Shown piece after piece: positions 1 to 64,000 of a DNA stretch of 64,000 nt. Origin of the DNA: an uncultured Prevotellaceae bacterium (lineage in GTDB: Bacteria > Bacteroidota > Bacteroidia > Bacteroidales > Bacteroidaceae); assembly GCA_947167515.1 (NCBI GenBank), contig CAMVIM010000022.1, forward strand, positions 1 through 64,000, written 5' to 3'. How positions within the stretch are numbered: the first letter of the stretch is position 1; every line of letters begins with the position of its first letter. The position numbers and the translations under genes are program-made. The notes below the pieces were generated by a model that saw only the letters and a list, made by a program, of their open reading frames with translations, was not told the origin of the DNA and ran no database searches.

Positions 1-11
1 GGCGGCTTTTT

Positions 12-263
12 CTATACTACTATATAAACTTGCCAACGCAATTCGGGGATGAACCCTTTTTTCTTCCTTTTTGCTTGGATAAAAGAATAAAAAATCTTTA
101 ATTTGCAATTGACTCGGTTAGCCCCACAAGGGTGACCAGTCATGACTTTTTGAAATAGGACGTTTACGAACGTTATCTTCTGTCGTCGAATCTCGCAGTT
201 CAAAGTACAGGAAGATACGCAACCGGAACGTCCACGTAGGGGTATATTGTACCCTGTCCACAC
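12..263 (-). CDS. Doubtful small ORF downstream of a structured RNA
   Basis: This is an open frame of 83 codons that I do not recognise as a protein family. The product would be Lys/Arg-rich at its C-terminus and has several cysteines. It starts directly after an AT-rich hairpin (258-283), inside the predicted transcript of the RNA described at 258-443. It could therefore be a chance frame within a longer non-coding RNA. There is no Shine-Dalgarno and no neighbour that gives a role. I list it only because it is the sole sizeable frame in the first 590 bases. Confidence 0.2.
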   Translation of the reverse strand: MWTGYNIPLRGRSGCVSSCTLNCEIRRQKITFVNVLFQKVMTGHPCGANRVNCKLKIFYSFIQAKRKKKGFIPELRWQVYIVV

Positions 264-443
264 TTATATATAAATATGTGTGGATGTGGTGTATCATATA
301 TCACGGCGTGGGCTAACTCGAGTTGCTTATCCCTGTACAAGGCAATGCGAGAGCCCGGCGGCGGGATAGGCAAACACCGTAGAGCACTCCCACGTCTGAG
401 TCTTACTTAATTTCCTAAATATCTGTATATCAGAATACTTTAC
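258..443 (-). ncRNA. Putative structured small RNA (long interrupted hairpin)
   Basis: On the minus strand this stretch folds into a long rod. The outer stem pairs 389-394 with 307-312 (CCCACG/CGTGGG). The inner stem pairs 363-373 with 323-333 over 11 bp with one G-U wobble, and closes a 29-nt GC-rich loop. A second hairpin, CCACAC/GTGTGG (258-263 with 278-283), follows. A TACCTTTG -7 element lies just upstream (see 450-481) and places the transcript start near 443. The rod with an interrupted middle recalls 6S RNA, but I cannot assign a family and the 3' end is uncertain. Confidence 0.4.
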
Positions 444-449
444 TCACAA

Positions 450-481
450 CAAAGGTATTGCGATACCACGATGTTCCCAAT
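450..481 (-). promoter_or_regulatory. Promoter of the putative small RNA
   Basis: Read on the minus strand the sequence is ATTG-N20-TACCTTTG. The -7 element is a full match to the Bacteroidota TAnnTTTG; the -33 element matches three of four bases. No open reading frame starts downstream before the structured stretch. Nearby on the minus strand, 510-557 reads as the last ~15 codons of a protein (MGFPSLKEYLEAEYN, stop) and may be a gene remnant. Confidence 0.5.
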
Positions 482-592
482 GGTACAGCAACACTTTGTT
501 ATCTTTAATTTAGTTGTATTCAGCCTCTAAATACTCCTTCAAAGATGGAAATCCCATTAAAGGTTTATTGACACTATTTTGGGATCAAATTA

Positions 593-883
593 CTATTGTT
601 CTGCATTGATCTCATTTTGTGCATATGTGATAGCATCGCTCTTTATCTCGTCCTCGTTTTCGACGGTGTCAAGAACCTTGTCTGCTAACCAAATGGTCAG
701 AAGTTCTTTCTCGTCTATCTCGAAGAGTTTTGCCATAATAGGGATTTGGCACCGTTTTGCCTTACGCTCGCCACGCTCTATCTTACTATACATAGGGGTA
801 TCAATTTCTAATGCTGCTGATAGCTGTCGCTGCAGCAGGCCATGCTCCTCTCTGAGCTCTTTTATTTTCTTTCCAAATATCAT
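593..883 (-). CDS. XRE-family helix-turn-helix regulator
   Basis: A 96-residue cytoplasmic DNA-binding protein. Residues ~1-60 form a Cro/CI-type HTH: a first helix FGKKIKELREEHGL, then RQLSAALEIDTPMYSKIERG, where the second and recognition helices sit. The ~35-residue C-terminal tail is acidic and may mediate dimerisation. This type often controls neighbouring restriction or defence genes. It is the last gene of the leftward cluster 593-7242, and its 167-bp upstream gap holds the phased TAGTCATT array (911-1055), a natural operator. Autoregulation is inferred, not shown. Confidence 0.85.
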   Translation of the reverse strand: MIFGKKIKELREEHGLLQRQLSAALEIDTPMYSKIERGERKAKRCQIPIMAKLFEIDEKELLTIWLADKVLDTVENEDEIKSDAITYAQNEINAEQ

Positions 884-910
884 GTTCGTTTCTCTTTTCT
901 TATCTTACAC

Positions 911-1055
911 TTCGACTAAATGTTCGACTAGAACTGGAGGAAAATGACTACTTTTACGAATAGAAGCCTTCAACTAGTCATTTGCTAGTCGCTAATAGTC
1001 ATTTTTTAGTCATTTATTTGTCTACTAGTCATTCTTTAGTCATTTTCTAGTCATT
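911..1055. repeat. Phased TAGTCATT iteron-like array upstream of the XRE gene
   Basis: TAGTCATT, or a one- or two-base variant, occurs at 975, 986 (TAGTCGCT), 996, 1007, 1026, 1037 and 1048. Start-to-start spacing is 10-11 bp, with one 19-bp step where a degenerate unit may sit. An inverted copy (AATGACTA) lies at 943-950, and two TTCGACTA half-sites at 911 and 923. One unit per helical turn puts all sites on the same face of the DNA. The array lies between the AlbA_2 gene stop and the XRE start, so it most likely binds the XRE protein cooperatively. Confidence 0.75.
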
Positions 1056-2718
1056 TACATGCAAACCATAACTTTCCTCTAAGAACGACAGAGCCTTCAG
1101 TATTCATTTCACTAAGGATATTGCCAAGCAAACGAAGGTTTTGCTCTTGGCTATTTCTTTGGGGAAGTGCATCTTTGAGATAATCCAATAAGGAGTTCTT
1201 CTTTGTACCATCCTCCCCTGCATTCTGAATAAACTGTAAGGCCATCTGCTTGATCTTGTCGCGTTCAAGCCCTTTCACCTTGGTATATTCAGGCAATTGT
1301 TTCGTTTGCCTTGCAATGTTCAGGGATATGGTCAGGTCTGGATATTCACCCTCTACCAAACCGCGCTCCAAGAGATTCTTGGCATCACTTTCATTCAGTC
1401 TATGACCTTTCTGCACAGCATCAAGCAAGATGCAGTCTTCCAAAGACAAGTCTTTGTTCTCTTTCAGGAGCTTGGTGTACTTCTCATTGATGGCGTTTCC
1501 ATACAGACGGACGGCAACCTCCTTATTGGCAGCGTCAATCTCATAATCCGGCATGGGGAAATGCCGTTTCCACTGCTCATTGAATATCTTTCGGATGCCA
1601 CGACCAACGATGTCAATCATATTGAAGTTCACCATCGCATTGCAAAGACATTCATTGCGATAGTGTCGTTGTGGACCATGTGTTGCCAATGCCTTTTGCA
1701 GGGAGCCAGGGATAAAACTGCCTCCATTAGCGTAATACAGGAATCCTGGATTCTCCACCAGATTGATTCTCTCTTGCAGGGTATAGTCCTGATGTGCGAT
1801 GCAGTTATGAAGCACTTCGCGCATGGAATAGTCATCGTATTGCTGCATTACATCAGGGAACATCGTGCCGCCTGGCATCTCACGCATCGTCAGGTTATGC
1901 ACTTTGGCGAGTATCTGGTCAACTGTCAAGATAAATGGTGCCGTGAAGTGTTCATAGTCAACCACATCTTCGTGTTCATCACGTAGTGACCAAGTTACCC
2001 TCACTACAGCAGGACGGAGTTTGAACACAGAAACAGGCTTACCCAGCAGAATGATGGCAGCACGAGTGATTCCACCATCAATCATCACACCTGCATTACT
2101 CAAAAACTCCTCTACTGACCACGCATTCACCTCTGCTGCAGGAATACGGCTGTGCACCTTCTTGAACATCACCTTTGCTTTGGCAATGGCGACTTCATCC
2201 AAATCATCTATCGTAGCATTAGGCACGATTACGGCCGACCAGTCAGTATCTGTGAACAATGGCTCATCTAAGATGGCATTCAATCGTTCCTGTGTCAACT
2301 CCACCAAAGAGTCCTCTATCCGTTGCCATGCCTTATCGTGAGCATAGACAGGACGTTTGGGCTGATGTTTTGGAATACTAATCACCCACACCTTCTTCTT
2401 TGTGTCGTCTGTGACATACTCCTCGATGTCCAGTCCCTCGCTCGACAGATTCGTGCAGCGTTCCGTCAATCGGAGGATAGCCTTTTGGCGGTCATAGTTA
2501 TAGGTATCTGTGCCGACAATCTCCAGTGTCTTGTCATGCACACCCACCACAAGAAAACCACCCTCCATGTTGGCGATAGCCGACACGTAGGAAATCACAT
2601 CATCCTTCTCGTCCCCACAGAACGAGTTCTTCAGATTCTTAAATTCCTTCCACTCACACCGAGTATTCTCCTGTGGGAACTCGCGGAGCAGGTATTGTTG
2701 TAATTCGAGTTCGGTCAT
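1051..2718 (-). CDS. AlbA_2 / RecG-like ATP-binding protein
   Basis: A 555-residue protein. The N-terminal ~150 residues form a Schlafen AlbA_2 domain (CEWKEFKNLKNSF, then ISYVSAIANMEGGFLVVGVHD). A central-to-C-terminal GHKL-like module of the HATPase_c_4 type follows (MREVLHNCIAHQDYT, then NPGFLYYANGG). Proteins with this layout are usually called putative transcriptional regulators or RecG-like helicases, and many sit in defence islands; none of the helicase motifs is visible here. The start lies 3 bp after the stop of the peptidase-like gene, so the two are probably cotranscribed. Its stop overlaps the last unit of the TAGTCATT array. Confidence 0.8.
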   Translation of the reverse strand: MTELELQQYLLREFPQENTRCEWKEFKNLKNSFCGDEKDDVISYVSAIANMEGGFLVVGVHDKTLEIVGTDTYNYDRQKAILRLTERCTNLSSEGLDIEEYVTDDTKKKVWVISIPKHQPKRPVYAHDKAWQRIEDSLVELTQERLNAILDEPLFTDTDWSAVIVPNATIDDLDEVAIAKAKVMFKKVHSRIPAAEVNAWSVEEFLSNAGVMIDGGITRAAIILLGKPVSVFKLRPAVVRVTWSLRDEHEDVVDYEHFTAPFILTVDQILAKVHNLTMREMPGGTMFPDVMQQYDDYSMREVLHNCIAHQDYTLQERINLVENPGFLYYANGGSFIPGSLQKALATHGPQRHYRNECLCNAMVNFNMIDIVGRGIRKIFNEQWKRHFPMPDYEIDAANKEVAVRLYGNAINEKYTKLLKENKDLSLEDCILLDAVQKGHRLNESDAKNLLERGLVEGEYPDLTISLNIARQTKQLPEYTKVKGLERDKIKQMALQFIQNAGEDGTKKNSLLDYLKDALPQRNSQEQNLRLLGNILSEMNTEGSVVLRGKLWFACK

Positions 2719-2721
2719 ATA

Positions 2722-3555
2722 TCAATAAAGGTCTTTGAAATTATAGTAGTTGTAGAACCTGTTATGCAAATTCTCTAGTAACTGTTGAATGTAATAAGCC
2801 ATTATTGACTTCGTTGAATCAGTAATGGGGATGTTTAATTGTTTTAACTGATTATCCACCAGACTAGAAATATTTCTATTGGGATTGAATGTTTCATCAA
2901 AAACGCTTTCAGCAGATAACGCTTGAAAAGGAGAATACCCATTATCATCCTTCACTTCATTTTGCAAAGCAGTGAGGGCCTGTGAAATATCTAGTAAATT
3001 GAAGTATTTATCGTAAAATGCAAGAAAGCCTCTACATATTTCGTCAGAAGTAACCTTTCTCGTTGTACAGATAAACGCTCTGTATGGAGCACGTTTTTCA
3101 GGATTTATCGCGGAAATCATGGCAATACTCTTACACATTGCCATCACCACAAATAATAAATGGCCTGTTTTAATATTGAGAGGTCTAATAATGTTGTAGA
3201 AATCCTTCCACTTAAGAATTTCTCCATTATTGAAACCGATACCTTCGTCATAGCCGTGGGTCTCGAGTTGTAGGGTAAGAATAGTCCCCTCCGACAATGA
3301 CTTTTCAATGTCCTGTACTGCCAAATGGAAATCATCTGAGGAATTGACATCATAAAAGGAAGAGAATGATTCTCGTTTATGATATTCTTTATATTGGAGA
3401 ACATCATGATACAGAATCTCTCCTGTTTTGACATCGTTGGGGTTAAGTGACTGCACCACGATAATACCCCATCGTTTAATCTCCGTATTAGGTTTATTCA
3501 TTGCTGAATGTTTTTTAACAGGATTGATGACAAGTAAACTTAAATTTTTTATCAA
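2722..3555 (-). CDS. Caspase-like (clan CD) cysteine peptidase candidate
   Basis: A 277-residue cytoplasmic protein. Two short motifs fit a caspase/CHAT catalytic pair: LETHGYDEGIG (His100) and LLFVVMAMCKS (Cys141), each after a hydrophobic strand and separated by a substrate-loop region with GEILKWKDFYNII. The ~130-residue C-terminal part is helical and unassigned. The frame opens with TTG at 3555; AGGAGG lies 7 nt upstream, which supports this start, although an in-frame ATG at 3501 is possible. It lies 1 bp after the LRR gene and 3 bp before the AlbA_2 gene. I infer a protease effector or processing enzyme; the catalytic call rests on motif reading only. Confidence 0.6.
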   Translation of the reverse strand: MIKNLSLLVINPVKKHSAMNKPNTEIKRWGIIVVQSLNPNDVKTGEILYHDVLQYKEYHKRESFSSFYDVNSSDDFHLAVQDIEKSLSEGTILTLQLETHGYDEGIGFNNGEILKWKDFYNIIRPLNIKTGHLLFVVMAMCKSIAMISAINPEKRAPYRAFICTTRKVTSDEICRGFLAFYDKYFNLLDISQALTALQNEVKDDNGYSPFQALSAESVFDETFNPNRNISSLVDNQLKQLNIPITDSTKSIMAYYIQQLLENLHNRFYNYYNFKDLY

Positions 3556-3556
3556 T

Positions 3557-6454
3557 TCATTCCCTCCTGATTATTTTGCAGCTCTCCATAAATGCTCCTT
3601 CTGCAATAATGGTTTGCTTTGGAACAACAACTGTTTTAAAACCACATAGTGTAAAAGCACCTTCTTCGATCTTTTCCAAAGAATCAGGCAAATAGATGTC
3701 TGTTAATTGCTTGCACCAAGAAAATGCATCTTTCTTTATTATTTTTACACCTTCTGGAATATGTATGTGATTAAGTTTCTCACAATCTTTAAATGTTTTC
3801 TCTTCTATCGTTTGTAAAGACGATGAAAGCTTGACATATTCTAGATTCTTACTATAGTCAAATGCAGATTCACCCAATTTTATGACAGAGTCTGGCATCT
3901 CAATTCTTTTTACATATGACCATGCAAAAGCCGACTTTCCTATTTCAACAATAATGTCGTTTAGTATTATTTGGCTTATGATTGTATGCTCAAAAGCTGA
4001 TTCTCCAATATAGATCACATGAGGGGGGAGTTTGACAGGACCACCCGAAGAAATTTCGTAGAAAGAAAATCTTCCAATTTCTTTAACAGTGGAAGGAAAG
4101 GTCATCGGCTTCTTGTCAACAATTCTATTTATGTCTTTAATAACCGATAATATCCTTGTTTTGGCTTTATCGTATAAAATGCCATCTTCTACACAGAATC
4201 TAGAAGAATTGCAAGAAAGATTGACATCGCAAGAAACAAAAGGATTTCCTGTAATTTTAATAACCGATGCAGGTATAGAAAATTTTCCAAGATCAGTTTG
4301 CCAGAATATGAAATTGCCAATGATTTTAACCGTATTTGGTAATATGATTTGCTTGTCTTTGGAACCATTTGAGAATGAATTGTCACAAAGAATCTCTACT
4401 CCTGACTTTATAGTATATTGTTCAAGATTATCCTCAAATGAAAGAAACTTTTTCCCATCTTTAGAATAAGAAGCTTCACCTCTATCCCATTCATCATGTT
4501 CTTCATTTTCAGCTTCGCCCCAATCAATAACTTTTTCGTCCCAATCTTCTTGAGTTATAACACTTAGACCATAGTCTTTCTTAAGATTCTCAATGTATTT
4601 TAAATCTTCTTTAGGAGGGGCTAAAATGTTATTCTTTTCAGAAGCATTAGCAATTGATTTCTTTTTGTCTTCGAGAACAAATATATTATGAAGTATTTCT
4701 TCCTCACTTATGCTCGTATCTTCTAATTCGATTATAAGATCTGATAGTTGTTTTGACAATTTACTCTGATAATATTTTAGTTGTCCTGCCGGGACAAAAA
4801 TCGCCTTCAAATTTTCACATCGGACGATGGCTGTAGGTTCTATAACACTTGTTTTGCCTTCAAAGATAATAGCGGTCAGATTCTTGCATGCAGAAATGGC
4901 ATTTTCTGCTAATGCTACAATAGAATTTGGCAGTTTAATCAGTTCTACTTCATTATGGCCGCTTATAGCACCGCGACCAATAATTCTAACTCCATTCGGA
5001 ATGATCTTTGTTTTCTTCTCTAAGTCTATATTTGCTACATATAATGTCTTGTCAACAGAAAGAAGTTCACCATCTGTTATTTTGAAATATGGTGTGTCGC
5101 AACAAACTTTATTATAATAGCCAAATGGAGCCCCAAAAGGATTGCCCGTAATATATTTTACAGATGATGGAATTGTCATATTATGTGGACTAAGGAACAT
5201 AAATGCATTGTTACCGATAGCATACACAGAATTAGGAATACTTATTGTATGTTCGAATCTGTTATTATAGTCATCATAAGCATTGTCACATATAATAAGT
5301 GTCCCAGGTCTCGGATTTATGTCAATTTTCTCATCCTTTCCACCTGCACCATTCCATGTTGACAGAAGTTTCTTTCCATCTGCACTATACATCTTTCTTG
5401 CAGCTAAGTCACGCATGACATCATTCGTTTCTGGTTTTTCTGTCAGAGCAAAAGTGGATCGATAATTTTTATATTCTGAAACATAATCTTTTTGGGGGGA
5501 AGTCGAATTTGACTCCAATTGGGATAAAATCTCCTCTGTCGTCTTTTTCTTCGGTGACCAAACAGGACGTATTGCCATTCCATGCCATCTCTGACCATTT
5601 TCTTTCGCTGACTTATTATCCTTGTTAAAAAAAAGATATTTTGCTTCATTGCGGTCGGAACTGGCAATTCCTGTCCAATAGAAACCAGCCTCGATTGATT
5701 TCTGTTCATCTACAACATTCTCACCTGTTACAGGCAAGAAGATAAAATTACCATTATGTCCTTTTACCTTATATCCATTAATTCCTTCAATGACAGTCCA
5801 TTCCCATTCGCATTTTTCTAAAAGCTCTTTTATTTCGTGCATTTGTGGCATTCGCCAATATTCTCCCCAAAGAAATGTAGCGGCATCAAAGTTTTTAATT
5901 GCGCATATTGACAGTTCATCATTCCCAAGAATTTTATTCAAATCCCAGGACCACTTTTCGTTCAGGAAACAATCCGCATATCGAAAAAGTGTTCTTTGGT
6001 ATTTATCACCCCATGCAAACTTTCCGCCCTTATCTCCAATAGTCTTTGCAAACAGATTTGTATCTGCCCACATAACAGAAAGACCAAGATCAACTTTATT
6101 CTTTTGCCTACTCTTCTCGTCATCAAGGACGGCTTGTTTCTTATCTTGAATAGCCTTTTCTTTGACTCTTATCTCTTCTTTTTCCTTTGCGGCAATCTTT
6201 CGTTTATATTCTGGATTCGCCTCAGGATTGAACCAGTAATATATCTTTGCACCAATGCCTAAAACAAACAATATAATAAATGCTAATATGATTAAACCAA
6301 CAAATAATAATATGCCATTTAGTGCTCTATCAGCACCTCCTGCAACAGCGTCATCATCGTAATAATCATATTGAGTTTGACTAAATAGAAGCACCTGATG
6401 TAATAATGCTATTATAATAGTGCAAAAACGTTTGATAAAAATCATGTTTTTCAT
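3557..6454 (-). CDS. Membrane-anchored FISUMP + BspA-like leucine-rich-repeat protein
   Basis: A 965-residue protein. Residues ~8-26 look like a signal peptide or first membrane helix. A strong transmembrane segment follows at ~47-69, and then a Lys/Glu-rich coiled coil (~83-118). Residues ~120-305 form a FISUMP-type domain (VDLGLSVMWADTNLF, GEYWRMP, GMAIRPVW). From ~345 to the end there are many BspA-type LRR_5 repeats (IILPNTVKIIGNFIF and variants). The positive charge after the transmembrane helix suggests that the FISUMP and LRR parts are cytoplasmic, unlike surface BspA proteins. It overlaps the upstream PAbi gene by 4 bp. I infer a ligand-sensing or scaffold role within the operon. Confidence 0.8.
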   Translation of the reverse strand: MKNMIFIKRFCTIIIALLHQVLLFSQTQYDYYDDDAVAGGADRALNGILLFVGLIILAFIILFVLGIGAKIYYWFNPEANPEYKRKIAAKEKEEIRVKEKAIQDKKQAVLDDEKSRQKNKVDLGLSVMWADTNLFAKTIGDKGGKFAWGDKYQRTLFRYADCFLNEKWSWDLNKILGNDELSICAIKNFDAATFLWGEYWRMPQMHEIKELLEKCEWEWTVIEGINGYKVKGHNGNFIFLPVTGENVVDEQKSIEAGFYWTGIASSDRNEAKYLFFNKDNKSAKENGQRWHGMAIRPVWSPKKKTTEEILSQLESNSTSPQKDYVSEYKNYRSTFALTEKPETNDVMRDLAARKMYSADGKKLLSTWNGAGGKDEKIDINPRPGTLIICDNAYDDYNNRFEHTISIPNSVYAIGNNAFMFLSPHNMTIPSSVKYITGNPFGAPFGYYNKVCCDTPYFKITDGELLSVDKTLYVANIDLEKKTKIIPNGVRIIGRGAISGHNEVELIKLPNSIVALAENAISACKNLTAIIFEGKTSVIEPTAIVRCENLKAIFVPAGQLKYYQSKLSKQLSDLIIELEDTSISEEEILHNIFVLEDKKKSIANASEKNNILAPPKEDLKYIENLKKDYGLSVITQEDWDEKVIDWGEAENEEHDEWDRGEASYSKDGKKFLSFEDNLEQYTIKSGVEILCDNSFSNGSKDKQIILPNTVKIIGNFIFWQTDLGKFSIPASVIKITGNPFVSCDVNLSCNSSRFCVEDGILYDKAKTRILSVIKDINRIVDKKPMTFPSTVKEIGRFSFYEISSGGPVKLPPHVIYIGESAFEHTIISQIILNDIIVEIGKSAFAWSYVKRIEMPDSVIKLGESAFDYSKNLEYVKLSSSLQTIEEKTFKDCEKLNHIHIPEGVKIIKKDAFSWCKQLTDIYLPDSLEKIEEGAFTLCGFKTVVVPKQTIIAEGAFMESCKIIRRE

Positions 6455-7242
6455 TCTTTATTCTCCTTTCTGTTTAATCTTGAATAAGTTTCCGAAAAAA
6501 GTTCATGTGGATAGTCATCCAAAATAATATCTTCAACATTAACATCCTGTACGGGGCTATCGGGTGGACATTTTGTAGTACAAACATAGCTGATAATGTC
6601 CTCTAAAAAACTATAATCGTTATCATTGAGTGAAAAAATGCCATAGTGATAAAAATCATTCAAGTCTCTGCTCTTATTTTGAATCATCCAAAAGAATAGG
6701 ATAATTCTTATTGATTCAGGAATAATGCATGACAATTCTGTTAGCCTTAGTTGTTTGTTTGCTTTTGACAAAGACTTATCATGAATGATGAAATTGATAC
6801 TTAGATGCGTGTATTGTATAAGATATTTTAGGCTATTGAGTTCTTCTGCAATAGTCGAATAATAATATATACAGACTTTTACGATTCTATCATATTGGTA
6901 ATCACTTAAACTAGAAAAAGGTTCCTTAAAATGGTCACATATTTTTGAATAAATAGAATCGAGTTGTGTTCGTTTATCTTCAGATAATGAACGTATTGTA
7001 TTAATCATTATAGCAACATGCTGCTCTGTTCTAGCTATCTCATTTGTATTTCTTTGCTCACGATACGTCACAAAAATGAAAGCAATAGATAGTATGCTCA
7101 CACAGATGGCAGCATAATTTCCAAACGCTCCCCAGTCTGAAGATTCTTTTGAAACATCTGCTCCCCAAAAACTTGCAAAATAGAAAAGTAAAAGAATAAT
7201 TACTATCCCAACGGCTGTAAATATAATTTTCCTATCAGACAT
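6451..7242 (-). CDS. PAbi-type putative abortive-infection membrane protein
   Basis: About 263 residues from the ATG at 7242; the ORF track extends to a TTG at 7263. Two N-terminal transmembrane helices flank the motif SSDWGAFGNYAAI. This arrangement matches the putative phage abortive infection (putAbiC) family: TM, DWGxFGD-like motif, TM, then a cytoplasmic helical domain. A helical region with YREQRNTNEIARTEQHV follows the second helix. It is the first gene of the leftward operon, so a membrane effector or sensor role in phage defence is the natural inference. The 3' end overlaps the next start (ATGA type). No clear promoter is visible; a TAATTTTG box at 7500-7507 (minus strand) is too far from any -33 match to be sure. 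Confidence 0.7.
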   Translation of the reverse strand: MSDRKIIFTAVGIVIILLLFYFASFWGADVSKESSDWGAFGNYAAICVSILSIAFIFVTYREQRNTNEIARTEQHVAIMINTIRSLSEDKRTQLDSIYSKICDHFKEPFSSLSDYQYDRIVKVCIYYYSTIAEELNSLKYLIQYTHLSINFIIHDKSLSKANKQLRLTELSCIIPESIRIILFFWMIQNKSRDLNDFYHYGIFSLNDNDYSFLEDIISYVCTTKCPPDSPVQDVNVEDIILDDYPHELFSETYSRLNRKENKE

Positions 7243-7263
7243 ATTGTTACTTACTTTATACAA

Positions 7264-7720
7264 AATACTGTTGTTAAACTCTCAGACAATTTCAGCCTTA
7301 ACACCTCGTTATTGTAGAACTCAAACTGAAACTAAACTCACCCTCTGGTTCATAAACTTTCAGTTCTTGCAATTGAAATGAAGGGCAGAATCCGCATCAG
7401 CACCTTTTTACCGTTTTTTATTGATGGATTCTCTTTGCTTCATATTGTCATATAAATCAGCGTGGGCTTTCCTTGTTTGAGATTGTCATATTTTGGACAC
7501 AAAATTACAAATATAATTTAAAATAACATCAATGAATGGCAAAAATCAGTGTTTTTTAACGGGATTTATATCGGAAGCGTTTAAAAGCAGTCCCGGTTTA
7601 TCAGAAATCGCTACGAGAATCAGGGGACGTTCTTTGATCCGAAAGCAACACTTAGGGCTGAAGATAGAAGAAGGACTCCCCGAGAGTTAAAATGGATGGA
7701 ATAAAAAAGTTGGAGGAATA
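7264..7720. other. Non-coding gap with decayed coding fragments
   Basis: No intact gene is visible. Between about 7531 and 7735 on the plus strand, several short frames read like protein (for example NRYENQGTFFDPKATLRAED, followed in another frame by DGIKKLEEYL) but each is broken within 50 codons. This is the look of an eroded gene. The part nearest 7264 should contain the promoter of the leftward defence-like operon. Confidence 0.4.
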
Positions 7721-7752
7721 TTTGTAAGAATAAAGACAAAGAGCTAACTTTG
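7721..7752 (+). promoter_or_regulatory. Consensus promoter in front of the broken kinase gene
   Basis: TTTG at 7721-7724 and TAACTTTG at 7745-7752 are separated by 20 bp, an exact Bacteroidota vegetative promoter. The -7 element is only 10 bp from the ATG at 7763, so the transcript would have almost no leader. Confidence 0.75.
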
Positions 7753-7762
7753 CAAAAAAAGA

Positions 7763-8401
7763 ATGAACGATGACATATTTGAACCAGTTCCATAAAGAGG
7801 CGGTGGAGAGGAAACTTCGGAAAATGGCAGAATCCATGAAGTCGCCAATGAACTCCATCGACGCTGCCAACTATATGAAGCGCAACTTCGAGATGGCCAA
7901 GGGAATGTAAATCATCTTGATATCGAACAACGAGTTGCAGAACAATATGCCAAAGAAACGGGCATGTGGATAACGATGGACGATGTTCTCGACTTGGGTG
8001 TGCCAGGGCCAAGTGGAAACGAAAATGACACCTATGTTTCAAACGATATCATTTATAAGGTGAACAACCTATTCAATACAGGTAGCATTCTTCGTTTGCT
8101 TGATAGAATAATATGGCATAATAATCTTTTTTATGAAACATCTTATAACTTGTACGGCTTTACAGGTTTTGAAGGTCGTACCATTATGCCAGTGCTGCAG
8201 CAACGATTGGTGAAAGATGCAGTCCCTGCTACAACTGTTGAGATTGAAACCTATATGGCTGCTATTGGATTCACTAAGCAGAATAATGAAGGTAGATATA
8301 CAAATGCAGAGTATGAAGTGTGGGATGTTGTTCCCCGCAATGTGTTGAGAGACAAGGATGGGGATATTTATGTGATTGATGCAGAAATGAAAAGATTGTA
8401 A
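7763..8401 (+). pseudogene. Polyvalent-protein kinase domain (Kinase-PolyVal-like), in-frame stop at codon 11
   Basis: From ATG 7763 the frame reads MNDDIFEPVP, then TAA (7793-7795), then stays open and protein-like to 8401: GRIHEVANELHRRCQLYEAQ, QRVAEQYAKETGMWI. The C-terminus has AAIGFTKQNNEGRYTN and VPRNVLRDKDGDIYVIDAE, the hallmark of the Kinase-PolyVal family found in mobile-element polyvalent proteins. The ORF track shows only the part from 7964. The product would be ~212 residues if the stop were absent. A second frame (7770-7910, 46 codons) overlaps the 5' end and may be the translated one. The most likely reading is a recent nonsense mutation; an internal start is the alternative. 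Confidence 0.6.
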
Positions 8402-8410
8402 GAAGGAGAA

Positions 8411-8730
8411 ATGAATAGATTCTTGCTTCAATATGTCTATGTACTGTTGTTGATTGTCACTTTGCAGTCATGCGGTACTTGTTCACATCGTCATGTGGGC
8501 ACAAATGGTGCAGGGGTCTCTCAAGTGAGTCATGGGCGAGAGGTGTGGATGGTGATGATTCCAAAGGAATTGGTTTTATCTGTAGAAATACGGATGGGAA
8601 CAGGAAGAAGGATTTCTATGTTAATACGATTAGGCAAGTTGAAAGAATCACTGGCTATCAGTTCTTCCCAAACTTGAGCGATTCTATTCGAGATCAAGTG
8701 TATGACATAGATGATATCAATGTGTGGTAA
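8411..8730 (+). pseudogene. Remnant of an exported DNA/RNA non-specific endonuclease (NUC1-like)
   Basis: The first frame (8411-8677) begins with a lipoprotein signal, FLLQYVYVLLLIVTLQSCGT. A different frame (ending at 8730) carries the typical C-terminal end of DNA/RNA non-specific endonucleases: GIGFICRNTDGNRKKDFYVN, then VERITGYQFFPNLSDSI. The central catalytic part with the DRGH motif is missing and the two ends are out of frame. It is therefore an internally deleted, frameshifted relic. The 9-bp spacing after the kinase gene suggests the two once formed a unit. Confidence 0.65.
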
Positions 8731-9118
8731 CTTTAATGTATACAAGGAGGAACATAGCTTCTCTCTTCATACCCACACACCACTATTTATAACTCCCTTC
8801 CACATCCTCCCCCACTCCCCTGCCATGTCTTCACGCTTCTGTCAGTCGTTATCTCTCGGTTCTGTCAGGCATCACTTCAAGGGTAATAACGAGTGAGAGA
8901 GCGAGGTTGATACGGGTGAGAGGCTGGGGAGGATGCAGGTGACAGAGGGAGGAGGATACGGGTGCGAGATGGAGGGGATGACGAGTGGACGAACGTGGTG
9001 GATACGGGTGTACGATCGTGATGGATACAGGTGTGCGTTCGGTGAAGAGGTGAAAGGGGGGCATTACACAAAACAAAGATAAAAATGGGACGAAAGAGAG
9101 CTGATTTTCATGTGAAAT
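8731..9118. repeat. Gene-free stretch with degenerate GGATACGGGTG repeats
   Basis: No gene is supported here. Between about 8906 and 9035 the unit GGATACGGGTG recurs in degenerate form at least five times (TTGATACGGGTG, GGATGCAGGTG, GGATACGGGTG twice, GGATACAGGTG) at irregular 20-40 bp steps. The ORFs in the track here are low-complexity translations of this repeat. Confidence 0.45.
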
Positions 9119-9176
9119 TGCACGAAAACGGTCGCTAACATAGTAAAAACAACCCCTCTGCGACCGTTTTCGTGCA
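9119..9176. repeat. Perfect 17-bp inverted repeat (hairpin)
   Basis: TGCACGAAAACGGTCGC (9119-9135) is exactly mirrored by GCGACCGTTTTCGTGCA (9160-9176) around a 24-nt loop, followed by TTTTTC. It could act as a terminator or be a remnant of a palindromic mobile element. A second, shorter inverted repeat (CTTGGCGG/CCGCCAAG) follows at about 9183-9234. Confidence 0.6.
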
Positions 9177-9449
9177 TTTTTCTTGGCGGTTTGAAGAAAA
9201 AGAAGTACTTTTGTATCACGAGAACCCGCCAAGCCTCTCAACGATGCTTAAATCGGCGGGTCGTTTTATTTTTATACAATGAGTAACAGAATTACATACC
9301 AAAAGACATACACCAATGCACACGATCTAACCCAACACATTAGTTCTGAAGTAACCTTTTAAGCCCCATGAAGAGGGGTTGAAATGTTAAAAGAAGCGGG
9401 GTGGTAAAAAAATGGTGATGATAAAATTGGTTGTTTGTGTAAGAGTGCT

Positions 9450-9457
9450 TACCTTTG
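9450..9457 (+). promoter_or_regulatory. -7 element for the 9574 gene
   Basis: TACCTTTG is a full -7 match; the -33 site 20 bp upstream is only ATTG. The leader to the ATG at 9574 is ~110 nt and includes a small CTACT/AGTAG hairpin (9487-9501). I do not recognise a riboswitch in it. Confidence 0.5.
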
Positions 9458-9573
9458 TGCCAAATTTCATAGGGCCGTGATAATAACTACTGAGACAGTA
9501 GCCTCCGGATTACAATTACACCTTATCAGGACATTTAGTTAGTTACGAGAATTCAACAAAACAAATAAGGCCT

Positions 9574-10545
9574 ATGAAAGAAAGATTACGAATTGTGAAG
9601 GAGAAGGTCAACGAAATTGACCCTCTTTGTTATGACCATCCTTTATATAAGGCGCTGTCGTCTCCTTGTTCCCATTACGAGAAAAAAGTCACTCCTTTCA
9701 AGCTGACGCATGAGCAGTTGCTGTATGTTTGCTTGTGGATTCTTGATTGTGTGCGGATCGGCAAGTGCAATACGAAGGAGGACTGCGATGGCATTTTCTA
9801 CCGTCTTTTCGGAGATTACAAGAAGTTGGCGCCTAAGCGCTGCACGAAGAAGAGCATTGCTTTCGCGGTGCTGGTTTCATTGAGAGCCGCCCTTTTCTGC
9901 TTGAAAGCTATACCGTCCCTGTATGATGTGGACTATGAGTGTTCTGTGGCTTGCCTGGAGGACACGATAGACCGTTATGGCAATGCGTACGATAACAGCC
10001 GGGAAAAATTAGAGGAGTTCTTCAAGGAGAATCAATATACTGACGGTGCTTTTTGGCGCAACAACTTTGTGCCTTTTCTCAAGCAGTACATGGAGGGTCA
10101 GAAGTCCATTTGGGAGGATATCAATGAGCAGTTGCATCTGGATGAGATGGATGGTATTAGCCGTGAGACAGAAGAAATGAAGAATCTGAAGGAAGAGAAG
10201 AAACGGCTTGAAAAGCGGGTGATGGAGTTGGAAGAAGAACTTGCCAAGGGGGAAGTGGAGAATTTGCGAGTGGGTGAACAGTTCAGAATTCGTCACCTTG
10301 TGATATTATTTGAGGCACTGCTGGGGAAGAGGGCTGTGCCAAGCGAGATGAATGTGAGCGATTTTGCCATGCTGCTGAGCATGGTGTCAGGCTATGGAAA
10401 TAAAAGCATCGACAATAAGATTCCGTCGGGAGGCTTGGACTACAAGAACTTGCGTGTTCAGAAACAAGCTGATGAAGTGATGAAGTATTTGAATAACGTG
10501 TCGCCCGATGCAGTAAAACAGATTGAGAAATTCAAGCAGGGCTGA
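9574..10545 (+). CDS. Hypothetical coiled-coil protein, mobile-element style
   Basis: A 323-residue soluble protein that I cannot place in a family. Residues ~1-160 are helical with several cysteines (LWILDCVRIGKCNTKEDCDG). Residues ~195-232 form a charged coiled coil (EEMKNLKEEKKRLEKRVMEL). The last ~90 residues include GEQFRIRHLVILFEALLG. Genes of this look accompany conjugative or satellite elements in Bacteroidota, but no integrase or transfer gene is present nearby. It is monocistronic, with a hairpin and T-run downstream (10620-10665). Confidence 0.6.
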   Translation: MKERLRIVKEKVNEIDPLCYDHPLYKALSSPCSHYEKKVTPFKLTHEQLLYVCLWILDCVRIGKCNTKEDCDGIFYRLFGDYKKLAPKRCTKKSIAFAVLVSLRAALFCLKAIPSLYDVDYECSVACLEDTIDRYGNAYDNSREKLEEFFKENQYTDGAFWRNNFVPFLKQYMEGQKSIWEDINEQLHLDEMDGISRETEEMKNLKEEKKRLEKRVMELEEELAKGEVENLRVGEQFRIRHLVILFEALLGKRAVPSEMNVSDFAMLLSMVSGYGNKSIDNKIPSGGLDYKNLRVQKQADEVMKYLNNVSPDAVKQIEKFKQG

Positions 10546-10613
10546 TTCACTTTACACCACTTTTACATCACCTTATACACCACCTTTTTCTTGTCCCTTG
10601 TTGCAATTCCCTC

Positions 10614-10665
10614 TAACTTTGCACCCGAAATCCAGTCCACATGGGTTTCGGGTGCAAGGTTTTTT
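10614..10665 (+). terminator. Terminator hairpin immediately after a promoter-like element
   Basis: TGCACCCGAAA (10620-10630) pairs with TTTCGGGTGCA (10646-10656) and is followed by a T-run, an intrinsic terminator for the 9574 gene. The -7-like box TAACTTTG (10614-10621), with CTTG 20 bp upstream, overlaps the hairpin base. The site could therefore also fire a ~45-nt terminated RNA. Confidence 0.6.
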
Positions 10666-10710
10666 CTTGCAGCCCAACAGATAAAATGAATGACGAATCA
10701 TAATAAATAA

Positions 10711-10880
10711 CTCAACTTTCGCAAGTTGTAGAAGTTATAGAAGTTAAAGAAGTTATCGCTTCGCTTAGAAGTTAAAGACGATACCTTCTGACAATGAATA
10801 CAGCAGCATGACATTCGTCTCTAACTTCTTTAACTTCTCTAACTTCTTTAACTTCAAAAAAGTGGAGCTTGCGAAACTTT
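10711..10880. repeat. 170-bp dispersed palindromic element, copy A
   Basis: The ends are inverted (TTTCGCAAG near 10717 and CTTGCGAAA near 10868) and the body is built from AAGTTAAAGAAGTTAGAG-type units that are complementary between the halves. The whole element can fold into one long hairpin. Copy B at 23356-23525 has the same length and about 97% identity. Shorter relatives lie at 33109 and 34222. No transposase is encoded, so it fits a MITE- or REP-like element. Confidence 0.8.
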
Positions 10881-10898
10881 AGTAAATAAGGAAGCCCT

Positions 10899-11075
10899 AT
10901 GAAGAAAGTGATTTACATCGACAAAGAAGACCGCCGGAAACTGATGGAGCACTTTAAGGTGTCGCAGGCAACCATCACACTGGCACTGACGTTCCAACGC
11001 AACTCTTTATTGAGTCAGCAAATCAGGGTGTATGCCCTCAACCGTTTTCCCTACACGGAAATTTCACACGAGTAA
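10899..11075 (+). CDS. Small HTH-like hypothetical protein (58 aa)
   Basis: This frame is too short for the ORF track. It begins ATGAAGAAAGTG and encodes KKVIYIDKEDRRKLMEHFKV, then SQATITLALTFQRNS, which looks like a short helix-turn-helix. The basic character suggests nucleic-acid binding. It leads a set of three small genes (10899, 11116, 11638) that resemble the small cargo of Bacteroidota phages or ICEs. Its start lies 18 bp past copy A of the palindromic element. Confidence 0.6.
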   Translation: MKKVIYIDKEDRRKLMEHFKVSQATITLALTFQRNSLLSQQIRVYALNRFPYTEISHE

Positions 11076-11115
11076 CCACATTTTAGTAATCCACCCTTTA
11101 AAACCACATTTGATT

Positions 11116-11631
11116 ATGAACTTCTTGCTTGAACGTTTCTACGGAAACAAAAAAACGACGAAAGGAATCTTGACGGTTCCACAAACCACGTTTGCCGCCT
11201 ACACGCTGGAGGCACGAGACCCTCTCTATTCCCAAACCTGCAACAAGGCTCTGCTGGCTTTGCCCGATGGCATTTATCGAATGAAGCCTTTCTTCTGCAA
11301 AACTCAATACTCGCTCCGATTCAGTCTGCATGGCACTTATCACCGTGCGCATTTCGAGGATGGGGATGACCCCGACACGCTGTCATCGGGGAGCATCATT
11401 CTCGGCACCGAGTTCGATGGCGACTTCAAGATGAAGGGCAGTCAGGATGCGATGGACATGTTCGGAAAGTTTCTGGAACTACAGATGAGTTTGGGAAACT
11501 TCGGGCAGAGATATAACGACATCACCTTGACCATCCAACACACACCTGACTACATCTACGACAGCCTTACTCGTCCCAACGAGGAAATGGCCAGCCAAAC
11601 CAACAATAATTGGAACTTAATAAAAAAATGA
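11116..11631 (+). CDS. DUF5675-like protein
   Basis: About 171 residues from the ATG at 11116; the ORF track starts 28 codons earlier, inside the preceding gene's 3' region. The opening, FLLERFYGNKKTTKGILTV, followed by a compact beta-rich domain (ALPDGIYRMKPF, SSGSIILGTEF) fits the DUF5675 family, common in phage and ICE regions and of unknown function. The spacing to the next gene is 6 bp, so the two are probably translated from one mRNA. Confidence 0.6.
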   Translation: MNFLLERFYGNKKTTKGILTVPQTTFAAYTLEARDPLYSQTCNKALLALPDGIYRMKPFFCKTQYSLRFSLHGTYHRAHFEDGDDPDTLSSGSIILGTEFDGDFKMKGSQDAMDMFGKFLELQMSLGNFGQRYNDITLTIQHTPDYIYDSLTRPNEEMASQTNNNWNLIKK

Positions 11632-11637
11632 ATCAAT

Positions 11638-12030
11638 ATGAAAACACCTTATTCATACAATGTCCTGAAAGTGAAAGGACTTGATAGCGTCTGTAGTGTG
11701 AAAGACTGCTATCTCGGCATCCTCAAGATGCTTTACAACGAGTTTACCAGAGGATATGTGGAACCCAACGTGATGCTTTTCCTGCTCTATGGTTCGCGCT
11801 TCGAGTCCTCCCAGTTGCTTTTCAAGCGTCGTCTTCCGCCCGACGCACTTTGCTTCTTCAACATCCCTTGGGATGCTCCCCATTGCTACACACAACTGCG
11901 CACGCTCTTTTCTCTCCTCCACATCTGCTTCGCCTCCTACCCCGACTTTTTCATCGACGAAGAGGCTTTCCATGCGGCATGCAGCGAGTTTGAAGTGCAG
12001 AAAAATGCCCCACACCATCTTCACAGATAG
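11638..12030 (+). CDS. Hypothetical protein, 3' end inside a dispersed repeat
   Basis: A 130-residue protein with no family I recognise. It has a hydrophobic middle (VMLFLLYGSRF) and several cysteines and aromatics (FNIPWDAPHCYTQLRTLFSL). The last ~6 codons and the stop lie within the terminator-like repeat 12010-12077, so the natural C-terminus may have been replaced when that repeat arrived. Confidence 0.5.
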   Translation: MKTPYSYNVLKVKGLDSVCSVKDCYLGILKMLYNEFTRGYVEPNVMLFLLYGSRFESSQLLFKRRLPPDALCFFNIPWDAPHCYTQLRTLFSLLHICFASYPDFFIDEEAFHAACSEFEVQKNAPHHLHR

Positions 12031-12077
12031 TCGTGGGGCGGACAAAAAACTTCATCAGTTTTCTGAAGTCTTATCTA
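12010..12077. repeat. Terminator-pair repeat, copy 1
   Basis: This copy is near-identical to 13664-13732. It has two hairpins: GCCCCAC...GTGGGGC, and ACTTCA...TGAAGT with an adjacent T-run when read leftward. Both copies sit directly downstream of a leftward coding frame (here 12071-12282; at copy 2, sufS), so it probably works as a mobile or duplicated terminator. Confidence 0.65.
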
Positions 12078-12282
12078 TGGGTAGTTGGCGTAACGTAGCC
12101 GTAAACATCAATCTTTTTTATGCCTCTATATTGTTCTGCCAGAATGGGTGTGCCATTAACTCGCGGAGTCTTGTCATTTTCCGTTGTTTCAACCACAAAT
12201 GGAGCTTCGCTGTCTGTGCCACTGCGCCCGTGGCTGCCATCATCAGCAGCACGAGCAATGAAAGTAATCTTTTTTGTTTCAT
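12071..12282 (-). pseudogene. Frameshifted small exported protein
   Basis: From ATG 12282 a signal peptide is clear: KQKRLLSLLVLLMMAATGAVAQ. That frame ends at 12118. A second frame, entered by a one-base shift just after the signal, reads DSEAPFVVETTENDKTPRVN and ends with VYGYVTPTTHR, stop at 12071. Joined, they give a ~70-residue secreted protein of unknown function. The frames are too short for the ORF track. The break may be real decay or a sequencing error in a homopolymer-poor region. Confidence 0.45.
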
Positions 12283-12390
12283 ACTTGTTTTGATTTAAGT
12301 GAATAAAATATTGTTATTGATCTCATTGTACCACAAACAGGAAGGCTTCCCCTGCCCCGCCATCGGGGACTCCACCACTCTTCCAAATTT

Positions 12391-13620
12391 TTACTCAACT
12401 TTTTCTATGCACTTCCTCAACCGCTCCAGAGCGTCTTGGAGCACATGGCGTTGGGTGCCCACATTGAGGCGCATGAAGCCGGCACCACCGGGACCGAACA
12501 TTTCACCGTCGTTGAGGGCAAGGTGGGCTTGGTTGACGAAGAGGTCAACGAGTTCCTGATGGTTGAGTCGCAAGTCACGGCAGTCGAGCCAGACGAGGAA
12601 GGAGGCTTGGGGACGGAGGGGCTTGATGTGCGGAAGGTGCTGCTGGCAGTAGTCGATGAGAAAGTCGATGTTGCCCTCCACATAACGAAGCATCTGCTGT
12701 CGCCACTCTTCTCCCTGCTGCAAGGCTGCAAGGGTGGCGATGGGCGCAAAGAGATGAGGTTCGTTCCATTCGTTGGCTGTCAGCCATCGGTAGAAGGGAG
12801 TGCGCAGTTGCGGATTGGGTATGATTGCCCACGAAGAGACGATGCCTGCCATGTTGAAGGTCTTGGTGGGGGCACCAAAGGTGATGCTCACTTCAGCAGC
12901 CTCCTCGCTCACCGAAGCAAAGGGGATGTGGCGGTTGCCCCAGAGCGCCATGTCGGCATGAATCTCGTCGCTGATGACGATGAGGTTGTGCTCCTGGGCA
13001 AAGTGTGCCAGGCGTTGCAAGGTCTCCCTTTCCCACACGATGCCCGCAGGGTTGTGGGGATTGGAAAGGATGAGCAAGCGGGGGCGGTTAGTTGACAGCT
13101 GACAGTGGACAGTGGACAGTTGGGGGGTGCAGATTTTTTCGAGGTTGTCGAAGTCCATCTCGTAAGAAATGATATGCCCCTCCGCATCACAAATCTCCTT
13201 CAGCGGGTTCCACACCACTTCGCGTTGGTTTCCTCTGGGTGTGAGGAAGAAAGGGTGGTAGATGGGTGGCTGGACTATGACTTTTGCATCCTCTTCCAAG
13301 AAGAAGTTGATGACCATGCCGATGCCTTTCACGATGCCAGGGATGTAGGTGAGCCATTCACGTTCCACGTGCCATTGGTGGTGGTCCTCAATCCATCGCT
13401 GCACCGTCTGCCAGTACTCCTTGGGCTCTACGGTGTAGCCATACAGCGAGTGCTCCAGCCGCGCCTTCAGGGCATCGGTGATGAAGGAGGGCGTTTCCCA
13501 ATCCATGTCAGCCACCCACAACGGCAGGAGATCACTCCGTCCATATCGTTCCTGAAGCACCTCATGCTTCAAATCGCCCGACCCTCTGCGGTCAACAGGC
13601 TTGTCAAAATCGTAGTGCAT
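12391..13620 (-). CDS. patB: PatB/MalY-type C-S lyase (cystathionine beta-lyase family)
   Basis: A PLP-dependent class I aminotransferase-fold enzyme, 409 residues from the ATG at 13620 (MHYDFDKPVDRRGSGDLKHE); the 28 upstream codons in the track are simple repeat. It should cleave cystathionine or cysteine, releasing thiol or sulfide plus pyruvate and ammonia. Visible marks are LPLWVADMDWETP, YGYTVEPKEYW, ILSNPHNPAGIVW and the PLP lysine in FGAPTKTFNMAGI. A short segment, QLSTVHCQLST, encoded by a simple repeat, is inserted before the PLP-binding half. It lies 115 bp downstream of sufS, across a terminator-like repeat, so it may be partly uncoupled from the sulfur operon. Confidence 0.85.
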   Translation of the reverse strand: MHYDFDKPVDRRGSGDLKHEVLQERYGRSDLLPLWVADMDWETPSFITDALKARLEHSLYGYTVEPKEYWQTVQRWIEDHHQWHVEREWLTYIPGIVKGIGMVINFFLEEDAKVIVQPPIYHPFFLTPRGNQREVVWNPLKEICDAEGHIISYEMDFDNLEKICTPQLSTVHCQLSTNRPRLLILSNPHNPAGIVWERETLQRLAHFAQEHNLIVISDEIHADMALWGNRHIPFASVSEEAAEVSITFGAPTKTFNMAGIVSSWAIIPNPQLRTPFYRWLTANEWNEPHLFAPIATLAALQQGEEWRQQMLRYVEGNIDFLIDYCQQHLPHIKPLRPQASFLVWLDCRDLRLNHQELVDLFVNQAHLALNDGEMFGPGGAGFMRLNVGTQRHVLQDALERLRKCIEKVE

Positions 13621-13663
13621 AATTTTCAAAGTGAAAAGTGAAAAGTGAAAAAGAAGCCCCATG

Positions 13664-13732
13664 CCATCTTCACAGACAGCAATGGGGCGGACAAAAAACT
13701 TCATCAGTTATTTGTGAAGTCTTATCTATGAA
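13664..13732. repeat. Terminator-pair repeat, copy 2
   Basis: This is the same element as 12010-12077. Read leftward from the sufS stop, ACTTCA...TGAAGT runs into TTTTTT, and a second stem GCCCCAT/ATGGGGC follows with a T-rich tail. Next to it (13628-13653) is a simple repeat of GTGAAAA units. It probably ends most sufS transcripts. Confidence 0.65.
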
Positions 13733-13735
13733 TTC

Positions 13736-15331
13736 TTACCTTTTTGACACATCCGCCACGATGCGTTCCAATGCGATGACCAGACGGTCAACCTCTTCTT
13801 TGGTGTTATACACCGCAAAGGTGGGACGCACGGACATCTCGTAACCGAGGGCACGGAGGGCTGGTTGCGCACAGTGGTGTCCGGCACGCACGGCTATGCC
13901 CTCTTTGTCGAGCAACTGTCCCACCTGAGGGGCAGGAATGCCCGGAATGTCGAGCGAGATGACGCTGACACGCTTCTTGGGGTTGCCCATGATGGTGATG
14001 CCTGGGATGCGTGATATTTGCTGTCGAGCATACTCGGTGAGTTCATGCTCATGGCGTTCGATGTTGTGGATGCCCACACTCTGCACGAAGTCGAGCGCAT
14101 AACCCAACCCGATGGCATCGGCAATGTTAGGCGTTCCTGCTTCGAAGCGAGCTGGAGGCACGTTGAACTCGGTGTGCTCGATGGTCACATCCTTGATCAT
14201 GTTACCTCCACCTTGCCAAGGTGGGAGTTGTTCAAGCCACTCCTTCTTGCCATAGACCACCCCGATGCCCGAAGGCCCGTAAATCTTGTGGCCGGAGAAG
14301 ACGAAGAAGTCTGCGTCGAGTTGCTGTACATCCACCTTGGTGTGGGCGATGGACTGTGCACCATCGATGAGCACGGGGATGCCGTGGGCGTGGGCAGTGC
14401 GGATGATGCTTGCCACGTCGTTGATGGTGCCAAAAGTATTGTTCACATGACCTACGCTGACGAACTTGGTGCGGGGCGTGATGAGACGCTCCAATTCGCT
14501 GAGGATGAGGTCACCGTTCTTGTCGATAGGGATGGCGCGGAGTTCCGCCTTGCGTTCCCTGCTGATTTGCTGCCAAGGCACGATGTTGGCGTGGTGGTCG
14601 AGGGTGGAGACAATCACGTTGTCACCCTCTTCCAAGAACTTGCGTCCGAAAGTCTGTGCCACAAGGTTGATGCCCTCGGTGGTGCCACGCACAAAGAGGA
14701 TGTTCTCCTTGGCTGGGGCATTGATGAAACGCGCCACCTTCTCTCGTGCGCCCTCATACTGGTCGGTGCTTCGTGCTGCCAGCGTGTGTGCGCCTCGGTG
14801 GATGTTGGAGTAGTCCGTCTTGTAGAAGTGGCTCACTCCGTCAATGACCCTCAGAGGCTTCTGCGTGGTGGCACCATTGTCGAACCATACGAGGTCGTGT
14901 CCGTTCACCTTCTGATGCAGAATGGGGAACTGCTTGCGAATCTCGTCGGTGTTGACCGTGTCAGCCTCGTCGTAGTGGAGGTGCCGCACGATGTCCGTCT
15001 CTGGTATGCCAATGCCGAACCCGTTGTCAGTTGACAGTTGAGAGTCGAAAGTGGGCAGTTGGGCATCATCCGAAGAGGGCGCACTAGCAGGAGCAGACTG
15101 CCCCGATTGCAAGTCCTCGGCAAAGTACTTCTCCATCACTTTGCGGAAGAGGCACTGGTCAGCGGAACTCAGCCCACCAATCTGGGGTGCACCCCCTGCC
15201 AGGGAAGTGGCAGGAATGGGCAGTGATGACAAGTCCAACTCGTCTGGAGCCTCGTTCGGCACAGCCACCTGCGGCACTTGACCCCTATCCGGCAAGTCAA
15301 AATGGAAATTATCTAATTCGTTCAGATACAT
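13736..15331 (-). CDS. sufS: SufS-type cysteine desulfurase with N-terminal encapsulin-cargo extension
   Basis: 531 residues, about 125 longer than ordinary SufS. The catalytic part (~128-531) has RGAHTLAARSTDQYEGAR, the PLP lysine in FVFSGHKIYGPSGIGVVYG, and the active Cys in RAGHHCAQP. It removes sulfur from L-cysteine as persulfide. The extension is Pro/Ala/Ser-rich and disordered, with one helix-like patch (SSADQCLFRKVMEKYFAED); this is the expected form of a cargo-loading domain for a family 2 encapsulin. The gene follows the encapsulin stop with no gap (TAAATG). A simple-repeat insert encodes QLPTFDSQLST inside the extension. I infer packaging into the shell encoded upstream. Confidence 0.9.
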   Translation of the reverse strand: MYLNELDNFHFDLPDRGQVPQVAVPNEAPDELDLSSLPIPATSLAGGAPQIGGLSSADQCLFRKVMEKYFAEDLQSGQSAPASAPSSDDAQLPTFDSQLSTDNGFGIGIPETDIVRHLHYDEADTVNTDEIRKQFPILHQKVNGHDLVWFDNGATTQKPLRVIDGVSHFYKTDYSNIHRGAHTLAARSTDQYEGAREKVARFINAPAKENILFVRGTTEGINLVAQTFGRKFLEEGDNVIVSTLDHHANIVPWQQISRERKAELRAIPIDKNGDLILSELERLITPRTKFVSVGHVNNTFGTINDVASIIRTAHAHGIPVLIDGAQSIAHTKVDVQQLDADFFVFSGHKIYGPSGIGVVYGKKEWLEQLPPWQGGGNMIKDVTIEHTEFNVPPARFEAGTPNIADAIGLGYALDFVQSVGIHNIERHEHELTEYARQQISRIPGITIMGNPKKRVSVISLDIPGIPAPQVGQLLDKEGIAVRAGHHCAQPALRALGYEMSVRPTFAVYNTKEEVDRLVIALERIVADVSKR

Positions 15332-16771
15332 TTACTTCTCGATTTTGTTTCTGTGCTGATAATCGTGATAGTAGCCCACCTCCACATTCTCGAGGACTGC
15401 AATCGCATCGTCGGTGAGAGAAGCGAGGCTGAAATACTTGGTGAGCAGATAACTTGCCACGCCATACTGGTCAAGACCCATCAGACGTGCCGAGAGGCTT
15501 GGAGCGATTTCGCCAGGGATGCCAGCCTGATGCAGACCTACCACACCCTGCTCCTTCTCGCCTACACGAACAAGGATAATCTCTGTGGTGCCCACGCCAC
15601 GATTGGTCAGGTACTGACCCTTGATTTCCACCTTGTCAGATGGGATGATAGGCACACCACGCCAAGTGATGACTTTCGTGCCGAAGAGGTCGATGGACAC
15701 AGGTGGCACACCACGCCAAGTGCACTCACGCTCGAAGGCGGCGATGGCACGTGGGTTGGCAATGAAGAAAGCAGGCTCTTTCCACACGAGTGACAGGAGT
15801 TCATCGAGGTCGTCTGGTGTGGGTGAACCATAGCGAGTGCTGATCTTGTAACCAGGAGCAGCCTGAGCCAAGAGTCCGAACTTCTTGTTGTTGATGAGTT
15901 CCCACTCCTGACGCTCCTTGATGCTCTCGATGGAGAGGCGCAACTGCTGTTCCAACTGGTTGTAGGGAGCATTGTAGAGGTCGCTCACACGGGTGTGTAC
16001 ACGAACCACTGTCTGCAGGGTGTTGAGCGAGTACTCTGTCGGATTCTCCTCATAGTCAATATAGGTCTCTGGGATGACATTATCTTCCTCATGACCGCTC
16101 ACGAGGTCAATATGCTTCTCACCATGATCATTCACCGTCGCCTTCAGACGCAGGTGCTCATCGACAGCCTTGTTGAACTGCTCGCGGAAGTCGGGAATCT
16201 CCTCGATGAGTGACTCCAACACGGGGGTCTCCAATGCCAGGAACACTGAATCTGTCACGGCACGTACACTCACCGTAGAGTCTGCTGCACTCAGCAAGTC
16301 TGCCTCACCGAAGTACTCACCATCGCCCAAGAGTGCGATGCGCAGTTCCTCGCCATGAGTACCTGTGCTTATGACCTCAGCCTGTCCGTTTGCCACGATG
16401 AAGAACTTCTGCTTGTCCTTTCCCTGAGTGACGAGGTTCTTGCCACGAGCCAACTCTACAGGCACGAAATTGCGAGCCAAACGAGCCACAATCTCCTGCT
16501 TGATGTTCTGGAAGAGCGGAATGGCACGGAGATTCTTCGCCGTGAAACTGGGCACGCCATCGAAGTACTGAATCTCGATGCGTTCAGCCTTTTTCAGTTC
16601 CACCTTCGTACGGTTCACACGATAGGTGCCACTTTCCACCTGTGTCCAAGGAAGAAGTTTGAGGAGAAGTCTCGGTGTAATACTGCCCATCTGAGGGGCT
16701 GTCTTGGTGGTGTTCGCCAGTTTGCGAGCCGTTGCAGTCGTGATACTGCGCTGAATGTTGTTGTCTGCCAT
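15332..16771 (-). CDS. Family 2 (2B-type) encapsulin shell protein with internal cNMP-binding domain
   Basis: A 479-residue HK97-fold shell protein. The N-terminal arm (ATARKLANTTKTAPQMGSIT, LPWTQVESGTYRVNR) and C-terminal shell region (YNQLEQQLRLSIESIKERQ, TPDDLDELLSLVWKEPAFF, NRGVGTTEIILVRVGEKEQG) match SrpI-like encapsulins. Residues ~80-200 are a CAP_ED/cNMP-binding domain (GDGEYFGEADLLSAADSTVS), the mark of subtype 2B. The usual phosphate-binding Arg of the cassette appears replaced, so nucleotide binding is uncertain. Such shells in other bacteria package cysteine desulfurase and store sulfur. It lies 19 bp after the JAMM gene and abuts sufS. Automated pipelines may call it a cNMP-binding regulator. 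Confidence 0.9.
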   Translation of the reverse strand: MADNNIQRSITTATARKLANTTKTAPQMGSITPRLLLKLLPWTQVESGTYRVNRTKVELKKAERIEIQYFDGVPSFTAKNLRAIPLFQNIKQEIVARLARNFVPVELARGKNLVTQGKDKQKFFIVANGQAEVISTGTHGEELRIALLGDGEYFGEADLLSAADSTVSVRAVTDSVFLALETPVLESLIEEIPDFREQFNKAVDEHLRLKATVNDHGEKHIDLVSGHEEDNVIPETYIDYEENPTEYSLNTLQTVVRVHTRVSDLYNAPYNQLEQQLRLSIESIKERQEWELINNKKFGLLAQAAPGYKISTRYGSPTPDDLDELLSLVWKEPAFFIANPRAIAAFERECTWRGVPPVSIDLFGTKVITWRGVPIIPSDKVEIKGQYLTNRGVGTTEIILVRVGEKEQGVVGLHQAGIPGEIAPSLSARLMGLDQYGVASYLLTKYFSLASLTDDAIAVLENVEVGYYHDYQHRNKIEK

Positions 16772-16790
16772 GTTGTTAAATGTTTTTAGT

Positions 16791-17186
16791 TTATCTTAGT
16801 GTAATTTTCTCAGTTACTTCTCCCTCTGCGATGCGAAAAGCATTGAGCACAGGCTTCTCTTCTGCCAGCGAGAGGATGAAATAGAGGATGTTAGGGTCAT
16901 AAGCCAAGCGTTTGTCCTCTTCCGAAGGACGGGAGGGTGAAGCAGGATGGCTGTGCCAGTTGCCCACAATCTTCAAGCCCTGCTGACGGGCATATTTGAT
17001 GGCGGCAAACTGCTCCTTGGGGTCGAAACTGAAGTGCTCCTCCGAGTGGTCGATGTTGGTCATCGGGAAGTTCTCCGTAGCCGTTTCCTTGTCGGGACCC
17101 AGCAGATAACCGCACGACTCCACAGGGGCATCCTTCTGTGCTTGCGCCAAGATGGACTGATATGCCGATTCCGTGATAGTGACCAT
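16791..17186 (-). CDS. M67-family JAMM/MPN metallopeptidase (Mec/HcyD-like)
   Basis: 131 residues. The JAMM zinc motif is complete: Glu in APVESCGYLLG, then GNWHSHPASPSRPSEEDKR with the HxH and S-x2-D residues. Bacterial members clip the C-terminus of ubiquitin-like sulfur carriers, either releasing cysteine from CysO (Mec) or maturing a precursor (HcyD). The ThiS-like protein of this operon has a tail after its glycines and is the obvious substrate. The start overlaps the tusA stop by one base (TAATG), so the two are translationally coupled. Confidence 0.9.
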   Translation of the reverse strand: MVTITESAYQSILAQAQKDAPVESCGYLLGPDKETATENFPMTNIDHSEEHFSFDPKEQFAAIKYARQQGLKIVGNWHSHPASPSRPSEEDKRLAYDPNILYFILSLAEEKPVLNAFRIAEGEVTEKITLR

Positions 17187-17410
17187 TACTTTTGTATTGT
17201 TACTTTGTGAACATTTCCTTCCACGTGTTCCACGGAGAGGACGTTGTAGCCCTGTTCCTTCGCCGAACGAGGCACATTCTCCAAAGGTTCCCCTTCTGTC
17301 AGGAGCACTTCAAGCGTGTCACCTGCTGCTATCTGCGCCAATTTGAGTTTGGTCTTTACGAAGGTCATGGGGCAATGTTCCTTCGTGATGTCAAGTGTAT
17401 GTATTGCCAT
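17186..17410 (-). CDS. tusA: TusA-family sulfurtransferase
   Basis: 74 residues with the family signature CPMTFVKTKLKLAQI; the Cys carries persulfide sulfur between donors and acceptors in the cytoplasm. The C-terminal half, GYNVLSVEHVEGNVHKVTI, completes the two-layer fold. It stands between the DsrE-like and JAMM genes, consistent with moving sulfur from the desulfurase to the sulfur carrier. The upstream 22-bp gap carries a GTGAAAA simple repeat. Confidence 0.9.
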   Translation of the reverse strand: MAIHTLDITKEHCPMTFVKTKLKLAQIAAGDTLEVLLTEGEPLENVPRSAKEQGYNVLSVEHVEGNVHKVTIQK

Positions 17411-17432
17411 AATGAAAGTGAAAAGTGAAAAA

Positions 17433-17912
17433 TTAAATAAACAAAGTCTGTCCTCCCTCGCTGAGGTTCAGGAATGAGGCTACACCGAGCACATCCTTCA
17501 CTTCGGGGATGAAATCTGTCTTTTCCAAACCGAGCACGTGCATCGCCATTTCGCAGGCATAGAGGTTCACACCCAATGCATTGGCTGCATCAACGAGTTC
17601 TTCGAGGGTAGCCACGTTGTTCTTACGCATCAGGGAGCGGAAGATTTGAGGGCCAATGCCAGCGAAGTTGAAGCGGCTGTTGGGGGCGACACTCAGTCCA
17701 CCCATCATGAAACCAAAGAGTTTCGTGAGCCAGTTACCACCCGTGAAACTGCGTCCACGCTTCTGCTTGATGGCATCCAAACCCCAGAAGGTGAAGAAGA
17801 TGTTGACTTCGTAGCCCACAGCGGCAGCACCTGTTGCCAGCGTGAAAACTGCTGTCAGTTTATCGAAGTCGCCAGAGAAGGCGATGAGTGAGAGTTTCTT
17901 TTGTTCTGCCAT
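17433..17912 (-). CDS. DsrE/DsrF/DrsH-like (DsrE2) sulfur-handling protein
   Basis: 159 residues from the ATG at 17912 (MAEQKKLSLIAFSGDFDKL); the 25 upstream codons in the track overlap thiF. FFTFWGLDAIKQKR and the Cys in LYACEMAMHVLGLEK are typical of the COG2210 peroxiredoxin-like/DsrE2 group, which often pairs with TusA and rhodaneses in persulfide relay. A hydrophobic stretch (KLFGFMMGGLSVAP) suggests contact with membrane or partner. It lies 7 bp after thiF and 22 bp before tusA. Confidence 0.85.
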   Translation of the reverse strand: MAEQKKLSLIAFSGDFDKLTAVFTLATGAAAVGYEVNIFFTFWGLDAIKQKRGRSFTGGNWLTKLFGFMMGGLSVAPNSRFNFAGIGPQIFRSLMRKNNVATLEELVDAANALGVNLYACEMAMHVLGLEKTDFIPEVKDVLGVASFLNLSEGGQTLFI

Positions 17913-17919
17913 ATTCTTT

Positions 17920-18726
17920 TTATTTGTGTAGGTCGCAAGCAGCCTGTTCGTAATCAATGAGTTCTGTGATGGTTGGATTCGTGCCACAGATGGGGCATCG
18001 GTCTGTCTTCTTCACGTTGATCTTGCGGAAGTCCATCGTCTTGGCATTGAAGGTGAGCAACTTGTTGGTGAGCAGTTCGCCCACACCTGTCAGGTACTTC
18101 AACGTTTCTGCTGCCTGAATCGTGCCCAACATACCTGCAATGGCTCCCAACACACCTGCCTGACTGCACGTAGGCACGGCTCCTGGTGGGGGTGGTGTCT
18201 TAAACATACAACGGTAACAAGCTGTTCCTGGCACATGGGTGAAGGTTTGTCCCTCAAAACGGAGGATGCCACCATGACTGAAAGGTTTGCCAGCCATCAC
18301 ACAGGCATCGTTAATGAGGAACTTCACTGGGAAGTTGTCAGTACCATCCACCACAAAATCATACTCCTTCACGATGTCGAGGGCGTTGTCTGCCACCAGA
18401 AAATCACGATAAGTATTGACCTTCACATGAGGGTTGATGGCGTTGATGGTTTCTTTTGCCGACTCCACTTTCCACTTGTCCACATCGGGCGTGGTGTGGA
18501 TAATCTGACGCTGCAAGTTGCTCAAATCGACCACATCGCCATCCACAATGCCGATAGTGCCGACACCAGCCGCAGCCAGATACATCGCCACGGGAGCACC
18601 CAAGCCACCAGCACCGATGACGAGCACCTTGCCCTCACGGATTTTCTCCTGACCCTCTACACCTACATCCTGCAAAAGGATGTGGCGCGAATAGCGGTTC
18701 AGTTCTTCTTCGGTGAAATCAAACAT
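17920..18726 (-). CDS. thiF: ThiF/MoeB-type E1 adenylyltransferase
   Basis: 268 residues from ATG 18726, set by a strong AAGGAGG 5 nt upstream; the track start 53 codons earlier runs through the thiS tail. It has the nucleotide-binding GxGxxG (VLVIGAGGLGAPVAMYLAAA), Cys pairs for zinc (CYRCMF, CPICG), and the conserved Cys in PTCSQAGVLGAIAG. It activates the C-terminal glycine of a ubiquitin-like sulfur carrier with ATP so that sulfur can be transferred to form a thiocarboxylate. Its partner is the ThiS-like gene that overlaps its start. Confidence 0.9.
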   Translation of the reverse strand: MFDFTEEELNRYSRHILLQDVGVEGQEKIREGKVLVIGAGGLGAPVAMYLAAAGVGTIGIVDGDVVDLSNLQRQIIHTTPDVDKWKVESAKETINAINPHVKVNTYRDFLVADNALDIVKEYDFVVDGTDNFPVKFLINDACVMAGKPFSHGGILRFEGQTFTHVPGTACYRCMFKTPPPPGAVPTCSQAGVLGAIAGMLGTIQAAETLKYLTGVGELLTNKLLTFNAKTMDFRKINVKKTDRCPICGTNPTITELIDYEQAACDLHK

Positions 18727-19045
18727 AACTGTCCTCCTTTGTGCTAAACGTCTGCCCGTTCGTCTTCGTTCCTCGACTCCGACCAGCCGAGCACTGCACC
18801 CCAAGCCTTCCGAATCGATACTCAATCGATTCCTTGTCTTGTCCTCCTCCCATGAAATAAAGGAAATCCACGGTGTCACCCTCATTCAGTTGAAGGGTGG
18901 CAAAGTCTTCTCTGTCCACGAACTCTTCGTTCACCTGCACACTCACCATATCGGGTTGTGCCACATTGTTCTGCTGAATCAAATCTGCTACAGTAGCAGG
19001 GAGTTGAACCTCTTGGTCTTCTCCATTTACAATCAATTTTGCCAT
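18719..19045 (-). CDS. thiS: ThiS-like sulfur carrier with a 40-residue C-terminal tail
   Basis: 108 residues. Residues 1-68 are a standard ThiS/CysO beta-grasp (AKLIVNGEDQEVQLPATVAD, GDTVDFLYFMGGG). In normal carriers the GG ends the protein; here 40 more residues follow (QDKESIEYRFGRLGVQCSAG). The tail DNA holds a perfect hairpin, GAATCGAT-N5-ATCGATTC, and the thiF RBS, so it may be non-coding sequence that lost a stop codon. Alternatively it is a propeptide removed by the JAMM peptidase downstream. Either way the glycines must be exposed before ThiF can act. The leader carries a CCAGCCCACGCGCTGGGCGA repeat. Confidence 0.85.
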   Translation of the reverse strand: MAKLIVNGEDQEVQLPATVADLIQQNNVAQPDMVSVQVNEEFVDREDFATLQLNEGDTVDFLYFMGGGQDKESIEYRFGRLGVQCSAGRSRGTKTNGQTFSTKEDSYV

Positions 19046-19058
19046 AATGATGAAGTTT

Positions 19059-19078
19059 CCAGCCCACGCGCTGGGCGA
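19059..19078. repeat. CCAGCCCAYGCGCTGGGCGA repeat in the thiS leader
   Basis: A 20-bp imperfect palindrome, 13 bp upstream of the thiS start. The same sequence occurs at 20062-20081, 34811-34830 and 36360-36379. Confidence 0.8.
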
Positions 19079-19111
19079 GGGTTTGTTGATTAAATATAAG
19101 TTATTGCAGTT

Positions 19112-20044
19112 TTATTCCTCAGAGAAGAGTTTCGTGCTGAGGTAGCGTTCGCCTGTGTCTGGCAGCAGCACCACGATGGTCTTGCCTGCATTCTCTGGGC
19201 GTTTGGCTATCTCAATGGCAGCATGAGCAGCCGCACCGCTGGAGATACCCACCAACGTGCCCTCGGTCTTGGCAAGGAGACGGCTGGCAGCAAAAGCATC
19301 GTCGTTCTTCACTCTGAACACCTCGTCATACACTTTGGTGTTCAGCACCTGAGGCGTGAAACCTGCACCGATGCCCTGCAACTTGTGAGGACCAGGCTTC
19401 TCACCTGACAGCACAGCAGAGTCGTAAGGCTCCACAGCCACCACCTTCACCTTGGGGTTCAGTTGCTTCAGCACCTCACCCACACCTGTGATGGTGCCAC
19501 CCGTACCGACACCAGCCACGAAGATATCCACCTTTCCGTCGGTGTCTTCCCAAATCTCCTTGGCTGTGGTCTGACGATGCACCTCCGGGTTCGCTTCATT
19601 GGCAAACTGCTGAGGGATGAACGCATCAGTCTGTGATGCCAGTTCCTGTGCCTTGCGGATAGCACCAGGCATACCCTCATAGGCAGGCGTGAGCACCAAT
19701 TTGGCACCCAAACTGCGGAGCAACGTGCGGCGCTCGATGCTCATGCTGTCGGGCATCGTGAGGATGAGTTTGTAGCCACGCTGGGCAGCCACCAATGCCA
19801 ATCCCACACCCGTGTTGCCACTGGTGGGTTCGATGATGACGGTGTTCCTGCCGAGAAGTCCTTGCTTCTCAGCCTGTTCGATGAGTGCATAGCCCACGCG
19901 ATCTTTCACGCTGCGTCCTGGATTCAGATACTCCAGCTTTGCCAATACACGGGCTCTCAATCGCTGGTCTTTCTCTACTTTGGAAAGTTCGAGCAAAGGT
20001 GTTTTGCCTATCAGTTCTACAAGGCTTTGTGCTATTTTTGCCAT
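19112..20044 (-). CDS. cysK: Cysteine synthase (O-acetylserine sulfhydrylase)
   Basis: 310 residues of the PLP fold type II family. It has the PLP lysine in [16 protein letters not shown], the substrate loop [17 protein letters not shown], the phosphate loop [12 protein letters not shown], and [12 protein letters not shown]. It makes cysteine from O-acetylserine and sulfide; in this context the sulfur could also arrive as a carrier thiocarboxylate, as in the mycobacterial CysM-CysO route. The gene leads the sulfur/encapsulin operon. Its promoter carries the shared palindrome box (20118-20187), and its leader has a CCAGCCCATGCGCTGGGCGA hairpin. Confidence 0.93.
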
Positions 20045-20061
20045 AATGATGAAGTTTTTTA

Positions 20062-20081
20062 CCAGCCCATGCGCTGGGCGA
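20062..20081. repeat. CCAGCCCAYGCGCTGGGCGA repeat in the cysK leader
   Basis: The second copy of the 20-bp palindrome, 17 bp upstream of the cysK start. Its position in the 5' UTR mirrors that of the thiS copy. Confidence 0.8.
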
Positions 20082-20117
20082 GGTTATTTTACTGATGTTG
20101 TTTACTATTTGATGGTG

Positions 20118-20187
20118 CAAAGTTCGTGGTTTTCACGCTGCTGGGCAATCCCCTGCGTGCGGTATTCTTCTACCACTTTTATGGTAG
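20118..20187 (-). promoter_or_regulatory. cysK promoter with shared palindrome box
   Basis: Read leftward: CTACCATAAAAGTGGTAG (20187-20170), then AAGAATACCGCA, and exactly 44 bp after the palindrome a degenerate -7 element, GAACTTTG (20125-20118). There is no -33 TTTG. The same layout precedes genes 22316, 26914 and 33274. An activator binding the palindrome is inferred. Confidence 0.7.
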
Positions 20188-21351
20188 GGCCTGCACAATG
20201 TCCTCGTAGAGGTCGTTCACATCCTCCAGTCCCACCGAGAGCCGGATGGTTGTGTCGAGCACATCCATCGCCAGTTTCTGACTACGGCTGAAAGGGCCAA
20301 AGATGGTGCTGTAGGGATGGATGGCGAGGGTCTTGTTGTCGAACAGGTTCGTCACTCGCCGCACCAGCTTGAGGTGGTCAATGAAGTGGAAACATGCCTG
20401 CTTATCGATGAGATCGATGGTGAGCATGGCACCCGCCGTTGGACCAAACTGCCGTTGAGCTAAGTCATGGAAGGGATTGTCGGGCAGACCCACATAGTTG
20501 ACCCGCACAATTTGTGGCACTTCCTTCAGCCGCTGTGCCAACTCCAGCGCATTCTGTGCCTGCACCCGATAGCGAGCATCGAGCGTCTCCAAGCCTACGG
20601 TCTGCATGTAGGCGGCATGAGGCACCATGTAACTGCCCAAGTTGTAGAGCAGTTCGGCACGGATGCGTTGCGCCACCTGCGGAAAAGCTCCATAGTCTAT
20701 CAGCAGTCCGCCCAACGAGGTGGCACCGCCAGAGATATATTTCGTGCTGCTCACCACCTCAATGTCCACCCCCAAATCCTTGGCACTGAATTGAGTGAAA
20801 GGGATGATGGTGGTGTCGGCAATGAGGGGGATGTTCCGCTCATGAGCAATCGCTGCCAGCGCACCGAGGTCAGCCACTTCCATTTGAGGGTTGGTGATGA
20901 TTTCGAGGAAGATGCAGGCGGTATGGTCATCCACCGCATCGCGCACAGCATCAAGGTTGAGCAGGTCAATAGGTCTATACTCCACTCCCAGCCGCGCCAG
21001 AGTGCGCCCCATCAGTCCCACCGTGTTGCCAAACAGGTGGCGCGAGGTGACGATGTTCTGTCCCTGTTCCACCACTGCCAGCAACGCACTCGTGATGGCA
21101 GCCATGCCTGAACAGAAGGCAATCGTGTGAGCAGCACTTGTCAGCGCCTTCACGCGGTCTTCCAGATGCGTGACCGTCGGGTTTGTCACCCTCGAATAGC
21201 TGGGTGCTGCCGAGCGACCGCAGAAGGCATCAGCCATCTCCTTCGCCGTGGCAAACTCGTAGGCAGCCGTATGATACACAGGCATGCTCATCGCCCCGTA
21301 AGCATCAGGACGGGGATATCTTGTATGAATGGCTATCGTAGATTTTCTCAT
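20179..21351 (-). CDS. Cys/Met-metabolism PLP enzyme (CGS / O-acetylhomoserine sulfhydrylase-like)
   Basis: 390 residues from ATG 21351 (MRKSTIAIHTRYPRPDAYGA). It has SMPVYHTAAYEFATA, PSYSRVTNPTVTHLE, AFCSGMAAITSALL and the PLP lysine in VSSTKYISGGATSLGG. The family makes cystathionine or homocysteine from activated homoserine, or cleaves cystathionine; sequence alone does not separate these. The start lies one base after the stop of the LuxR-type regulator, so both share the promoter at 22045-22076. The stop lies inside the cysK palindrome box. Confidence 0.85.
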   Translation of the reverse strand: MRKSTIAIHTRYPRPDAYGAMSMPVYHTAAYEFATAKEMADAFCGRSAAPSYSRVTNPTVTHLEDRVKALTSAAHTIAFCSGMAAITSALLAVVEQGQNIVTSRHLFGNTVGLMGRTLARLGVEYRPIDLLNLDAVRDAVDDHTACIFLEIITNPQMEVADLGALAAIAHERNIPLIADTTIIPFTQFSAKDLGVDIEVVSSTKYISGGATSLGGLLIDYGAFPQVAQRIRAELLYNLGSYMVPHAAYMQTVGLETLDARYRVQAQNALELAQRLKEVPQIVRVNYVGLPDNPFHDLAQRQFGPTAGAMLTIDLIDKQACFHFIDHLKLVRRVTNLFDNKTLAIHPYSTIFGPFSRSQKLAMDVLDTTIRLSVGLEDVNDLYEDIVQALP

Positions 21352-21352
21352 T

Positions 21353-22015
21353 TTATATATAATATTCCACCATTTCCACCAGTCCTGCCCGCAGCGCGTA
21401 CTTCGTGGCCTCATAGATGGTGTTCACGTTGATTTTTCTGAAAATATTCTTCTTATGTGTGGTGATGGTGTGGATGCTGGAATTGCGTTCCACAGCAATC
21501 TCCTTCACCGAACGACCCAGCGCAATGAGGCGTAGCACCTCTTTCTCTGTGGCAGTCAGCTGGTCACGTTCCGCCATCGACTGCTGAGGTGGCGGCGAGA
21601 GCAGCAGATTCGTCACCTGATGGCAGAGGAACCTGACACCTGTGAGGGCACACTTCAGCGCCGTGATGATTTCCTGTGCCGAATCGTCCTTCAGCACCAT
21701 ACTGAACTGCTGTTCCACGCTCAACCGACGGATGAGCACCTCTGTCAGATCAGCGGAGAAGAGCACCCACTGCACAAAAGGGAAGCGGTCGGAGAGATTG
21801 AGCAGTTCGTCCGAGCTGCCGAGGTCGAAGAGCGTGTAGTCAATAATGACCACCGCCTTCGGATTCTCCTTCAGCGTGGCAATCAGTTCCGCCCGATGAG
21901 CCAGTTCCTTCACCTCCAGCTCCTCCACGTCCTTCAGTGCCATGCGCACCAAGGCCTTCAGCCCCAGCCGCGTGATGTCCTGATTGTCTGCTATGATGAA
22001 AAGTTTCTTGTCCAT
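21353..22015 (-). CDS. LuxR/NarL-type response regulator
   Basis: 220 residues from ATG 22015 (MDKKLFIIADNQDITRLGLK). An N-terminal receiver has a candidate phospho-acceptor Asp in VVIIDYTLFDLG. A C-terminal LuxR HTH follows (LTATEKEVLRLIALGRSVKE, then SIHTITTHKKNIFRKINVNT). No sensor kinase lies nearby. It sits between the sulfur operon and gene 22316, both of which carry the palindrome box; LuxR-type proteins bind such palindromes, so it is the best local candidate for the box-binding activator. That link is inference. Confidence 0.9.
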   Translation of the reverse strand: MDKKLFIIADNQDITRLGLKALVRMALKDVEELEVKELAHRAELIATLKENPKAVVIIDYTLFDLGSSDELLNLSDRFPFVQWVLFSADLTEVLIRRLSVEQQFSMVLKDDSAQEIITALKCALTGVRFLCHQVTNLLLSPPPQQSMAERDQLTATEKEVLRLIALGRSVKEIAVERNSSIHTITTHKKNIFRKINVNTIYEATKYALRAGLVEMVEYYI

Positions 22016-22044
22016 GAGTCTTTTGTCGTGTTCAGAATTTTGTG

Positions 22045-22076
22045 CAAAGGTATGGAGGTTAATACTTTTTACCAAG
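22045..22076 (-). promoter_or_regulatory. Promoter of the response-regulator operon
   Basis: CTTG-N20-TACCTTTG on the minus strand, ~30 bp before the ATG at 22015. It has a near-normal -33 and no palindrome box, so expression is probably constitutive. Confidence 0.7.
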
Positions 22077-22177
22077 AAAACCTTTTATCTTTAGAAAAAT
22101 TATCTATCAGCAAAATGTTATATAGAAAAACTTATCACCCAAAGGGATACGAAAAAAGAAAAGGACTTTCCTCGCTT

Positions 22178-22247
22178 CTACCCTTTTTGGGGTAGATGAA
22201 TACCACACCATCGGGATTTCGGGGGTGAGAGAAAGGCCGTACCTTTG
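22178..22247 (+). promoter_or_regulatory. Palindrome-box promoter of gene 22316
   Basis: The palindrome CTACCCTTTTTGGGGTAG (22178-22195) is followed by ATGAATACCACACCA, and 44 bp after the palindrome comes TACCTTTG (22240-22247). This is the best-conserved copy of the four boxes. The -33 position has only TTTC. Confidence 0.8.
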
Positions 22248-22315
22248 CAGCGGATTTCAGAAACAAAAAAGATTTATAGATTAAACAAATCAATTAAATA
22301 TATTAATGTGAACAT

Positions 22316-23221
22316 ATGAAAGTAAAAGCATTTTTGACAGCAGTAGTAGCAGCCTTGGCAGTTGCAGCCAGTGCAGGCACACCACAGAACGATGGCATCA
22401 TCACCATCAAAGCTAATAAGGCCAGCAAGGCATTGGTGGAACAATGGATAGAGATTTATAAGACCGTGAACCCTAACGTGAAGATAGCGCTGGTGAGTGG
22501 CAAAAATGCCGATGCCGACCTCACGTTGGTGACGCAGCATCAGGAGGGTGTGAACGTGACGTATGTGGGACGTTATGCACTGCTGCCTGTCACCTCAACG
22601 GAGAATCCCTTATTAGGCGATATCCAGAAGAAGGAGTGGAAGAGCAAGGACATCAAGAGTCTGTTCTTCACGGCTGAAGACCTCGACGAGGAGTATGAGG
22701 AGGAAGTGGAAGGCAAAAAGAATAAGTTGAAGGACAAACTCACCGTCTATTCGGGCAGCAGCAAGGCATCGCTGTCGGGCACGTTTGCCTCTCACTTCGG
22801 TCGCACCACCGACGACCTGCGTGGCAACCGCATCGCTGGGGACGACCTCTACCTGCTGAATGCCATCAGCGAGGACAAGGCTTCCGTCACTTTCAACGCC
22901 CTGAGCAACCTCTACGACCTCTCATCTCGCTCCCTGCGCAGCGACCTCGCCCTGTTGCCGCTCGGCGTGAAGGCGAGCCAGCGTGAGGCACTCCGTTCGG
23001 GCAATCTGGACGAGACACTCGAACTCATCGAGAACGAGGACATCGACCTCATCCCCGTGGAGGACATCGGCTTCACCTACAGCGCATTCGATGCGGACAT
23101 CGACAAGTTCCTCACATGGGTGGTGAGCGACGGACAACAATACAACCACGCTGCAGGATTCCTGCATCTGACGAACAAGGAAGTGGAGAGCCAATTGAGG
23201 CTCTTGGCACAAAATCAATAA
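22316..23221 (+). CDS. Periplasmic substrate-binding protein (PstS-like fold)
   Basis: 301 residues with a signal peptide (MKVKAFLTAVVAALAVAASA). The mature part has IITIKANKASKALVEQWIEI and later motifs of the PBP type II (PstS-like) fold. Residues ~120-140 are strongly charged (LDEEYEEEVEGKKNKLKDKL), possibly a surface loop. The ligand is unknown. No ABC permease is nearby; instead a SusC gene follows, so it may act as a periplasmic partner of that transporter. The shared box with cysK suggests a sulfur-containing ligand, an inference only. Confidence 0.7.
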   Translation: MKVKAFLTAVVAALAVAASAGTPQNDGIITIKANKASKALVEQWIEIYKTVNPNVKIALVSGKNADADLTLVTQHQEGVNVTYVGRYALLPVTSTENPLLGDIQKKEWKSKDIKSLFFTAEDLDEEYEEEVEGKKNKLKDKLTVYSGSSKASLSGTFASHFGRTTDDLRGNRIAGDDLYLLNAISEDKASVTFNALSNLYDLSSRSLRSDLALLPLGVKASQREALRSGNLDETLELIENEDIDLIPVEDIGFTYSAFDADIDKFLTWVVSDGQQYNHAAGFLHLTNKEVESQLRLLAQNQ

Positions 23222-23355
23222 TATATGTTGGCTCTCCACACCTTCGGTGTTTCGAAAAACAATAAATACCAAAATACGAGCTTGCTCGCCTGAACACCTA
23301 TAAAAAATAAGAAAGGAGTGAAGAATTGACAATAATTTGTTCTAATAATAAATTA

Positions 23356-23525
23356 CTCAACTTTCGCAAGTTGTAGAAGTTATCGAAGTTAAAGAAGTTA
23401 TCGCTTCGCTTAGAAGTTAAAGACGATACCTTCTGACAATGAAAACATCAGCATGACATTTGTCTCTAACTTCTTTAACTTCTCTAACTTCTTTAACTTC
23501 AAAAAAGTGGAGCTTGCGAAACTTC
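23356..23525. repeat. 170-bp dispersed palindromic element, copy B
   Basis: Same length as copy A (10711-10880) with about five differences. It fills most of the gap between genes 22316 and susC. The first ORF in the track here (23460-23771) is a translation of its AACTTC units (SLTSLTSLTSLTS) and is not a gene. I see no -7 element for susC, so susC may be read from the upstream box through this hairpin. Confidence 0.85.
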
Positions 23526-23598
23526 AATAAATTATTGTTTTCCAAGCCTCACCAAGAGGCAAAGGAACAAAAAAAGACAACAAAAAAACTTCATCAAT

Positions 23599-26500
23599 AT
23601 GACACAGAAAAGATTGTTTCTGGCGGCGGCACTCTCCGTCGCCACCTCTGTAGCCCTGTCGGCACAGACCCTCAGAGGACACATCAGCGATGCCCTCAAC
23701 GGCGAACCCATCACAGGAGCCGCCATTGGATACGGAAGCGGACGGGGTGTGATTTCCGACCTCGACGGTAATTTCACCATTTCGGTGAAGTCACTGCCTG
23801 TCAAACTCAACATCAGCTACACGGGCTACCGTCAGCAGACCATCACGGTCTATGACGATGAGGAGGACATTGAAGTGAAGCTGACAGAACGGCGCAACTT
23901 CCTCGACGATGTGGTTGTGGTGGGCTACGGCACACAGAGCCGCACCCAGTTGACGGGTTCGGTGGTGACGGTGAAGGCCGATGTGTTTGAGAACAGCACG
24001 GCCAGTACGCTGGACGGTGCGTTGAGCGGTCAGGTGGCAGGACTGAATGTGACAGCTGCCAGCGGACAGCCTGGTGCCGAGAGCAGCATCCGCATCCGTG
24101 GTGGCAATTCGGTGAACGCCTCGAACGAACCGCTGTATGTGGTCGATGGCTTCATCTATTTCAAAGATGCTTCGACAAGCGGCACGGGGCTGGGTGCCAT
24201 CGAGAGCAGCCTCAACCCCTTGGCCACCATCAACCCCAACGACATCGAGAGCATTGAGGTGCTGAAGGATGTGAGCGCCACCGCCATCTATGGTTCACGT
24301 GGTGCCAATGGCGTCATTCTCATCACCACCCAAAAAGGAAAACAAGGTGAGAAGAAAGCCAGCATCAACTATGGCTATAGCCTGGGATTCAGCAATGTGA
24401 CCAAGAAACTTGACCTGATGAATGCTGCTGAGTGGGCACAATTCCAAAAGACCTATTATAACAATAAAGGAGGTTACACAGATGAGCAGATTGCCGCATT
24501 GGGCAAAGGCACCGACTGGCAAGATGCCGTTCTGCGCACAGCCTTGCAGCAGAGTCATGAACTCAGCATCAATGGAGGCACGGACAAGGGACGTTACGCT
24601 TTTTCAGCCAACTATACTGATCAAGACGGCATCATCCTTAACTCAGGTTTCCAGCGCTACAACTTCCACACCAACGCTGAATGGGAGCTGCTGAAGAACC
24701 TGAAGTTCGGTGTCAATGCCACTTACGGACGCAGCAAACAGAGCGGGCTCACCACATCTGAGAAGCAGGTGTTCAACTCCTCCCCCTTCTCTGCTGGCAT
24801 CACCAACAGCTTTGTCTATGCATTGCTCACTCCTCCCGTGGTGCCAGTGTATAATGCCGACGGTTCCTACAATTTCAAGAATCCATACGAATATGCCTAT
24901 TTCGCCATTGGCGACCATGCCTCCAATGCCGTCTACGATTTGAAGGAAAGCGTGGCCGAGAACATCAACAACTATCTGCTCAGTAACGTGTGGGCGACCT
25001 ACAAATTGGGGGATGTGACGCTGAAAGCCGCTGTGGGTCTGAACAGTGAGAAACTCACGCAGAACTACTTTTCTGGCGCTTACACCTCTTTAGGACTTGC
25101 CAATGAGGGCATCGGTGGTGTGGGACATCGCCAGACAGACACTTGGCAGCAGGAATATACAGCCACCTACAACAAGGACATCAACGACAATCACCATATT
25201 GATGCTCTGGCTGGTTACACGAAACAGAACACCACCTCCACCTACAGTAACATCAGCACAAACCACTTCACCAACGAGACGCTGAAACAGTACAACTTGG
25301 GGGACGGTGCCAACATCTACACTCCGCAGACAGGCATCAGCGAATCGACGCTCAACAGTATCATCGCACGAGTGAACTACACATTCCTCGACCGTTACAA
25401 TGCCACTGCCACTTTCCGTGCCGATCACTCCAGCCGCTTCTCCAAGAACCATCGCTGGGGCTACTTCCCATCGCTTGGACTATCTTGGAATGTGGAGAAA
25501 GAGAAATTCCTTGCCAATGCCCGTCATCTGGACTATCTGAAACTGCGCCTCACTGGTGGTGTGGTGGGTAATCAGGAAATCAACGACTACGCCTTCACCA
25601 CCTCCTATGCCACAGGTTCTTATGCGGGTTCTTCCAGCTATGCGAAGAAGAACACCGCCAACGAAAACCTGAAATGGGAGACCACTGCGAGCTACAACCT
25701 CGGTACAGATCTCGGGCTCTACAATGGTCGCCTCAACTTCGTACTTGACCTCTATTACAAGAAGACCTCCGACCTCTTGCTTGACGTGCCCATGGGCTTC
25801 TCTACAGGTGTGACCAGCCAGATCCAGAACGTGGGAAATGTGGTGAACAAGGGCATTGAGTTTGCCGTGAACGGTACTCTTCTCAAGCGTCGTCACCTGA
25901 ACTGGACAGCCAGTGCCAACATTGCCCACAACCACAACGAAATCACCGACATGGGCATCACCAACAATGTCATTCAGGGGGCTGACAACGAACAAATCCT
26001 CCGCAGGGGCGAAGCCCTCGGTTCTTTCTACGGACTGAAGTTCCTCGGCATCGTGCAACAGGGCGAGGACGTGAGCAAACTCCCCACCGTGAGCGGTTCC
26101 GCTCCCAAGGCTGGTGACCTCAAGTTTGAAGATCACAATGGTGACGGCAAGGTGGACGGCAACGACCGTCAGATACTCGGAAGCATCCAGCCTGACTTCA
26201 CCTACGGCTTTTCCTCCCAGTTCCAATATCGTGAATTCGATGCCTCCATCACTTTTGCTGGCAGTCATGGCAACAAAGTGTATAATGCCTTGGGCAGAAG
26301 GCTGGAACAAACAGGTGACTCCTACAACGTGCTCGCCACTGTGAAGGATTCATGGACAGCAGAGAACGGTGGCAATACCCTCCCCTATGCAGGCAACGAC
26401 CGCCCCTTCTCTCACATTGACAGCCGTTACGTACAGAGCGCATCCTATCTTAAACTCCGCAACCTCACCATCGGTTATCGACCACGTCTTCCCAAGACTT

Positions 26501-26652
26501 TCCCTGTGGCTGTACGCATCTATGCCACCGCCACAAACCTTTTCACCATCACTCCCTACAAGGGCTACGACCCCGAGGTGAGCGGTGGAACAGACCGAGG
26601 TGCCTATCCCTCAGCACGTACCTTCACCTTTGGTGTGAACCTCACGCTGTAA
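23599..26652 (+). CDS. SusC/RagA-family TonB-linked outer-membrane transporter
   Basis: 1017 residues. A signal peptide is followed by the carboxypeptidase-like regulatory domain (TLRGHISDALNGEPITGAAI), the TonB box region (DDVVVVGYGTQSRTQLTGSV), and the plug (IRIRGGNSVNASNEPLYVVD, VLKDVSATAIYGSRGANGVI). A 22-strand barrel and the typical C-terminal PSARTFTFGVNLTL end follow. It imports a bound nutrient with its SusD partner. No glycoside hydrolase or sensor is present, which argues against a normal polysaccharide locus. Regulation by the same box as cysK points to sulfur nutrition. Confidence 0.93.
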   Translation: MTQKRLFLAAALSVATSVALSAQTLRGHISDALNGEPITGAAIGYGSGRGVISDLDGNFTISVKSLPVKLNISYTGYRQQTITVYDDEEDIEVKLTERRNFLDDVVVVGYGTQSRTQLTGSVVTVKADVFENSTASTLDGALSGQVAGLNVTAASGQPGAESSIRIRGGNSVNASNEPLYVVDGFIYFKDASTSGTGLGAIESSLNPLATINPNDIESIEVLKDVSATAIYGSRGANGVILITTQKGKQGEKKASINYGYSLGFSNVTKKLDLMNAAEWAQFQKTYYNNKGGYTDEQIAALGKGTDWQDAVLRTALQQSHELSINGGTDKGRYAFSANYTDQDGIILNSGFQRYNFHTNAEWELLKNLKFGVNATYGRSKQSGLTTSEKQVFNSSPFSAGITNSFVYALLTPPVVPVYNADGSYNFKNPYEYAYFAIGDHASNAVYDLKESVAENINNYLLSNVWATYKLGDVTLKAAVGLNSEKLTQNYFSGAYTSLGLANEGIGGVGHRQTDTWQQEYTATYNKDINDNHHIDALAGYTKQNTTSTYSNISTNHFTNETLKQYNLGDGANIYTPQTGISESTLNSIIARVNYTFLDRYNATATFRADHSSRFSKNHRWGYFPSLGLSWNVEKEKFLANARHLDYLKLRLTGGVVGNQEINDYAFTTSYATGSYAGSSSYAKKNTANENLKWETTASYNLGTDLGLYNGRLNFVLDLYYKKTSDLLLDVPMGFSTGVTSQIQNVGNVVNKGIEFAVNGTLLKRRHLNWTASANIAHNHNEITDMGITNNVIQGADNEQILRRGEALGSFYGLKFLGIVQQGEDVSKLPTVSGSAPKAGDLKFEDHNGDGKVDGNDRQILGSIQPDFTYGFSSQFQYREFDASITFAGSHGNKVYNALGRRLEQTGDSYNVLATVKDSWTAENGGNTLPYAGNDRPFSHIDSRYVQSASYLKLRNLTIGYRPRLPKTFPVAVRIYATATNLFTITPYKGYDPEVSGGTDRGAYPSARTFTFGVNLTL

Positions 26653-26767
26653 ATTTCCTCTCTGTTCTGCAGACCCCCGTAAAGGGGAGCCCCTAGAAAG
26701 TTACTTGACAACCAACAACTTGCATAACACACCTCTCTATTGGGGGGAGGGATAAAAAGAGAGTCTT

Positions 26768-26837
26768 CTACCTTTTTTATGGTACAAGAATACCACACCA
26801 GAGGGGTGCGCCATGCCACGAGAAGTCCGTAACTTTG
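26768..26837 (+). promoter_or_regulatory. Palindrome-box promoter of the SusD gene
   Basis: CTACCTTTTTTATGGTAC (26768-26785), then AAGAATACCACACCA, then 44 bp to TAACTTTG (26830-26837). There is no -33 match. It lets susD be made independently of susC. Confidence 0.75.
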
Positions 26838-26913
26838 CACCGGAAAAAGAAAAAAGTTCAAACAAACAAAACAACTATAAATTTATTATTAAGGTAAAAA
26901 GGAGATCACAAAC

Positions 26914-28572
26914 ATGAAAAAGAATTTACTCCTCGCCGCTTTGGCGGCAACAACCCTCTTGGCAGGGTTCTCATCATGCTCAAGCGATGATGATGATGAC
27001 AACGGAAACAACAACCAAGTGACCGACGAGAATGTCGTAGCAGACGATGCCAGTGCCATCGCACTTGTCAACGGTATCTACAGTCACTGGCAGCCACTCA
27101 GCTCTTCATTCACGTTTATCATCGAGAGTGCATCTAACAAGCTTATCTCTTTCGAGGGTGAGGAAGACGAACCTGGTCCAGTTGTCAGCCGTTTCGAGCA
27201 GCAACCCAACACATGGTATCAAGTGAAGATTTTCAACCACCTGCTCCTCGGTGTAGCACAAGCCAACGAAGCCATCACCACCGTCAAGAACTCACTTGAG
27301 GCAGGCAAAGTGTCCCAAGCTGGTTACAACGCTGCCGTCGGCAAGGCAAAACTTCTGCGCGGTCTGGCATACCTGAAGTTGGTTCAGCTCTGGGGTGAAA
27401 TCCCTGTTTTCACTGAGAATGGTGGAAGTGCGACAGAACGTAAACCCATCGATGATGTATTTGCACAGATTGTCAGCGACTTGACTGATGCTGAATCATT
27501 GTTGAAGGACTACGATGGTGACCCACGTACTCCATCTAAGCAGGCAGCACAGGCACTCCTCGCACGTGCCTATCTCTTCTGGGGTGATAACCCACTTTCT
27601 CAAGCAGAGGTAGCAGCTATCGCCGACTCACAGACTGATCCATCTTTCACCACTACTCCTGCACGTCTCGAGAAGGCTGTGGAATATGCCAACAAGGTCA
27701 TCAACAGCGGAAAACTCGCCCTCGACCCCGACTTCTCCAAGCTTTTCGGTCGTGAGTATGAAAGCAACAAACGTAAGACCAACGAGCACCTGCTCACTAT
27801 CGCACACGACGGCGATGCCTACGACGCACAAGGCAATCACCAGACTCACTGCTCATGGACATTCCCATTCCAGAATGGTGAGAACGGAAGCAGTCTCACC
27901 GATAACCACACCGAGGTGGCAGACGATGACCTCTACGACAACTGGTATGCAGAATTCCCTAACGACAAGCGTTTGGCAAAGACTTACTTCACAAAAATCA
28001 CCAATCCCGAGGATGGTTTCACATATACCTATCGTTCTCCATTCTACACTCCAATAAATGGTAAAGGTGTAGACCAAAGTTATGACGATGCTGAAAACCT
28101 CGAAATTACCTACAACTCCATTGACCGTATCGAGATTCGCTATGCAGAGGTACTCCTCACCAAAGCTGAGGCACTCGTGCAACTGGGTCGCAACGGCGAG
28201 GCAGCAGAACCCTTCAACAAACTGCGCACCCGTGCTGGAATCGCAACTGTCAGTGCACCGACATTCGACCAGATCAAGCGTGAGTGGGACTACGAGTTCA
28301 CTTACGAGCAGTTTGATCTCATCAACCACGCACGTTGGAAGGATTATGTAGCATCTGTGAAGCAAGTAAGCACCTACAAGCACTTCCCTGAAGACTGGGA
28401 AACTTCCACTGGAAACACTTACAATACTGCACAGCGCGCCTTCTTCGCCAAAGTACACAAGCACCTTCAGGCTAAATACAACAATGTGCGTGGCAAGCAC
28501 TATCGCCAGCCTATTCCAACTGGTCTGAAGAATGAAGACCTCGGCATCACGCCTCAGAACCCTGGCTACTAA
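26914..28572 (+). CDS. SusD/RagB-family outer-membrane lipoprotein
   Basis: 552 residues with a lipoprotein signal ending FSSCSSDDDDD. Typical SusD helical repeats are visible (GKAKLLRGLAYLKLVQLWGE, QAAQALLARAYLF), as is the C-terminal RWKDY...GLKNEDLGITPQNPGY tail. It is anchored to the outer face and lids the SusC barrel, capturing the ligand. It lies 261 bp after susC with its own box promoter, and is followed by a perfect terminator (28598-28636). Confidence 0.93.
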   Translation: MKKNLLLAALAATTLLAGFSSCSSDDDDDNGNNNQVTDENVVADDASAIALVNGIYSHWQPLSSSFTFIIESASNKLISFEGEEDEPGPVVSRFEQQPNTWYQVKIFNHLLLGVAQANEAITTVKNSLEAGKVSQAGYNAAVGKAKLLRGLAYLKLVQLWGEIPVFTENGGSATERKPIDDVFAQIVSDLTDAESLLKDYDGDPRTPSKQAAQALLARAYLFWGDNPLSQAEVAAIADSQTDPSFTTTPARLEKAVEYANKVINSGKLALDPDFSKLFGREYESNKRKTNEHLLTIAHDGDAYDAQGNHQTHCSWTFPFQNGENGSSLTDNHTEVADDDLYDNWYAEFPNDKRLAKTYFTKITNPEDGFTYTYRSPFYTPINGKGVDQSYDDAENLEITYNSIDRIEIRYAEVLLTKAEALVQLGRNGEAAEPFNKLRTRAGIATVSAPTFDQIKREWDYEFTYEQFDLINHARWKDYVASVKQVSTYKHFPEDWETSTGNTYNTAQRAFFAKVHKHLQAKYNNVRGKHYRQPIPTGLKNEDLGITPQNPGY

Positions 28573-28597
28573 ACAACAACTCTCAAGAGAGACTATA

Positions 28598-28636
28598 GGG
28601 CTGGCATACAGAGGCACAGCCTCTGTATGCCAGCCC
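28598..28636 (+). terminator. Terminator after susD
   Basis: A perfect 18-bp stem, GGGCTGGCATACAGAGGC against its complement, with a 3-nt loop. An AT-rich tail (TTATTATAT) follows, so it may act on both strands. Confidence 0.85.
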
Positions 28637-28680
28637 TTATTATATCCAAACATCAACACAATTCAAAATAAAACACGACA

Positions 28681-29328
28681 ATGAAAACAACCAAGTATTT
28701 ACTATTAGGCGCTGCTTTATTCAGCCTGGCATTCACATCATGCAGCAAAGATGATGACGATGACAACAATTCCTCAACAAGTGTTGAATTCGATACTCAT
28801 GCCGTTGACCTTGGACTTCCCAGCGGCACATTGTGGGCTGACCAAAACGTGGGAGCCAAAGCACCAGAAGAATTTGGTGGTTATTACGCATGGGGAGCTA
28901 TCGTTACCTATTCTTCCTACACCTCAGACACATATAAAGTTGACACCAAGTCAGCCGGGGCAGATTGGGGTGGTAACCCACAATTCGACATTGCCACCCT
29001 CACCTATGGTGGTAATTGGCGCACACCTAATTATAGTGACTACAACGAACTGATTCTCAACACCAAAAAAGAATGGACAGAGATAAATGGCGCAAAAGGT
29101 CTCAAATTCATTGGTACCAATGGCAATAGTGTTTTCTTCCCTGCCGCAGGCTACTCCATCGAAGAAAGTTTTCAACGTGTCGGATTCCTTGGGGCGTATG
29201 TCTCTAGTAGTGCGGATCCTGGCTATGATGGAGCCGGTATCAGAACTGAAATCAATGCGGGCGGTGCAGGACAAGCTGGTTACTATGGCTACCAAGGCGG
29301 TTCTGTACGTGCCATCAAGAGGAAATGA
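28681..29328 (+). CDS. FISUMP-domain lipoprotein
   Basis: 215 residues. The lipoprotein signal is TTKYLLLGAALFSLAFTSCS, followed by an Asp-rich linker. The rest is one FISUMP domain: HAVDLGLPSGTLWADQNVGA, YYAWGAIV, GNWRTPNYSDYNELI, GGSVRAIKRK. The function is unknown; it is probably surface exposed. It shares its domain with the LRR protein at 3557. It sits between the susD terminator and its own terminator at 29417. Confidence 0.85.
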   Translation: MKTTKYLLLGAALFSLAFTSCSKDDDDDNNSSTSVEFDTHAVDLGLPSGTLWADQNVGAKAPEEFGGYYAWGAIVTYSSYTSDTYKVDTKSAGADWGGNPQFDIATLTYGGNWRTPNYSDYNELILNTKKEWTEINGAKGLKFIGTNGNSVFFPAAGYSIEESFQRVGFLGAYVSSSADPGYDGAGIRTEINAGGAGQAGYYGYQGGSVRAIKRK

Positions 29329-29416
29329 TCAGAATAAACAATATTAGAATAGATTAATGAATCTTCTAATGCCATAATTAAAAAATAACGAACGATATTA
29401 GACTCATCAATTTGAG

Positions 29417-29450
29417 CAGGGGTTCTTCGCGACGAAGCGCCCCTGTTTTT
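29417..29450 (+). terminator. Terminator after the FISUMP lipoprotein gene
   Basis: CAGGGG...CCCCTG with an inner CTTCG/CGAAG stem, followed by TTTTTG, 90 bp after the stop. Confidence 0.85.
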
Positions 29451-29455
29451 GTTCT

Positions 29456-29503
29456 CTACCATGAAAAGGGTATTTTACAGCTGCTGAAAAGACCGTACCT
29501 TTG
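29456..29503 (+). promoter_or_regulatory. Promoter of the NhaC-like/cysteine desulfidase operon with a box variant
   Basis: TACCTTTG at 29496-29503 has a TTTT -33 at 29473-29476. Upstream lies CTACC-N8-GGTAT (29456-29473), the same 5-8-5 palindrome as the four boxes but 22 bp, not 44, from the -7 element and without the GAATA part. The distance is two helical turns shorter. This is a weaker member or a coincidence. Confidence 0.5.
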
Positions 29504-29538
29504 CACCTGATTTAAGAAAGGGCAAAAGCTTAAACTTG

Positions 29539-30897
29539 ATGGATTGGAAAGCAGCTGTTTCATTCGTGCCGTTCACCCTTTTTGTAGGAACGGCCATCGG
29601 GCTCTCTTTTTGGGGAGCAATTGACATCAATCTCTTGGTGGGTGTGGGCATTTCAGCCATATTGGTGGGGACTTTTCTTACGAAAGAAAAGGGCACCTAT
29701 TGGACAACCATCTTCGAATACATGGGCAGCAAGACCGCCATGACCGCCACCCTGCTGTGGCTCATCGTGGGGGTGTATGGCAGCATTCTGAAAGAAGGGC
29801 ATATTGTGGATGGATTGGTGTGGGCTGCACATCAGTTCGACATCAATGCCACATGGTTCACCTTGGTCGTGTTTCTCTTCTCAGGCTTGTTCGCCATCTC
29901 TACAGGTTCTGGATTTGGCACCATCAGTGCCATGAGCCTGACGCTCTTTCCTGCCGGCATCGCCTTGGGAGCAGACCCCGCCCTGTTGGGAGGAGCCATC
30001 CTGTCGGGAGCCGCATTGGGAGACAGCATCGCGCCCGTGTCGGACACGGCGGTGATTGCTGCCACCACTCAAGAATATGCTGACGGGAAAGGAAGCGCTG
30101 ACATCGGGGGGACAGTCAAGAAGCGCCTGCCCTTGGTGCTGACAGCTCTGGCTGTAGCATTGATTGCGTACGGCATGGCAAACGGAAATTATACTACCCC
30201 ATCACAAGGTTTGTCCAATAGTTCCTCTACGCATCCACAAGGTTTGGCTTTGCTCATTCCCACCCTGGTGGTCATTCTGCTATCCTTCCGAAAGGTCAAC
30301 ATTTTCGTTTCACTTGCTTTAGGATTGGCGATAGCAGTGGGTATCGGGTTGGCATTTGACCTCTTCACGCTGAGCAGCCTCATCAACATGACCGGCGGGA
30401 AGGTGGAGGGCGCCATTGTAGAGGGCATCGGAGGCATGGCCAACATCTGCATTCTCCTGATGGTGGTGGTGTCGCTTTCGGGGCTTATCATACGCAGTGG
30501 AGGGAAGGATGGCATCATCAACAGTTTGAACAACCACGTCATCCGTTCACCAAGAAGTGCTGAACTCACCATCTTTTCACTGGTGTCGGTGGCAGGCATT
30601 CTGATGGCAGCAGTAAACACAATTGCCAACATCTGTGTCGCACCGTTTGTCAACAGCATCGGCAAGCAACACGAACTGCATCCCTACCGCCGCACAACGC
30701 TGCTTGCCACGGTCATCTGCACGTTTCCGTTTGTCCTGCCCTACGGTGGGTGTGTACTGCTGTTGCTGAAGGGCATAGAAGCATCGGGGGTACACATCAC
30801 CATGCAAGCCACCGACGTGTTCTTCACCGCTTTTTATCCTTGGGCATTGCTTGTATGCAGCCTTATCACTTGTTTCATCAAACACAAACAGAAATGA
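29539..30897 (+). CDS. NhaC-family antiporter-like membrane transporter
   Basis: 452 residues with 11-12 transmembrane helices. The family core is SGSGFGTISAMSLTLFPAGI and GAALGDSIAPVSDTAVIAAT. NhaC proteins exchange Na+ for H+, but some relatives carry organic ions. The stop overlaps the start of the cysteine desulfidase gene (ATGA), so the pair is translated together. That pairing suggests a role in cysteine uptake or in dealing with its breakdown; this is inference. ATG 29539 is preferred to the TTG one codon earlier. Confidence 0.85.
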   Translation: MDWKAAVSFVPFTLFVGTAIGLSFWGAIDINLLVGVGISAILVGTFLTKEKGTYWTTIFEYMGSKTAMTATLLWLIVGVYGSILKEGHIVDGLVWAAHQFDINATWFTLVVFLFSGLFAISTGSGFGTISAMSLTLFPAGIALGADPALLGGAILSGAALGDSIAPVSDTAVIAATTQEYADGKGSADIGGTVKKRLPLVLTALAVALIAYGMANGNYTTPSQGLSNSSSTHPQGLALLIPTLVVILLSFRKVNIFVSLALGLAIAVGIGLAFDLFTLSSLINMTGGKVEGAIVEGIGGMANICILLMVVVSLSGLIIRSGGKDGIINSLNNHVIRSPRSAELTIFSLVSVAGILMAAVNTIANICVAPFVNSIGKQHELHPYRRTTLLATVICTFPFVLPYGGCVLLLLKGIEASGVHITMQATDVFFTAFYPWALLVCSLITCFIKHKQK

Positions 30898-32174
30898 AAA
30901 GACTTACCCAACTGATCCATGACGACATGCGCCCCGCATTGGGCGTAACGGAACCTGGAGCCATTGCTTTTGCTGTCGCCACAGCACGGGAGCATGCCTC
31001 TGGTACATTGCAGGAGATACACATCATTTTGAATAGCGGTATGTACAAGAATGCTTTCACCTGTGGCATCCCCAACAGCAATGAGGTGGGCAATGCCCAT
31101 GCTGCCGCTTTAGGTTATGTGGCTGGTGATGCGTCCAAAGGACTGGAATGTCTGGATGGTGTTACCCGCAGACACAACATGTTGGTAAAAGAACTCTTAA
31201 AAGAAGGAAAAGTCATCGTGACTTTGGGAGAAATCAGCAGTAGAATCTACATCCACGTCATCATCACCACCAACGAGGGTACTGCTACCGTCACCATCAG
31301 AGATGCTCATACCAACATCATAGAAATCACAGAAAACGGGCGTGTTGTGTTCTCCCAAAGGCAGAAGGAAGGGGTAAAAGTCATCAAAGAAGAGGGTGTC
31401 CCTCTCATTCATCACTATACGTTACATCAAATCCTGCACTATGTGAAGACTGTTTCCGACGATGAACTTCGTTTCATCGGCAAGGCATACGACCTCAACC
31501 TTGCTCTCTTCGACGAAGCCATCAAGAGCAGAAGAACCACGTTTGCACATTACTTATATAATAAGAATGGACAGCAGATCATTTCATCGGATGAGCAGAC
31601 TTCGGCATCGCTTCTTTGCAATGCTGCCATTGAGGCACGTGTATTGGGACTTCCTCATCCTGCCATGAGCATCACAGGAAGCGGAGCACACGGCATCATC
31701 GCCACCTTACCGCTCTATGCATCTGCTCGTGTGAATGGCTACACCAATGAGCAACTGCTTCGAGCCACCGCACTCAGCTATCTGGTCTGCATGTACATCA
31801 AGGAATATTCAGGCAAACTCTCTGCGTTCTGCGGATGCGCCATTGCTGCTGGCACAGGTATGGCATGTGGACTTGCCTATCTGAAAGGAGGAACATTAAA
31901 GACCCTGACTTTGACCATCCAAAACATGGCTTCCAGCATCACAGGCATGATTTGTGACGGCGGCAATCACGGTTGCACCATGAAAGGCATCGTAACAGTG
32001 GATGCTGCCTATCAATCAGTAGGATTGGCTCTTGAGGGCATTGCCATTGGGCATGTTCACGGCATCAATGGCAAAACTCCCGAAGAAACCATGCGCAACA
32101 TGGGACTCATCGCTTCGCCAGGCATGGTGAAGACCGAAGGGGTCATTGTTGACATCATGAAGGGGAAACAGTAG
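30894..32174 (+). CDS. cyuA: L-cysteine desulfidase (CyuA/UPF0597-like)
   Basis: 426 residues from ATG 30894; the track start lies inside the upstream gene. It has VTEPGAIAFAVATAREHASG, NSGMYKNAFTCGIPNSNEVG, SITGSGAHGIIATLP and GMICDGGNHGCTMKG, with the conserved cysteines that hold a [4Fe-4S] cluster in this family. It breaks cysteine into sulfide, pyruvate and ammonia, an anaerobic route. It gives the region a cysteine-catabolic arm opposite CysK. Its last 20 bp overlap the convergent tcdA gene. Confidence 0.85.
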   Translation: MKRLTQLIHDDMRPALGVTEPGAIAFAVATAREHASGTLQEIHIILNSGMYKNAFTCGIPNSNEVGNAHAAALGYVAGDASKGLECLDGVTRRHNMLVKELLKEGKVIVTLGEISSRIYIHVIITTNEGTATVTIRDAHTNIIEITENGRVVFSQRQKEGVKVIKEEGVPLIHHYTLHQILHYVKTVSDDELRFIGKAYDLNLALFDEAIKSRRTTFAHYLYNKNGQQIISSDEQTSASLLCNAAIEARVLGLPHPAMSITGSGAHGIIATLPLYASARVNGYTNEQLLRATALSYLVCMYIKEYSGKLSAFCGCAIAAGTGMACGLAYLKGGTLKTLTLTIQNMASSITGMICDGGNHGCTMKGIVTVDAAYQSVGLALEGIAIGHVHGINGKTPEETMRNMGLIASPGMVKTEGVIVDIMKGKQ

Positions 32175-32961
32175 CGTCTTGAATCACCAGTCCTGCCAGC
32201 GTGAAGCCGAAGATGGCAGTGATATGGGCGAAGGATCCATTGATTTGGGCTTTCGATGAGCACCACTCGTGATTGAGCAACGAGGAATCGCCTGGTCCCG
32301 TCTTTGCCTTCGGACACATGCACCGTTCCGTGCCACAAGTCGCATTATGACCTTGATTTGTGAGCAACTCGTCACTAAACACACATTGGAACTTCTTGGC
32401 AGGGAAATGCTTGTCGCGCTTGAAGCGGTTGCGCAGGGCACGAGCGAGGGGGTCGCCCTTCACCTTCCAGAACTCGGTGACTTGGATGCGTGTGGGGTCG
32501 AGTTTCAGGGCGGCACCCATCGACGAGAAGAACTTGGCTTTCGTCTGGCAAGCCATCAGGATGAGCAAGGCCTTGTCCTTGAGGGAGTCGATGGCATCGA
32601 CGATGTAGTCGTAACTGCCAAGGTCGAACTCATAGGCAGTCTCTTCCGTGAAAATCTTCTGCAAGGCGGTGATGTCTGCCGAGGGATTGATGCAGAGGAG
32701 ACGTTCCTTCAAAGCCTCCACCTTCACCTGTCCAACCGTCTGGCTGGTGGCCATCAGTTGGCGGTTGACGTTGGTGATGCACACGCGGTCGCTGTCCACG
32801 ATGGTCAAATGCCCGATGCCGCTACGCACGAGGCTCTCGGCACACCAGGAGCCGACGCCTCCCACACCAAAGAGAATCACTCGCTTCTGGGCGATACGTT
32901 CCATCGCCTCACTGCCCAAAAGCAGTTCCGAGCGTCGAAAAATAGGTTGTATGTTTGCCAT
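32155..32961 (-). CDS. tcdA: tRNA threonylcarbamoyladenosine dehydratase (TcdA/CsdL)
   Basis: 268 residues, a ThiF-family E1-like enzyme that uses ATP to cyclise t6A37 in tRNA. It has VILFGVGGVGSWCAESLVRS, TIVDSDRVCITNVNRQLMA and the CsdL-type C-terminus with a GTERCMCPKAKTGPGDSSLL insert. In E. coli it works with a cysteine desulfurase-linked partner (CsdE), which fits the sulfur setting loosely. It is convergent with cyuA, with a 20-bp 3' overlap. A CAAAGGTA (minus-strand TACCTTTG) -7 element lies near 32980. Confidence 0.88.
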   Translation of the reverse strand: MANIQPIFRRSELLLGSEAMERIAQKRVILFGVGGVGSWCAESLVRSGIGHLTIVDSDRVCITNVNRQLMATSQTVGQVKVEALKERLLCINPSADITALQKIFTEETAYEFDLGSYDYIVDAIDSLKDKALLILMACQTKAKFFSSMGAALKLDPTRIQVTEFWKVKGDPLARALRNRFKRDKHFPAKKFQCVFSDELLTNQGHNATCGTERCMCPKAKTGPGDSSLLNHEWCSSKAQINGSFAHITAIFGFTLAGLVIQDATVSPS

Positions 32962-33026
32962 GATTCTTCTTATTTGGGTACAAAGGTAGGGATTTAAGGG
33001 AAAAAGGGAAAGTGAAAAGTGAAAAA

Positions 33027-33096
33027 ATCACTCATTTATGGTACATGAATAGCGCATGAGGGGTATTTCGGGGTCGGTGAAATGTCCGTACCTTTG
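33027..33096 (+). promoter_or_regulatory. Palindrome-box promoter of the 33274 lipoprotein gene
   Basis: The right half-site ATGGTAC (33038-33044) is followed by ATGAATAGCGCA, then exactly 44 bp to TACCTTTG (33089-33096). The left half-site is weak. A GTGAAAA simple repeat lies just upstream (33008-33027). Confidence 0.65.
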
Positions 33097-33108
33097 CAGC
33101 GGAAATAA

Positions 33109-33230
33109 GAAGTGAAGAAGTTAAAGAAGTTAGAGAAGTTAAAGACGATACTCCAACAAACAGCTAAACAAACGTCTCTAACTTCTGAGCGTAGCGATAA
33201 CTTCTATAACTCCTTTAACTTCCACCCAAA
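33109..33230. repeat. Dispersed palindromic element, shorter relative (copy C)
   Basis: It has the same AAGTTAAAGAAGTTAGAG and AACTTCTGAGCGTAGCGATA units as copies A and B, but a shorter middle and no TTTCGCAAG ends. It lies in the leader of gene 33274, between promoter and start, so the mRNA leader would form a long hairpin. Confidence 0.7.
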
Positions 33231-33273
33231 GGCAATAGCAATAAAAATATTAACGACAAAAAACTTAGAGACA

Positions 33274-34221
33274 ATGAACAAGAAGGTATTAATATTGTTT
33301 TTAGCGATAGCATCGCTGGGACTGGTGTCGTGCAACAGCAACGACGATGAGACAGGAATTGTGATTGACGGGATTGACTTGACAAGCGATGTGGATTGCT
33401 GCTCGGCAGAGGAGGCACTGCAGGTGTACAGATTCATCCAGACGGTGCACATCATCCCAGAACTCCGCACGGAAGTGGACGGAAAGTATGACGTGTGGGC
33501 CTACTCGAAGACGGGCACCCTGCACAGGGGCTACAACGACCTGTACTTCGTGGTGACGAAGAAGAAGACAAGCAACTATGTGAAGAACTTTGACATCAAG
33601 AATTTCACACCGCTGATGCACATGGTGAAGACGGACATGTGGCACAGCACCCCTGTGGGTGGCAGCTTCGAGGTGTTCGATACAACACGTCCTGCCGTGA
33701 AGCGCGGATGGGTGTCGCTGCTGATGAACACAAGCGACGCAGGCAACTGGCAGTTCTCCTACGACATCGAAGTGCTGGGCAGCAAAGGGGGCGTAACCAG
33801 CAAGACCATCAATGTGGAAGCACTGCCCGAGGGACAGGACTGGCTCAAGAACTTCAAGGTGGGTGATGACACGTACTTCCTCTCCTTAGTCAATCCATCA
33901 GACTGGAAGACAGGCACGAACACCATCCAGGCCTACATCTCGAAGAAGAGCACCCCAGCCACCACACCCTACGCCTTGGCCACGGAGACCTTCACCATCG
34001 AGATTGACCCTCGCATGCCAGACATGGGCAACCACACGTCACCTGACAACGTGGCTCTGACCAAGCAGCAGGACGGCAGCTACACAGGCACCATCAACCT
34101 GACCATGACCGGTCTCTGGCGCATCCACCTGACCGTCAAGGACTCCAAGGGGAATGTCGTGGCAGGCGGTGACAAACTGAAGGATGGTTTCAGCTCGCTC
34201 TACTGGGATATAACTTTATAA
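33274..34221 (+). CDS. Lipoprotein with C-terminal FixH/YtkA-like domain
   Basis: 315 residues from ATG 33274; the track start lies inside repeat copy C. The lipoprotein signal is LILFLAIASLGLVSC, followed by CNSNDDE. Two beta-rich regions follow; the end (GSYTGTINLTMTGLWRIHLT) resembles FixH/YtkA-like domains, which occur in copper and oxidase assembly. The vicinal Cys pair DVDCCSAEEAL could bind metal. It is followed by a TonB receptor of copper type, so a copper-acquisition pair is inferred. Its promoter carries the cysK-type box. Confidence 0.65.
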   Translation: MNKKVLILFLAIASLGLVSCNSNDDETGIVIDGIDLTSDVDCCSAEEALQVYRFIQTVHIIPELRTEVDGKYDVWAYSKTGTLHRGYNDLYFVVTKKKTSNYVKNFDIKNFTPLMHMVKTDMWHSTPVGGSFEVFDTTRPAVKRGWVSLLMNTSDAGNWQFSYDIEVLGSKGGVTSKTINVEALPEGQDWLKNFKVGDDTYFLSLVNPSDWKTGTNTIQAYISKKSTPATTPYALATETFTIEIDPRMPDMGNHTSPDNVALTKQQDGSYTGTINLTMTGLWRIHLTVKDSKGNVVAGGDKLKDGFSSLYWDITL

Positions 34222-34380
34222 AGAAGGGAGTTATAGAGTAGTTAAAAGGAAGTTATAGGGGAGTTATAGGGACGATACTTTGCCAATCGTAATCTCGCTA
34301 GCATGACATACGTCCCTTTAACTTCCCGATAACTTCCAAGCGTAGCGATAACTTCTTAACTTCTTAACTACTGAAAACAA
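34222..34380. repeat. Dispersed palindromic element, divergent relative (copy D)
   Basis: Units GAAGTTATAGGGGAGTTATA and, inverted, ACTTCCCGATAACTTCCAAG pair across a middle that contains GCATGACATACGTC, the same core as in copies A and B (GCATGACATTCGTC). It fills the whole gap between 33274 and the TonB receptor gene. Confidence 0.7.
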
Positions 34381-34391
34381 ATAACTTCATC

Positions 34392-36359
34392 ATGATTATA
34401 TTAGCATTATCAATACTACTCTCAACTGATACACTCGCCACCTCGTCACACACCATCGACGAGGTGGTAGTGGTATCGATGGCAGGGGAAGGGAGGAAAC
34501 GGTCTGCGAAGGGGCAAGTAGCAAGCATCGACGAGCATCTGGCTGAGCTAAACCATGTGAACCTGGTCAGACGAGGCTCGTATGCGTGGGAACCTGTCGT
34601 GAACAATATGGCGACGGAGCGTGTCTCCACCACCATTGACGGCATGAAGATTTTCTATGCCTGCACGGACAAGATGGACCCTGTGACCTCCTATGTGGAA
34701 AGCAGCAACCTGCAGAGCATCCTGCTCAACTCTGGACTGAACGGCAATCCACAATCGACGGGCAACATCGGAGGAAGCCTTGACCTGAAACTGCGTCGCA
34801 TAGGCTTCAACCAGCCCACGCGCTGGGCGAATGTCGATGTTGGTTATGAGACAAACGGGCATTTGCAAGTGTATGGTGCAGATGTGGCGGTGTCGAGCCA
34901 ACGCTTCTACACAAATGGCGGTTTCTTCTTCCGTCATGCCGACAACTACAAGGAAGGTGGTGGCAGAGAGGTGCAGTTCTCGCAGTTCCAGAAAGTGAAT
35001 GCATTTGTCAATGCGGGTGTGAAACTGGCAGAACGAGATGTGCTGGAAGGCACTTTCATCTTCGACCGCGCCACAGATGTGGGCTACCCAGCCCTGAATA
35101 TGGATGTAGCGAAAGCGGAGGCGTTCATCACGTCGCTGTCCTATAAGCACCAGTGGACGGAGGGCTTTCTGAACTCGTGGGAGACCAAGGCGTACTACAA
35201 CCACATCACGCATATCATGGACGACACGAAACGTCCCGATGTGGAAATACACATGGATATGCCCGGCAAGAGCTGGACGAGCGGTCTGTACAGCCTCATC
35301 TCTGCTTCCAACGCCAGGCACGAGGCACAAATGAACTATGACCTCTACTACAACCGCCTCTTTGCCGACATGACGATGTATCCTGGTGGTGCAGCACCCA
35401 TGTACATGGTCACATGGCCAGACGTAGGCACACTGAACACAGGACTGGCACTCACCGACCTCGTTTCCTTGCCCCATCAACAGACAGTAAGGGTGTCGGC
35501 AAAGATAGCCCAGCAGTGGCAGAAACTCAACAATCAAGAGGGGTATCACGCCCTGCGTGTCTTCTTTCCTGGCATGAAGGACAGCTACATGCAGACCACG
35601 GGACGCATCGCCGCCAACTATACTTGGCAGCCCTCCCACTGGCAGCTCTCTTTCGGTATGGGTTGGGGAAGCCGTGCCCCTACTGTGACAGAAGCGTATG
35701 GCTACTATCTCAACAACACCTTCGACCAGTATGACTATATCGGCAATCCTCGGCTGAAGAACGAGAGTGCCGTGGAGGTGAATGGTGCCACAAAATGGCT
35801 TCCATCGCCACGCCTCACGTTGAGTGTGGAAGGCAACGCCTTCTTCTTCAGCAACTACATCATCGGACAGTTCGAAACCCGACTCAGCGCTATGACCGTC
35901 GATGCCGAAGGGGTGAAGGTGTATGGCAATCTGAACCATGCCACCATCGTCAACACCAGCCTCACAGCACATTGGCAGCCTCTCCCTTGGCTCACATGGA
36001 ACAACCGGCTGAATTACGCCGTAGGCCATGATGACGAGGGTGACCCCCTACCGCTCATTTCCCCCTTCACCTACACTTCCAGCCTCACCTTCGCCTACAA
36101 GCGTCTTCAGGGCAAAGTGGAACTGCGCGGCAACAGCAAACAAGTAGATTACGGCAAGAAATACGGTGAAACAGCCACTCCTGCATGGGCAATCGGCAAT
36201 ATCAGTGCACAATATACGTTATCTATTCATGAACACGACCTGACGCTTCGTGCTGGTGTAGAGAACTTGTTCGACAAGCGCTACACGACATACTCCGACT
36301 GGTGCGACATTCCGCAGAAGGGAAGAAACATCTATGTGAACATATCTGTACAACTATAG
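34392..36359 (+). CDS. TonB-dependent receptor, copper-receptor (OprC/NosA) type
   Basis: 655 residues. A short signal peptide is followed by the TonB box/plug (TIDEVVVVSMAGEG, ERVSTTIDGMKIFYACTDKM) and DPVTSYVESSNLQSI. The C-x3-MDP-x-TSYVE signature is that of the OprC/NosA copper receptors, where it lines the metal site. The barrel ends with GRNIYVNISVQL. It lacks the SusC-type N-terminal domain. It is probably cotranscribed with the 33274 lipoprotein. The copy of CCAGCCCACGCGCTGGGCGA at 34811 is inside the coding sequence, adding or replacing NQPTRWA. Confidence 0.85.
   Translation: MIILALSILLSTDTLATSSHTIDEVVVVSMAGEGRKRSAKGQVASIDEHLAELNHVNLVRRGSYAWEPVVNNMATERVSTTIDGMKIFYACTDKMDPVTSYVESSNLQSILLNSGLNGNPQSTGNIGGSLDLKLRRIGFNQPTRWANVDVGYETNGHLQVYGADVAVSSQRFYTNGGFFFRHADNYKEGGGREVQFSQFQKVNAFVNAGVKLAERDVLEGTFIFDRATDVGYPALNMDVAKAEAFITSLSYKHQWTEGFLNSWETKAYYNHITHIMDDTKRPDVEIHMDMPGKSWTSGLYSLISASNARHEAQMNYDLYYNRLFADMTMYPGGAAPMYMVTWPDVGTLNTGLALTDLVSLPHQQTVRVSAKIAQQWQKLNNQEGYHALRVFFPGMKDSYMQTTGRIAANYTWQPSHWQLSFGMGWGSRAPTVTEAYGYYLNNTFDQYDYIGNPRLKNESAVEVNGATKWLPSPRLTLSVEGNAFFFSNYIIGQFETRLSAMTVDAEGVKVYGNLNHATIVNTSLTAHWQPLPWLTWNNRLNYAVGHDDEGDPLPLISPFTYTSSLTFAYKRLQGKVELRGNSKQVDYGKKYGETATPAWAIGNISAQYTLSIHEHDLTLRAGVENLFDKRYTTYSDWCDIPQKGRNIYVNISVQL
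34811..34830. repeat. CCAGCCCAYGCGCTGGGCGA repeat inside the TonB receptor gene
   Basis: An exact copy of the leader repeat, here in frame within a coding region (QPTRWA). Confidence 0.75.
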
Positions 36360-36379
36360 CCAGCCCATGCGCTGGGCGA
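36360..36379. repeat. CCAGCCCAYGCGCTGGGCGA repeat in the symporter leader
   Basis: The fourth copy, 21 bp upstream of the symporter start and directly after the TonB receptor stop. Confidence 0.8.
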
Positions 36380-36400
36380 CTTTCAAACAACAACAACTAC

Positions 36401-37594
36401 ATGAAAAATATTATCATTTGGACAAGTGCACTCATCGTGGGTGCAGTGCTCGGTACGTTAGGCATCGACTGGCTGGACGGACTCTCAGACTTCATCGCCA
36501 CAGCTTACACAAGGCTGTTCCAGTTCGTGGCAGTGCCCACCATCGCTCTGGCAGTCATCACAACCCTCTCATCTTTGGGAGGACAGAAAGAGACCGGACG
36601 CATTTTCCTGCACACCCTCACTTACACGTTGCTCACCACACTGGCGGCGGCAGCGGTGGGATTGGTGCTCTACCTGCTCATCAGTCCCGAGAACCTACCA
36701 GCGGAGACCATCCTGAGCGGACCGACAGAGGTGCCAGAAACACTGGGCGAAGTCACATACTACGACCACATCCTCTGCGTCATCCCCAACAATGTCGTGG
36801 AGCCTTTCGCCAAGGGGAATGTGTTGAGCATCCTGCTCATCAGTGCAGCGGTGGGGCTGGCGTTGGCATTCATCAAGAAGAACGAGAATGTGGAAACTCT
36901 CATTCGGAGCATCTTCGGATTGCAGGAACTTCTCTACACCCTGCTCAGAGGACTCATCTGGACGCTTCCTTTGGGCATCGTGGCCTTTGCCGCACAGCTC
37001 TCTGCGGAAGTGTCAGCAGGAGTGGCGGTTGGCTCTTTGGGCAAATATGTGGCGGTGATTCTGGGTGGCAACCTCATCCAGTTCTTTGTAGTGCTGCCCC
37101 TCTTCCTGCTGGCAAGAGGGCTCAACCCGTGGAAAGTGTTCAGGGCGATGTCGCCAGCAGTGCTGATGGCACTCTTCACCAAGAGCAGCGCCGCCACGTT
37201 GCCCATCACCATGAAGTCGGCAGAAACACGCTTGAAGGCACGTCCCGAAGTGGCAAGGTTCGTGCTGCCTATCTGCACCACCATCAACATGAACGGCTGT
37301 GCCGCATTCATCTTGGTCACCTCGCTTTATATAATGCAGAACGGGGGCACGGCGCTCGACCTACCCACCATGCTGCTGTGGTTGCTCATCGCCGTGGTGG
37401 CGGCCATCGGCAATGCGGGCGTACCCATGGGCTGCTACTTCCTCACCCTCTCGCTCATGGCTGGAGTGGGTGCGCCTATCGGCATCATGGGCATCATCCT
37501 GCCCATCTTCACCATCATTGACATGGTGGAGACGGCTGAAAACGTGTGGAGCGACTCGTGTGTGTGCGCCATCGTGTCCGCGAAAAACGGGTAG
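36401..37594 (+). CDS. Dicarboxylate/amino acid:cation symporter (DAACS family)
   Basis: 397 residues from ATG 36401; the track start lies in the previous gene. Eight-helix glutamate-transporter fold with VAVPTIALAVITTLSSLGG, the serine-rich hairpin ALFTKSSAATLPITM, the TM7 motif PICTTINMNGCAAF and GNAGVPMGCYFLTL. It couples uptake of dicarboxylates or amino acids (Glu, Asp, or cystine as in TcyP) to Na+ or H+. The substrate is not readable, but a cystine role would suit the neighbourhood. It ends 4 bp from the convergent HerA-like gene. Confidence 0.88.
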   Translation: MKNIIIWTSALIVGAVLGTLGIDWLDGLSDFIATAYTRLFQFVAVPTIALAVITTLSSLGGQKETGRIFLHTLTYTLLTTLAAAAVGLVLYLLISPENLPAETILSGPTEVPETLGEVTYYDHILCVIPNNVVEPFAKGNVLSILLISAAVGLALAFIKKNENVETLIRSIFGLQELLYTLLRGLIWTLPLGIVAFAAQLSAEVSAGVAVGSLGKYVAVILGGNLIQFFVVLPLFLLARGLNPWKVFRAMSPAVLMALFTKSSAATLPITMKSAETRLKARPEVARFVLPICTTINMNGCAAFILVTSLYIMQNGGTALDLPTMLLWLLIAVVAAIGNAGVPMGCYFLTLSLMAGVGAPIGIMGIILPIFTIIDMVETAENVWSDSCVCAIVSAKNG

Positions 37595-37598
37595 AGAG

Positions 37599-39467
37599 TT
37601 ATTTGAAGATGCCTTTGAGAATCTCCTGAGTGACCTTGCGGGTAGCGGTGGTGGCAGCACTCTTGGCTGCTGAGCCGAGGATGGAACCCGAAGAAGAACT
37701 TCTGGAGGAGCCAGAGGATTTCTTTTTAGCGGTGGAAGTGCTGCGCGAGGAGGTGTTGCCAGTGATTTTCTTGCCCACAGAAGTGCCAACCTGATGGCCA
37801 ACACTGCCAAGAACAGCACCAACGAGGGTGCCAAAGATGGTGCGTTTCCATATACTGGAAGACTTCGACTTCTCTTTGGCCAAACGCTCTTCTTCCTTAC
37901 GACGACGTTCCGCCTCCTTCTCCTGTTCCTTGCGCTGACGCTCAGCCTCACGTTCAGCCTCACGCTGCAGTTTCTCTTCTTCACGTTGACGACGCAATGC
38001 TTCAACGGCTTCGGCCTTGCGCTGACGTTCCGCTTCCTTTTCTGCTTCTTTCTGTAAGCGTTCCTCCTCTTTCTGCTGACGTTCATATTCTTTCAGCAGA
38101 CGAGCGGCTTCCTTTTCCTCCTCTTTCTGTTGCTTGGCTTCCTCCTGATGGCGCAGCATTTCGGCAGCTTCGGCATCTTCCTGTTCCTTCTGTGCCAAAA
38201 GCACCTCATAGGCACTCTCGCGGTCGAAGTAGTCGGCATACTCTTTGATGTGGTCGGGAGCAGCATTCTGGATGTCAATGCGTTGACCCTCGGTGATGGC
38301 ACCAATCTGGCTCAAAGGGAAGAGCATATTGGCGCGCTGCACGATGGTGGGCGCACCTCTTTCGTCGAGCACAGACACGAGTGCCTCGCCAGTGCCCAGT
38401 TCCATGATGGCATCCTCTGTCTTGAAGGCAGGGTTGGCACGGAAGGACTGGGCGGCCACACGCACCGCTTTCTGGTCCTTAGGCGTATAGGCACGGAGGG
38501 CATGCTGGATGCGGTTGCCCAGTTGGCCGAGGATAGCGTCAGGAATGTCGGAAGGTGACTGCGAGATGAAGTAGATGCCGACACCCTTCGAGCGGATGAG
38601 TCGGATAACCTGTTCCAACTTATCCACCATCGCTTTCGAGGTGCCGTCGAAGAGCATGTGTGCCTCGTCGAAGAAGAAGACGAGTTTGGGCAGTTCTTGG
38701 TCGCCGATTTCGGGTAGTGTGGCATAGAGTTCGGTCATCAGCCAAAGGAGGAAGGTGGAATAGAGTTTCGGGTTGAGCATCAGTTTGTCGGCAGCCAACA
38801 CACTCATCACGCCCATGCCGTTCTCGGTGTCGATAAGGTCTTCCACGTTGAAGGCCGGCTCGCCAAAAAACTGGTCGCCTCCCTCGCTCTGCAGGGCCAG
38901 CACAGCGCGCTGGATGGCACCGATGCTGGCAGGCGAGATGTTGCCATAGACGGTGGTGAACAACCCGGTGTTCTGTCCCACAAAGTCGAGCATCAGGCGC
39001 AGGTCTTTCAGGTCGATGAGCAAGAGTTCCTTGTCGTCGGCGATGTGGAAGACAATGTTGAGCACACCACTCTGCACGTCGGTCAGGTCCATCAGTCGGC
39101 TGAGCAGTTGCGGCCCCATGGCCGACACGGTGGTGCGCATAGGGAATCCTTGCTCGCCATACACATCGTAGAATCTGACGGGGCAAGCCTTAAACTCGGG
39201 GTTAGGCACACCGAAACCATCTTTGCGCTTCTCGATGAAGGAGGAGAGTTTGCCGGGTTGTGAGATGCCGGATAGGTCGCCTTTCATGTCGGCCATGAAG
39301 CAGGGCACCCCCGCTTGGCTGAAGGTTTCGGCCAGCACTTGCAGGGAAACCGTCTTGCCAGTGCCTGTGGCACCGGCTATGAGGCCGTGACGATTACACA
39401 TTCGGCCCACCAGGTTGATGGGTCCTTCGCCGCTGTGTGCGATGTAGAGGTCACCGTTGATATACAT
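37599..39467 (-). CDS. HerA-like (DUF853) ATPase
   Basis: 622 residues. Walker A in LIAGATGTGKTVSLQVLAE, Walker B in KLVFFFDEAHMLFDG, and GIYFISQSPSDIPDAILGQL mark the HerA/YjgR (DUF853) group of RecA-like NTPases. Residues ~425-560 are a long Arg/Glu-rich coiled coil, and the tail is low-complexity Ser/Lys. The function is unknown; DNA translocation is expected from the fold. It starts 27 bp after dsbD and is probably the last gene of a trxB-dsbD-herA-like unit. Confidence 0.85.
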   Translation of the reverse strand: MYINGDLYIAHSGEGPINLVGRMCNRHGLIAGATGTGKTVSLQVLAETFSQAGVPCFMADMKGDLSGISQPGKLSSFIEKRKDGFGVPNPEFKACPVRFYDVYGEQGFPMRTTVSAMGPQLLSRLMDLTDVQSGVLNIVFHIADDKELLLIDLKDLRLMLDFVGQNTGLFTTVYGNISPASIGAIQRAVLALQSEGGDQFFGEPAFNVEDLIDTENGMGVMSVLAADKLMLNPKLYSTFLLWLMTELYATLPEIGDQELPKLVFFFDEAHMLFDGTSKAMVDKLEQVIRLIRSKGVGIYFISQSPSDIPDAILGQLGNRIQHALRAYTPKDQKAVRVAAQSFRANPAFKTEDAIMELGTGEALVSVLDERGAPTIVQRANMLFPLSQIGAITEGQRIDIQNAAPDHIKEYADYFDRESAYEVLLAQKEQEDAEAAEMLRHQEEAKQQKEEEKEAARLLKEYERQQKEEERLQKEAEKEAERQRKAEAVEALRRQREEEKLQREAEREAERQRKEQEKEAERRRKEEERLAKEKSKSSSIWKRTIFGTLVGAVLGSVGHQVGTSVGKKITGNTSSRSTSTAKKKSSGSSRSSSSGSILGSAAKSAATTATRKVTQEILKGIFK

Positions 39468-39494
39468 ATTGATGAGGTTTATAGGTTATCAGGA

Positions 39495-41642
39495 TTATCT
39501 GGAGTTCTGGGAATAGCGGTCAAGGCCACTGTTGAGCCATTTGAGGAAACGCGGAATGTCCTCGTCGTAGGAGTAGGGTTGTTCGAGCAGGTTGCCTTGA
39601 TGGTCTGCGAGTACGTAGAAAGGTTGGGTGGTGGCATCGAACTTGGTGGCTTGCAGGTGACTCCACTTGTCGCCCACGGTGCGCAGTTTGTGCTTAGAGC
39701 CATTATCGTCCACCACGATAGGTTCGGACAGTTTGGTTTTGTCATCCACATAGAGTTGGATGAGCACGTATTTGTTGCGCATGATGTCGGCCACCTCGGT
39801 GTCGGTGAAGACGGCGGCTTCCATCTTGCGGCAGTTCACACAACCATAGCCTGTAAAGTCTATCATGACGGGCATGTGGTGTTCCTTCGCATAGCGCGTA
39901 CCCTCCTCATAATCTGTAAACATAGGCTTCACTTCCTGCTTTGGGGCAAGGTTGAAGTCCTGCGTCTTCATGGGCGGAGCAAAGGCACTGATGGCCTTCA
40001 GAGGCGCGCCCCAAAGTCCCGGCAGCATATAGATGGCAAAGGCAAAGGAAACCAAAGCCATGAAGAAGCGCACCACCGATGTCTTTTGATGCAGCACCAC
40101 ATTCCCCATTTCGTCATATTCCTCCTCATCGTGGGGGAAGCGAATCCAGCCGATAAGATAACAGCCTAACAACGCCGCAAGGGCAATCCAAAGGCTGAGG
40201 AACACCTCGCGGTCGAGCAGTCCCCAATGGTAGGCCAAGTCTGCCACCGAGAAAAATTTGAGGGCGAAAGCCAGTTCGACAAAGCCAAGCGTCACCTTCA
40301 CCACATTCATCCAGTTGCCACTCTTCGGCATGGCGTTGAGCCACTGGGGGAAGAGGGCGAAGAGCGTGAAGGGCAGAGCCAAGGCAATGGCGAAACCGAG
40401 CATGCCGATAACGGGGCCGGGGCCGAGAATGTTGGAAGTGGCCACCTCCACCAAGAGAAAACCGATGATGGGGCCTGTGCAGGAGAAACTGACCAAGACC
40501 AGCGTGAACGCCATGAGGAAGATGCTCAGCAGTCCTGTGGTGTTGCTGGCCTTTTTATCGACGGCGGTGTTCCACTTCGACGGCAGCGTCAACTCAAAGC
40601 CGCCGATGAAAGAGATGCCGAAAATCAGCAGCATGAAGAAAAAGAGGAGGTTGAACACCGCATCCGTAGCCAAATCGTTGAGTGCCGAAGGACCAAAGAT
40701 GGCGGTGATGACAAGTCCGAGGGTGACATAAATCACGATGATGCTGAGTCCATAGAGGATGGCATCGCGGATGCCTCGCTTCTTGGCCGCCGCCTTCTCT
40801 TCGGGAGAGGAATTTTTGGTGGTTCCACGTTTGAGAAAGAAAGACACGGTCATGGGAATGATGGGCCACACACAAGGGGTGAGCAGGGCGATGAGACCGC
40901 CAATGAAGCCGAGAGCAAACAACAGCACAAGTGAGCCCTCAGTCAGCGAGCCATCCACTGGCGTGGAGTAGTCAATGCGAGGTTCCCGTTCGGCGTCATC
41001 TTTTCCTTGGACGAAGGCAGCAACGGAATCGCCGCCTGCTGTGGATGCAGGGTTGGCATCAGCGAGGCCGGGGGAATCGGGGGGCAGGACACTGTTGGTC
41101 GGGGTCTGTGCGGCATCGGGGGCAGTTGGGGCAAGAGGCGCGTTTTCTTGGGAGGAAGAGGCTTTCTGCTCTTCCTTCTTCTGAGGTTTCGCTTCGCCGC
41201 TGAAACTGAAATCGACAGCCGTGGGAGGGGTGCAGTTCTGGTCGTTGCAGGCCCCATATTCAAGGTAGCCCTCCACCTCATACTTGCCGCCGAGGAGTTT
41301 CAGTTTCTGTCTGAAGGTGGCAGTCTTCTCAAAGTAATAAACGTCCGTGTTGAACATGGGTTCAAACTGCTTCACAGGCTTGCCCGCATAGGTGAGCGCG
41401 CCGTTCAGTTGTGCGCCAACCATCTTCTCCACATGGAGCGTGGTCGGTGTGGGGCCATCCACCGGTTCGGTGCTGTAGATGTGCCACCCGTCCTTGATGG
41501 TAGCGACAAACGTGATGACGGCTTCCGTCGGGGAGGTCTCCTTGATGGAGGTCTCCACCTTGACGGGCTTCGCGCCCCACATCTGTGCATGGGCCACGCT
41601 CATGCAGCCGAGTGTCAGAATCAACAGCAGGAGCCTTCTCAT
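39495..41642 (-). CDS. dsbD: Thiol:disulfide interchange protein DsbD
   Basis: 715 residues from ATG 41642. A signal peptide is followed by the N-terminal DsbD-alpha domain (~20-170, with YGACNDQNCTPPT), a Pro/Ala linker, the CcdA-like membrane domain with its two cysteines (LLTPCVWPIIPM, SFSCTGPIIGF), and a C-terminal thioredoxin domain (FTGYGCVNCRKMEAAVF). It passes electrons from cytoplasmic thioredoxin to periplasmic proteins. The start overlaps the trxB stop by 4 bp, a neat coupling with the reductase that feeds it. Confidence 0.93.
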   Translation of the reverse strand: MRRLLLLILTLGCMSVAHAQMWGAKPVKVETSIKETSPTEAVITFVATIKDGWHIYSTEPVDGPTPTTLHVEKMVGAQLNGALTYAGKPVKQFEPMFNTDVYYFEKTATFRQKLKLLGGKYEVEGYLEYGACNDQNCTPPTAVDFSFSGEAKPQKKEEQKASSSQENAPLAPTAPDAAQTPTNSVLPPDSPGLADANPASTAGGDSVAAFVQGKDDAEREPRIDYSTPVDGSLTEGSLVLLFALGFIGGLIALLTPCVWPIIPMTVSFFLKRGTTKNSSPEEKAAAKKRGIRDAILYGLSIIVIYVTLGLVITAIFGPSALNDLATDAVFNLLFFFMLLIFGISFIGGFELTLPSKWNTAVDKKASNTTGLLSIFLMAFTLVLVSFSCTGPIIGFLLVEVATSNILGPGPVIGMLGFAIALALPFTLFALFPQWLNAMPKSGNWMNVVKVTLGFVELAFALKFFSVADLAYHWGLLDREVFLSLWIALAALLGCYLIGWIRFPHDEEEYDEMGNVVLHQKTSVVRFFMALVSFAFAIYMLPGLWGAPLKAISAFAPPMKTQDFNLAPKQEVKPMFTDYEEGTRYAKEHHMPVMIDFTGYGCVNCRKMEAAVFTDTEVADIMRNKYVLIQLYVDDKTKLSEPIVVDDNGSKHKLRTVGDKWSHLQATKFDATTQPFYVLADHQGNLLEQPYSYDEDIPRFLKWLNSGLDRYSQNSR

Positions 41643-42586
41643 ACGATGCCTTTCTCTTGCAGATAATGGAGTGCGTCGATGGCGGCGTGACATCCGCTGC
41701 CAGCGGCACTGATGGCCTGTCGGTAGATGGGATCAGCCACATCGCCTGCGGCAAAAACGCCTGGGATGTTGGTGGCAGTGGTGGGATGCTGCACCTTGAT
41801 GTATCCCTGTGCATCCACTTCCACATCGGGACGGAACACCTCGCTGTTGGGGTGATGACCAATGGCGAGGAAGAAGCCGTCGATGGGCAGGTCGTAGCGG
41901 CGTTCGCCCTCCTTGCCCTTATTTTCGACGAGGTGAGCACCCTCCACGCCGTTGTCGCCATAGAGTCCTTCGGTCTGCGTGTTCCAAAGGATTTCGATGT
42001 TCTCAGCCTCTTTCACTTTCTGCTGCATGGCGTCGGAGGCGCGGAGCACATCGCGGCGCACAATCATATAGACTTTTTTGGCGAGGCTGCTCAGGTATTG
42101 CGCCTCCTCGCAGGCCGTGTCGCCACCGCCCACCACGGCCACCACCCTCTTGCGGTAGAAGAAGCCGTCGCACGTGGCACAGGCGGACACACCCTGCCCT
42201 GCATATTTCTTTTCATCGTCCAGCCCCAGATACTTGGCCGACGCACCCGTAGAGATGATGAGGGTGTGCGCCTCCAGCACCGAACCGTCGTCGGTGGTCA
42301 CCTTGTGGGGCTGAGAGCCATCCTTCGAAAGCTCCACTTTCGTCACCATGCCAAAGCGGATGTCGGTACCCAGCCGCTCTGCCTGCTTGCGCAGGTCATC
42401 CATCAGCTCCACCCCAGTGGTGCCGTTGGGATAGCCAGGGAAATTGTCCACTTCCGTGGTTTGGGTCAGTTGTCCGCCAGGCTGCAAACCCTCGTAAAGC
42501 ACGGGGCTGAGAGAACTTCTCGAAGCATAGATGGCCGCCGTGTATCCAGCAGGTCCACTTCCGATAATCAATGTTTTCAGTGCCAT
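41639..42586 (-). CDS. trxB: Thioredoxin-disulfide reductase
   Basis: 315 residues from ATG 42586 (MALKTLIIGSGPAGYTAAIY). It has the FAD-binding GSGPAGYTAA, the redox pair in CATCDGFF, the NADPH-binding VAVVGGGDTACEEA, and the C-terminal GVFAAGDVAD. It reduces thioredoxin with NADPH. It has a consensus promoter (42628-42659) and is translationally coupled to dsbD. Confidence 0.95.
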   Translation of the reverse strand: MALKTLIIGSGPAGYTAAIYASRSSLSPVLYEGLQPGGQLTQTTEVDNFPGYPNGTTGVELMDDLRKQAERLGTDIRFGMVTKVELSKDGSQPHKVTTDDGSVLEAHTLIISTGASAKYLGLDDEKKYAGQGVSACATCDGFFYRKRVVAVVGGGDTACEEAQYLSSLAKKVYMIVRRDVLRASDAMQQKVKEAENIEILWNTQTEGLYGDNGVEGAHLVENKGKEGERRYDLPIDGFFLAIGHHPNSEVFRPDVEVDAQGYIKVQHPTTATNIPGVFAAGDVADPIYRQAISAAGSGCHAAIDALHYLQEKGIV

Positions 42587-42627
42587 ATCTTCAGTTTTTG
42601 GATGTTTGAAACGTGAATAAATGTGTG

Positions 42628-42659
42628 CAAAGATAATGAGATTTGCACGATTGACCAAA
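42628..42659 (-). promoter_or_regulatory. trxB promoter
   Basis: TTTG-N20-TATCTTTG on the minus strand, a full consensus; the start site is predicted near 42621. Confidence 0.8.
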
Positions 42660-42748
42660 CTTTTCGCCCAAGAACTTTCTTCCCATTGTCACAATATGCG
42701 CAACAACAGTCCATTCGGACACGAAACGGACGGAGCACAAAAAGCCTG

Positions 42749-42849
42749 CTTCCACAGCCTCGAAATCGGTCTGACTCAGACCCCCATATGGGGTGTGACT
42801 CACACCTATGGTAGGGGTGTGACTCAGACCGATTTTGAGGCTGTGGAAG
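42749..42849. repeat. 101-bp nested palindrome
   Basis: The arms 42749-42777 and 42821-42849 (starting CTTCCACAGCCTC) are inverted with 27 of 29 matches. Between them lie smaller palindromes: CCCCCATATGGGG, and GGTGTGACTCACACC. The motif GTGACTCA/CTGACTCA recurs three times. It separates the divergent trxB and POT genes and could be a REP-like element or a multi-site operator. Confidence 0.75.
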
Positions 42850-42957
42850 GACTTGAAAAAAAGAAACGGAAAAAGTGAGAAAGACGGACGGGAAGAAGGG
42901 ATGTTCGGAAAAAAATGCTTACCTTTGCAGCCAAACCCATCAAAGGCATCTGATAAC

Positions 42958-44376
42958 ATGACAAAACAAGGACACCCCAAAGGACTATACCTGCTCTTTG
43001 CCACCGAAATGGCGGAGCGTTTCAGCTACTACGGCATGCGTGCCGTGTTCACGCTCTACATGGTCGCAGCCCTCTTCACCATGGATGCCGCCAGCGAGAT
43101 TTACGGCTACTACACCGGGCTGGTCTATCTCACTCCCCTCTTGGGCGGCTATGTGGCCGACCGCTACTGGGGCAATCGGCGCAGCATCGTCGTGGGGGGA
43201 ATGCTGATGGCGGCGGGACAGTTCCTGCTCTTCCTCAGCGCCTCGCTGGTGCAACCTGCCATCCACGAGGCCGAGGGAGCGATTGACCCCGCGGTCGATA
43301 ACCAATGGGCGGTCATCTGCATGATGGCGGGCCTTTTTGCCCTCATCCTCGGCAACGGATTCTTCAAGCCCAACATATCCACGATGGTGGGAAGCCTGTA
43401 CCGCCCCGACGACAAGCGGAAGGACTCGGCTTTCACCATCTTCTACATGGGCATCAACGTGGGTGCCACACTGGGGCCATTGGCTTGCGGCATCTTCGAG
43501 GGCGACTACCTCAACCCGACGCGGTTCAAGTGGGCATTCCTGTGCGCCTGCATCGCCATGCTGATTTCCACCCTGACGTTCTGGCTGCTGAAAGACCGCT
43601 TCCTGCACGACTATCAGGGCAACGCCATCGGTGCCCTGCCCACCCATCATGAGAAGGCGCAGAAGCATCCGCTCACCCAAAAGGAAAAGATGCACATCGC
43701 CGTGATTTTCATCATTGCAGCCTTCGTCATCTTCTTCTGGGCAGCCTACGAACAGGCAGGCGTGTCGCTCACCTACTTTGCCGACCAGCAGACAGACCGC
43801 CACATCCTCGGATGGGAAATGCCGACCAGCTATTTCCAGTCCTTCCCCGCCATCTTCGTGGTGCTGCTGGCTCCCGTCATGAACCTGATTTGGGAGACGT
43901 TGGGACGTTTCGGACACGAACCTTCATCGGTGATGAAACAAGCCTTCGGACTGGCGTTTCTCTCGATGGGGTACATGCTGATAGCCTTTGGCGTGAAAGA
44001 CCTCGACCACACCGCCAAGGTGAGTATGTTCTGGCTGACAGGACTGTATTTCATCCACACCCTGGGCGAGTTGAGCCTCTCCCCCATCGGCCTCTCGCTG
44101 GTGAGCAAACTCTCGCCAAAGCATCTGGCAAGTCTGATGATGGGCATCTGGTTCATGTCCACCGCCGTGAGCAACATGCTGGCAGGGCAGTTGGCAACCC
44201 TCTACCCCGACGGCAGCAGCAAGAGCCTCTTGGGACTGGTGGAAATCACCTCGCTATACGACTTCTTCATGGTCTTTGTGGTGATGTCGGGCATTGCCGC
44301 TATCGCCCTGGCTTGCATCTCGCCTGTGCTGAATCGGATGATGAAGGAAGAAACGACCACAGAAAGTGAAAAGTAA
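42958..44376 (+). CDS. POT/PTR2-family peptide:H+ symporter
   Basis: 472 residues from ATG 42958, with 12-14 transmembrane helices. The signatures are FATEMAERFSYYGMRAVFTL (E-x2-ERF), LGGYVADRYWG, and FTIFYMGINVGATLGPLAC. It imports di- and tripeptides with protons. A TACCTTTG -7 element lies at 42920-42927 with no -33 match, downstream of the nested palindrome, which may therefore be regulatory. The gene is followed by no clear terminator, and the C-terminal codons include the simple repeat GAAAGTGAAAAG. Confidence 0.92.
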   Translation: MTKQGHPKGLYLLFATEMAERFSYYGMRAVFTLYMVAALFTMDAASEIYGYYTGLVYLTPLLGGYVADRYWGNRRSIVVGGMLMAAGQFLLFLSASLVQPAIHEAEGAIDPAVDNQWAVICMMAGLFALILGNGFFKPNISTMVGSLYRPDDKRKDSAFTIFYMGINVGATLGPLACGIFEGDYLNPTRFKWAFLCACIAMLISTLTFWLLKDRFLHDYQGNAIGALPTHHEKAQKHPLTQKEKMHIAVIFIIAAFVIFFWAAYEQAGVSLTYFADQQTDRHILGWEMPTSYFQSFPAIFVVLLAPVMNLIWETLGRFGHEPSSVMKQAFGLAFLSMGYMLIAFGVKDLDHTAKVSMFWLTGLYFIHTLGELSLSPIGLSLVSKLSPKHLASLMMGIWFMSTAVSNMLAGQLATLYPDGSSKSLLGLVEITSLYDFFMVFVVMSGIAAIALACISPVLNRMMKEETTTESEK

Positions 44377-44499
44377 GAGCCGCCAAGCCGCCTGATGAGG
44401 TCACAAGGCTAAGTTTTAGTGGGTAGTTTTTAGTTTTTCACCGAAAATGCGTACCTTTGCAGCCTATTGTTGTACAACTTTTATTTTTAGATTAACTAT

Positions 44500-46938
44500 A
44501 TGGCAACGACTATCGCTATGCGAGCACCGCATAGCAAAATGAATTACGCCCTCAAATATCCAGAAAACGAGGGCGGCATGAACGAGCGTGTGAAACGTCT
44601 GCACCAGCAGAGCATCGACACGCCCACCACGCTCACCATTGAGCGTGCGCTGATTGAGACGGCTTTCTACAAGGAGAACTACGGAAAGATGCCTAACTGC
44701 ATCCTTCGTGCCAAGAATTTCTATGAGATATGCAAGAAAAAGACCATCTACATCGGTGAGGATGAACTGATTGTGGGCGAACGCGGCCCTGTGCCCAAGG
44801 CGGTGCCCACCTTCCCCGAACTCACCTGCCACACAGTGGAAGACCTCCACACGCTGGACACCCGTGAGTTGCAACCCTACCACATTTCGCAGGAGGACAT
44901 CGACACCTATGCCCGCGAGGTGATTCCCTATTGGGAGGGTCGCACCCAGCGCGAACGCATCTTCAGCCACGTGAGCAAGGAGTGGGAAGAGGCTTACCAT
45001 GCCGGTGTGTTCACCGAATTCATGGAACAACGTGCTGGCGGTCACACGGCAATGGACGGCAAGATGTACCGACGCGGCCTGCTTGACTGCAAGGCGCTCA
45101 TTGCCCAAACCCTCGCCGAACTCGACTTCATCAACGACCCCGAAGCCACCGACAAGCAGCAGGAACTGCAGGCGATGGACATCAGTTGCGACGCCGCCAT
45201 CCTGTTTGCAGAACGTCATGCAGAGTTGGCTGAGAAGATGGCAAAAGAAGAAAGTGACCCACAGCGCAAGGCAGAACTGTTGAAGATTGCCGACGTGTGC
45301 CGTTGGGTGCCTGCTCATGCACCCAGAGACATGCAGGAGGCCATTCAGATGTATTGGTTTGTCCACCTCGGCACCGTGACCGAACTGAACGGCTGGGACT
45401 GCATGAACCCTGGACACATCGACCAACACCTCTACCCCTTCTACCAGAAAGGACTCGCCGACGGCACGATGACCCGCGAGAAGGCAAAGGAACTGCTGTC
45501 CTGCTTCTGGATTAAGTTCAACAACCAGCCCGCACCTCCAAAGGTGGGCATCACGGCACTGGAATCGGGCACCTACAACGACTTCACCAACATCAACATA
45601 GGCGGCATCGACCGCGAAGGAAAGGACGCGGTGAACGAACTTTCCTACATCATTCTGGAAATCCAGGAGGAACTGCACGAACTGCAGCCCGGACTCTCCA
45701 TCCATGTGAGCAAGGTCACACCCGATGAGTTTGTAATGGCGGGTGCGAAGGTGATTCGACAAGGTCATGGCTATCCTTCTGTCTTCAATCCCGACACCTA
45801 CACGAAAGAACTGGTGCGTCAGGGAAAGACGCAGGAGGATGCCAACGAGGGCGGCTGTTCGGGCTGCATCGAGGTGGGCGCCTTCGGCAAGGAGGCCTAC
45901 ATCCTCACGGGCTATCTGAACACACCGAAGATTCTGGAAATCACACTGAACAACGGCATCGACCCGATGACGGGCAAGAAACTGGGCTTGGAAACCGGCG
46001 ACCCACGCACGTTCACCTCATACGAGGAACTGTATGAAGCCTATCACAAGCAGATGATTTATTTCGTCAACATGAAGTTGGCGGTGAACAACTACATCGA
46101 GCGTATGTTCTCGCTCTATGCACCTGCCACCTTCCTCTCGCTCTTCATCGACGACTGCATCACCCGTGGACGCGACTACTACAGCGGCGGTGCACGATAT
46201 AACACCACCTACATCCAATGCACAGGACTCGGCACCATCACCGACTGCCTCGCCACACTGAAGAAGCATGTGTTTGAAGACAAGAAGTTCACGATGGATG
46301 AACTGCTCAAGGCTGTCAGCGAGAACTTTGAAGGAAATGAGAAGATGCGCCAATTCATCATGAACAGAACTCCGTTCTTCGGCAACGATGACGAATATGC
46401 TGACACGATTGCGGTGAAAGTGTATGACGACCTGGTGGAAGCCATCGAGGGACACCCCAACACCCGTGGCGGCAAGACGCAGCTCAACATGCTCTCGACC
46501 ACCTGCCACAATTACTTCGGCTCGGTCTGCGGTGCATCGGTGAATGGCCGTCTGGCTCACTTCGCCATCAGCGACGGCACCTCCCCCGCTCATGGTGCCG
46601 ACACAAACGGTCCGACAGCGGTCATTAAGTCCTTAGGCAAGCTTGACCAGACCAAGTCGGGCGGCACTCTGCTCAACGTGCGCTTCGTACCGTCGCTCCT
46701 GAAACGTGACGAAGATCTGCGCAAGCTCGTCTCCCTCATCCGTGCCTACTTTGCGATGGGCGGCCACCACATCCAGTTCAACATTGTGGATACGCAGACG
46801 CTGCTCGATGCCCAGAAACAGCCCGATGACTACAAAGACCTTCTTGTCCGCGTGGCTGGCTACTCCGACTACTTCAACGACATGACCGAGCAACTGCAGA
46901 ACGAAATCATTGCAAGAACGGAGAACGAAGAGTTTTAG
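44500..46938 (+). CDS. hypD: Glycyl radical enzyme, trans-4-hydroxy-L-proline dehydratase-like
   Basis: 812 residues. The thiyl-radical loop is EGGCSGCIEVGAFGKEAYIL and the glycyl radical site is VRVAGYSDYF near the C-terminus. The GCxExG...FGKEAY context is that of HypD, which dehydrates trans-4-hydroxyproline to pyrroline-5-carboxylate, rather than the choline, glycerol or formate types. The activating enzyme (47469) and proline-synthesis genes proB and proA follow, which supports it. The promoter TACCTTTG is at 44452-44459 with a T-rich -33. The enzyme is oxygen sensitive, so an anaerobe is implied. Confidence 0.75.
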   Translation: MATTIAMRAPHSKMNYALKYPENEGGMNERVKRLHQQSIDTPTTLTIERALIETAFYKENYGKMPNCILRAKNFYEICKKKTIYIGEDELIVGERGPVPKAVPTFPELTCHTVEDLHTLDTRELQPYHISQEDIDTYAREVIPYWEGRTQRERIFSHVSKEWEEAYHAGVFTEFMEQRAGGHTAMDGKMYRRGLLDCKALIAQTLAELDFINDPEATDKQQELQAMDISCDAAILFAERHAELAEKMAKEESDPQRKAELLKIADVCRWVPAHAPRDMQEAIQMYWFVHLGTVTELNGWDCMNPGHIDQHLYPFYQKGLADGTMTREKAKELLSCFWIKFNNQPAPPKVGITALESGTYNDFTNINIGGIDREGKDAVNELSYIILEIQEELHELQPGLSIHVSKVTPDEFVMAGAKVIRQGHGYPSVFNPDTYTKELVRQGKTQEDANEGGCSGCIEVGAFGKEAYILTGYLNTPKILEITLNNGIDPMTGKKLGLETGDPRTFTSYEELYEAYHKQMIYFVNMKLAVNNYIERMFSLYAPATFLSLFIDDCITRGRDYYSGGARYNTTYIQCTGLGTITDCLATLKKHVFEDKKFTMDELLKAVSENFEGNEKMRQFIMNRTPFFGNDDEYADTIAVKVYDDLVEAIEGHPNTRGGKTQLNMLSTTCHNYFGSVCGASVNGRLAHFAISDGTSPAHGADTNGPTAVIKSLGKLDQTKSGGTLLNVRFVPSLLKRDEDLRKLVSLIRAYFAMGGHHIQFNIVDTQTLLDAQKQPDDYKDLLVRVAGYSDYFNDMTEQLQNEIIARTENEEF

Positions 46939-46948
46939 AATTAGAATT

Positions 46949-47464
46949 ATGACCAAAGATATTTTCCTTGCTGGCGGTTGCTTTTGGGGCACCGAGCATT
47001 ACTTCAAGCAGATAGAGGGTGTTGTGAACACCGAGGTGGGCTTTGCCAACGGACACACGGCTGACCCCACCTACAAGGAGGTTTATACCGACACGACAGG
47101 CTATGCCGAGACGGTGCGCATCCAGTATGACGACACAGTGGTGGATTTGGAATTCCTGCTCCAGATGTTCTTCAAGGCCATTGACCCCACCAGCCTCAAC
47201 AAGCAGGGACACGATGAGGGCACTCGCTACCGCACGGGGGTGTATTACACCTCCGAAGCCGACCTGCCCATCATCGAGAAAGTCTTTGCCGAAGAGCAGA
47301 AAAGCCTCGATGCACCCATCGCCGTGGAAGTGGAACCGTTGCAGAACTTCTACCCTGCTGACGAGTCGCACCAAGACTATCTCGACAAGAATCCGACAGG
47401 CTACTGCCACTTGCCGCTGGAACTCTTTGAGTTTGCAAAGAAGGCGAAGAAAGGAAAAAACTGA
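46949..47464 (+). CDS. msrA: Peptide methionine sulfoxide reductase A
   Basis: 171 residues from ATG 46949. The active-site motif is FLAGGCFWGTEHYFKQ; GFANGHTADPTYKEV and RYRTGVYYT are also typical. It repairs S-methionine sulfoxide. Its place between the glycyl radical enzyme and its activase is unusual; the spacings (10 bp and 4 bp) show cotranscription, perhaps to protect the radical system after oxygen exposure (inference). Confidence 0.93.
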   Translation: MTKDIFLAGGCFWGTEHYFKQIEGVVNTEVGFANGHTADPTYKEVYTDTTGYAETVRIQYDDTVVDLEFLLQMFFKAIDPTSLNKQGHDEGTRYRTGVYYTSEADLPIIEKVFAEEQKSLDAPIAVEVEPLQNFYPADESHQDYLDKNPTGYCHLPLELFEFAKKAKKGKN

Positions 47465-47468
47465 GAAC

Positions 47469-48374
47469 ATGGCGCTTATCTTCGACATCAAACGGTTCGC
47501 CATCAACGACGGACCAGGCATTCGCACGACGCTCTTCATGAAGGGGTGCCCGTTGCGTTGTGTGTGGTGCCATAACCCGGAAGGGTTCGAGGAGAGACCT
47601 GTGAAGATGTACACGAAGAAGAAGTGCATCGGATGCCAAAGCTGCGTGGAGGTATGTCCTGAAAAGAATCTGGTGCTCACCCCTGATGGCATCAAGGACT
47701 TGGGGCATTGCACCGCTTGCGGCAAATGTACGGACGAGTGCCCGACATTGGCGCTGGAGATGGCAGGGAAGGAATGGAAGATGGAGGACTTGATGAAAGA
47801 GGTGGAGAAGGAACGACGGGTGATGGAAGAAAGTGGCGGCGGCGTGACAATGTGTGGAGGGGAGCCGCTGATGCATACGGACTATCTATGCGAAGTGCTG
47901 GACGAGCTAGGAATGAGGAAGATACACAGAACCGTTGACACCACGCTGTTTGCCTCCGCTGAGAACGTGAAGCGAGTGGCTGAACGCTGCGAACTTTTCC
48001 TCGTTGACCTGAAGATGATGGACAGCGAGCGCCACAAACGCTACACGAGAGTGCCGAACGAGCTGATTCTGCAAAATATCCAACTGGTGAGCGAGATGGG
48101 ACATCCCTTCTGGATTCGCATACCTCTCATTGTCGGCGTCAATGCCGATGACGAGAATCTGACCGCCTCAGCCAAGTTCCTCGCCTCACTCCCCACCCCA
48201 CCCGAAGTGGTGAACCTGCTGGTCTATCACGATGTCGGCATCGGGAAACACGCTCGATTGGGCACAACGTACAACCCCGAAGCCATCACGATGGAAGCCC
48301 CCTCGGAAGAGGTGCAGCAACACGCACTCGGCATCATGAAAAGATTTGGATTGAACACAAAAATAGGAGGATAA
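47469..48374 (+). CDS. Glycyl-radical enzyme activating protein (radical SAM)
   Basis: 301 residues from ATG 47469; the track start lies far inside msrA. It has the radical SAM motif TLFMKGCPLRCVWCHNPEGF, two ferredoxin-type clusters (CIGCQSCVEVC, CTACGKCTDEC), and GGGVTMCGGEPLM. It makes the glycyl radical on the 44500 product using S-adenosylmethionine. It lies 4 bp after msrA and 1 bp before proB. Confidence 0.93.
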   Translation: MALIFDIKRFAINDGPGIRTTLFMKGCPLRCVWCHNPEGFEERPVKMYTKKKCIGCQSCVEVCPEKNLVLTPDGIKDLGHCTACGKCTDECPTLALEMAGKEWKMEDLMKEVEKERRVMEESGGGVTMCGGEPLMHTDYLCEVLDELGMRKIHRTVDTTLFASAENVKRVAERCELFLVDLKMMDSERHKRYTRVPNELILQNIQLVSEMGHPFWIRIPLIVGVNADDENLTASAKFLASLPTPPEVVNLLVYHDVGIGKHARLGTTYNPEAITMEAPSEEVQQHALGIMKRFGLNTKIGG

Positions 48375-48375
48375 A

Positions 48376-49140
48376 ATGAGAATAACAATCAAGATTGGCA
48401 GCAACGTGTTGACAAGGACTGACGGATCGCTGGATGTGACCCGTATGTCGGCATTAGTTGACCAAATTGCCCTTTTGCGCAGTCAGGGACACGAGATCAT
48501 TCTGGTGTCATCGGGTGCTGTGGCCAGCGGAAGAAGCGAACTGAAACATATCCAGCACGACCTCGACTCGGTGGATCAGCGACAACTCTTCTCGGCGGTG
48601 GGACAGGCGAAACTGATTAACCGCTACTTTGAGCTGTTCCGCGAATACGGCATCCCCGTGGGGCAGGTGCTGACCACGAAAGAGAACTTCTCCGACTTGG
48701 ATCACCGCAAGAATCAGGAGAACTGCATGCGTGTGATGCTGGATAATAAGGTCCTGCCCATCGTGAACGAGAACGACACGGTGTCGGTGACCGAGCTGAT
48801 GTTCACGGACAACGACGAACTTTCGGGTTTGATTGCACAGATGACGCAATCGCAGGTGCTCATCATCTTGAGCAACATCGACGGCATCTATACTGGCGAC
48901 CCAGCCGAACCGGAATCACGACTCATCAGCATTGTGAAACCCGGCAAACGACTGGACGAATACATTCTGGAGAAAAAATCGACGGCTGGACGCGGAGGCA
49001 TGCAGAGCAAGTCGAACGTGGCCACACAAACGGCAGCCGCTGGCATCAGCGTGATTATCGCCAACGGCAAGCGTGACGACATTCTGTTGAAGTTAATGAA
49101 TGACAGGGACAACACGCCCTGCACGGAGTTTTTATGTTAA
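48376..49140 (+). CDS. proB: Glutamate 5-kinase (no PUA domain)
   Basis: 254 residues of the amino acid kinase fold: [55 protein letters not shown] and [19 protein letters not shown]. It phosphorylates glutamate in the first step of proline synthesis. The PUA domain found in E. coli ProB is absent, as in short ProB forms. It is followed by proA 10 bp later. Confidence 0.93.
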
Positions 49141-49150
49141 AAAGGGAAAT

Positions 49151-50398
49151 ATGTTAGAAGAAATATTCAACCGAACGAAAGAGGCAAGCATCGAGGTTGC
49201 CCTTCTCGACAATGAGACTATTAACCAAGTGCTGCTGGCGGTGGCAGACAAGGCCATCAAAGAGACAGACACCATCTTGGCTGCCAATGCCAAAGACCTC
49301 AGCCGAATGGACAAGGCAAGCCCCATGTATGACCGTCTGAAACTGACCCAAGAGCGCATTGAAGGCATTGCCGGAGACACACGCAATGTGGCTTCACTCC
49401 CCTCTCCGTTAGGCAAGGTGCTGAAACACAACGTACTGCCAAACGGACTGGACTTGAAGCGGGTGAGCGTCCCTTTTGGAGTGATTGGCATCGTGTATGA
49501 AGCACGACCCAACGTCACATTTGATGTCTTCTCCCTATGTCTCAAGGCTGGCAGTGCATGTATTCTAAAAGGTGGGAAGGACGCTGATGACAGCAACCGC
49601 GCCATCGTCAGTCTCATCCAGTCAGTGCTCCGTGAATTTCACATCAACGAAAACGCCATCACCCTCCTACCTGCAACCCACGAAGCTACGGGTGCCTTGC
49701 TGCATGCCAACGGATATGTCGACCTCGTCATTCCGCGTGGAAGCAAACGCCTCATCGACTTTGTGCGTCAGGAGGCTTCGGTACCTGTCATCGAGACTGG
49801 TGCAGGTGTCTGCCATGCCTATTTTGACAAGGACGGCGACCTTGAAAAAGGCACACGCATCATCAACAATGCCAAGACTCGCCGCGTGAGCGTGTGCAAC
49901 GCCCTCGACTGCACCCTCATTCATACTGACCGTTTAGCAGACCTTCCTGCCATCTGCGCTCCCCTCAAGGACAGCAATGTGCTCATTTACGCTGATGAAC
50001 CAGCCCTTGCAGCACTCAACGGTGACTATCCAAACGAGTTGCTAAAACCTTCGACAGAAGAAAGCTACGGCACGGAGTTTCAAGCCTACACGATGGCCAT
50101 CAAAACCGTTGTTTCTGCCGATGAAGCCATCCGCCACATCCGTCGTTTTGGCTCTGGCCACTCCGAGTGCATCATCACCGAAAACCGCGCCACAGCTGAC
50201 CAGTTCATCGCCCAAGTGGATGCCGCATGTGTCTATCATAACGCCCCCACATCCTTCACTGACGGTGCCCAGTTCGGTCTTGGGGCAGAAATTGGCATTT
50301 CCACCCAAAAACTTCATGCGCGCGGCCCCATGGCACTGGAAGAAATCTGCACTTACAAGTGGGTGATAGAAGGAAACGGACAAGTCCGTCCTAAATAA
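49151..50398 (+). CDS. proA: Glutamate-5-semialdehyde dehydrogenase
   Basis: 415 residues from ATG 49151. It has [49 protein letters not shown] and the catalytic Cys in [17 protein letters not shown]. It reduces glutamyl phosphate to the semialdehyde that closes to pyrroline-5-carboxylate, the same compound HypD makes. The operon thus gathers two routes to P5C; proC is not in the window. It is followed by a bidirectional terminator. Confidence 0.94.
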
Positions 50399-50522
50399 TT
50401 CGCCTTTTCACGAACAAGCATAATCGTTTTCCCTAAAACTGCACCCCCTTGACTACGACATGGTGTACCCTCACTACGGCACATCGCAGTCGAGGGGTAC
50501 GCCATACAGACAAGCATACAAA

Positions 50523-50555
50523 AAAAGCGAGGAGCCTGATTGACTCCTCGCTTTT
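50523..50555. terminator. Bidirectional terminator between proA and the DUF4834 gene
   Basis: AAAAGCGAGGAG pairs with CTCCTCGCTTTT, with A- and T-runs on both sides, so it serves both converging transcripts. The 120 bp before it hold only an imperfect inverted repeat (CCCCTTGACTACGACATG / CATCGCAGTCGAGGGG). Confidence 0.85.
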
Positions 50556-50859
50556 ACTCTTTCACTTCCTCAAACTCTATATATGTTCCTTCGTTCTGCC
50601 CAAACATCTTTTCGTTTCTGGGGGTAGCCCCTCCACTCGCCCTGTCCTCTCTATTATATGTACGTGAAGAAGTGCCTGACGATGACGATTTGGCTGACCT
50701 CTGTCGGTCATTCGGTTTCCCCTGCCCCGTGAAAAGCCGATACAAAGCTTTCAAATTGCTAAAACCACCGACCATCTTGCTCATCAGATAGAAACCGATG
50801 AACACAATACCTAACACAAAGAAGAGGAAAACCAAAAAGGCTGTTAAGAATGATGACAT
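50554..50859 (-). CDS. DUF4834 family protein
   Basis: 101 residues. One N-terminal transmembrane helix (FLTAFLVFLFFVLGIVFIGF) is followed by a basic, Ser-rich cytoplasmic tail that ends EGTYIEFEEVKE, a conserved end for this family. The function is unknown. It follows pssA by 39 bp in the same direction; the psd-pssA-DUF4834 order is usual in Bacteroidales. Confidence 0.8.
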   Translation of the reverse strand: MSSFLTAFLVFLFFVLGIVFIGFYLMSKMVGGFSNLKALYRLFTGQGKPNDRQRSAKSSSSGTSSRTYNREDRASGGATPRNEKMFGQNEGTYIEFEEVKE

Positions 50860-50898
50860 AGCTATGCAGTCGTTTTTAGTGGAAGGAGACCGTTCTCC

Positions 50899-51651
50899 TT
50901 AATCCTCCTTTCGGGGCAAAAGAGATGCCACTATCGACATGATGACATAAAGTCCGATGCAACCAGCCGCTCCACGGAACAAACCCTGCCAAACTGCACC
51001 TTCAACATCGAAATACCCAGTCAAAGCACCTGTGGCAAGTATCGCAATGGCTAATCCCAAGAAAATGTACTTGATTTTATCCTTCTTCCACGACAGACTC
51101 TTGAAGGCAAACATGGGCACTTCACACACCAGCAACCAACAGAACAAAATCATGAAAAGGAACAAAAAGAGTGCATTGAAATGAGGTCCCGTAAGCCACG
51201 CTTCGCTACTAGAAATCAGCGCCCCCCAAAAGATGGCGTTGGCTGGAGTCGGCATGCCTATAAAGCCCAAATGCTGGCGTTCGTCGATGTTAAACTTCGC
51301 CAAACGGAGAGCCGAGAATGCTGCCATCAGAAAAGCCGTGAAAGGCATCACTTGGAAGAAAAAGTCATTCCCCATCCATGCGGGATAAGCCACATGGTTG
51401 AACAGGGTGAACAACATGGCCGAAGGGGCCACACCAAACGTCACGCAGTCGGCCAGCGAATCGAGTTCCAAACCCAATTTGCCACTCACGCCCAACGCAC
51501 GTGCCGTCATGCCATCAAAGAAATCGAAGAAGGCACCCAGCAAGATAAAAAGAAATGCAACCTGATATCCGTGATGAAACGCACTGAACGTGGCGATGCA
51601 TCCACATATCAAATTGCAGCAAGTAATAATATTAGGAATATGTTTTTTCAT
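50899..51651 (-). CDS. pssA: CDP-diacylglycerol-serine O-phosphatidyltransferase
   Basis: 250 residues, an integral membrane enzyme with the CDP-alcohol phosphotransferase signature in FDGMTARALGVSGKLGLELD, followed by SLADCVTFGVAPS. It makes phosphatidylserine from CDP-diacylglycerol and serine. It lies 31 bp after psd, which uses its product. Confidence 0.94.
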   Translation of the reverse strand: MKKHIPNIITCCNLICGCIATFSAFHHGYQVAFLFILLGAFFDFFDGMTARALGVSGKLGLELDSLADCVTFGVAPSAMLFTLFNHVAYPAWMGNDFFFQVMPFTAFLMAAFSALRLAKFNIDERQHLGFIGMPTPANAIFWGALISSSEAWLTGPHFNALFLFLFMILFCWLLVCEVPMFAFKSLSWKKDKIKYIFLGLAIAILATGALTGYFDVEGAVWQGLFRGAAGCIGLYVIMSIVASLLPRKED

Positions 51652-51682
51652 TTCACAACCTTTATTCTCCCAACCTTAGACC

Positions 51683-52396
51683 TCATTCTTCCTTCAGTCG
51701 AGCAATCAACGTCTCGTTGCCAACAGTGCGCTGCCCCATCTTCACCAGCACCTCCGTACCAAGCGGAAGATACACATCCACACGGCTACCAAACTTGATG
51801 AAACCCATGTGGTCATCAATGTAGCACTCCTCACCCACCTTCGGATAAGTCACAATACGACGAGCCAACGCACCTGCTATCTGGCGAGCCATCACCTCCA
51901 CACCATGCGACGTACGAATGACCACCATCGAGCGTTCGTTCTCCGTACTGGCCTTAGGCAGATATGCCTTCAAGTAGTTGCCTTCCTGATGCGCCACCTT
52001 CACCACGGTTCCCTCACAAGGGATCCAGTTGGCATGCACATTCGTCAAACTCATGAAGATGGAAATCATCAACCGCTTATCATGAAAATACTCATTCTCC
52101 TCCACCTCTTCAATCACCACGATATGCCCATCGGCAGGAGCGACCACCGACCGATTCGTCGGGCCATTAAACATGCGCACAGGACAACGGAAAAAGTTCA
52201 GAAGAATACCATACACAAGCAAAGTCAAAGCAATCACAACGTATGAACCCCAAGACAACGTGCCCTTTGACATCCACGCCAAACTAACAATGACGGCTGC
52301 CAAAAAACCCGTATAGAGCAACGTATGCTTCCCCTCATGATGGAGACGTATCTTATTTCTACGTTTATTATGTATCAGCGGTTTTTCTTTCGACAT
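51683..52396 (-). CDS. psd: Phosphatidylserine decarboxylase (short form)
   Basis: 237 residues. The proenzyme cleavage site is in [15 protein letters not shown] (Gly-Ser), giving a pyruvoyl group. [15 protein letters not shown] and [14 protein letters not shown] are typical of the short, archaetidylserine-like form. It makes phosphatidylethanolamine. The gene opens the operon, and its promoter (52438-52469) is a perfect consensus. Confidence 0.94.
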
Positions 52397-52437
52397 GAAT
52401 CTAAAAAGTCAGACCTTCAATTTGTCTATCACGGATG

Positions 52438-52469
52438 CAAAGGTAGAGATATTTCACTAAAATGGCAAA
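52438..52469 (-). promoter_or_regulatory. psd operon promoter
   Basis: TTTG-N20-TACCTTTG on the minus strand, a full consensus. Confidence 0.8.
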
Positions 52470-52505
52470 CAAAACCCAACTTTTCCTCATTTTTTTTCAA
52501 AACTT

Positions 52506-52537
52506 TTTGGGAAATCCAAAATAAAGCCATAACTTTG
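52506..52537 (+). promoter_or_regulatory. tRNA operon promoter
   Basis: TTTG (52506-52509) and TAACTTTG (52530-52537) are 20 bp apart, divergent from the psd promoter. A ~115-nt leader precedes tRNA-Gln. Confidence 0.8.
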
Positions 52538-52658
52538 CACCCGCATTCGGCAAAAGGTATTCTCCCCTACAAATAAGGCAACAGCCCTAAAACAAAGGAA
52601 GATGCTACACCTCAAGCAATGGAGGCAGCAACCCAACCCCGAACGCTTCAATGAGGAT

Positions 52659-52729
52659 TGTGCTATGGTGTAATGGTAACACTACAGGTTTTGGTTCTGT
52701 CATTCCAGGTTCGAATCCTGGTAGCACAA
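52659..52729 (+). tRNA. tRNA-Gln (UUG)
   Basis: Acceptor arms TGTGCTA/TAGCACA, T-arm CCAGGTTCGAATCCTGG, and anticodon loop TTTTGGT give UUG. CCA is not encoded. Confidence 0.97.
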
Positions 52730-52789
52730 CTCCAAGGAAAAGACATCCCAGGTTCACCCCAACCAAAGATGTCATTTTTTCTCCTTATC

Positions 52790-52863
52790 GGACTTGTAGC
52801 TCAGTTGGTTAGAGCAACAGACTCATAATCTGGAGGTCCCAGGTTCAAGCCCTGGCTGGTCCA
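52790..52863 (+). tRNA. tRNA with CAU anticodon (tRNA-Met type)
   Basis: Acceptor GGACTTG with CTGGTCC, D-arm AGCTCAGTTGGTTAGAGC, anticodon stem-loop CAGACTCATAATCTG (CAU), T-arm CCAGGTTCAAGCCCTGG. It could be elongator Met or lysidine-modified Ile. It borders the defence island and is a likely integration target. Confidence 0.95.
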
Positions 52864-52874
52864 CATTGGAAATC

Positions 52875-52908
52875 AAGGAGTTACATCAAAAATGTAGCTC
52901 CTTTTTCT
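52875..52908 (+). terminator. Terminator after the tRNA pair
   Basis: AAGGAG-TACAT stem with ATGTA-CTCCTT, followed by TTTTTC. Confidence 0.8.
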
Positions 52909-52911
52909 TTG

Positions 52912-53023
52912 TTTTGCGAACAATTTGCGAACAAAATTGCATTTCGCGAACACCAATATAATCTTTCTGCAATAATTGATTCACTCATTTTGTTCGCAAA
53001 TCTCATTATTTTTGTTCGCAAAC
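52912..53023. repeat. Cluster of TTTGCGAACA motifs beside tRNA-Met
   Basis: TTTGCGAACA-type sites occur forward at 52912, 52924 and ~52942 (TTTCGCGAACA), and inverted (TGTTCGCAAA) at ~52988 and 53008. Such spaced, mixed-orientation sites next to a tRNA 3' end look like integrase arm-type sites of an integrated element. No integrase gene is in the window. Confidence 0.55.
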
Positions 53024-53116
53024 CATTTTTGGGCATATTATTCAGTAATATCAGTAATACTAGAAAGTTACTTTTGAATAATGACGAACATACTCTGTAC
53101 TTGTAACACTGCTTGC

Positions 53117-54010
53117 TTATAACTTAAATATTCTACAATTCTGCAACCCAGTATGAGCAATGAAGTCTGTTATTCGTTTTTCATCATTTTTGGTGTGATA
53201 TGATATTGTCCATGGGACATTCGTTCCTGTCTGCTGCACAACTTCTATCATATATGGGTAATCTACTGGACAGAAAGAATGACCAATAACAACCACTTTA
53301 GTAATATCACCAAGTGAATTGAAGAAGGCTTGGTTGTCCTTTATTATGCCATCGGTATCTTTTACCAATTCATTCATCCATGCTATAACTTTGCTCCATG
53401 TATCTTGCTTGAAGACAAGTTCTGTTTCGTCCTCATATGCATCGTTGGGGTCGCGTGGCTGATTGTGACCAATGATATAGTTATCATGTTTCAGCCTTGA
53501 TCCGTGGATATGGAGGATATTCTTTTGAGGTATGTTATAGACTTTTTCCAAGGTCTCAGTGTAGTTAAAGGTCAGATAGCGACTTTCAGCTGGCAAATCA
53601 AACTTTGCCTTTGCCTCGTTCGCGTCAATACTTTCCACCCATTGATTGAACGTCTCTAAGAATTCATCCAAGATTGGCTTAAACAACCAATCGGGGCCAT
53701 CTTCAATGGCTGCCACTGAGCGAGTCGGGTGATCATAGTCAATACCTTCGTCAGGACTACACCAGTCCACTATATCTTCTTCGTCATATTCCCCCAGGGC
53801 TCTCTCTATGTCCCCCCAAAAGTCCCTATAGTTACTAAAGAAAGTCTCCATCATCTGTTCAAGGCGGTTATGGCCCTGCTGTCGCACCCACTCCGCAAAA
53901 TCGCTATACTGCGACTTTATTTCATGTGTTATATCAAACCCGTTGCCAATAATGAAAAGCGTATGCTTGTTCTCCACATCGATTGCTGGAAATAGTGATT
54001 TCTGGTTCAT
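53117..54010 (-). CDS. abiH: AbiH-family abortive-infection protein
   Basis: 297 residues. The opening HTLFIIGNGFDITHEIKSQY and the later YLTFNYTETLEKVY, ILHIHGSRL and VVIGHSFCPVDYPY are the AbiH signature; the GNGFD motif suggests nucleotide binding. It is expected to act in the cytoplasm as a phage-triggered toxin. It lies ~190 bp after the DGQHR gene in the same direction and may have its own promoter. It closes the island on the tRNA side. Confidence 0.88.
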   Translation of the reverse strand: MNQKSLFPAIDVENKHTLFIIGNGFDITHEIKSQYSDFAEWVRQQGHNRLEQMMETFFSNYRDFWGDIERALGEYDEEDIVDWCSPDEGIDYDHPTRSVAAIEDGPDWLFKPILDEFLETFNQWVESIDANEAKAKFDLPAESRYLTFNYTETLEKVYNIPQKNILHIHGSRLKHDNYIIGHNQPRDPNDAYEDETELVFKQDTWSKVIAWMNELVKDTDGIIKDNQAFFNSLGDITKVVVIGHSFCPVDYPYMIEVVQQTGTNVPWTISYHTKNDEKRITDFIAHTGLQNCRIFKL

Positions 54011-54200
54011 CTTACATGGCTTTTTACTTCAATTTAGACGGCTCATAACACAAGCAACTCAAATGTGAGAACTTTGCAGTATAAATGGAATAACCTATTA
54101 CAAACAGTTTCTAGGCAATTGTGCATTATAGCAATATGTCCATCAATACCAATATTTTCAAGAAACTTAATTGTATCCATTATTGTCAACTTTATTGTAA

Positions 54201-55472
54201 TTATTGCGCTATTCTATTATTATACCGAAGTCTTATCTGCTCCTCAGCCTCGTTTTTATTTGCTAATCCAAATAATTGTACGAAACGCTCAACCATTTTA
54301 TTTCTGTCTTTTGGTGCCAGAATATCAGAAGAATACATTTCTATCAACAAATATTTGGTAATACTACCATTTCTAACCAACATCTTCTTTGAAGAAGTAT
54401 CCCAAAGTATCTTAGCCCAATAATCTGATGAGACATTCCTATCAAGGAATGATGCATAATTATTTATTATGGTTTTGTAGTCATAATTCTTTTGAGTTGT
54501 CATAATTTGACTAACAGCAGAGACAAATGGCAGAAGTCCAACTGGACGGAAAAACAGATTTCCTCCTTCTCCAACTGGTCTATACTTAAGTGCAGACTCA
54601 TTACTTTTGTCATTGATGAATTCTTTTAGTTCAGAAAAACTATCTCTCATTTCATCCCAAAATGATTTAGTGAAGTCATAGAACGCTTTTATCTCTGAAT
54701 CATCAGGCCGTGCCCTTTTATAATCTTTTAGTTTTTCGTTTGATAACAACTTGTCTGTCTCCCTTAAGTGATATGCCTTGAACAATTCATCGTGGCAGTC
54801 ATAGAGAGTCATCAAGGTCGTAAATGAACTTTTGTCCGTTGTTGGGATGGACTTAGAATTACTAATCTTTATCCGATTGTCAATGAACAACTTATGACTT
54901 TCCAACAACCATCGTGTTACAATAGCAACTATATCATCTTCATCAAGAGCTATAATATCTCCCTTCCCTACAGGTTTGGCGTATCTGTTAAGTATAGAGA
55001 AGATCCTTCGTGACTTGGCCATTCCCGTTGAGGAATTCTCATGTCCGATTAGCATGATCGGAACTGTGTCATTTTCATACTTCTTGCTTTCTTTCAACGC
55101 TGCCTTAATACCCTCTAGTCTATGTTGTCCATCCAACGGAAATATTTGTTCATTGCCATTCAACTCTAACAACCCAACATTCCCATACATGACATCACCC
55201 ACCTCATATCTTACCTCTCGCCATTGAGGGTCACCATCATACACAGCAAGAACCATTGCATTGAAAAAATGGTCATGATGCTTCAATATATAATCTTTTA
55301 TTTTGAGGTAGTTGTCCGTTAAAGAACGCTGTAAGGCTTCTTTCAAGAGTCCAGACTTATATAGTTCTTCCGAACTGCGTCTATTCACTAAAACCGCCAA
55401 ATCCTTAAATTTCAAATTCGTAATATAGTAAACGGTTTCACCGATATAACCTCTTATTGCTGGAAGTATCAT
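54201..55472 (-). CDS. DGQHR-domain (DndB-like) protein
   Basis: 423 residues. The motif IFPLDGQHRLEGIKAAL is the ParB/Srx-like DGQHR core of the DndB family, which regulates or tunes DNA sulfur modification. SILNRYAKPVGKGDIIALDE and NLFFRPVGLLPFVSAVSQ are also family-like. It is the last gene of the tightly packed operon, 1 bp after the GIY-YIG-like gene. Confidence 0.85.
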   Translation of the reverse strand: MILPAIRGYIGETVYYITNLKFKDLAVLVNRRSSEELYKSGLLKEALQRSLTDNYLKIKDYILKHHDHFFNAMVLAVYDGDPQWREVRYEVGDVMYGNVGLLELNGNEQIFPLDGQHRLEGIKAALKESKKYENDTVPIMLIGHENSSTGMAKSRRIFSILNRYAKPVGKGDIIALDEDDIVAIVTRWLLESHKLFIDNRIKISNSKSIPTTDKSSFTTLMTLYDCHDELFKAYHLRETDKLLSNEKLKDYKRARPDDSEIKAFYDFTKSFWDEMRDSFSELKEFINDKSNESALKYRPVGEGGNLFFRPVGLLPFVSAVSQIMTTQKNYDYKTIINNYASFLDRNVSSDYWAKILWDTSSKKMLVRNGSITKYLLIEMYSSDILAPKDRNKMVERFVQLFGLANKNEAEEQIRLRYNNRIAQ

Positions 55473-55473
55473 T

Positions 55474-55995
55474 TTAGAAAGCTTTTACTTTGGGTTGTTC
55501 TTCTATTTTGTTTGGTATGTCCTCATTATACGGAGGGACAATAGAGCGGATTAATGCAATTTCGTTTTTCTCAATAGCAATATTATCCGTATCTGGAAAA
55601 TATCGATAATACAAATCGTTCTTCCAATTGTCAAACATTTCTTGAATCATGTATCTCTCATCTTTGAGATAGTGCATAGCCCTTTTACAAATATTCTCAC
55701 TTGGCGTATATAATGCTCGACCAATATACAATATGTAATATTCTGCAAATGGCAGATTGGGGCCCTTAAGATAAAACATATATAATCCACCTTTGTCTTT
55801 GGGCATATTTCTAATCTCATCAGAGATTTTGCCATCATTAAGATACTTGATCTCAGAAGACCAATTCGTGACATCTCTTATAGGATTGTCATTACCCACA
55901 AAGTTATCCATCCACCTTATGGGATTAGGGCGGAAAAGGATTTCTAATGATTTATCCTTGTTAAATGCGTTATAAGCTCTATATCTCATAATCAA
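55474..55995 (-). CDS. GIY-YIG-like nuclease domain protein
   Basis: 173 residues. GGLYMFYLKGPNLPFAEYYI, LYIGRALYTPSENICKRAMH and, near the C-terminus, IAIEKNEIALIRSIVPPYNE follow the order of a GIY-YIG fold: GIY strand, YIG strand, Arg helix, Glu helix. The first two motifs are degenerate, so nuclease activity is plausible but not certain. The start overlaps the previous gene by 4 bp (ATGA). Confidence 0.65.
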   Translation of the reverse strand: MIMRYRAYNAFNKDKSLEILFRPNPIRWMDNFVGNDNPIRDVTNWSSEIKYLNDGKISDEIRNMPKDKGGLYMFYLKGPNLPFAEYYILYIGRALYTPSENICKRAMHYLKDERYMIQEMFDNWKNDLYYRYFPDTDNIAIEKNEIALIRSIVPPYNEDIPNKIEEQPKVKAF

Positions 55996-56564
55996 TCCAA
56001 CGATTCAGGTACATCATCAAAATCTTCTGTATCTTCCTCTTTGTCTAGGAACCCGAGGAATACTCTCAAAAAAGCCGTCTCTTTGAAGAAGAAATTTGGA
56101 TTATCTTCCAACTTCTCTTGAATATAGTCAAAGCCATAGTTGGCATATTCCTCCATTTTTGTAATGAGGTCATCCACAACCTTTCGCTGGGTGATTTCGC
56201 CTTTATCTAGCGCTATGAAGTCTATATCCGTTCGGGCTATTAATGCAGCGAACATATATTCTCGCAAGCGTGGATATTGTGTTCGGCCAAGGCGTGATTC
56301 TCCTGTTCCCCAATTGGAAATGGCCCAACCGAAATGTTTCCTTTTTGCCTTATCTTCTATCAATGGCTTGGTTTTGTTACTGTACAGACCTATAAAAAAA
56401 GCCAAGATGAACACCTCATAGCCTGCACCATATATCTTACCTCTTACTTCCTGATACTGGTTCACTCCCCTTCCGTAGTCTGAGAACACGCTTATCACGG
56501 AGTCTTGGTAACGCTCTTCCCATTCGGGATTACGCTTGCCCCAAAGTTCATATAATGATTCCAT
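55992..56564 (-). CDS. Unknown protein of the Dnd-like operon
   Basis: 190 residues from ATG 56564 (MESLYELWGKRNPEWEERYQ), one base after the SMC gene stop; the longer track frame overlaps that gene by 59 bp. The visible features are KIYGAGYEVFILAFFIGLYS, HFGWAISNWGTGESRLGRTQ and an acidic C-terminus. I do not recognise the family. Its place beside the DndD-like ATPase matches that of DndE in dnd loci, but I see no DndE motif. Confidence 0.75.
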   Translation of the reverse strand: MESLYELWGKRNPEWEERYQDSVISVFSDYGRGVNQYQEVRGKIYGAGYEVFILAFFIGLYSNKTKPLIEDKAKRKHFGWAISNWGTGESRLGRTQYPRLREYMFAALIARTDIDFIALDKGEITQRKVVDDLITKMEEYANYGFDYIQEKLEDNPNFFFKETAFLRVFLGFLDKEEDTEDFDDVPESLD

Positions 56565-56565
56565 A

Positions 56566-58734
56566 TTACTTGATTTTTTCAATTGTTGTACGAACGGTTG
56601 CCATATTCTTTGAGTCAAAGCCATCGGCTTTCTTTATACGATAGACACAACATGTCAGTTTCTCTATTTCCGGAAAGCGAACCCTTCCTTTGGTGATGAA
56701 ATCCTTAGTCACAATGATACATTGTTTCTTCAGATTGTCAATCACATTATAGAAATTTTCTTCCTTCGAGTCACCAAAAGATGATGTAGCAGCATCAAAC
56801 ACGAGAGGATAATCTTCGTCACGCTTCTCTTGGGTAAAATCTGAAATAGCAAACAGTACAGATATATACATTACCGTCAACTGAGAACCAGAAGGTTTCT
56901 TGATTTCAGTACCGTTTGAGCTATATAGACGTATTTCAGTAGAATCATCTGCCGTTTGCCTTAATCGGATTTCACCGTGGAAATCGCTTGCACTAAGCTG
57001 CTCCAAATATCCATTTGCCTTATCCTGCATTTCAGCAAGGAAACGTCGAAGGTTCTCCTTTTTAGCAAACGCAAAGGCTTTGGCAATCTCTTCAAGAACA
57101 CGGTGAACATCACGATAAACCTTTACCTGAGAACTGGCGGGATTCAATGCGTCCATTTGCTTCTGCAATCCATCCATTCTTGTCTGAAGCTGTGCCAACT
57201 CGCCATTCAGTTCTGTAAGCCTCACTTCTGCCCTACCTTTCTGTTCAAACAGCCCTTTGATATCGTTGAAATCCTTTTCCAAAATAGCCTCTGAGACATT
57301 TCCAGCTTGAATTAACAGGCGCGATTTCTCATCTATTATGTCCTGTATCTGTTGCTCCACTTCTTTCAAGTCCTCTGTCAGACGCTCCACCAGCCCCATG
57401 CGGTCACTAATTTCACGGACAAGCCCGGAAACCTGTGACTCATTGCTACCGCTAAGCGAAATGCTCAGATTATGCAGCGATTCAATGTTGCCAAACTTGA
57501 AAAGTTCCTTCTCTTCAATGGCTTCCTTCTGACTCTTCTTAGCGGCCTCCAACGCTATATGCCTCTTATACTCCTCCAGTTTCTGCCACATAAAGTTGTA
57601 TGCTTCCGACCCTTCTTCAGCCGGACGACCACACACCTTGCAGATATGATCGTTCAGCATTTCCTCCATTGTTTCCTGATTGGGCAGATACCAAGGAAGT
57701 TCAGGCGCACCATTCACCAATGCACCTTGCATTTCCTTAACTGCTTCCAATTTTCCTATTTCAATAGCCTTTTGACGCTCATAATCTTTTTCTTGCTTTC
57801 TCTTTTCCCTACTGAGTGCAGAGCATTTTTGCTTGAACTCCTGTAAAACATCTGGGAAAGCGCAAAGAACCCACATTCTATCAAGAAGAGCGTGGTTATA
57901 ATCGATATAACTTATCTGGGCTTTTAATTTCCTTCGCTTTTCCTCCTTGTTCTTTAGCCGGCTTTGTATGTCTTTATATCTTTCAGATGTTTCCTGGTTC
58001 TCTTCAAGTTCTCCCAACCTCTTAGAAAAGACCTCCAACGATGTTGTTTTGTCTTTAATATCTCTCTTTTTAGTTGAGATTTCCTCAGCAAGACGATTTA
58101 TCTGCAATTCTAATGACTTAGCCTCACCTGCAACCTTCCTGTCAGACTTCATTTCTTTCAGGTATGCAGCATTCGCTTTCTCCTCAAAAGATGAGGTATA
58201 TTCTACAAGATCATCGAACTTTCTTATATCTGAGAATTTGTCAACCAAATCTTTCAGAGCTGTAGCGTTGTCGAAAACATTAAGTTCCGATTCACCCTTA
58301 AACATACTAAACCGTTGAATAAAGGCATCGTAGCATCTGTCTATAAGATTCTTGCCACTCACTTGAATACGTTCAGAGCCAAAAGTTTCATAACCTCTAT
58401 AAACAAGTTGTCCGACTCTAAAGAAGTCTTCGCTAACACGTTCAACGGAAAAAGACTTTTCTACAGACTTTTCACCATCATGTTCAAAAAGCATGGCAAC
58501 GGAAACTTCTTCTTTCTCGCCTATTTCCATCTTTGACCTTCGCATTTCTGACATGTGGTCAATATTGCCCTTATCAATAGTTGTATTGAACAACCATTGT
58601 AGAGCATCAAAGAAAGTTGTCTTACCGTCGCCATTATCTCCGAGAATAAGGGTCAGACCGTCTGAGAACTCAAATATATTATTATCTCCATAGTAACTAC
58701 GGAAATTTTTGATTCGGATTTCCTTGATTATCAT
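56566..58734 (-). CDS. DndD/Rad50-like SMC ATPase
   Basis: 722 residues. Walker A is in LILGDNGDGKTTFFDALQWL, two coiled-coil arms flank a zinc-hook-like CKVCGRP (~residue 370), and the C-terminal ATPase half has the signature PSGSQLTVMYISVLFAI and a Walker B-like YPLVFDAATSSF. The order is that of DndD and other Rad50-type defence ATPases. It probably moves on or remodels DNA for the modification or restriction complex. It overlaps the small gene upstream by 4 bp. Confidence 0.85.
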   Translation of the reverse strand: MIIKEIRIKNFRSYYGDNNIFEFSDGLTLILGDNGDGKTTFFDALQWLFNTTIDKGNIDHMSEMRRSKMEIGEKEEVSVAMLFEHDGEKSVEKSFSVERVSEDFFRVGQLVYRGYETFGSERIQVSGKNLIDRCYDAFIQRFSMFKGESELNVFDNATALKDLVDKFSDIRKFDDLVEYTSSFEEKANAAYLKEMKSDRKVAGEAKSLELQINRLAEEISTKKRDIKDKTTSLEVFSKRLGELEENQETSERYKDIQSRLKNKEEKRRKLKAQISYIDYNHALLDRMWVLCAFPDVLQEFKQKCSALSREKRKQEKDYERQKAIEIGKLEAVKEMQGALVNGAPELPWYLPNQETMEEMLNDHICKVCGRPAEEGSEAYNFMWQKLEEYKRHIALEAAKKSQKEAIEEKELFKFGNIESLHNLSISLSGSNESQVSGLVREISDRMGLVERLTEDLKEVEQQIQDIIDEKSRLLIQAGNVSEAILEKDFNDIKGLFEQKGRAEVRLTELNGELAQLQTRMDGLQKQMDALNPASSQVKVYRDVHRVLEEIAKAFAFAKKENLRRFLAEMQDKANGYLEQLSASDFHGEIRLRQTADDSTEIRLYSSNGTEIKKPSGSQLTVMYISVLFAISDFTQEKRDEDYPLVFDAATSSFGDSKEENFYNVIDNLKKQCIIVTKDFITKGRVRFPEIEKLTCCVYRIKKADGFDSKNMATVRTTIEKIK

Positions 58735-58958
58735 ACGTTGTCAATTAAATATTTGTCTATTTCCTTCCAAAGTTCTTTTTCAGAAGCCCCTTCTCCTGTA
58801 CGTTTAATAATCTGTGCGACAGCATTGATTACGTAATTGTCAGAATCAAGTGCCTGCTCTATCGTACTGATGTCAGAAGGAGAATAATCTCCGAACTTCA
58901 TCAGATTCTCATCAAGCAAGACAGCTTGCAGCATTTTGTTGTCATTATTTCTTGCCAT
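58731..58958 (-). CDS. Small operon protein (75 aa)
   Basis: An acidic helical protein (NKMLQAVLLDENLMKFGDYS, DISTIEQALDSDNYVINAVA) of no family I know. It is held between the helicase and SMC genes with a 2-bp gap and a 4-bp overlap. A subunit or adaptor of one of them is the simplest guess. Confidence 0.7.
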   Translation of the reverse strand: MARNNDNKMLQAVLLDENLMKFGDYSPSDISTIEQALDSDNYVINAVAQIIKRTGEGASEKELWKEIDKYLIDNV

Positions 58959-58960
58959 AA

Positions 58961-61234
58961 TCAGAATAAAGATATGTTATAATATGATAATATTTCGTTT
59001 AACTCATTATATGCAAAGTCCGCATTTTCTGATAATACAGCAAAGTCACGAACTCTTTTCAATTCACTTTTTATTAGACTACGTTCCATATTGTAGTTCT
59101 CCTGCGCCGAATTCACCTCAGGAGCCACAACCAAATCGTGTATTATGGCTATATGCTTGTCTGGATGCTTTCGTAATATACGACCTCTCCGCTGAATAAA
59201 TTGCCTTGGATTTCCTGTGCTAGCACAGAAAATCGCCATCTCGCTACGAGGAACATCAACGCCTTCATCAAGGCATTTCATAGAGGTCAAAACCTCAATA
59301 TCACCGCAAGCAAACTTTTCAAGAATCTCGTTTCGTTCCTTAATTCCTGATACGAATTTCTTCACGGTCGTGGTTTTGCTGACATCCTGTACAATCCTTG
59401 TGTACGTGTCAATCAGGTTATCAGAAAAGTCATCATCATTTACACTTTCTATGCTGTCAAAGACATCTGCTGTTTCATCATCAGGTCTTGTACCTTCTGG
59501 AACATAGACCAAAGTATATTTCAAATTTCCTTTCTCGGTGTATCTTTCCCGAACGATTTGTTGGAATATTACTTCTTTCTCTTGAGCCTTGTGAACAATG
59601 CGTTTCCGTTTCAGCAATAATCGCATCAAAATATCATCTCCTTTGGGGAATGATTCCTTTTCCAGATTAAAGAATTTAGCCAATTGTAATGAGATACGCA
59701 TATATTCAGCCATTTCTGCATCATTTAGATGTACTAGGTGTGGATAATACTTGTATCGGCAAAGGTATCCTTTATCAATAGCTTCTTTCATGTTAAACTC
59801 AAAGGTGTATCCGTGCTCACAGCCAAAGAATTCCATAATAGCTTTATTACCACTATCATCAAACTGACGTTCCGGCGTTGCAGAAAGTCCTATGCGACGA
59901 GCGAACTTAACCCCGCCCAACCTGTCTAATATTCTTCCTGCTCCCATGTTGTGTGCTTCATCAGCAATAAGTAGCATCTGTCGGGTAGTGTTCCTGCTAA
60001 AATCAACTAACTCACGGAAGATGTTTTCTCGTGCAAAGGAAGCATATGTCGCTATGATAATAAACGATGACTCTTCTCCGTCTATTTTGATACTCTCCTT
60101 TGTTTTTATACTATCAAGTTCCGTTTTCCATTTGGGATTTTTAGAACTTACCTTAGTAATATTATTAAAATGAAACCTTTTACATTCATCTTCCCATTGG
60201 TCAACCAGTGTTATCGTAGGGACGAGAATCATTGCTTTGTAAAAATGGAATTTCTTCCAGATGTTGAGCAGACAATTCAGCGAGGTAAGGGTCTTACCTG
60301 TTCCTGTAGCCATTGCGAAAAGCCCCTTTTGTTTTACTTTCCAGTTTTCATATGCTTGTTTCTGATAGTTTCGTGGCTCATCGAAGGGAAATCGTGGCTC
60401 CTTTTCATTTGAAACATCAATGCTTTGTCCCTCCAACTTTTTGATGATGCTTTCCACCTTCCTTTTTGCTTTATTTAAAACAGCTTGAATGTTTGGGGGA
60501 AGATTACCATTGAGACGTTTTGAAATAAGATTCTGTTCATCACGAATCAACTCTCCAATCTCTTTATGTTTAAAATTGGCATAGATTCCGGCTTTTACGT
60601 CATCGGCTTTCAGGTAAACGACAGAATCATCTCTACCAAAGAACGTACTTTCAAAATCCTCAGCTATATCATCTATCTTATATACATCACCCTGTCCATC
60701 CCAATCGCAGAAAGCCGTAAAGCTCTCTAAGTTATCAATTAGGGCAGTACGGGAAAAATTACAAGATCCTTCAAAGGCTACCCTGTTCAAACCATCAGAG
60801 AACAATCCGCATTTTGAATGGGCAATACCTTCCCCATCTTTGGGTACTACAATCTTTATCTCCAGCCTTTCATTTTTAATAAGCCAAGCCAAACATTCGA
60901 AGAAATGTTTATCTCTCTCGGACAGGGTACGTTTGACTTCCTCCAAGTTATTAAGGTCAAAAAATGGAATTAAAGCATCTGTCTCGCCTGCTATCATAGC
61001 TTGCTTGTCTTCGATGGAAAGAATATCATTGATAACCATCCGCATGCGTCCACCATTATAAAGAAACGTTGCAAATCCATCTGATAGAACATTAATAGCA
61101 GACGATGAGAAAAAGCCTAATTTAATGTCAAATTGTGTAGCATTACACAATGCCTCAGAGAAGAAACCAATCGGTTCCCATTCTGAGCGCGATTTGAATC
61201 GGCGATGTGGTGGATATGAGACTTCTTTGAGCAT
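58961..61234 (-). CDS. PLD-family nuclease fused to SF2 DEAH helicase
   Basis: 757 residues. Residues ~1-210 are a phospholipase D-like domain with an HxK motif and following Asn (GIAHSKCGLFSDG, FEGSCNFSRTAL). Residues ~290-757 are a superfamily 2 helicase: Walker A in FAMATGTGKTLTSLNCLL, DEAH in MLLIADEAHNMGAG, motif III in LSATPERQ, motif VI in QFIQRRGRILRKHPDKH. This is a likely DNA-cleaving, ATP-driven effector. Similar fusions occur in several defence systems, but a PLD domain at the N-terminus together with DndB/DndD-like partners is not one I can name. Confidence 0.88.
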   Translation of the reverse strand: MLKEVSYPPHRRFKSRSEWEPIGFFSEALCNATQFDIKLGFFSSSAINVLSDGFATFLYNGGRMRMVINDILSIEDKQAMIAGETDALIPFFDLNNLEEVKRTLSERDKHFFECLAWLIKNERLEIKIVVPKDGEGIAHSKCGLFSDGLNRVAFEGSCNFSRTALIDNLESFTAFCDWDGQGDVYKIDDIAEDFESTFFGRDDSVVYLKADDVKAGIYANFKHKEIGELIRDEQNLISKRLNGNLPPNIQAVLNKAKRKVESIIKKLEGQSIDVSNEKEPRFPFDEPRNYQKQAYENWKVKQKGLFAMATGTGKTLTSLNCLLNIWKKFHFYKAMILVPTITLVDQWEDECKRFHFNNITKVSSKNPKWKTELDSIKTKESIKIDGEESSFIIIATYASFARENIFRELVDFSRNTTRQMLLIADEAHNMGAGRILDRLGGVKFARRIGLSATPERQFDDSGNKAIMEFFGCEHGYTFEFNMKEAIDKGYLCRYKYYPHLVHLNDAEMAEYMRISLQLAKFFNLEKESFPKGDDILMRLLLKRKRIVHKAQEKEVIFQQIVRERYTEKGNLKYTLVYVPEGTRPDDETADVFDSIESVNDDDFSDNLIDTYTRIVQDVSKTTTVKKFVSGIKERNEILEKFACGDIEVLTSMKCLDEGVDVPRSEMAIFCASTGNPRQFIQRRGRILRKHPDKHIAIIHDLVVAPEVNSAQENYNMERSLIKSELKRVRDFAVLSENADFAYNELNEILSYYNISLF

Positions 61235-61236
61235 GA

Positions 61237-62247
61237 TTATATTTTATCTAAAATATGTGACAATTCCTCTTTTACTTCACCGATACTTTTTATTCTCCTT
61301 TCCGTTGAGTGGTATATCATTCTTTTTATTAGACTAAATATTATGTCATTCTCATCAAAGAAATCCGCTCTTTTAATACAGCCTATAGGAGCATTCCCTT
61401 GGAAAATATACCAAAACACCATTCCTAATTGAAAAATATCAGACTGCTCATTTATTTCTGTATTAATTCTTGTGTCAAACACTTTCTTTTCGTTTAAATA
61501 CTTATTCATAGCTTCTGGAGAAATCCATCCTTTTGGACCAATGATTCCTTTTGCATCTTCTATGTCATCATTTCGATAACGAATCAATCCTAAATCTCCA
61601 ATTTTCAGTTCTCTTTCAAATAATAAAATATTATCAGGTTTAATGTCCCTATGATAACAGTCAATTGTATGAAGTTCTCCTAACCCTGAAGCAATTTGAT
61701 AACATATTTCTACTTTCTCTTTCTTATCCAAATCATTATTTTCAAGGAATTGTTTTAAATCACAATCGGCACAATCCATCATATAAAAAGGGAAAAAGAA
61801 AACGGAGTCGTTCTTAACATTTTTGCATACAATATGCCCCCAATAATGAATTGGGATAATGTAATTTGAGCCCTGCTCTTTGCATTTCCGCAAACAGTCG
61901 ATTTCTCTATAAAAGGATTTGTTTGCTTTACTGACAGAAAAATTACGTGGAGTCCAATTATCAAAATCCTTTGATATTTTTAAAACCAACTGAGAGTCTT
62001 CATGAGAAGTACCATCATTCAAAAATAGTTTTAGCAACAAAGAATGAGCGCCTTTATTCCCTTTATCGCTTAATTGCTCTACTAAATAATTTACATTGTC
62101 AATTGTTAGTTTTTTGTCCCTTTTTATTGTGATACGCAAATTTTCACATTCGAATGGAGACACTATAGGCTTCATATCAATTTGTGACATGATACCTGGA
62201 ACATCAAAATTTGTTATTGTTATCGTTTTAAAATGATTATTCATCAT
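61237..62247 (-). CDS. Ser/Thr protein kinase with DLG in place of DFG
   Basis: About 336 residues from ATG 62247; the track start 8 codons earlier is possible. The catalytic loop is YHRDIKPDNILLF, the magnesium motif IGDLGLIRY (DLG, as in several bacterial kinases), and PKGWISPEAM is the APE equivalent. The N-terminal ~100 residues are extra. There is no transmembrane helix, so the sensor input is probably cytoplasmic. It overlaps the DUF262 gene by ~11 bp and lies 2 bp before the helicase gene. A kinase inside a Dnd-like operon is unusual. Confidence 0.85.
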   Translation of the reverse strand: MMNNHFKTITITNFDVPGIMSQIDMKPIVSPFECENLRITIKRDKKLTIDNVNYLVEQLSDKGNKGAHSLLLKLFLNDGTSHEDSQLVLKISKDFDNWTPRNFSVSKANKSFYREIDCLRKCKEQGSNYIIPIHYWGHIVCKNVKNDSVFFFPFYMMDCADCDLKQFLENNDLDKKEKVEICYQIASGLGELHTIDCYHRDIKPDNILLFERELKIGDLGLIRYRNDDIEDAKGIIGPKGWISPEAMNKYLNEKKVFDTRINTEINEQSDIFQLGMVFWYIFQGNAPIGCIKRADFFDENDIIFSLIKRMIYHSTERRIKSIGEVKEELSHILDKI

Positions 62248-63343
62248 AATACTTAAAACTAGAAAAATCAATAATATAATAATCTCCTACTTTCTTTAAT
62301 TCCTTGTCAAAACCATATTCTTGATACAAAAATGTATTAATCTCATTTATAATCTCATTCCCATCCTTATTCTTGTTACACAATAACGCTTCAAAAAAAT
62401 TCAAACGACTCTCTCGAGCCCTTTTTGAATTAGATTGACTGACACAATTTATTGCATAGTTTTTAAACGGTTCGCATTCTTCATTTGATGGAGTTATGAA
62501 ACCATTATCACTTATTGTAACCAGCTCATTATACATATTTAGTAACACTTCTTTGGATTCGCTTTTGTGACGATCTATAAAACAAAACAATGTATAGAAA
62601 TCGTTTCTTTGTTTATACCTTGTCTCATTTATTGGATGTTCTCTATTAAGATATTCTATAATATCCACAACCGAGGTACAATTGTCGTATAATTCGTTCT
62701 GTTCTTGTTCTGGAATCTGCATGTTAAATAGTTCTTCTACTGCATAACGTTTGTCTGTAATTCCAAATTTCAGATATGCGACAAGTTCCTCTATTAAACT
62801 TCTATTATTCATTCGAAGTTTTGTTTTATCTGTAAATATATCTAGATTAATGAGTGGTTGATAATCCATTATTTTATTTGCCAATGCTAAAAAATCAGAA
62901 TCGTGATATTGTGCTTGATTGACTTCTGCGGGATTTAAGTGCACACCTTTTTTGTTCACGAGAGAAAAGAATTCTTCAATAGATTCACCAACACTGAAAT
63001 TTTCTTTTGTTATTTCAATAATAACTAAGTGATAATCGAGAAATTTCTCAGTATCTGTTTCTCTATACCATTTTTTATTACTATCGCGGAACTCATTCCG
63101 ATAATATTTATAAATTGTATTTGCTCTTTGTTGTCCATCAACCATCTCAAAATTATCAGCCCCTTTATTCAAAATAAAAAAACTTGGCAACGGATATTTT
63201 TTATGAATAGAATCGATTAGGTCTCTTTGGTCTTTCGGTGTCCATATAAAATGTCTTTGATATGGAGGATTAAGATTCAGTTTCTTACTCTCAATTAAAT
63301 CAATCAATTCTTTGATTGTAATTTCTTTACTTTTATATTCCAT
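62237..63343 (-). CDS. DUF262 (GmrS/ParB-like) domain protein
   Basis: 368 residues. The N-terminal DUF262 core is NPPYQRHFIWTPKDQRDLI, PLPSFFILNK, and the DGQQR motif in FEMVDGQQRANTIYKYYR; in GmrSD-type enzymes this domain is the NTP-driven, ParB-like nuclease or sensor part. No C-terminal HNH (DUF1524) part is visible, and the end is a helical region of unknown role. It lies 6 bp after the DndC-like gene. Confidence 0.85.
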   Translation of the reverse strand: MEYKSKEITIKELIDLIESKKLNLNPPYQRHFIWTPKDQRDLIDSIHKKYPLPSFFILNKGADNFEMVDGQQRANTIYKYYRNEFRDSNKKWYRETDTEKFLDYHLVIIEITKENFSVGESIEEFFSLVNKKGVHLNPAEVNQAQYHDSDFLALANKIMDYQPLINLDIFTDKTKLRMNNRSLIEELVAYLKFGITDKRYAVEELFNMQIPEQEQNELYDNCTSVVDIIEYLNREHPINETRYKQRNDFYTLFCFIDRHKSESKEVLLNMYNELVTISDNGFITPSNEECEPFKNYAINCVSQSNSKRARESRLNFFEALLCNKNKDGNEIINEINTFLYQEYGFDKELKKVGDYYIIDFSSFKYYDE

Positions 63344-63349
63344 AAGTAT

Positions 63350-64000
63350 TTAAATAAAACAATTATTACACATTATATTGTCACCAAGAATATCCACTAG
63401 AGTAGTGCCTTTGTTGTTGGCTCGACTCTCGTTTTGTCGTTTGATAATATCGAGTTTTATCTGGCGGATTCGCTCAGGCTTTATCAAATCGACAAGGCTT
63501 TCATTCTGATTCCATGTATAGCCATCTTTCTCAAACTCCATCGCCTTAACATAGAGGTCGGGATGCTGCTCGTAGAGCCATATCCATTCTATCTTTTGCT
63601 GGAAGAAACAGAAGTAGCAGCCGGAGCGACTGCGGCAATAGGTGCCCGTCTGGCCATCCACTTCGAAAGGGATTTCTTCATAGTAGGCCGGTACTCCAAC
63701 ACCGCTTTCCCTCAGCAGACGGAAGATGTCGTCCTTCACAAGTACATCAGTATTGTCGAGCAAGGGGAACGAGTCGAGTTTGCCCACAGGATAGTCGGTG
63801 GTTTTCAGGAACTCGAACACGGCATGATTGAACAGTTTGATGCCGTAGTCCAGCAGGGCGTTCATCTTCTTCGAGTAATAGAACTGCTTGGTGATGGGAC
63901 GCTTCACGGTGTCCAGAATCTCGTCACGAAGGAATCCGTCAGGGCAAAGCCGCTCGTAGATGGCAACGATCTGGTCAAGATTCTCCTGATGCAGAAACTT
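63350..64000 (-). CDS. PAPS-reductase-family (DndC-like) protein, 5' part beyond the window
   Basis: The frame is open through the right edge (...QENLDQIVAIYERLCPDGFL before the GTG the track uses as a start), so the gene is longer than 217 codons. The visible part has the cysteine cluster CRSRSGCYFCFFQQKIEWIW and LYEQHPDLYVKAMEFEK, typical of the DndC/PAPS-reductase-like group, plus a terminal CNNC. In DndC such cysteines hold a 4Fe-4S cluster used in DNA sulfuration. The PP-loop itself lies outside the window, so catalytic competence cannot be judged. Confidence 0.8.
   Translation of the reverse strand, partial: KFLHQENLDQIVAIYERLCPDGFLRDEILDTVKRPITKQFYYSKKMNALLDYGIKLFNHAVFEFLKTTDYPVGKLDSFPLLDNTDVLVKDDIFRLLRESGVGVPAYYEEIPFEVDGQTGTYCRSRSGCYFCFFQQKIEWIWLYEQHPDLYVKAMEFEKDGYTWNQNESLVDLIKPERIRQIKLDIIKRQNESRANNKGTTLVDILGDNIMCNNCFI

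Follow-up and report, generated by a model that had tools for sequence, protein, structure and literature searches.

A Disordered N-Terminal Extension with a Conserved Helical Patch as the Predicted Cargo-Loading Domain of an Encapsulin-Linked SufS Desulfurase in Bacteroidales

Introduction

Nichols et al. (2021, PMC8049743) have studied the cysteine desulfurase CyD, the Family 2A encapsulin cargo of Synechococcus elongatus PCC 7942. They found that deletion of its N-terminal domain (NTD) abolished loading, that a fusion of the NTD to sfGFP was loaded, and that the NTD had no effect on catalysis. Residues 1–100 loaded partly, and residues 155–183, which include the motif AASPYYFLDG, did not load. 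For Family 2B, 199 cysteine-desulfurase operons have been reported, and their distribution among phyla is like that of Family 2A (PMC8346489). These operons combine a shell that holds a cNMP-binding domain with a desulfurase whose disordered N-terminus is unannotated. In the literature surveyed on these operons, we found neither loading tests nor Bacteroidales motifs for the Family 2B desulfurases.

Here, we analyzed a window of 64,000 nt from an uncultured Prevotellaceae bacterium (contig CAMVIM010000022.1), in which one locus fits the Family 2B class. The open reading frame and profile matches identify a SufS-type cysteine desulfurase of 531 aa with an N-terminal extension, a putative encapsulin cargo (13736..15331, minus strand; all features given below lie on this strand). 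As in CyD, the region ahead of the SufS fold is disordered and Pro/Ala/Ser-rich, its motifs are sparse and short, the gene stands beside a gene for a SrpI shell, and the domain is absent from housekeeping desulfurases (PMC8049743). The two systems differ in that the NTD of CyD has 225 aa, compared with 125 here, and the CyD shell has no cNMP domain.

Results and Discussion

Extent and Disorder of the Extension

The Pfam Aminotran_5 match of the desulfurase begins at residue 148 and the TIGR01979 SufS match at residue 130, while alignments with the closest PDB SufS structures begin at residues 123–131. Because the domain models and the PDB alignments all start between residues 123 and 148, about 125 residues were placed ahead of the SufS fold. 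The extension, predicted to be a cargo-loading domain, was thus delimited as residues 1–125 (14957..15331) by the fold start, composition and pLDDT. The SufS catalytic domain (13739..14956) was delimited by profile and structure alignments; its PLP lysine (SGHK, K349) and catalytic Cys (RAGHHC, C487) are invariant in the alignment of relatives.

Pro, Ala, Ser and Asp make up 39% of residues 1–125, compared with 23% of the core, and the net charge of the extension is −16. The AlphaFold pLDDT was 23–42 over the extension, except for a helix at residues 56–75 (59–72). Given the shallow AlphaFold alignment and a poor model even of the core, this helix is a prediction of moderate weight. The profile and PDB starts, the composition and the low pLDDT agree with the original prediction that about 125 Pro/Ala/Ser/Asp-rich residues precede the SufS fold.

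Two Conserved Elements in the Extension

We collected 110 loci holding a shell relative, which gave 89 non-redundant extensions of 74 to 159 aa. A helical patch, LSSADQCLFRKVMEKYFAEDLQ (residues 54–75, 15107..15172), is the predicted shell-binding motif on the basis of its conservation, dN/dS and predicted helix; the patch DQCLFRKVMEKYFAED at residues 58–73 lies within it. The original prediction had singled it out as the one amphipathic patch of the extension. In the single sequence, however, its amphipathicity was not unusual (654 of 5000 shuffles, or 13%, were equal or better for the P/G-free 14-mers of the extension), nor was the length of the P/G-free run, which was matched in 24% of shuffles. 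We judged the patch to be real because it is kept in 89/89 non-redundant relatives, and not because of its amphipathicity. It occurs in two subtypes, KYF (41 relatives, including the window) and KYC (48), and these are homologous (hhalign 18.3, 0/200 column shuffles as high). The dN/dS of the patch was 0.15–0.19; the core had 0.05 and the shell 0.04.

Directly before the fold, all 89 relatives carry a second conserved block, GFGIGIPET...Y[DE]E.DT, which in the window is GFGIGIPETDIVRHLHYDEADT (residues 104–125, 14957..15022). Its dN/dS of 0.05–0.06 is like that of the enzyme core. The original prediction overlooked this GFGIGIPE block, as it did the conserved start MYLNELDNF. The extreme N-terminus, MYLNELDNFHFDLP (residues 1–14, 15290..15331), is recognisably similar in most relatives (MYxNELDN / MINLSELNSF).

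The GFGIGIPE block is better conserved than the patch, so it is possible that the patch is not the chief element. Loading might occur mainly through the block, or through several weak sites jointly, with the helix only accessory. It also fits this alternative that the block sits roughly where the YYFL motif stands in more distant Bacteroidota and 2A systems. However, the block adjoins the fold, so packing on SufS accounts equally well for its conservation, and the YYFL-like segment alone did not load in S. elongatus (PMC8049743). We regard this alternative as rather unlikely, and consider that the patch is probably the main loading determinant of the extension.

Link between the Extension and the Shell

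The gene of the encapsulin shell protein (15332..16771) directly adjoins the SufS gene, with TAA followed at once by ATG. Its product holds a SrpI-like HK97 domain (PF19307) with an internal cNMP-binding insertion (PF00027). It scored 563 bits with the NCBIfam 2B model NF041163 (cut-off 400) and 426 bits with the 2A model. We assigned the shell to Family 2B by domain content, since the presence of a cNMP-binding domain is the domain criterion of PMC8346489.

SufS follows the shell in 109 of the 110 loci; in the remaining one (L098), the sequence stops 345 nt beyond the shell. A further SufS of the source genome, encoded in a sufBCDS operon, has no extension. We then compared 19 genomes. Each of the six shell-bearing genomes has two SufS, of which one is extended (open frame 514–559 aa); the 13 shell-less genomes each have a single plain SufS (404–449 aa). 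Among the 19 genomes tested, the N-terminal extension is restricted to shell-linked SufS.

Further operon genes (18719–19045, 17920–18885, 16791–17186 and 19112–20044, all on the minus strand) encode a ThiS-like carrier, a ThiF-like enzyme, a JAMM protease, a DsrE2-like protein and a cysteine synthase. This gene set resembles a pathway that makes cysteine by way of a carrier protein, placed next to an enzyme that degrades cysteine. In loci with a ThiS match, the carrier ends in FLYFMGGG and at least one extra residue (40 extra in the window). Because its GGG end bears these extra residues, the JAMM protease may need to trim the carrier.

The several sulfur-carrier genes in the operon, and a conserved Cys in the linkers of many relatives (CLLKD), might suggest that the extension does not serve loading at all. 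It could regulate the desulfurase or recruit one of the DsrE-, ThiF- or ThiS-like operon proteins, for example, as a sulfur acceptor. However, the extension tracks shell presence exactly in the 19 genomes, 2A systems with different neighbours still bear N-terminal domains, and the S. elongatus NTD left catalysis unchanged (PMC8049743). We consider such a role improbable; our analysis indicates that residues 1–125 are very probably the loading domain of the shell-linked SufS.

We also investigated whether patch and shell vary together. On the shell tree, two changes of patch subtype were counted, compared with 29 for shuffled labels. Two members of the genus of the window (L018, L022) have KYC-type shells together with KYC-type patches, as would be the case if shell and cargo moved as a pair. 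In three Paludibacteraceae loci (L066–L068), a KYC-type patch is combined with a shell of the KYF clade, so a shell of one type apparently occurs with patches of both types. No shell residue switching with the patch subtype was found: there are nine fixed differences, none of which is followed by L066–L068. As these loci follow none of the nine, the covariation of subtype and shell reflects descent, with no visible specificity switch. The covariation is operon co-inheritance and not proof of contact. In the alignment, MAFFT placed extension-only rows against the shell's own KYF; this was judged an artefact and the rows were removed. An AlphaFold run on a read-through chain of shell and extension did not fold the shell (pTM 0.31) and was uninformative for docking, and it again predicted a helix at the patch.

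Repeat DNA in the Linker

Tandem Repeats Finder detected 5.6 copies of a 7-mer over 39 nt with 75% matches (15023..15061). This degenerate heptamer array of CAACTGN type encodes QLPTFDSQLSTDN (residues 91–103) within the linker. The original prediction had described QLSTD as a simple-repeat-encoded insert, from which it concluded that the region tolerates length change. QLSTD is part of the array, which is larger than stated there. The window shares the array with one sibling lineage (L003/L032); other close relatives are without it, and its place is filled by unrelated sequence, often ...CLLKDNG. The linker of the window has 30 aa and that of relatives without the array usually 29–30 aa (mode), so the array caused no net lengthening. 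Thus, the repeat is real, but it did not lengthen the linker; the linkers of the relatives range from 20 to 81 aa, so tolerance of length change is borne out by them and not by the repeat itself.

The TCAACTNTCAACT motif occurs 105 times in the 3.68-Mb genome, compared with about 0.4 expected (12 fixed bases, equal base frequencies). Genome-wide, the TCAACTNTCAACT heptamer tandems form clustered arrays on both strands. A reversed-pattern control was uninformative for the heptamers, because the unit reads as the same cycle backwards. Similar arrays of the heptamer TAACTGA have been described for a few Bacteroidetes (PMC4679880).

The same heptamer gave rise to an in-frame insertion, TPQLSTVHCQLSTN (13087..13128; Tandem Repeats Finder array 13090–13120), in the neighbouring gene of a PatB-like C-S lyase, and the PatB of relatives has no counterpart. 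The insertion sits just before the conserved LLILSNPHNPAG of this lyase; in another locus (L037), the lyase has a different Ser/Pro insertion nearby. Other repeats were found in the extensions of relatives. The linkers of L035 and L038 hold a 102-nt element with palindromic arms, and the arms recur elsewhere in those genomes. A stretch of about 30 nt (AGGCTACGGGTAGGCGAGC..AGCTCGGGAATG) is nearly identical in two species, L102 and L029, where it sits in frame at two different sites of the extension. In L102 it falls inside the KYCPE motif, and a second copy lies elsewhere in the genome.

Stretches derived from repeats are present in this linker, in those of relatives and in the PatB gene nearby, and they could suggest that the whole extension is functionless, neutral read-through of repeat-rich DNA. 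This is extremely improbable. It is refuted for the patch and the GFGIGIPE block, which are under purifying selection and present in 89/89 relatives, and applies to no more than parts of the linker.

Proposed Loading Mechanism

By homology of the system and of its architecture, the extension of the window most likely loads SufS into the shell. Our overall account, which we hold with good though not full confidence, is that a disordered tether with a patch helix would load the desulfurase into the SrpI-like shell. While the shell assembles, the helix (residues 54–75) would attach to the luminal face of the neighbouring shell protein and so keep the desulfurase tethered inside. Both the role of the patch as main contact and the luminal position of the site are our inference. 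Residues 76–103 would serve as a spacer, partly repeat-derived here, that depends little on its precise sequence or length. The GFGIGIPE block (residues 104–125) may make a second contact or else cap the SufS fold.

This makes residues 54–75 a specific candidate for a minimal loading peptide, with residues 104–125 as a rival second element, in an encapsulin group that is common in rumen and gut. It also illustrates how the short motifs of a targeting domain can persist while the spacer changes and is at times built from repeat DNA. Such short, portable tags are useful for loading other enzymes into shells.

Comparison with Known Systems

The SufS part of the desulfurase aligns end to end with the NCBIfam model NF041166 (family 2A encapsulin cargo cysteine desulfurase; profile 217–623). 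The score is 692 bits, compared with a cut-off of 800, and the first 216 profile positions, which represent the 2A N-terminal domain, are unmatched by the desulfurase of the window.

CyD carries the motifs LARLANEFFS and AASPYYFLDG. In the window, the first has at best a weakly related counterpart; the second is missing, and GFGIGIPE stands near the fold in its place. We searched the 89 extensions with a PSSM of LARLANEFFS; the best matches lay off the patch, p < 0.05 was reached in only 3%, and we accordingly claim no direct match to the 2A motif. In hhalign comparisons with 2A motif 1, the KYF subtype of the window was not significant (20/200 shuffles) and the KYC subtype was marginal (1/200 shuffles, E 0.008). 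One locus, L139, whose shell is 76% identical, bridges the KYC subtype and 2A, with a KYC-like helix and YSFL near the fold. No YYFL-like string was found in the extension of the window or in the 89 relatives; such strings are present in systems of the L131–L157 type. Motifs of IARLANEFF type and YYFL type occur in 2A desulfurases of several phyla, and in cNMP-type systems of another Bacteroidota family.

Judging from these motifs, the simplest history would be that of one helix that has strongly diverged, with YYFL lost or rebuilt as GFGIGIPE. The Bacteroidales motif set may also have originated independently. A bolder reading, which we put forward tentatively and think doubtful, is that the Bacteroidales Family 2B desulfurases have re-invented a two-part loading code. 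The KYF/KYC helix and GFGIGIPE would replace the LARLANEFFS and YYFL of other phyla, and the spacer would be a tolerated landing site where dispersed repeats, such as the heptamer arrays and the 102-nt palindromic element, were repeatedly turned into protein. The extension of the window is like the NTD of CyD in architecture and probable role; its motif set is different, and its spacer is partly repeat-derived.
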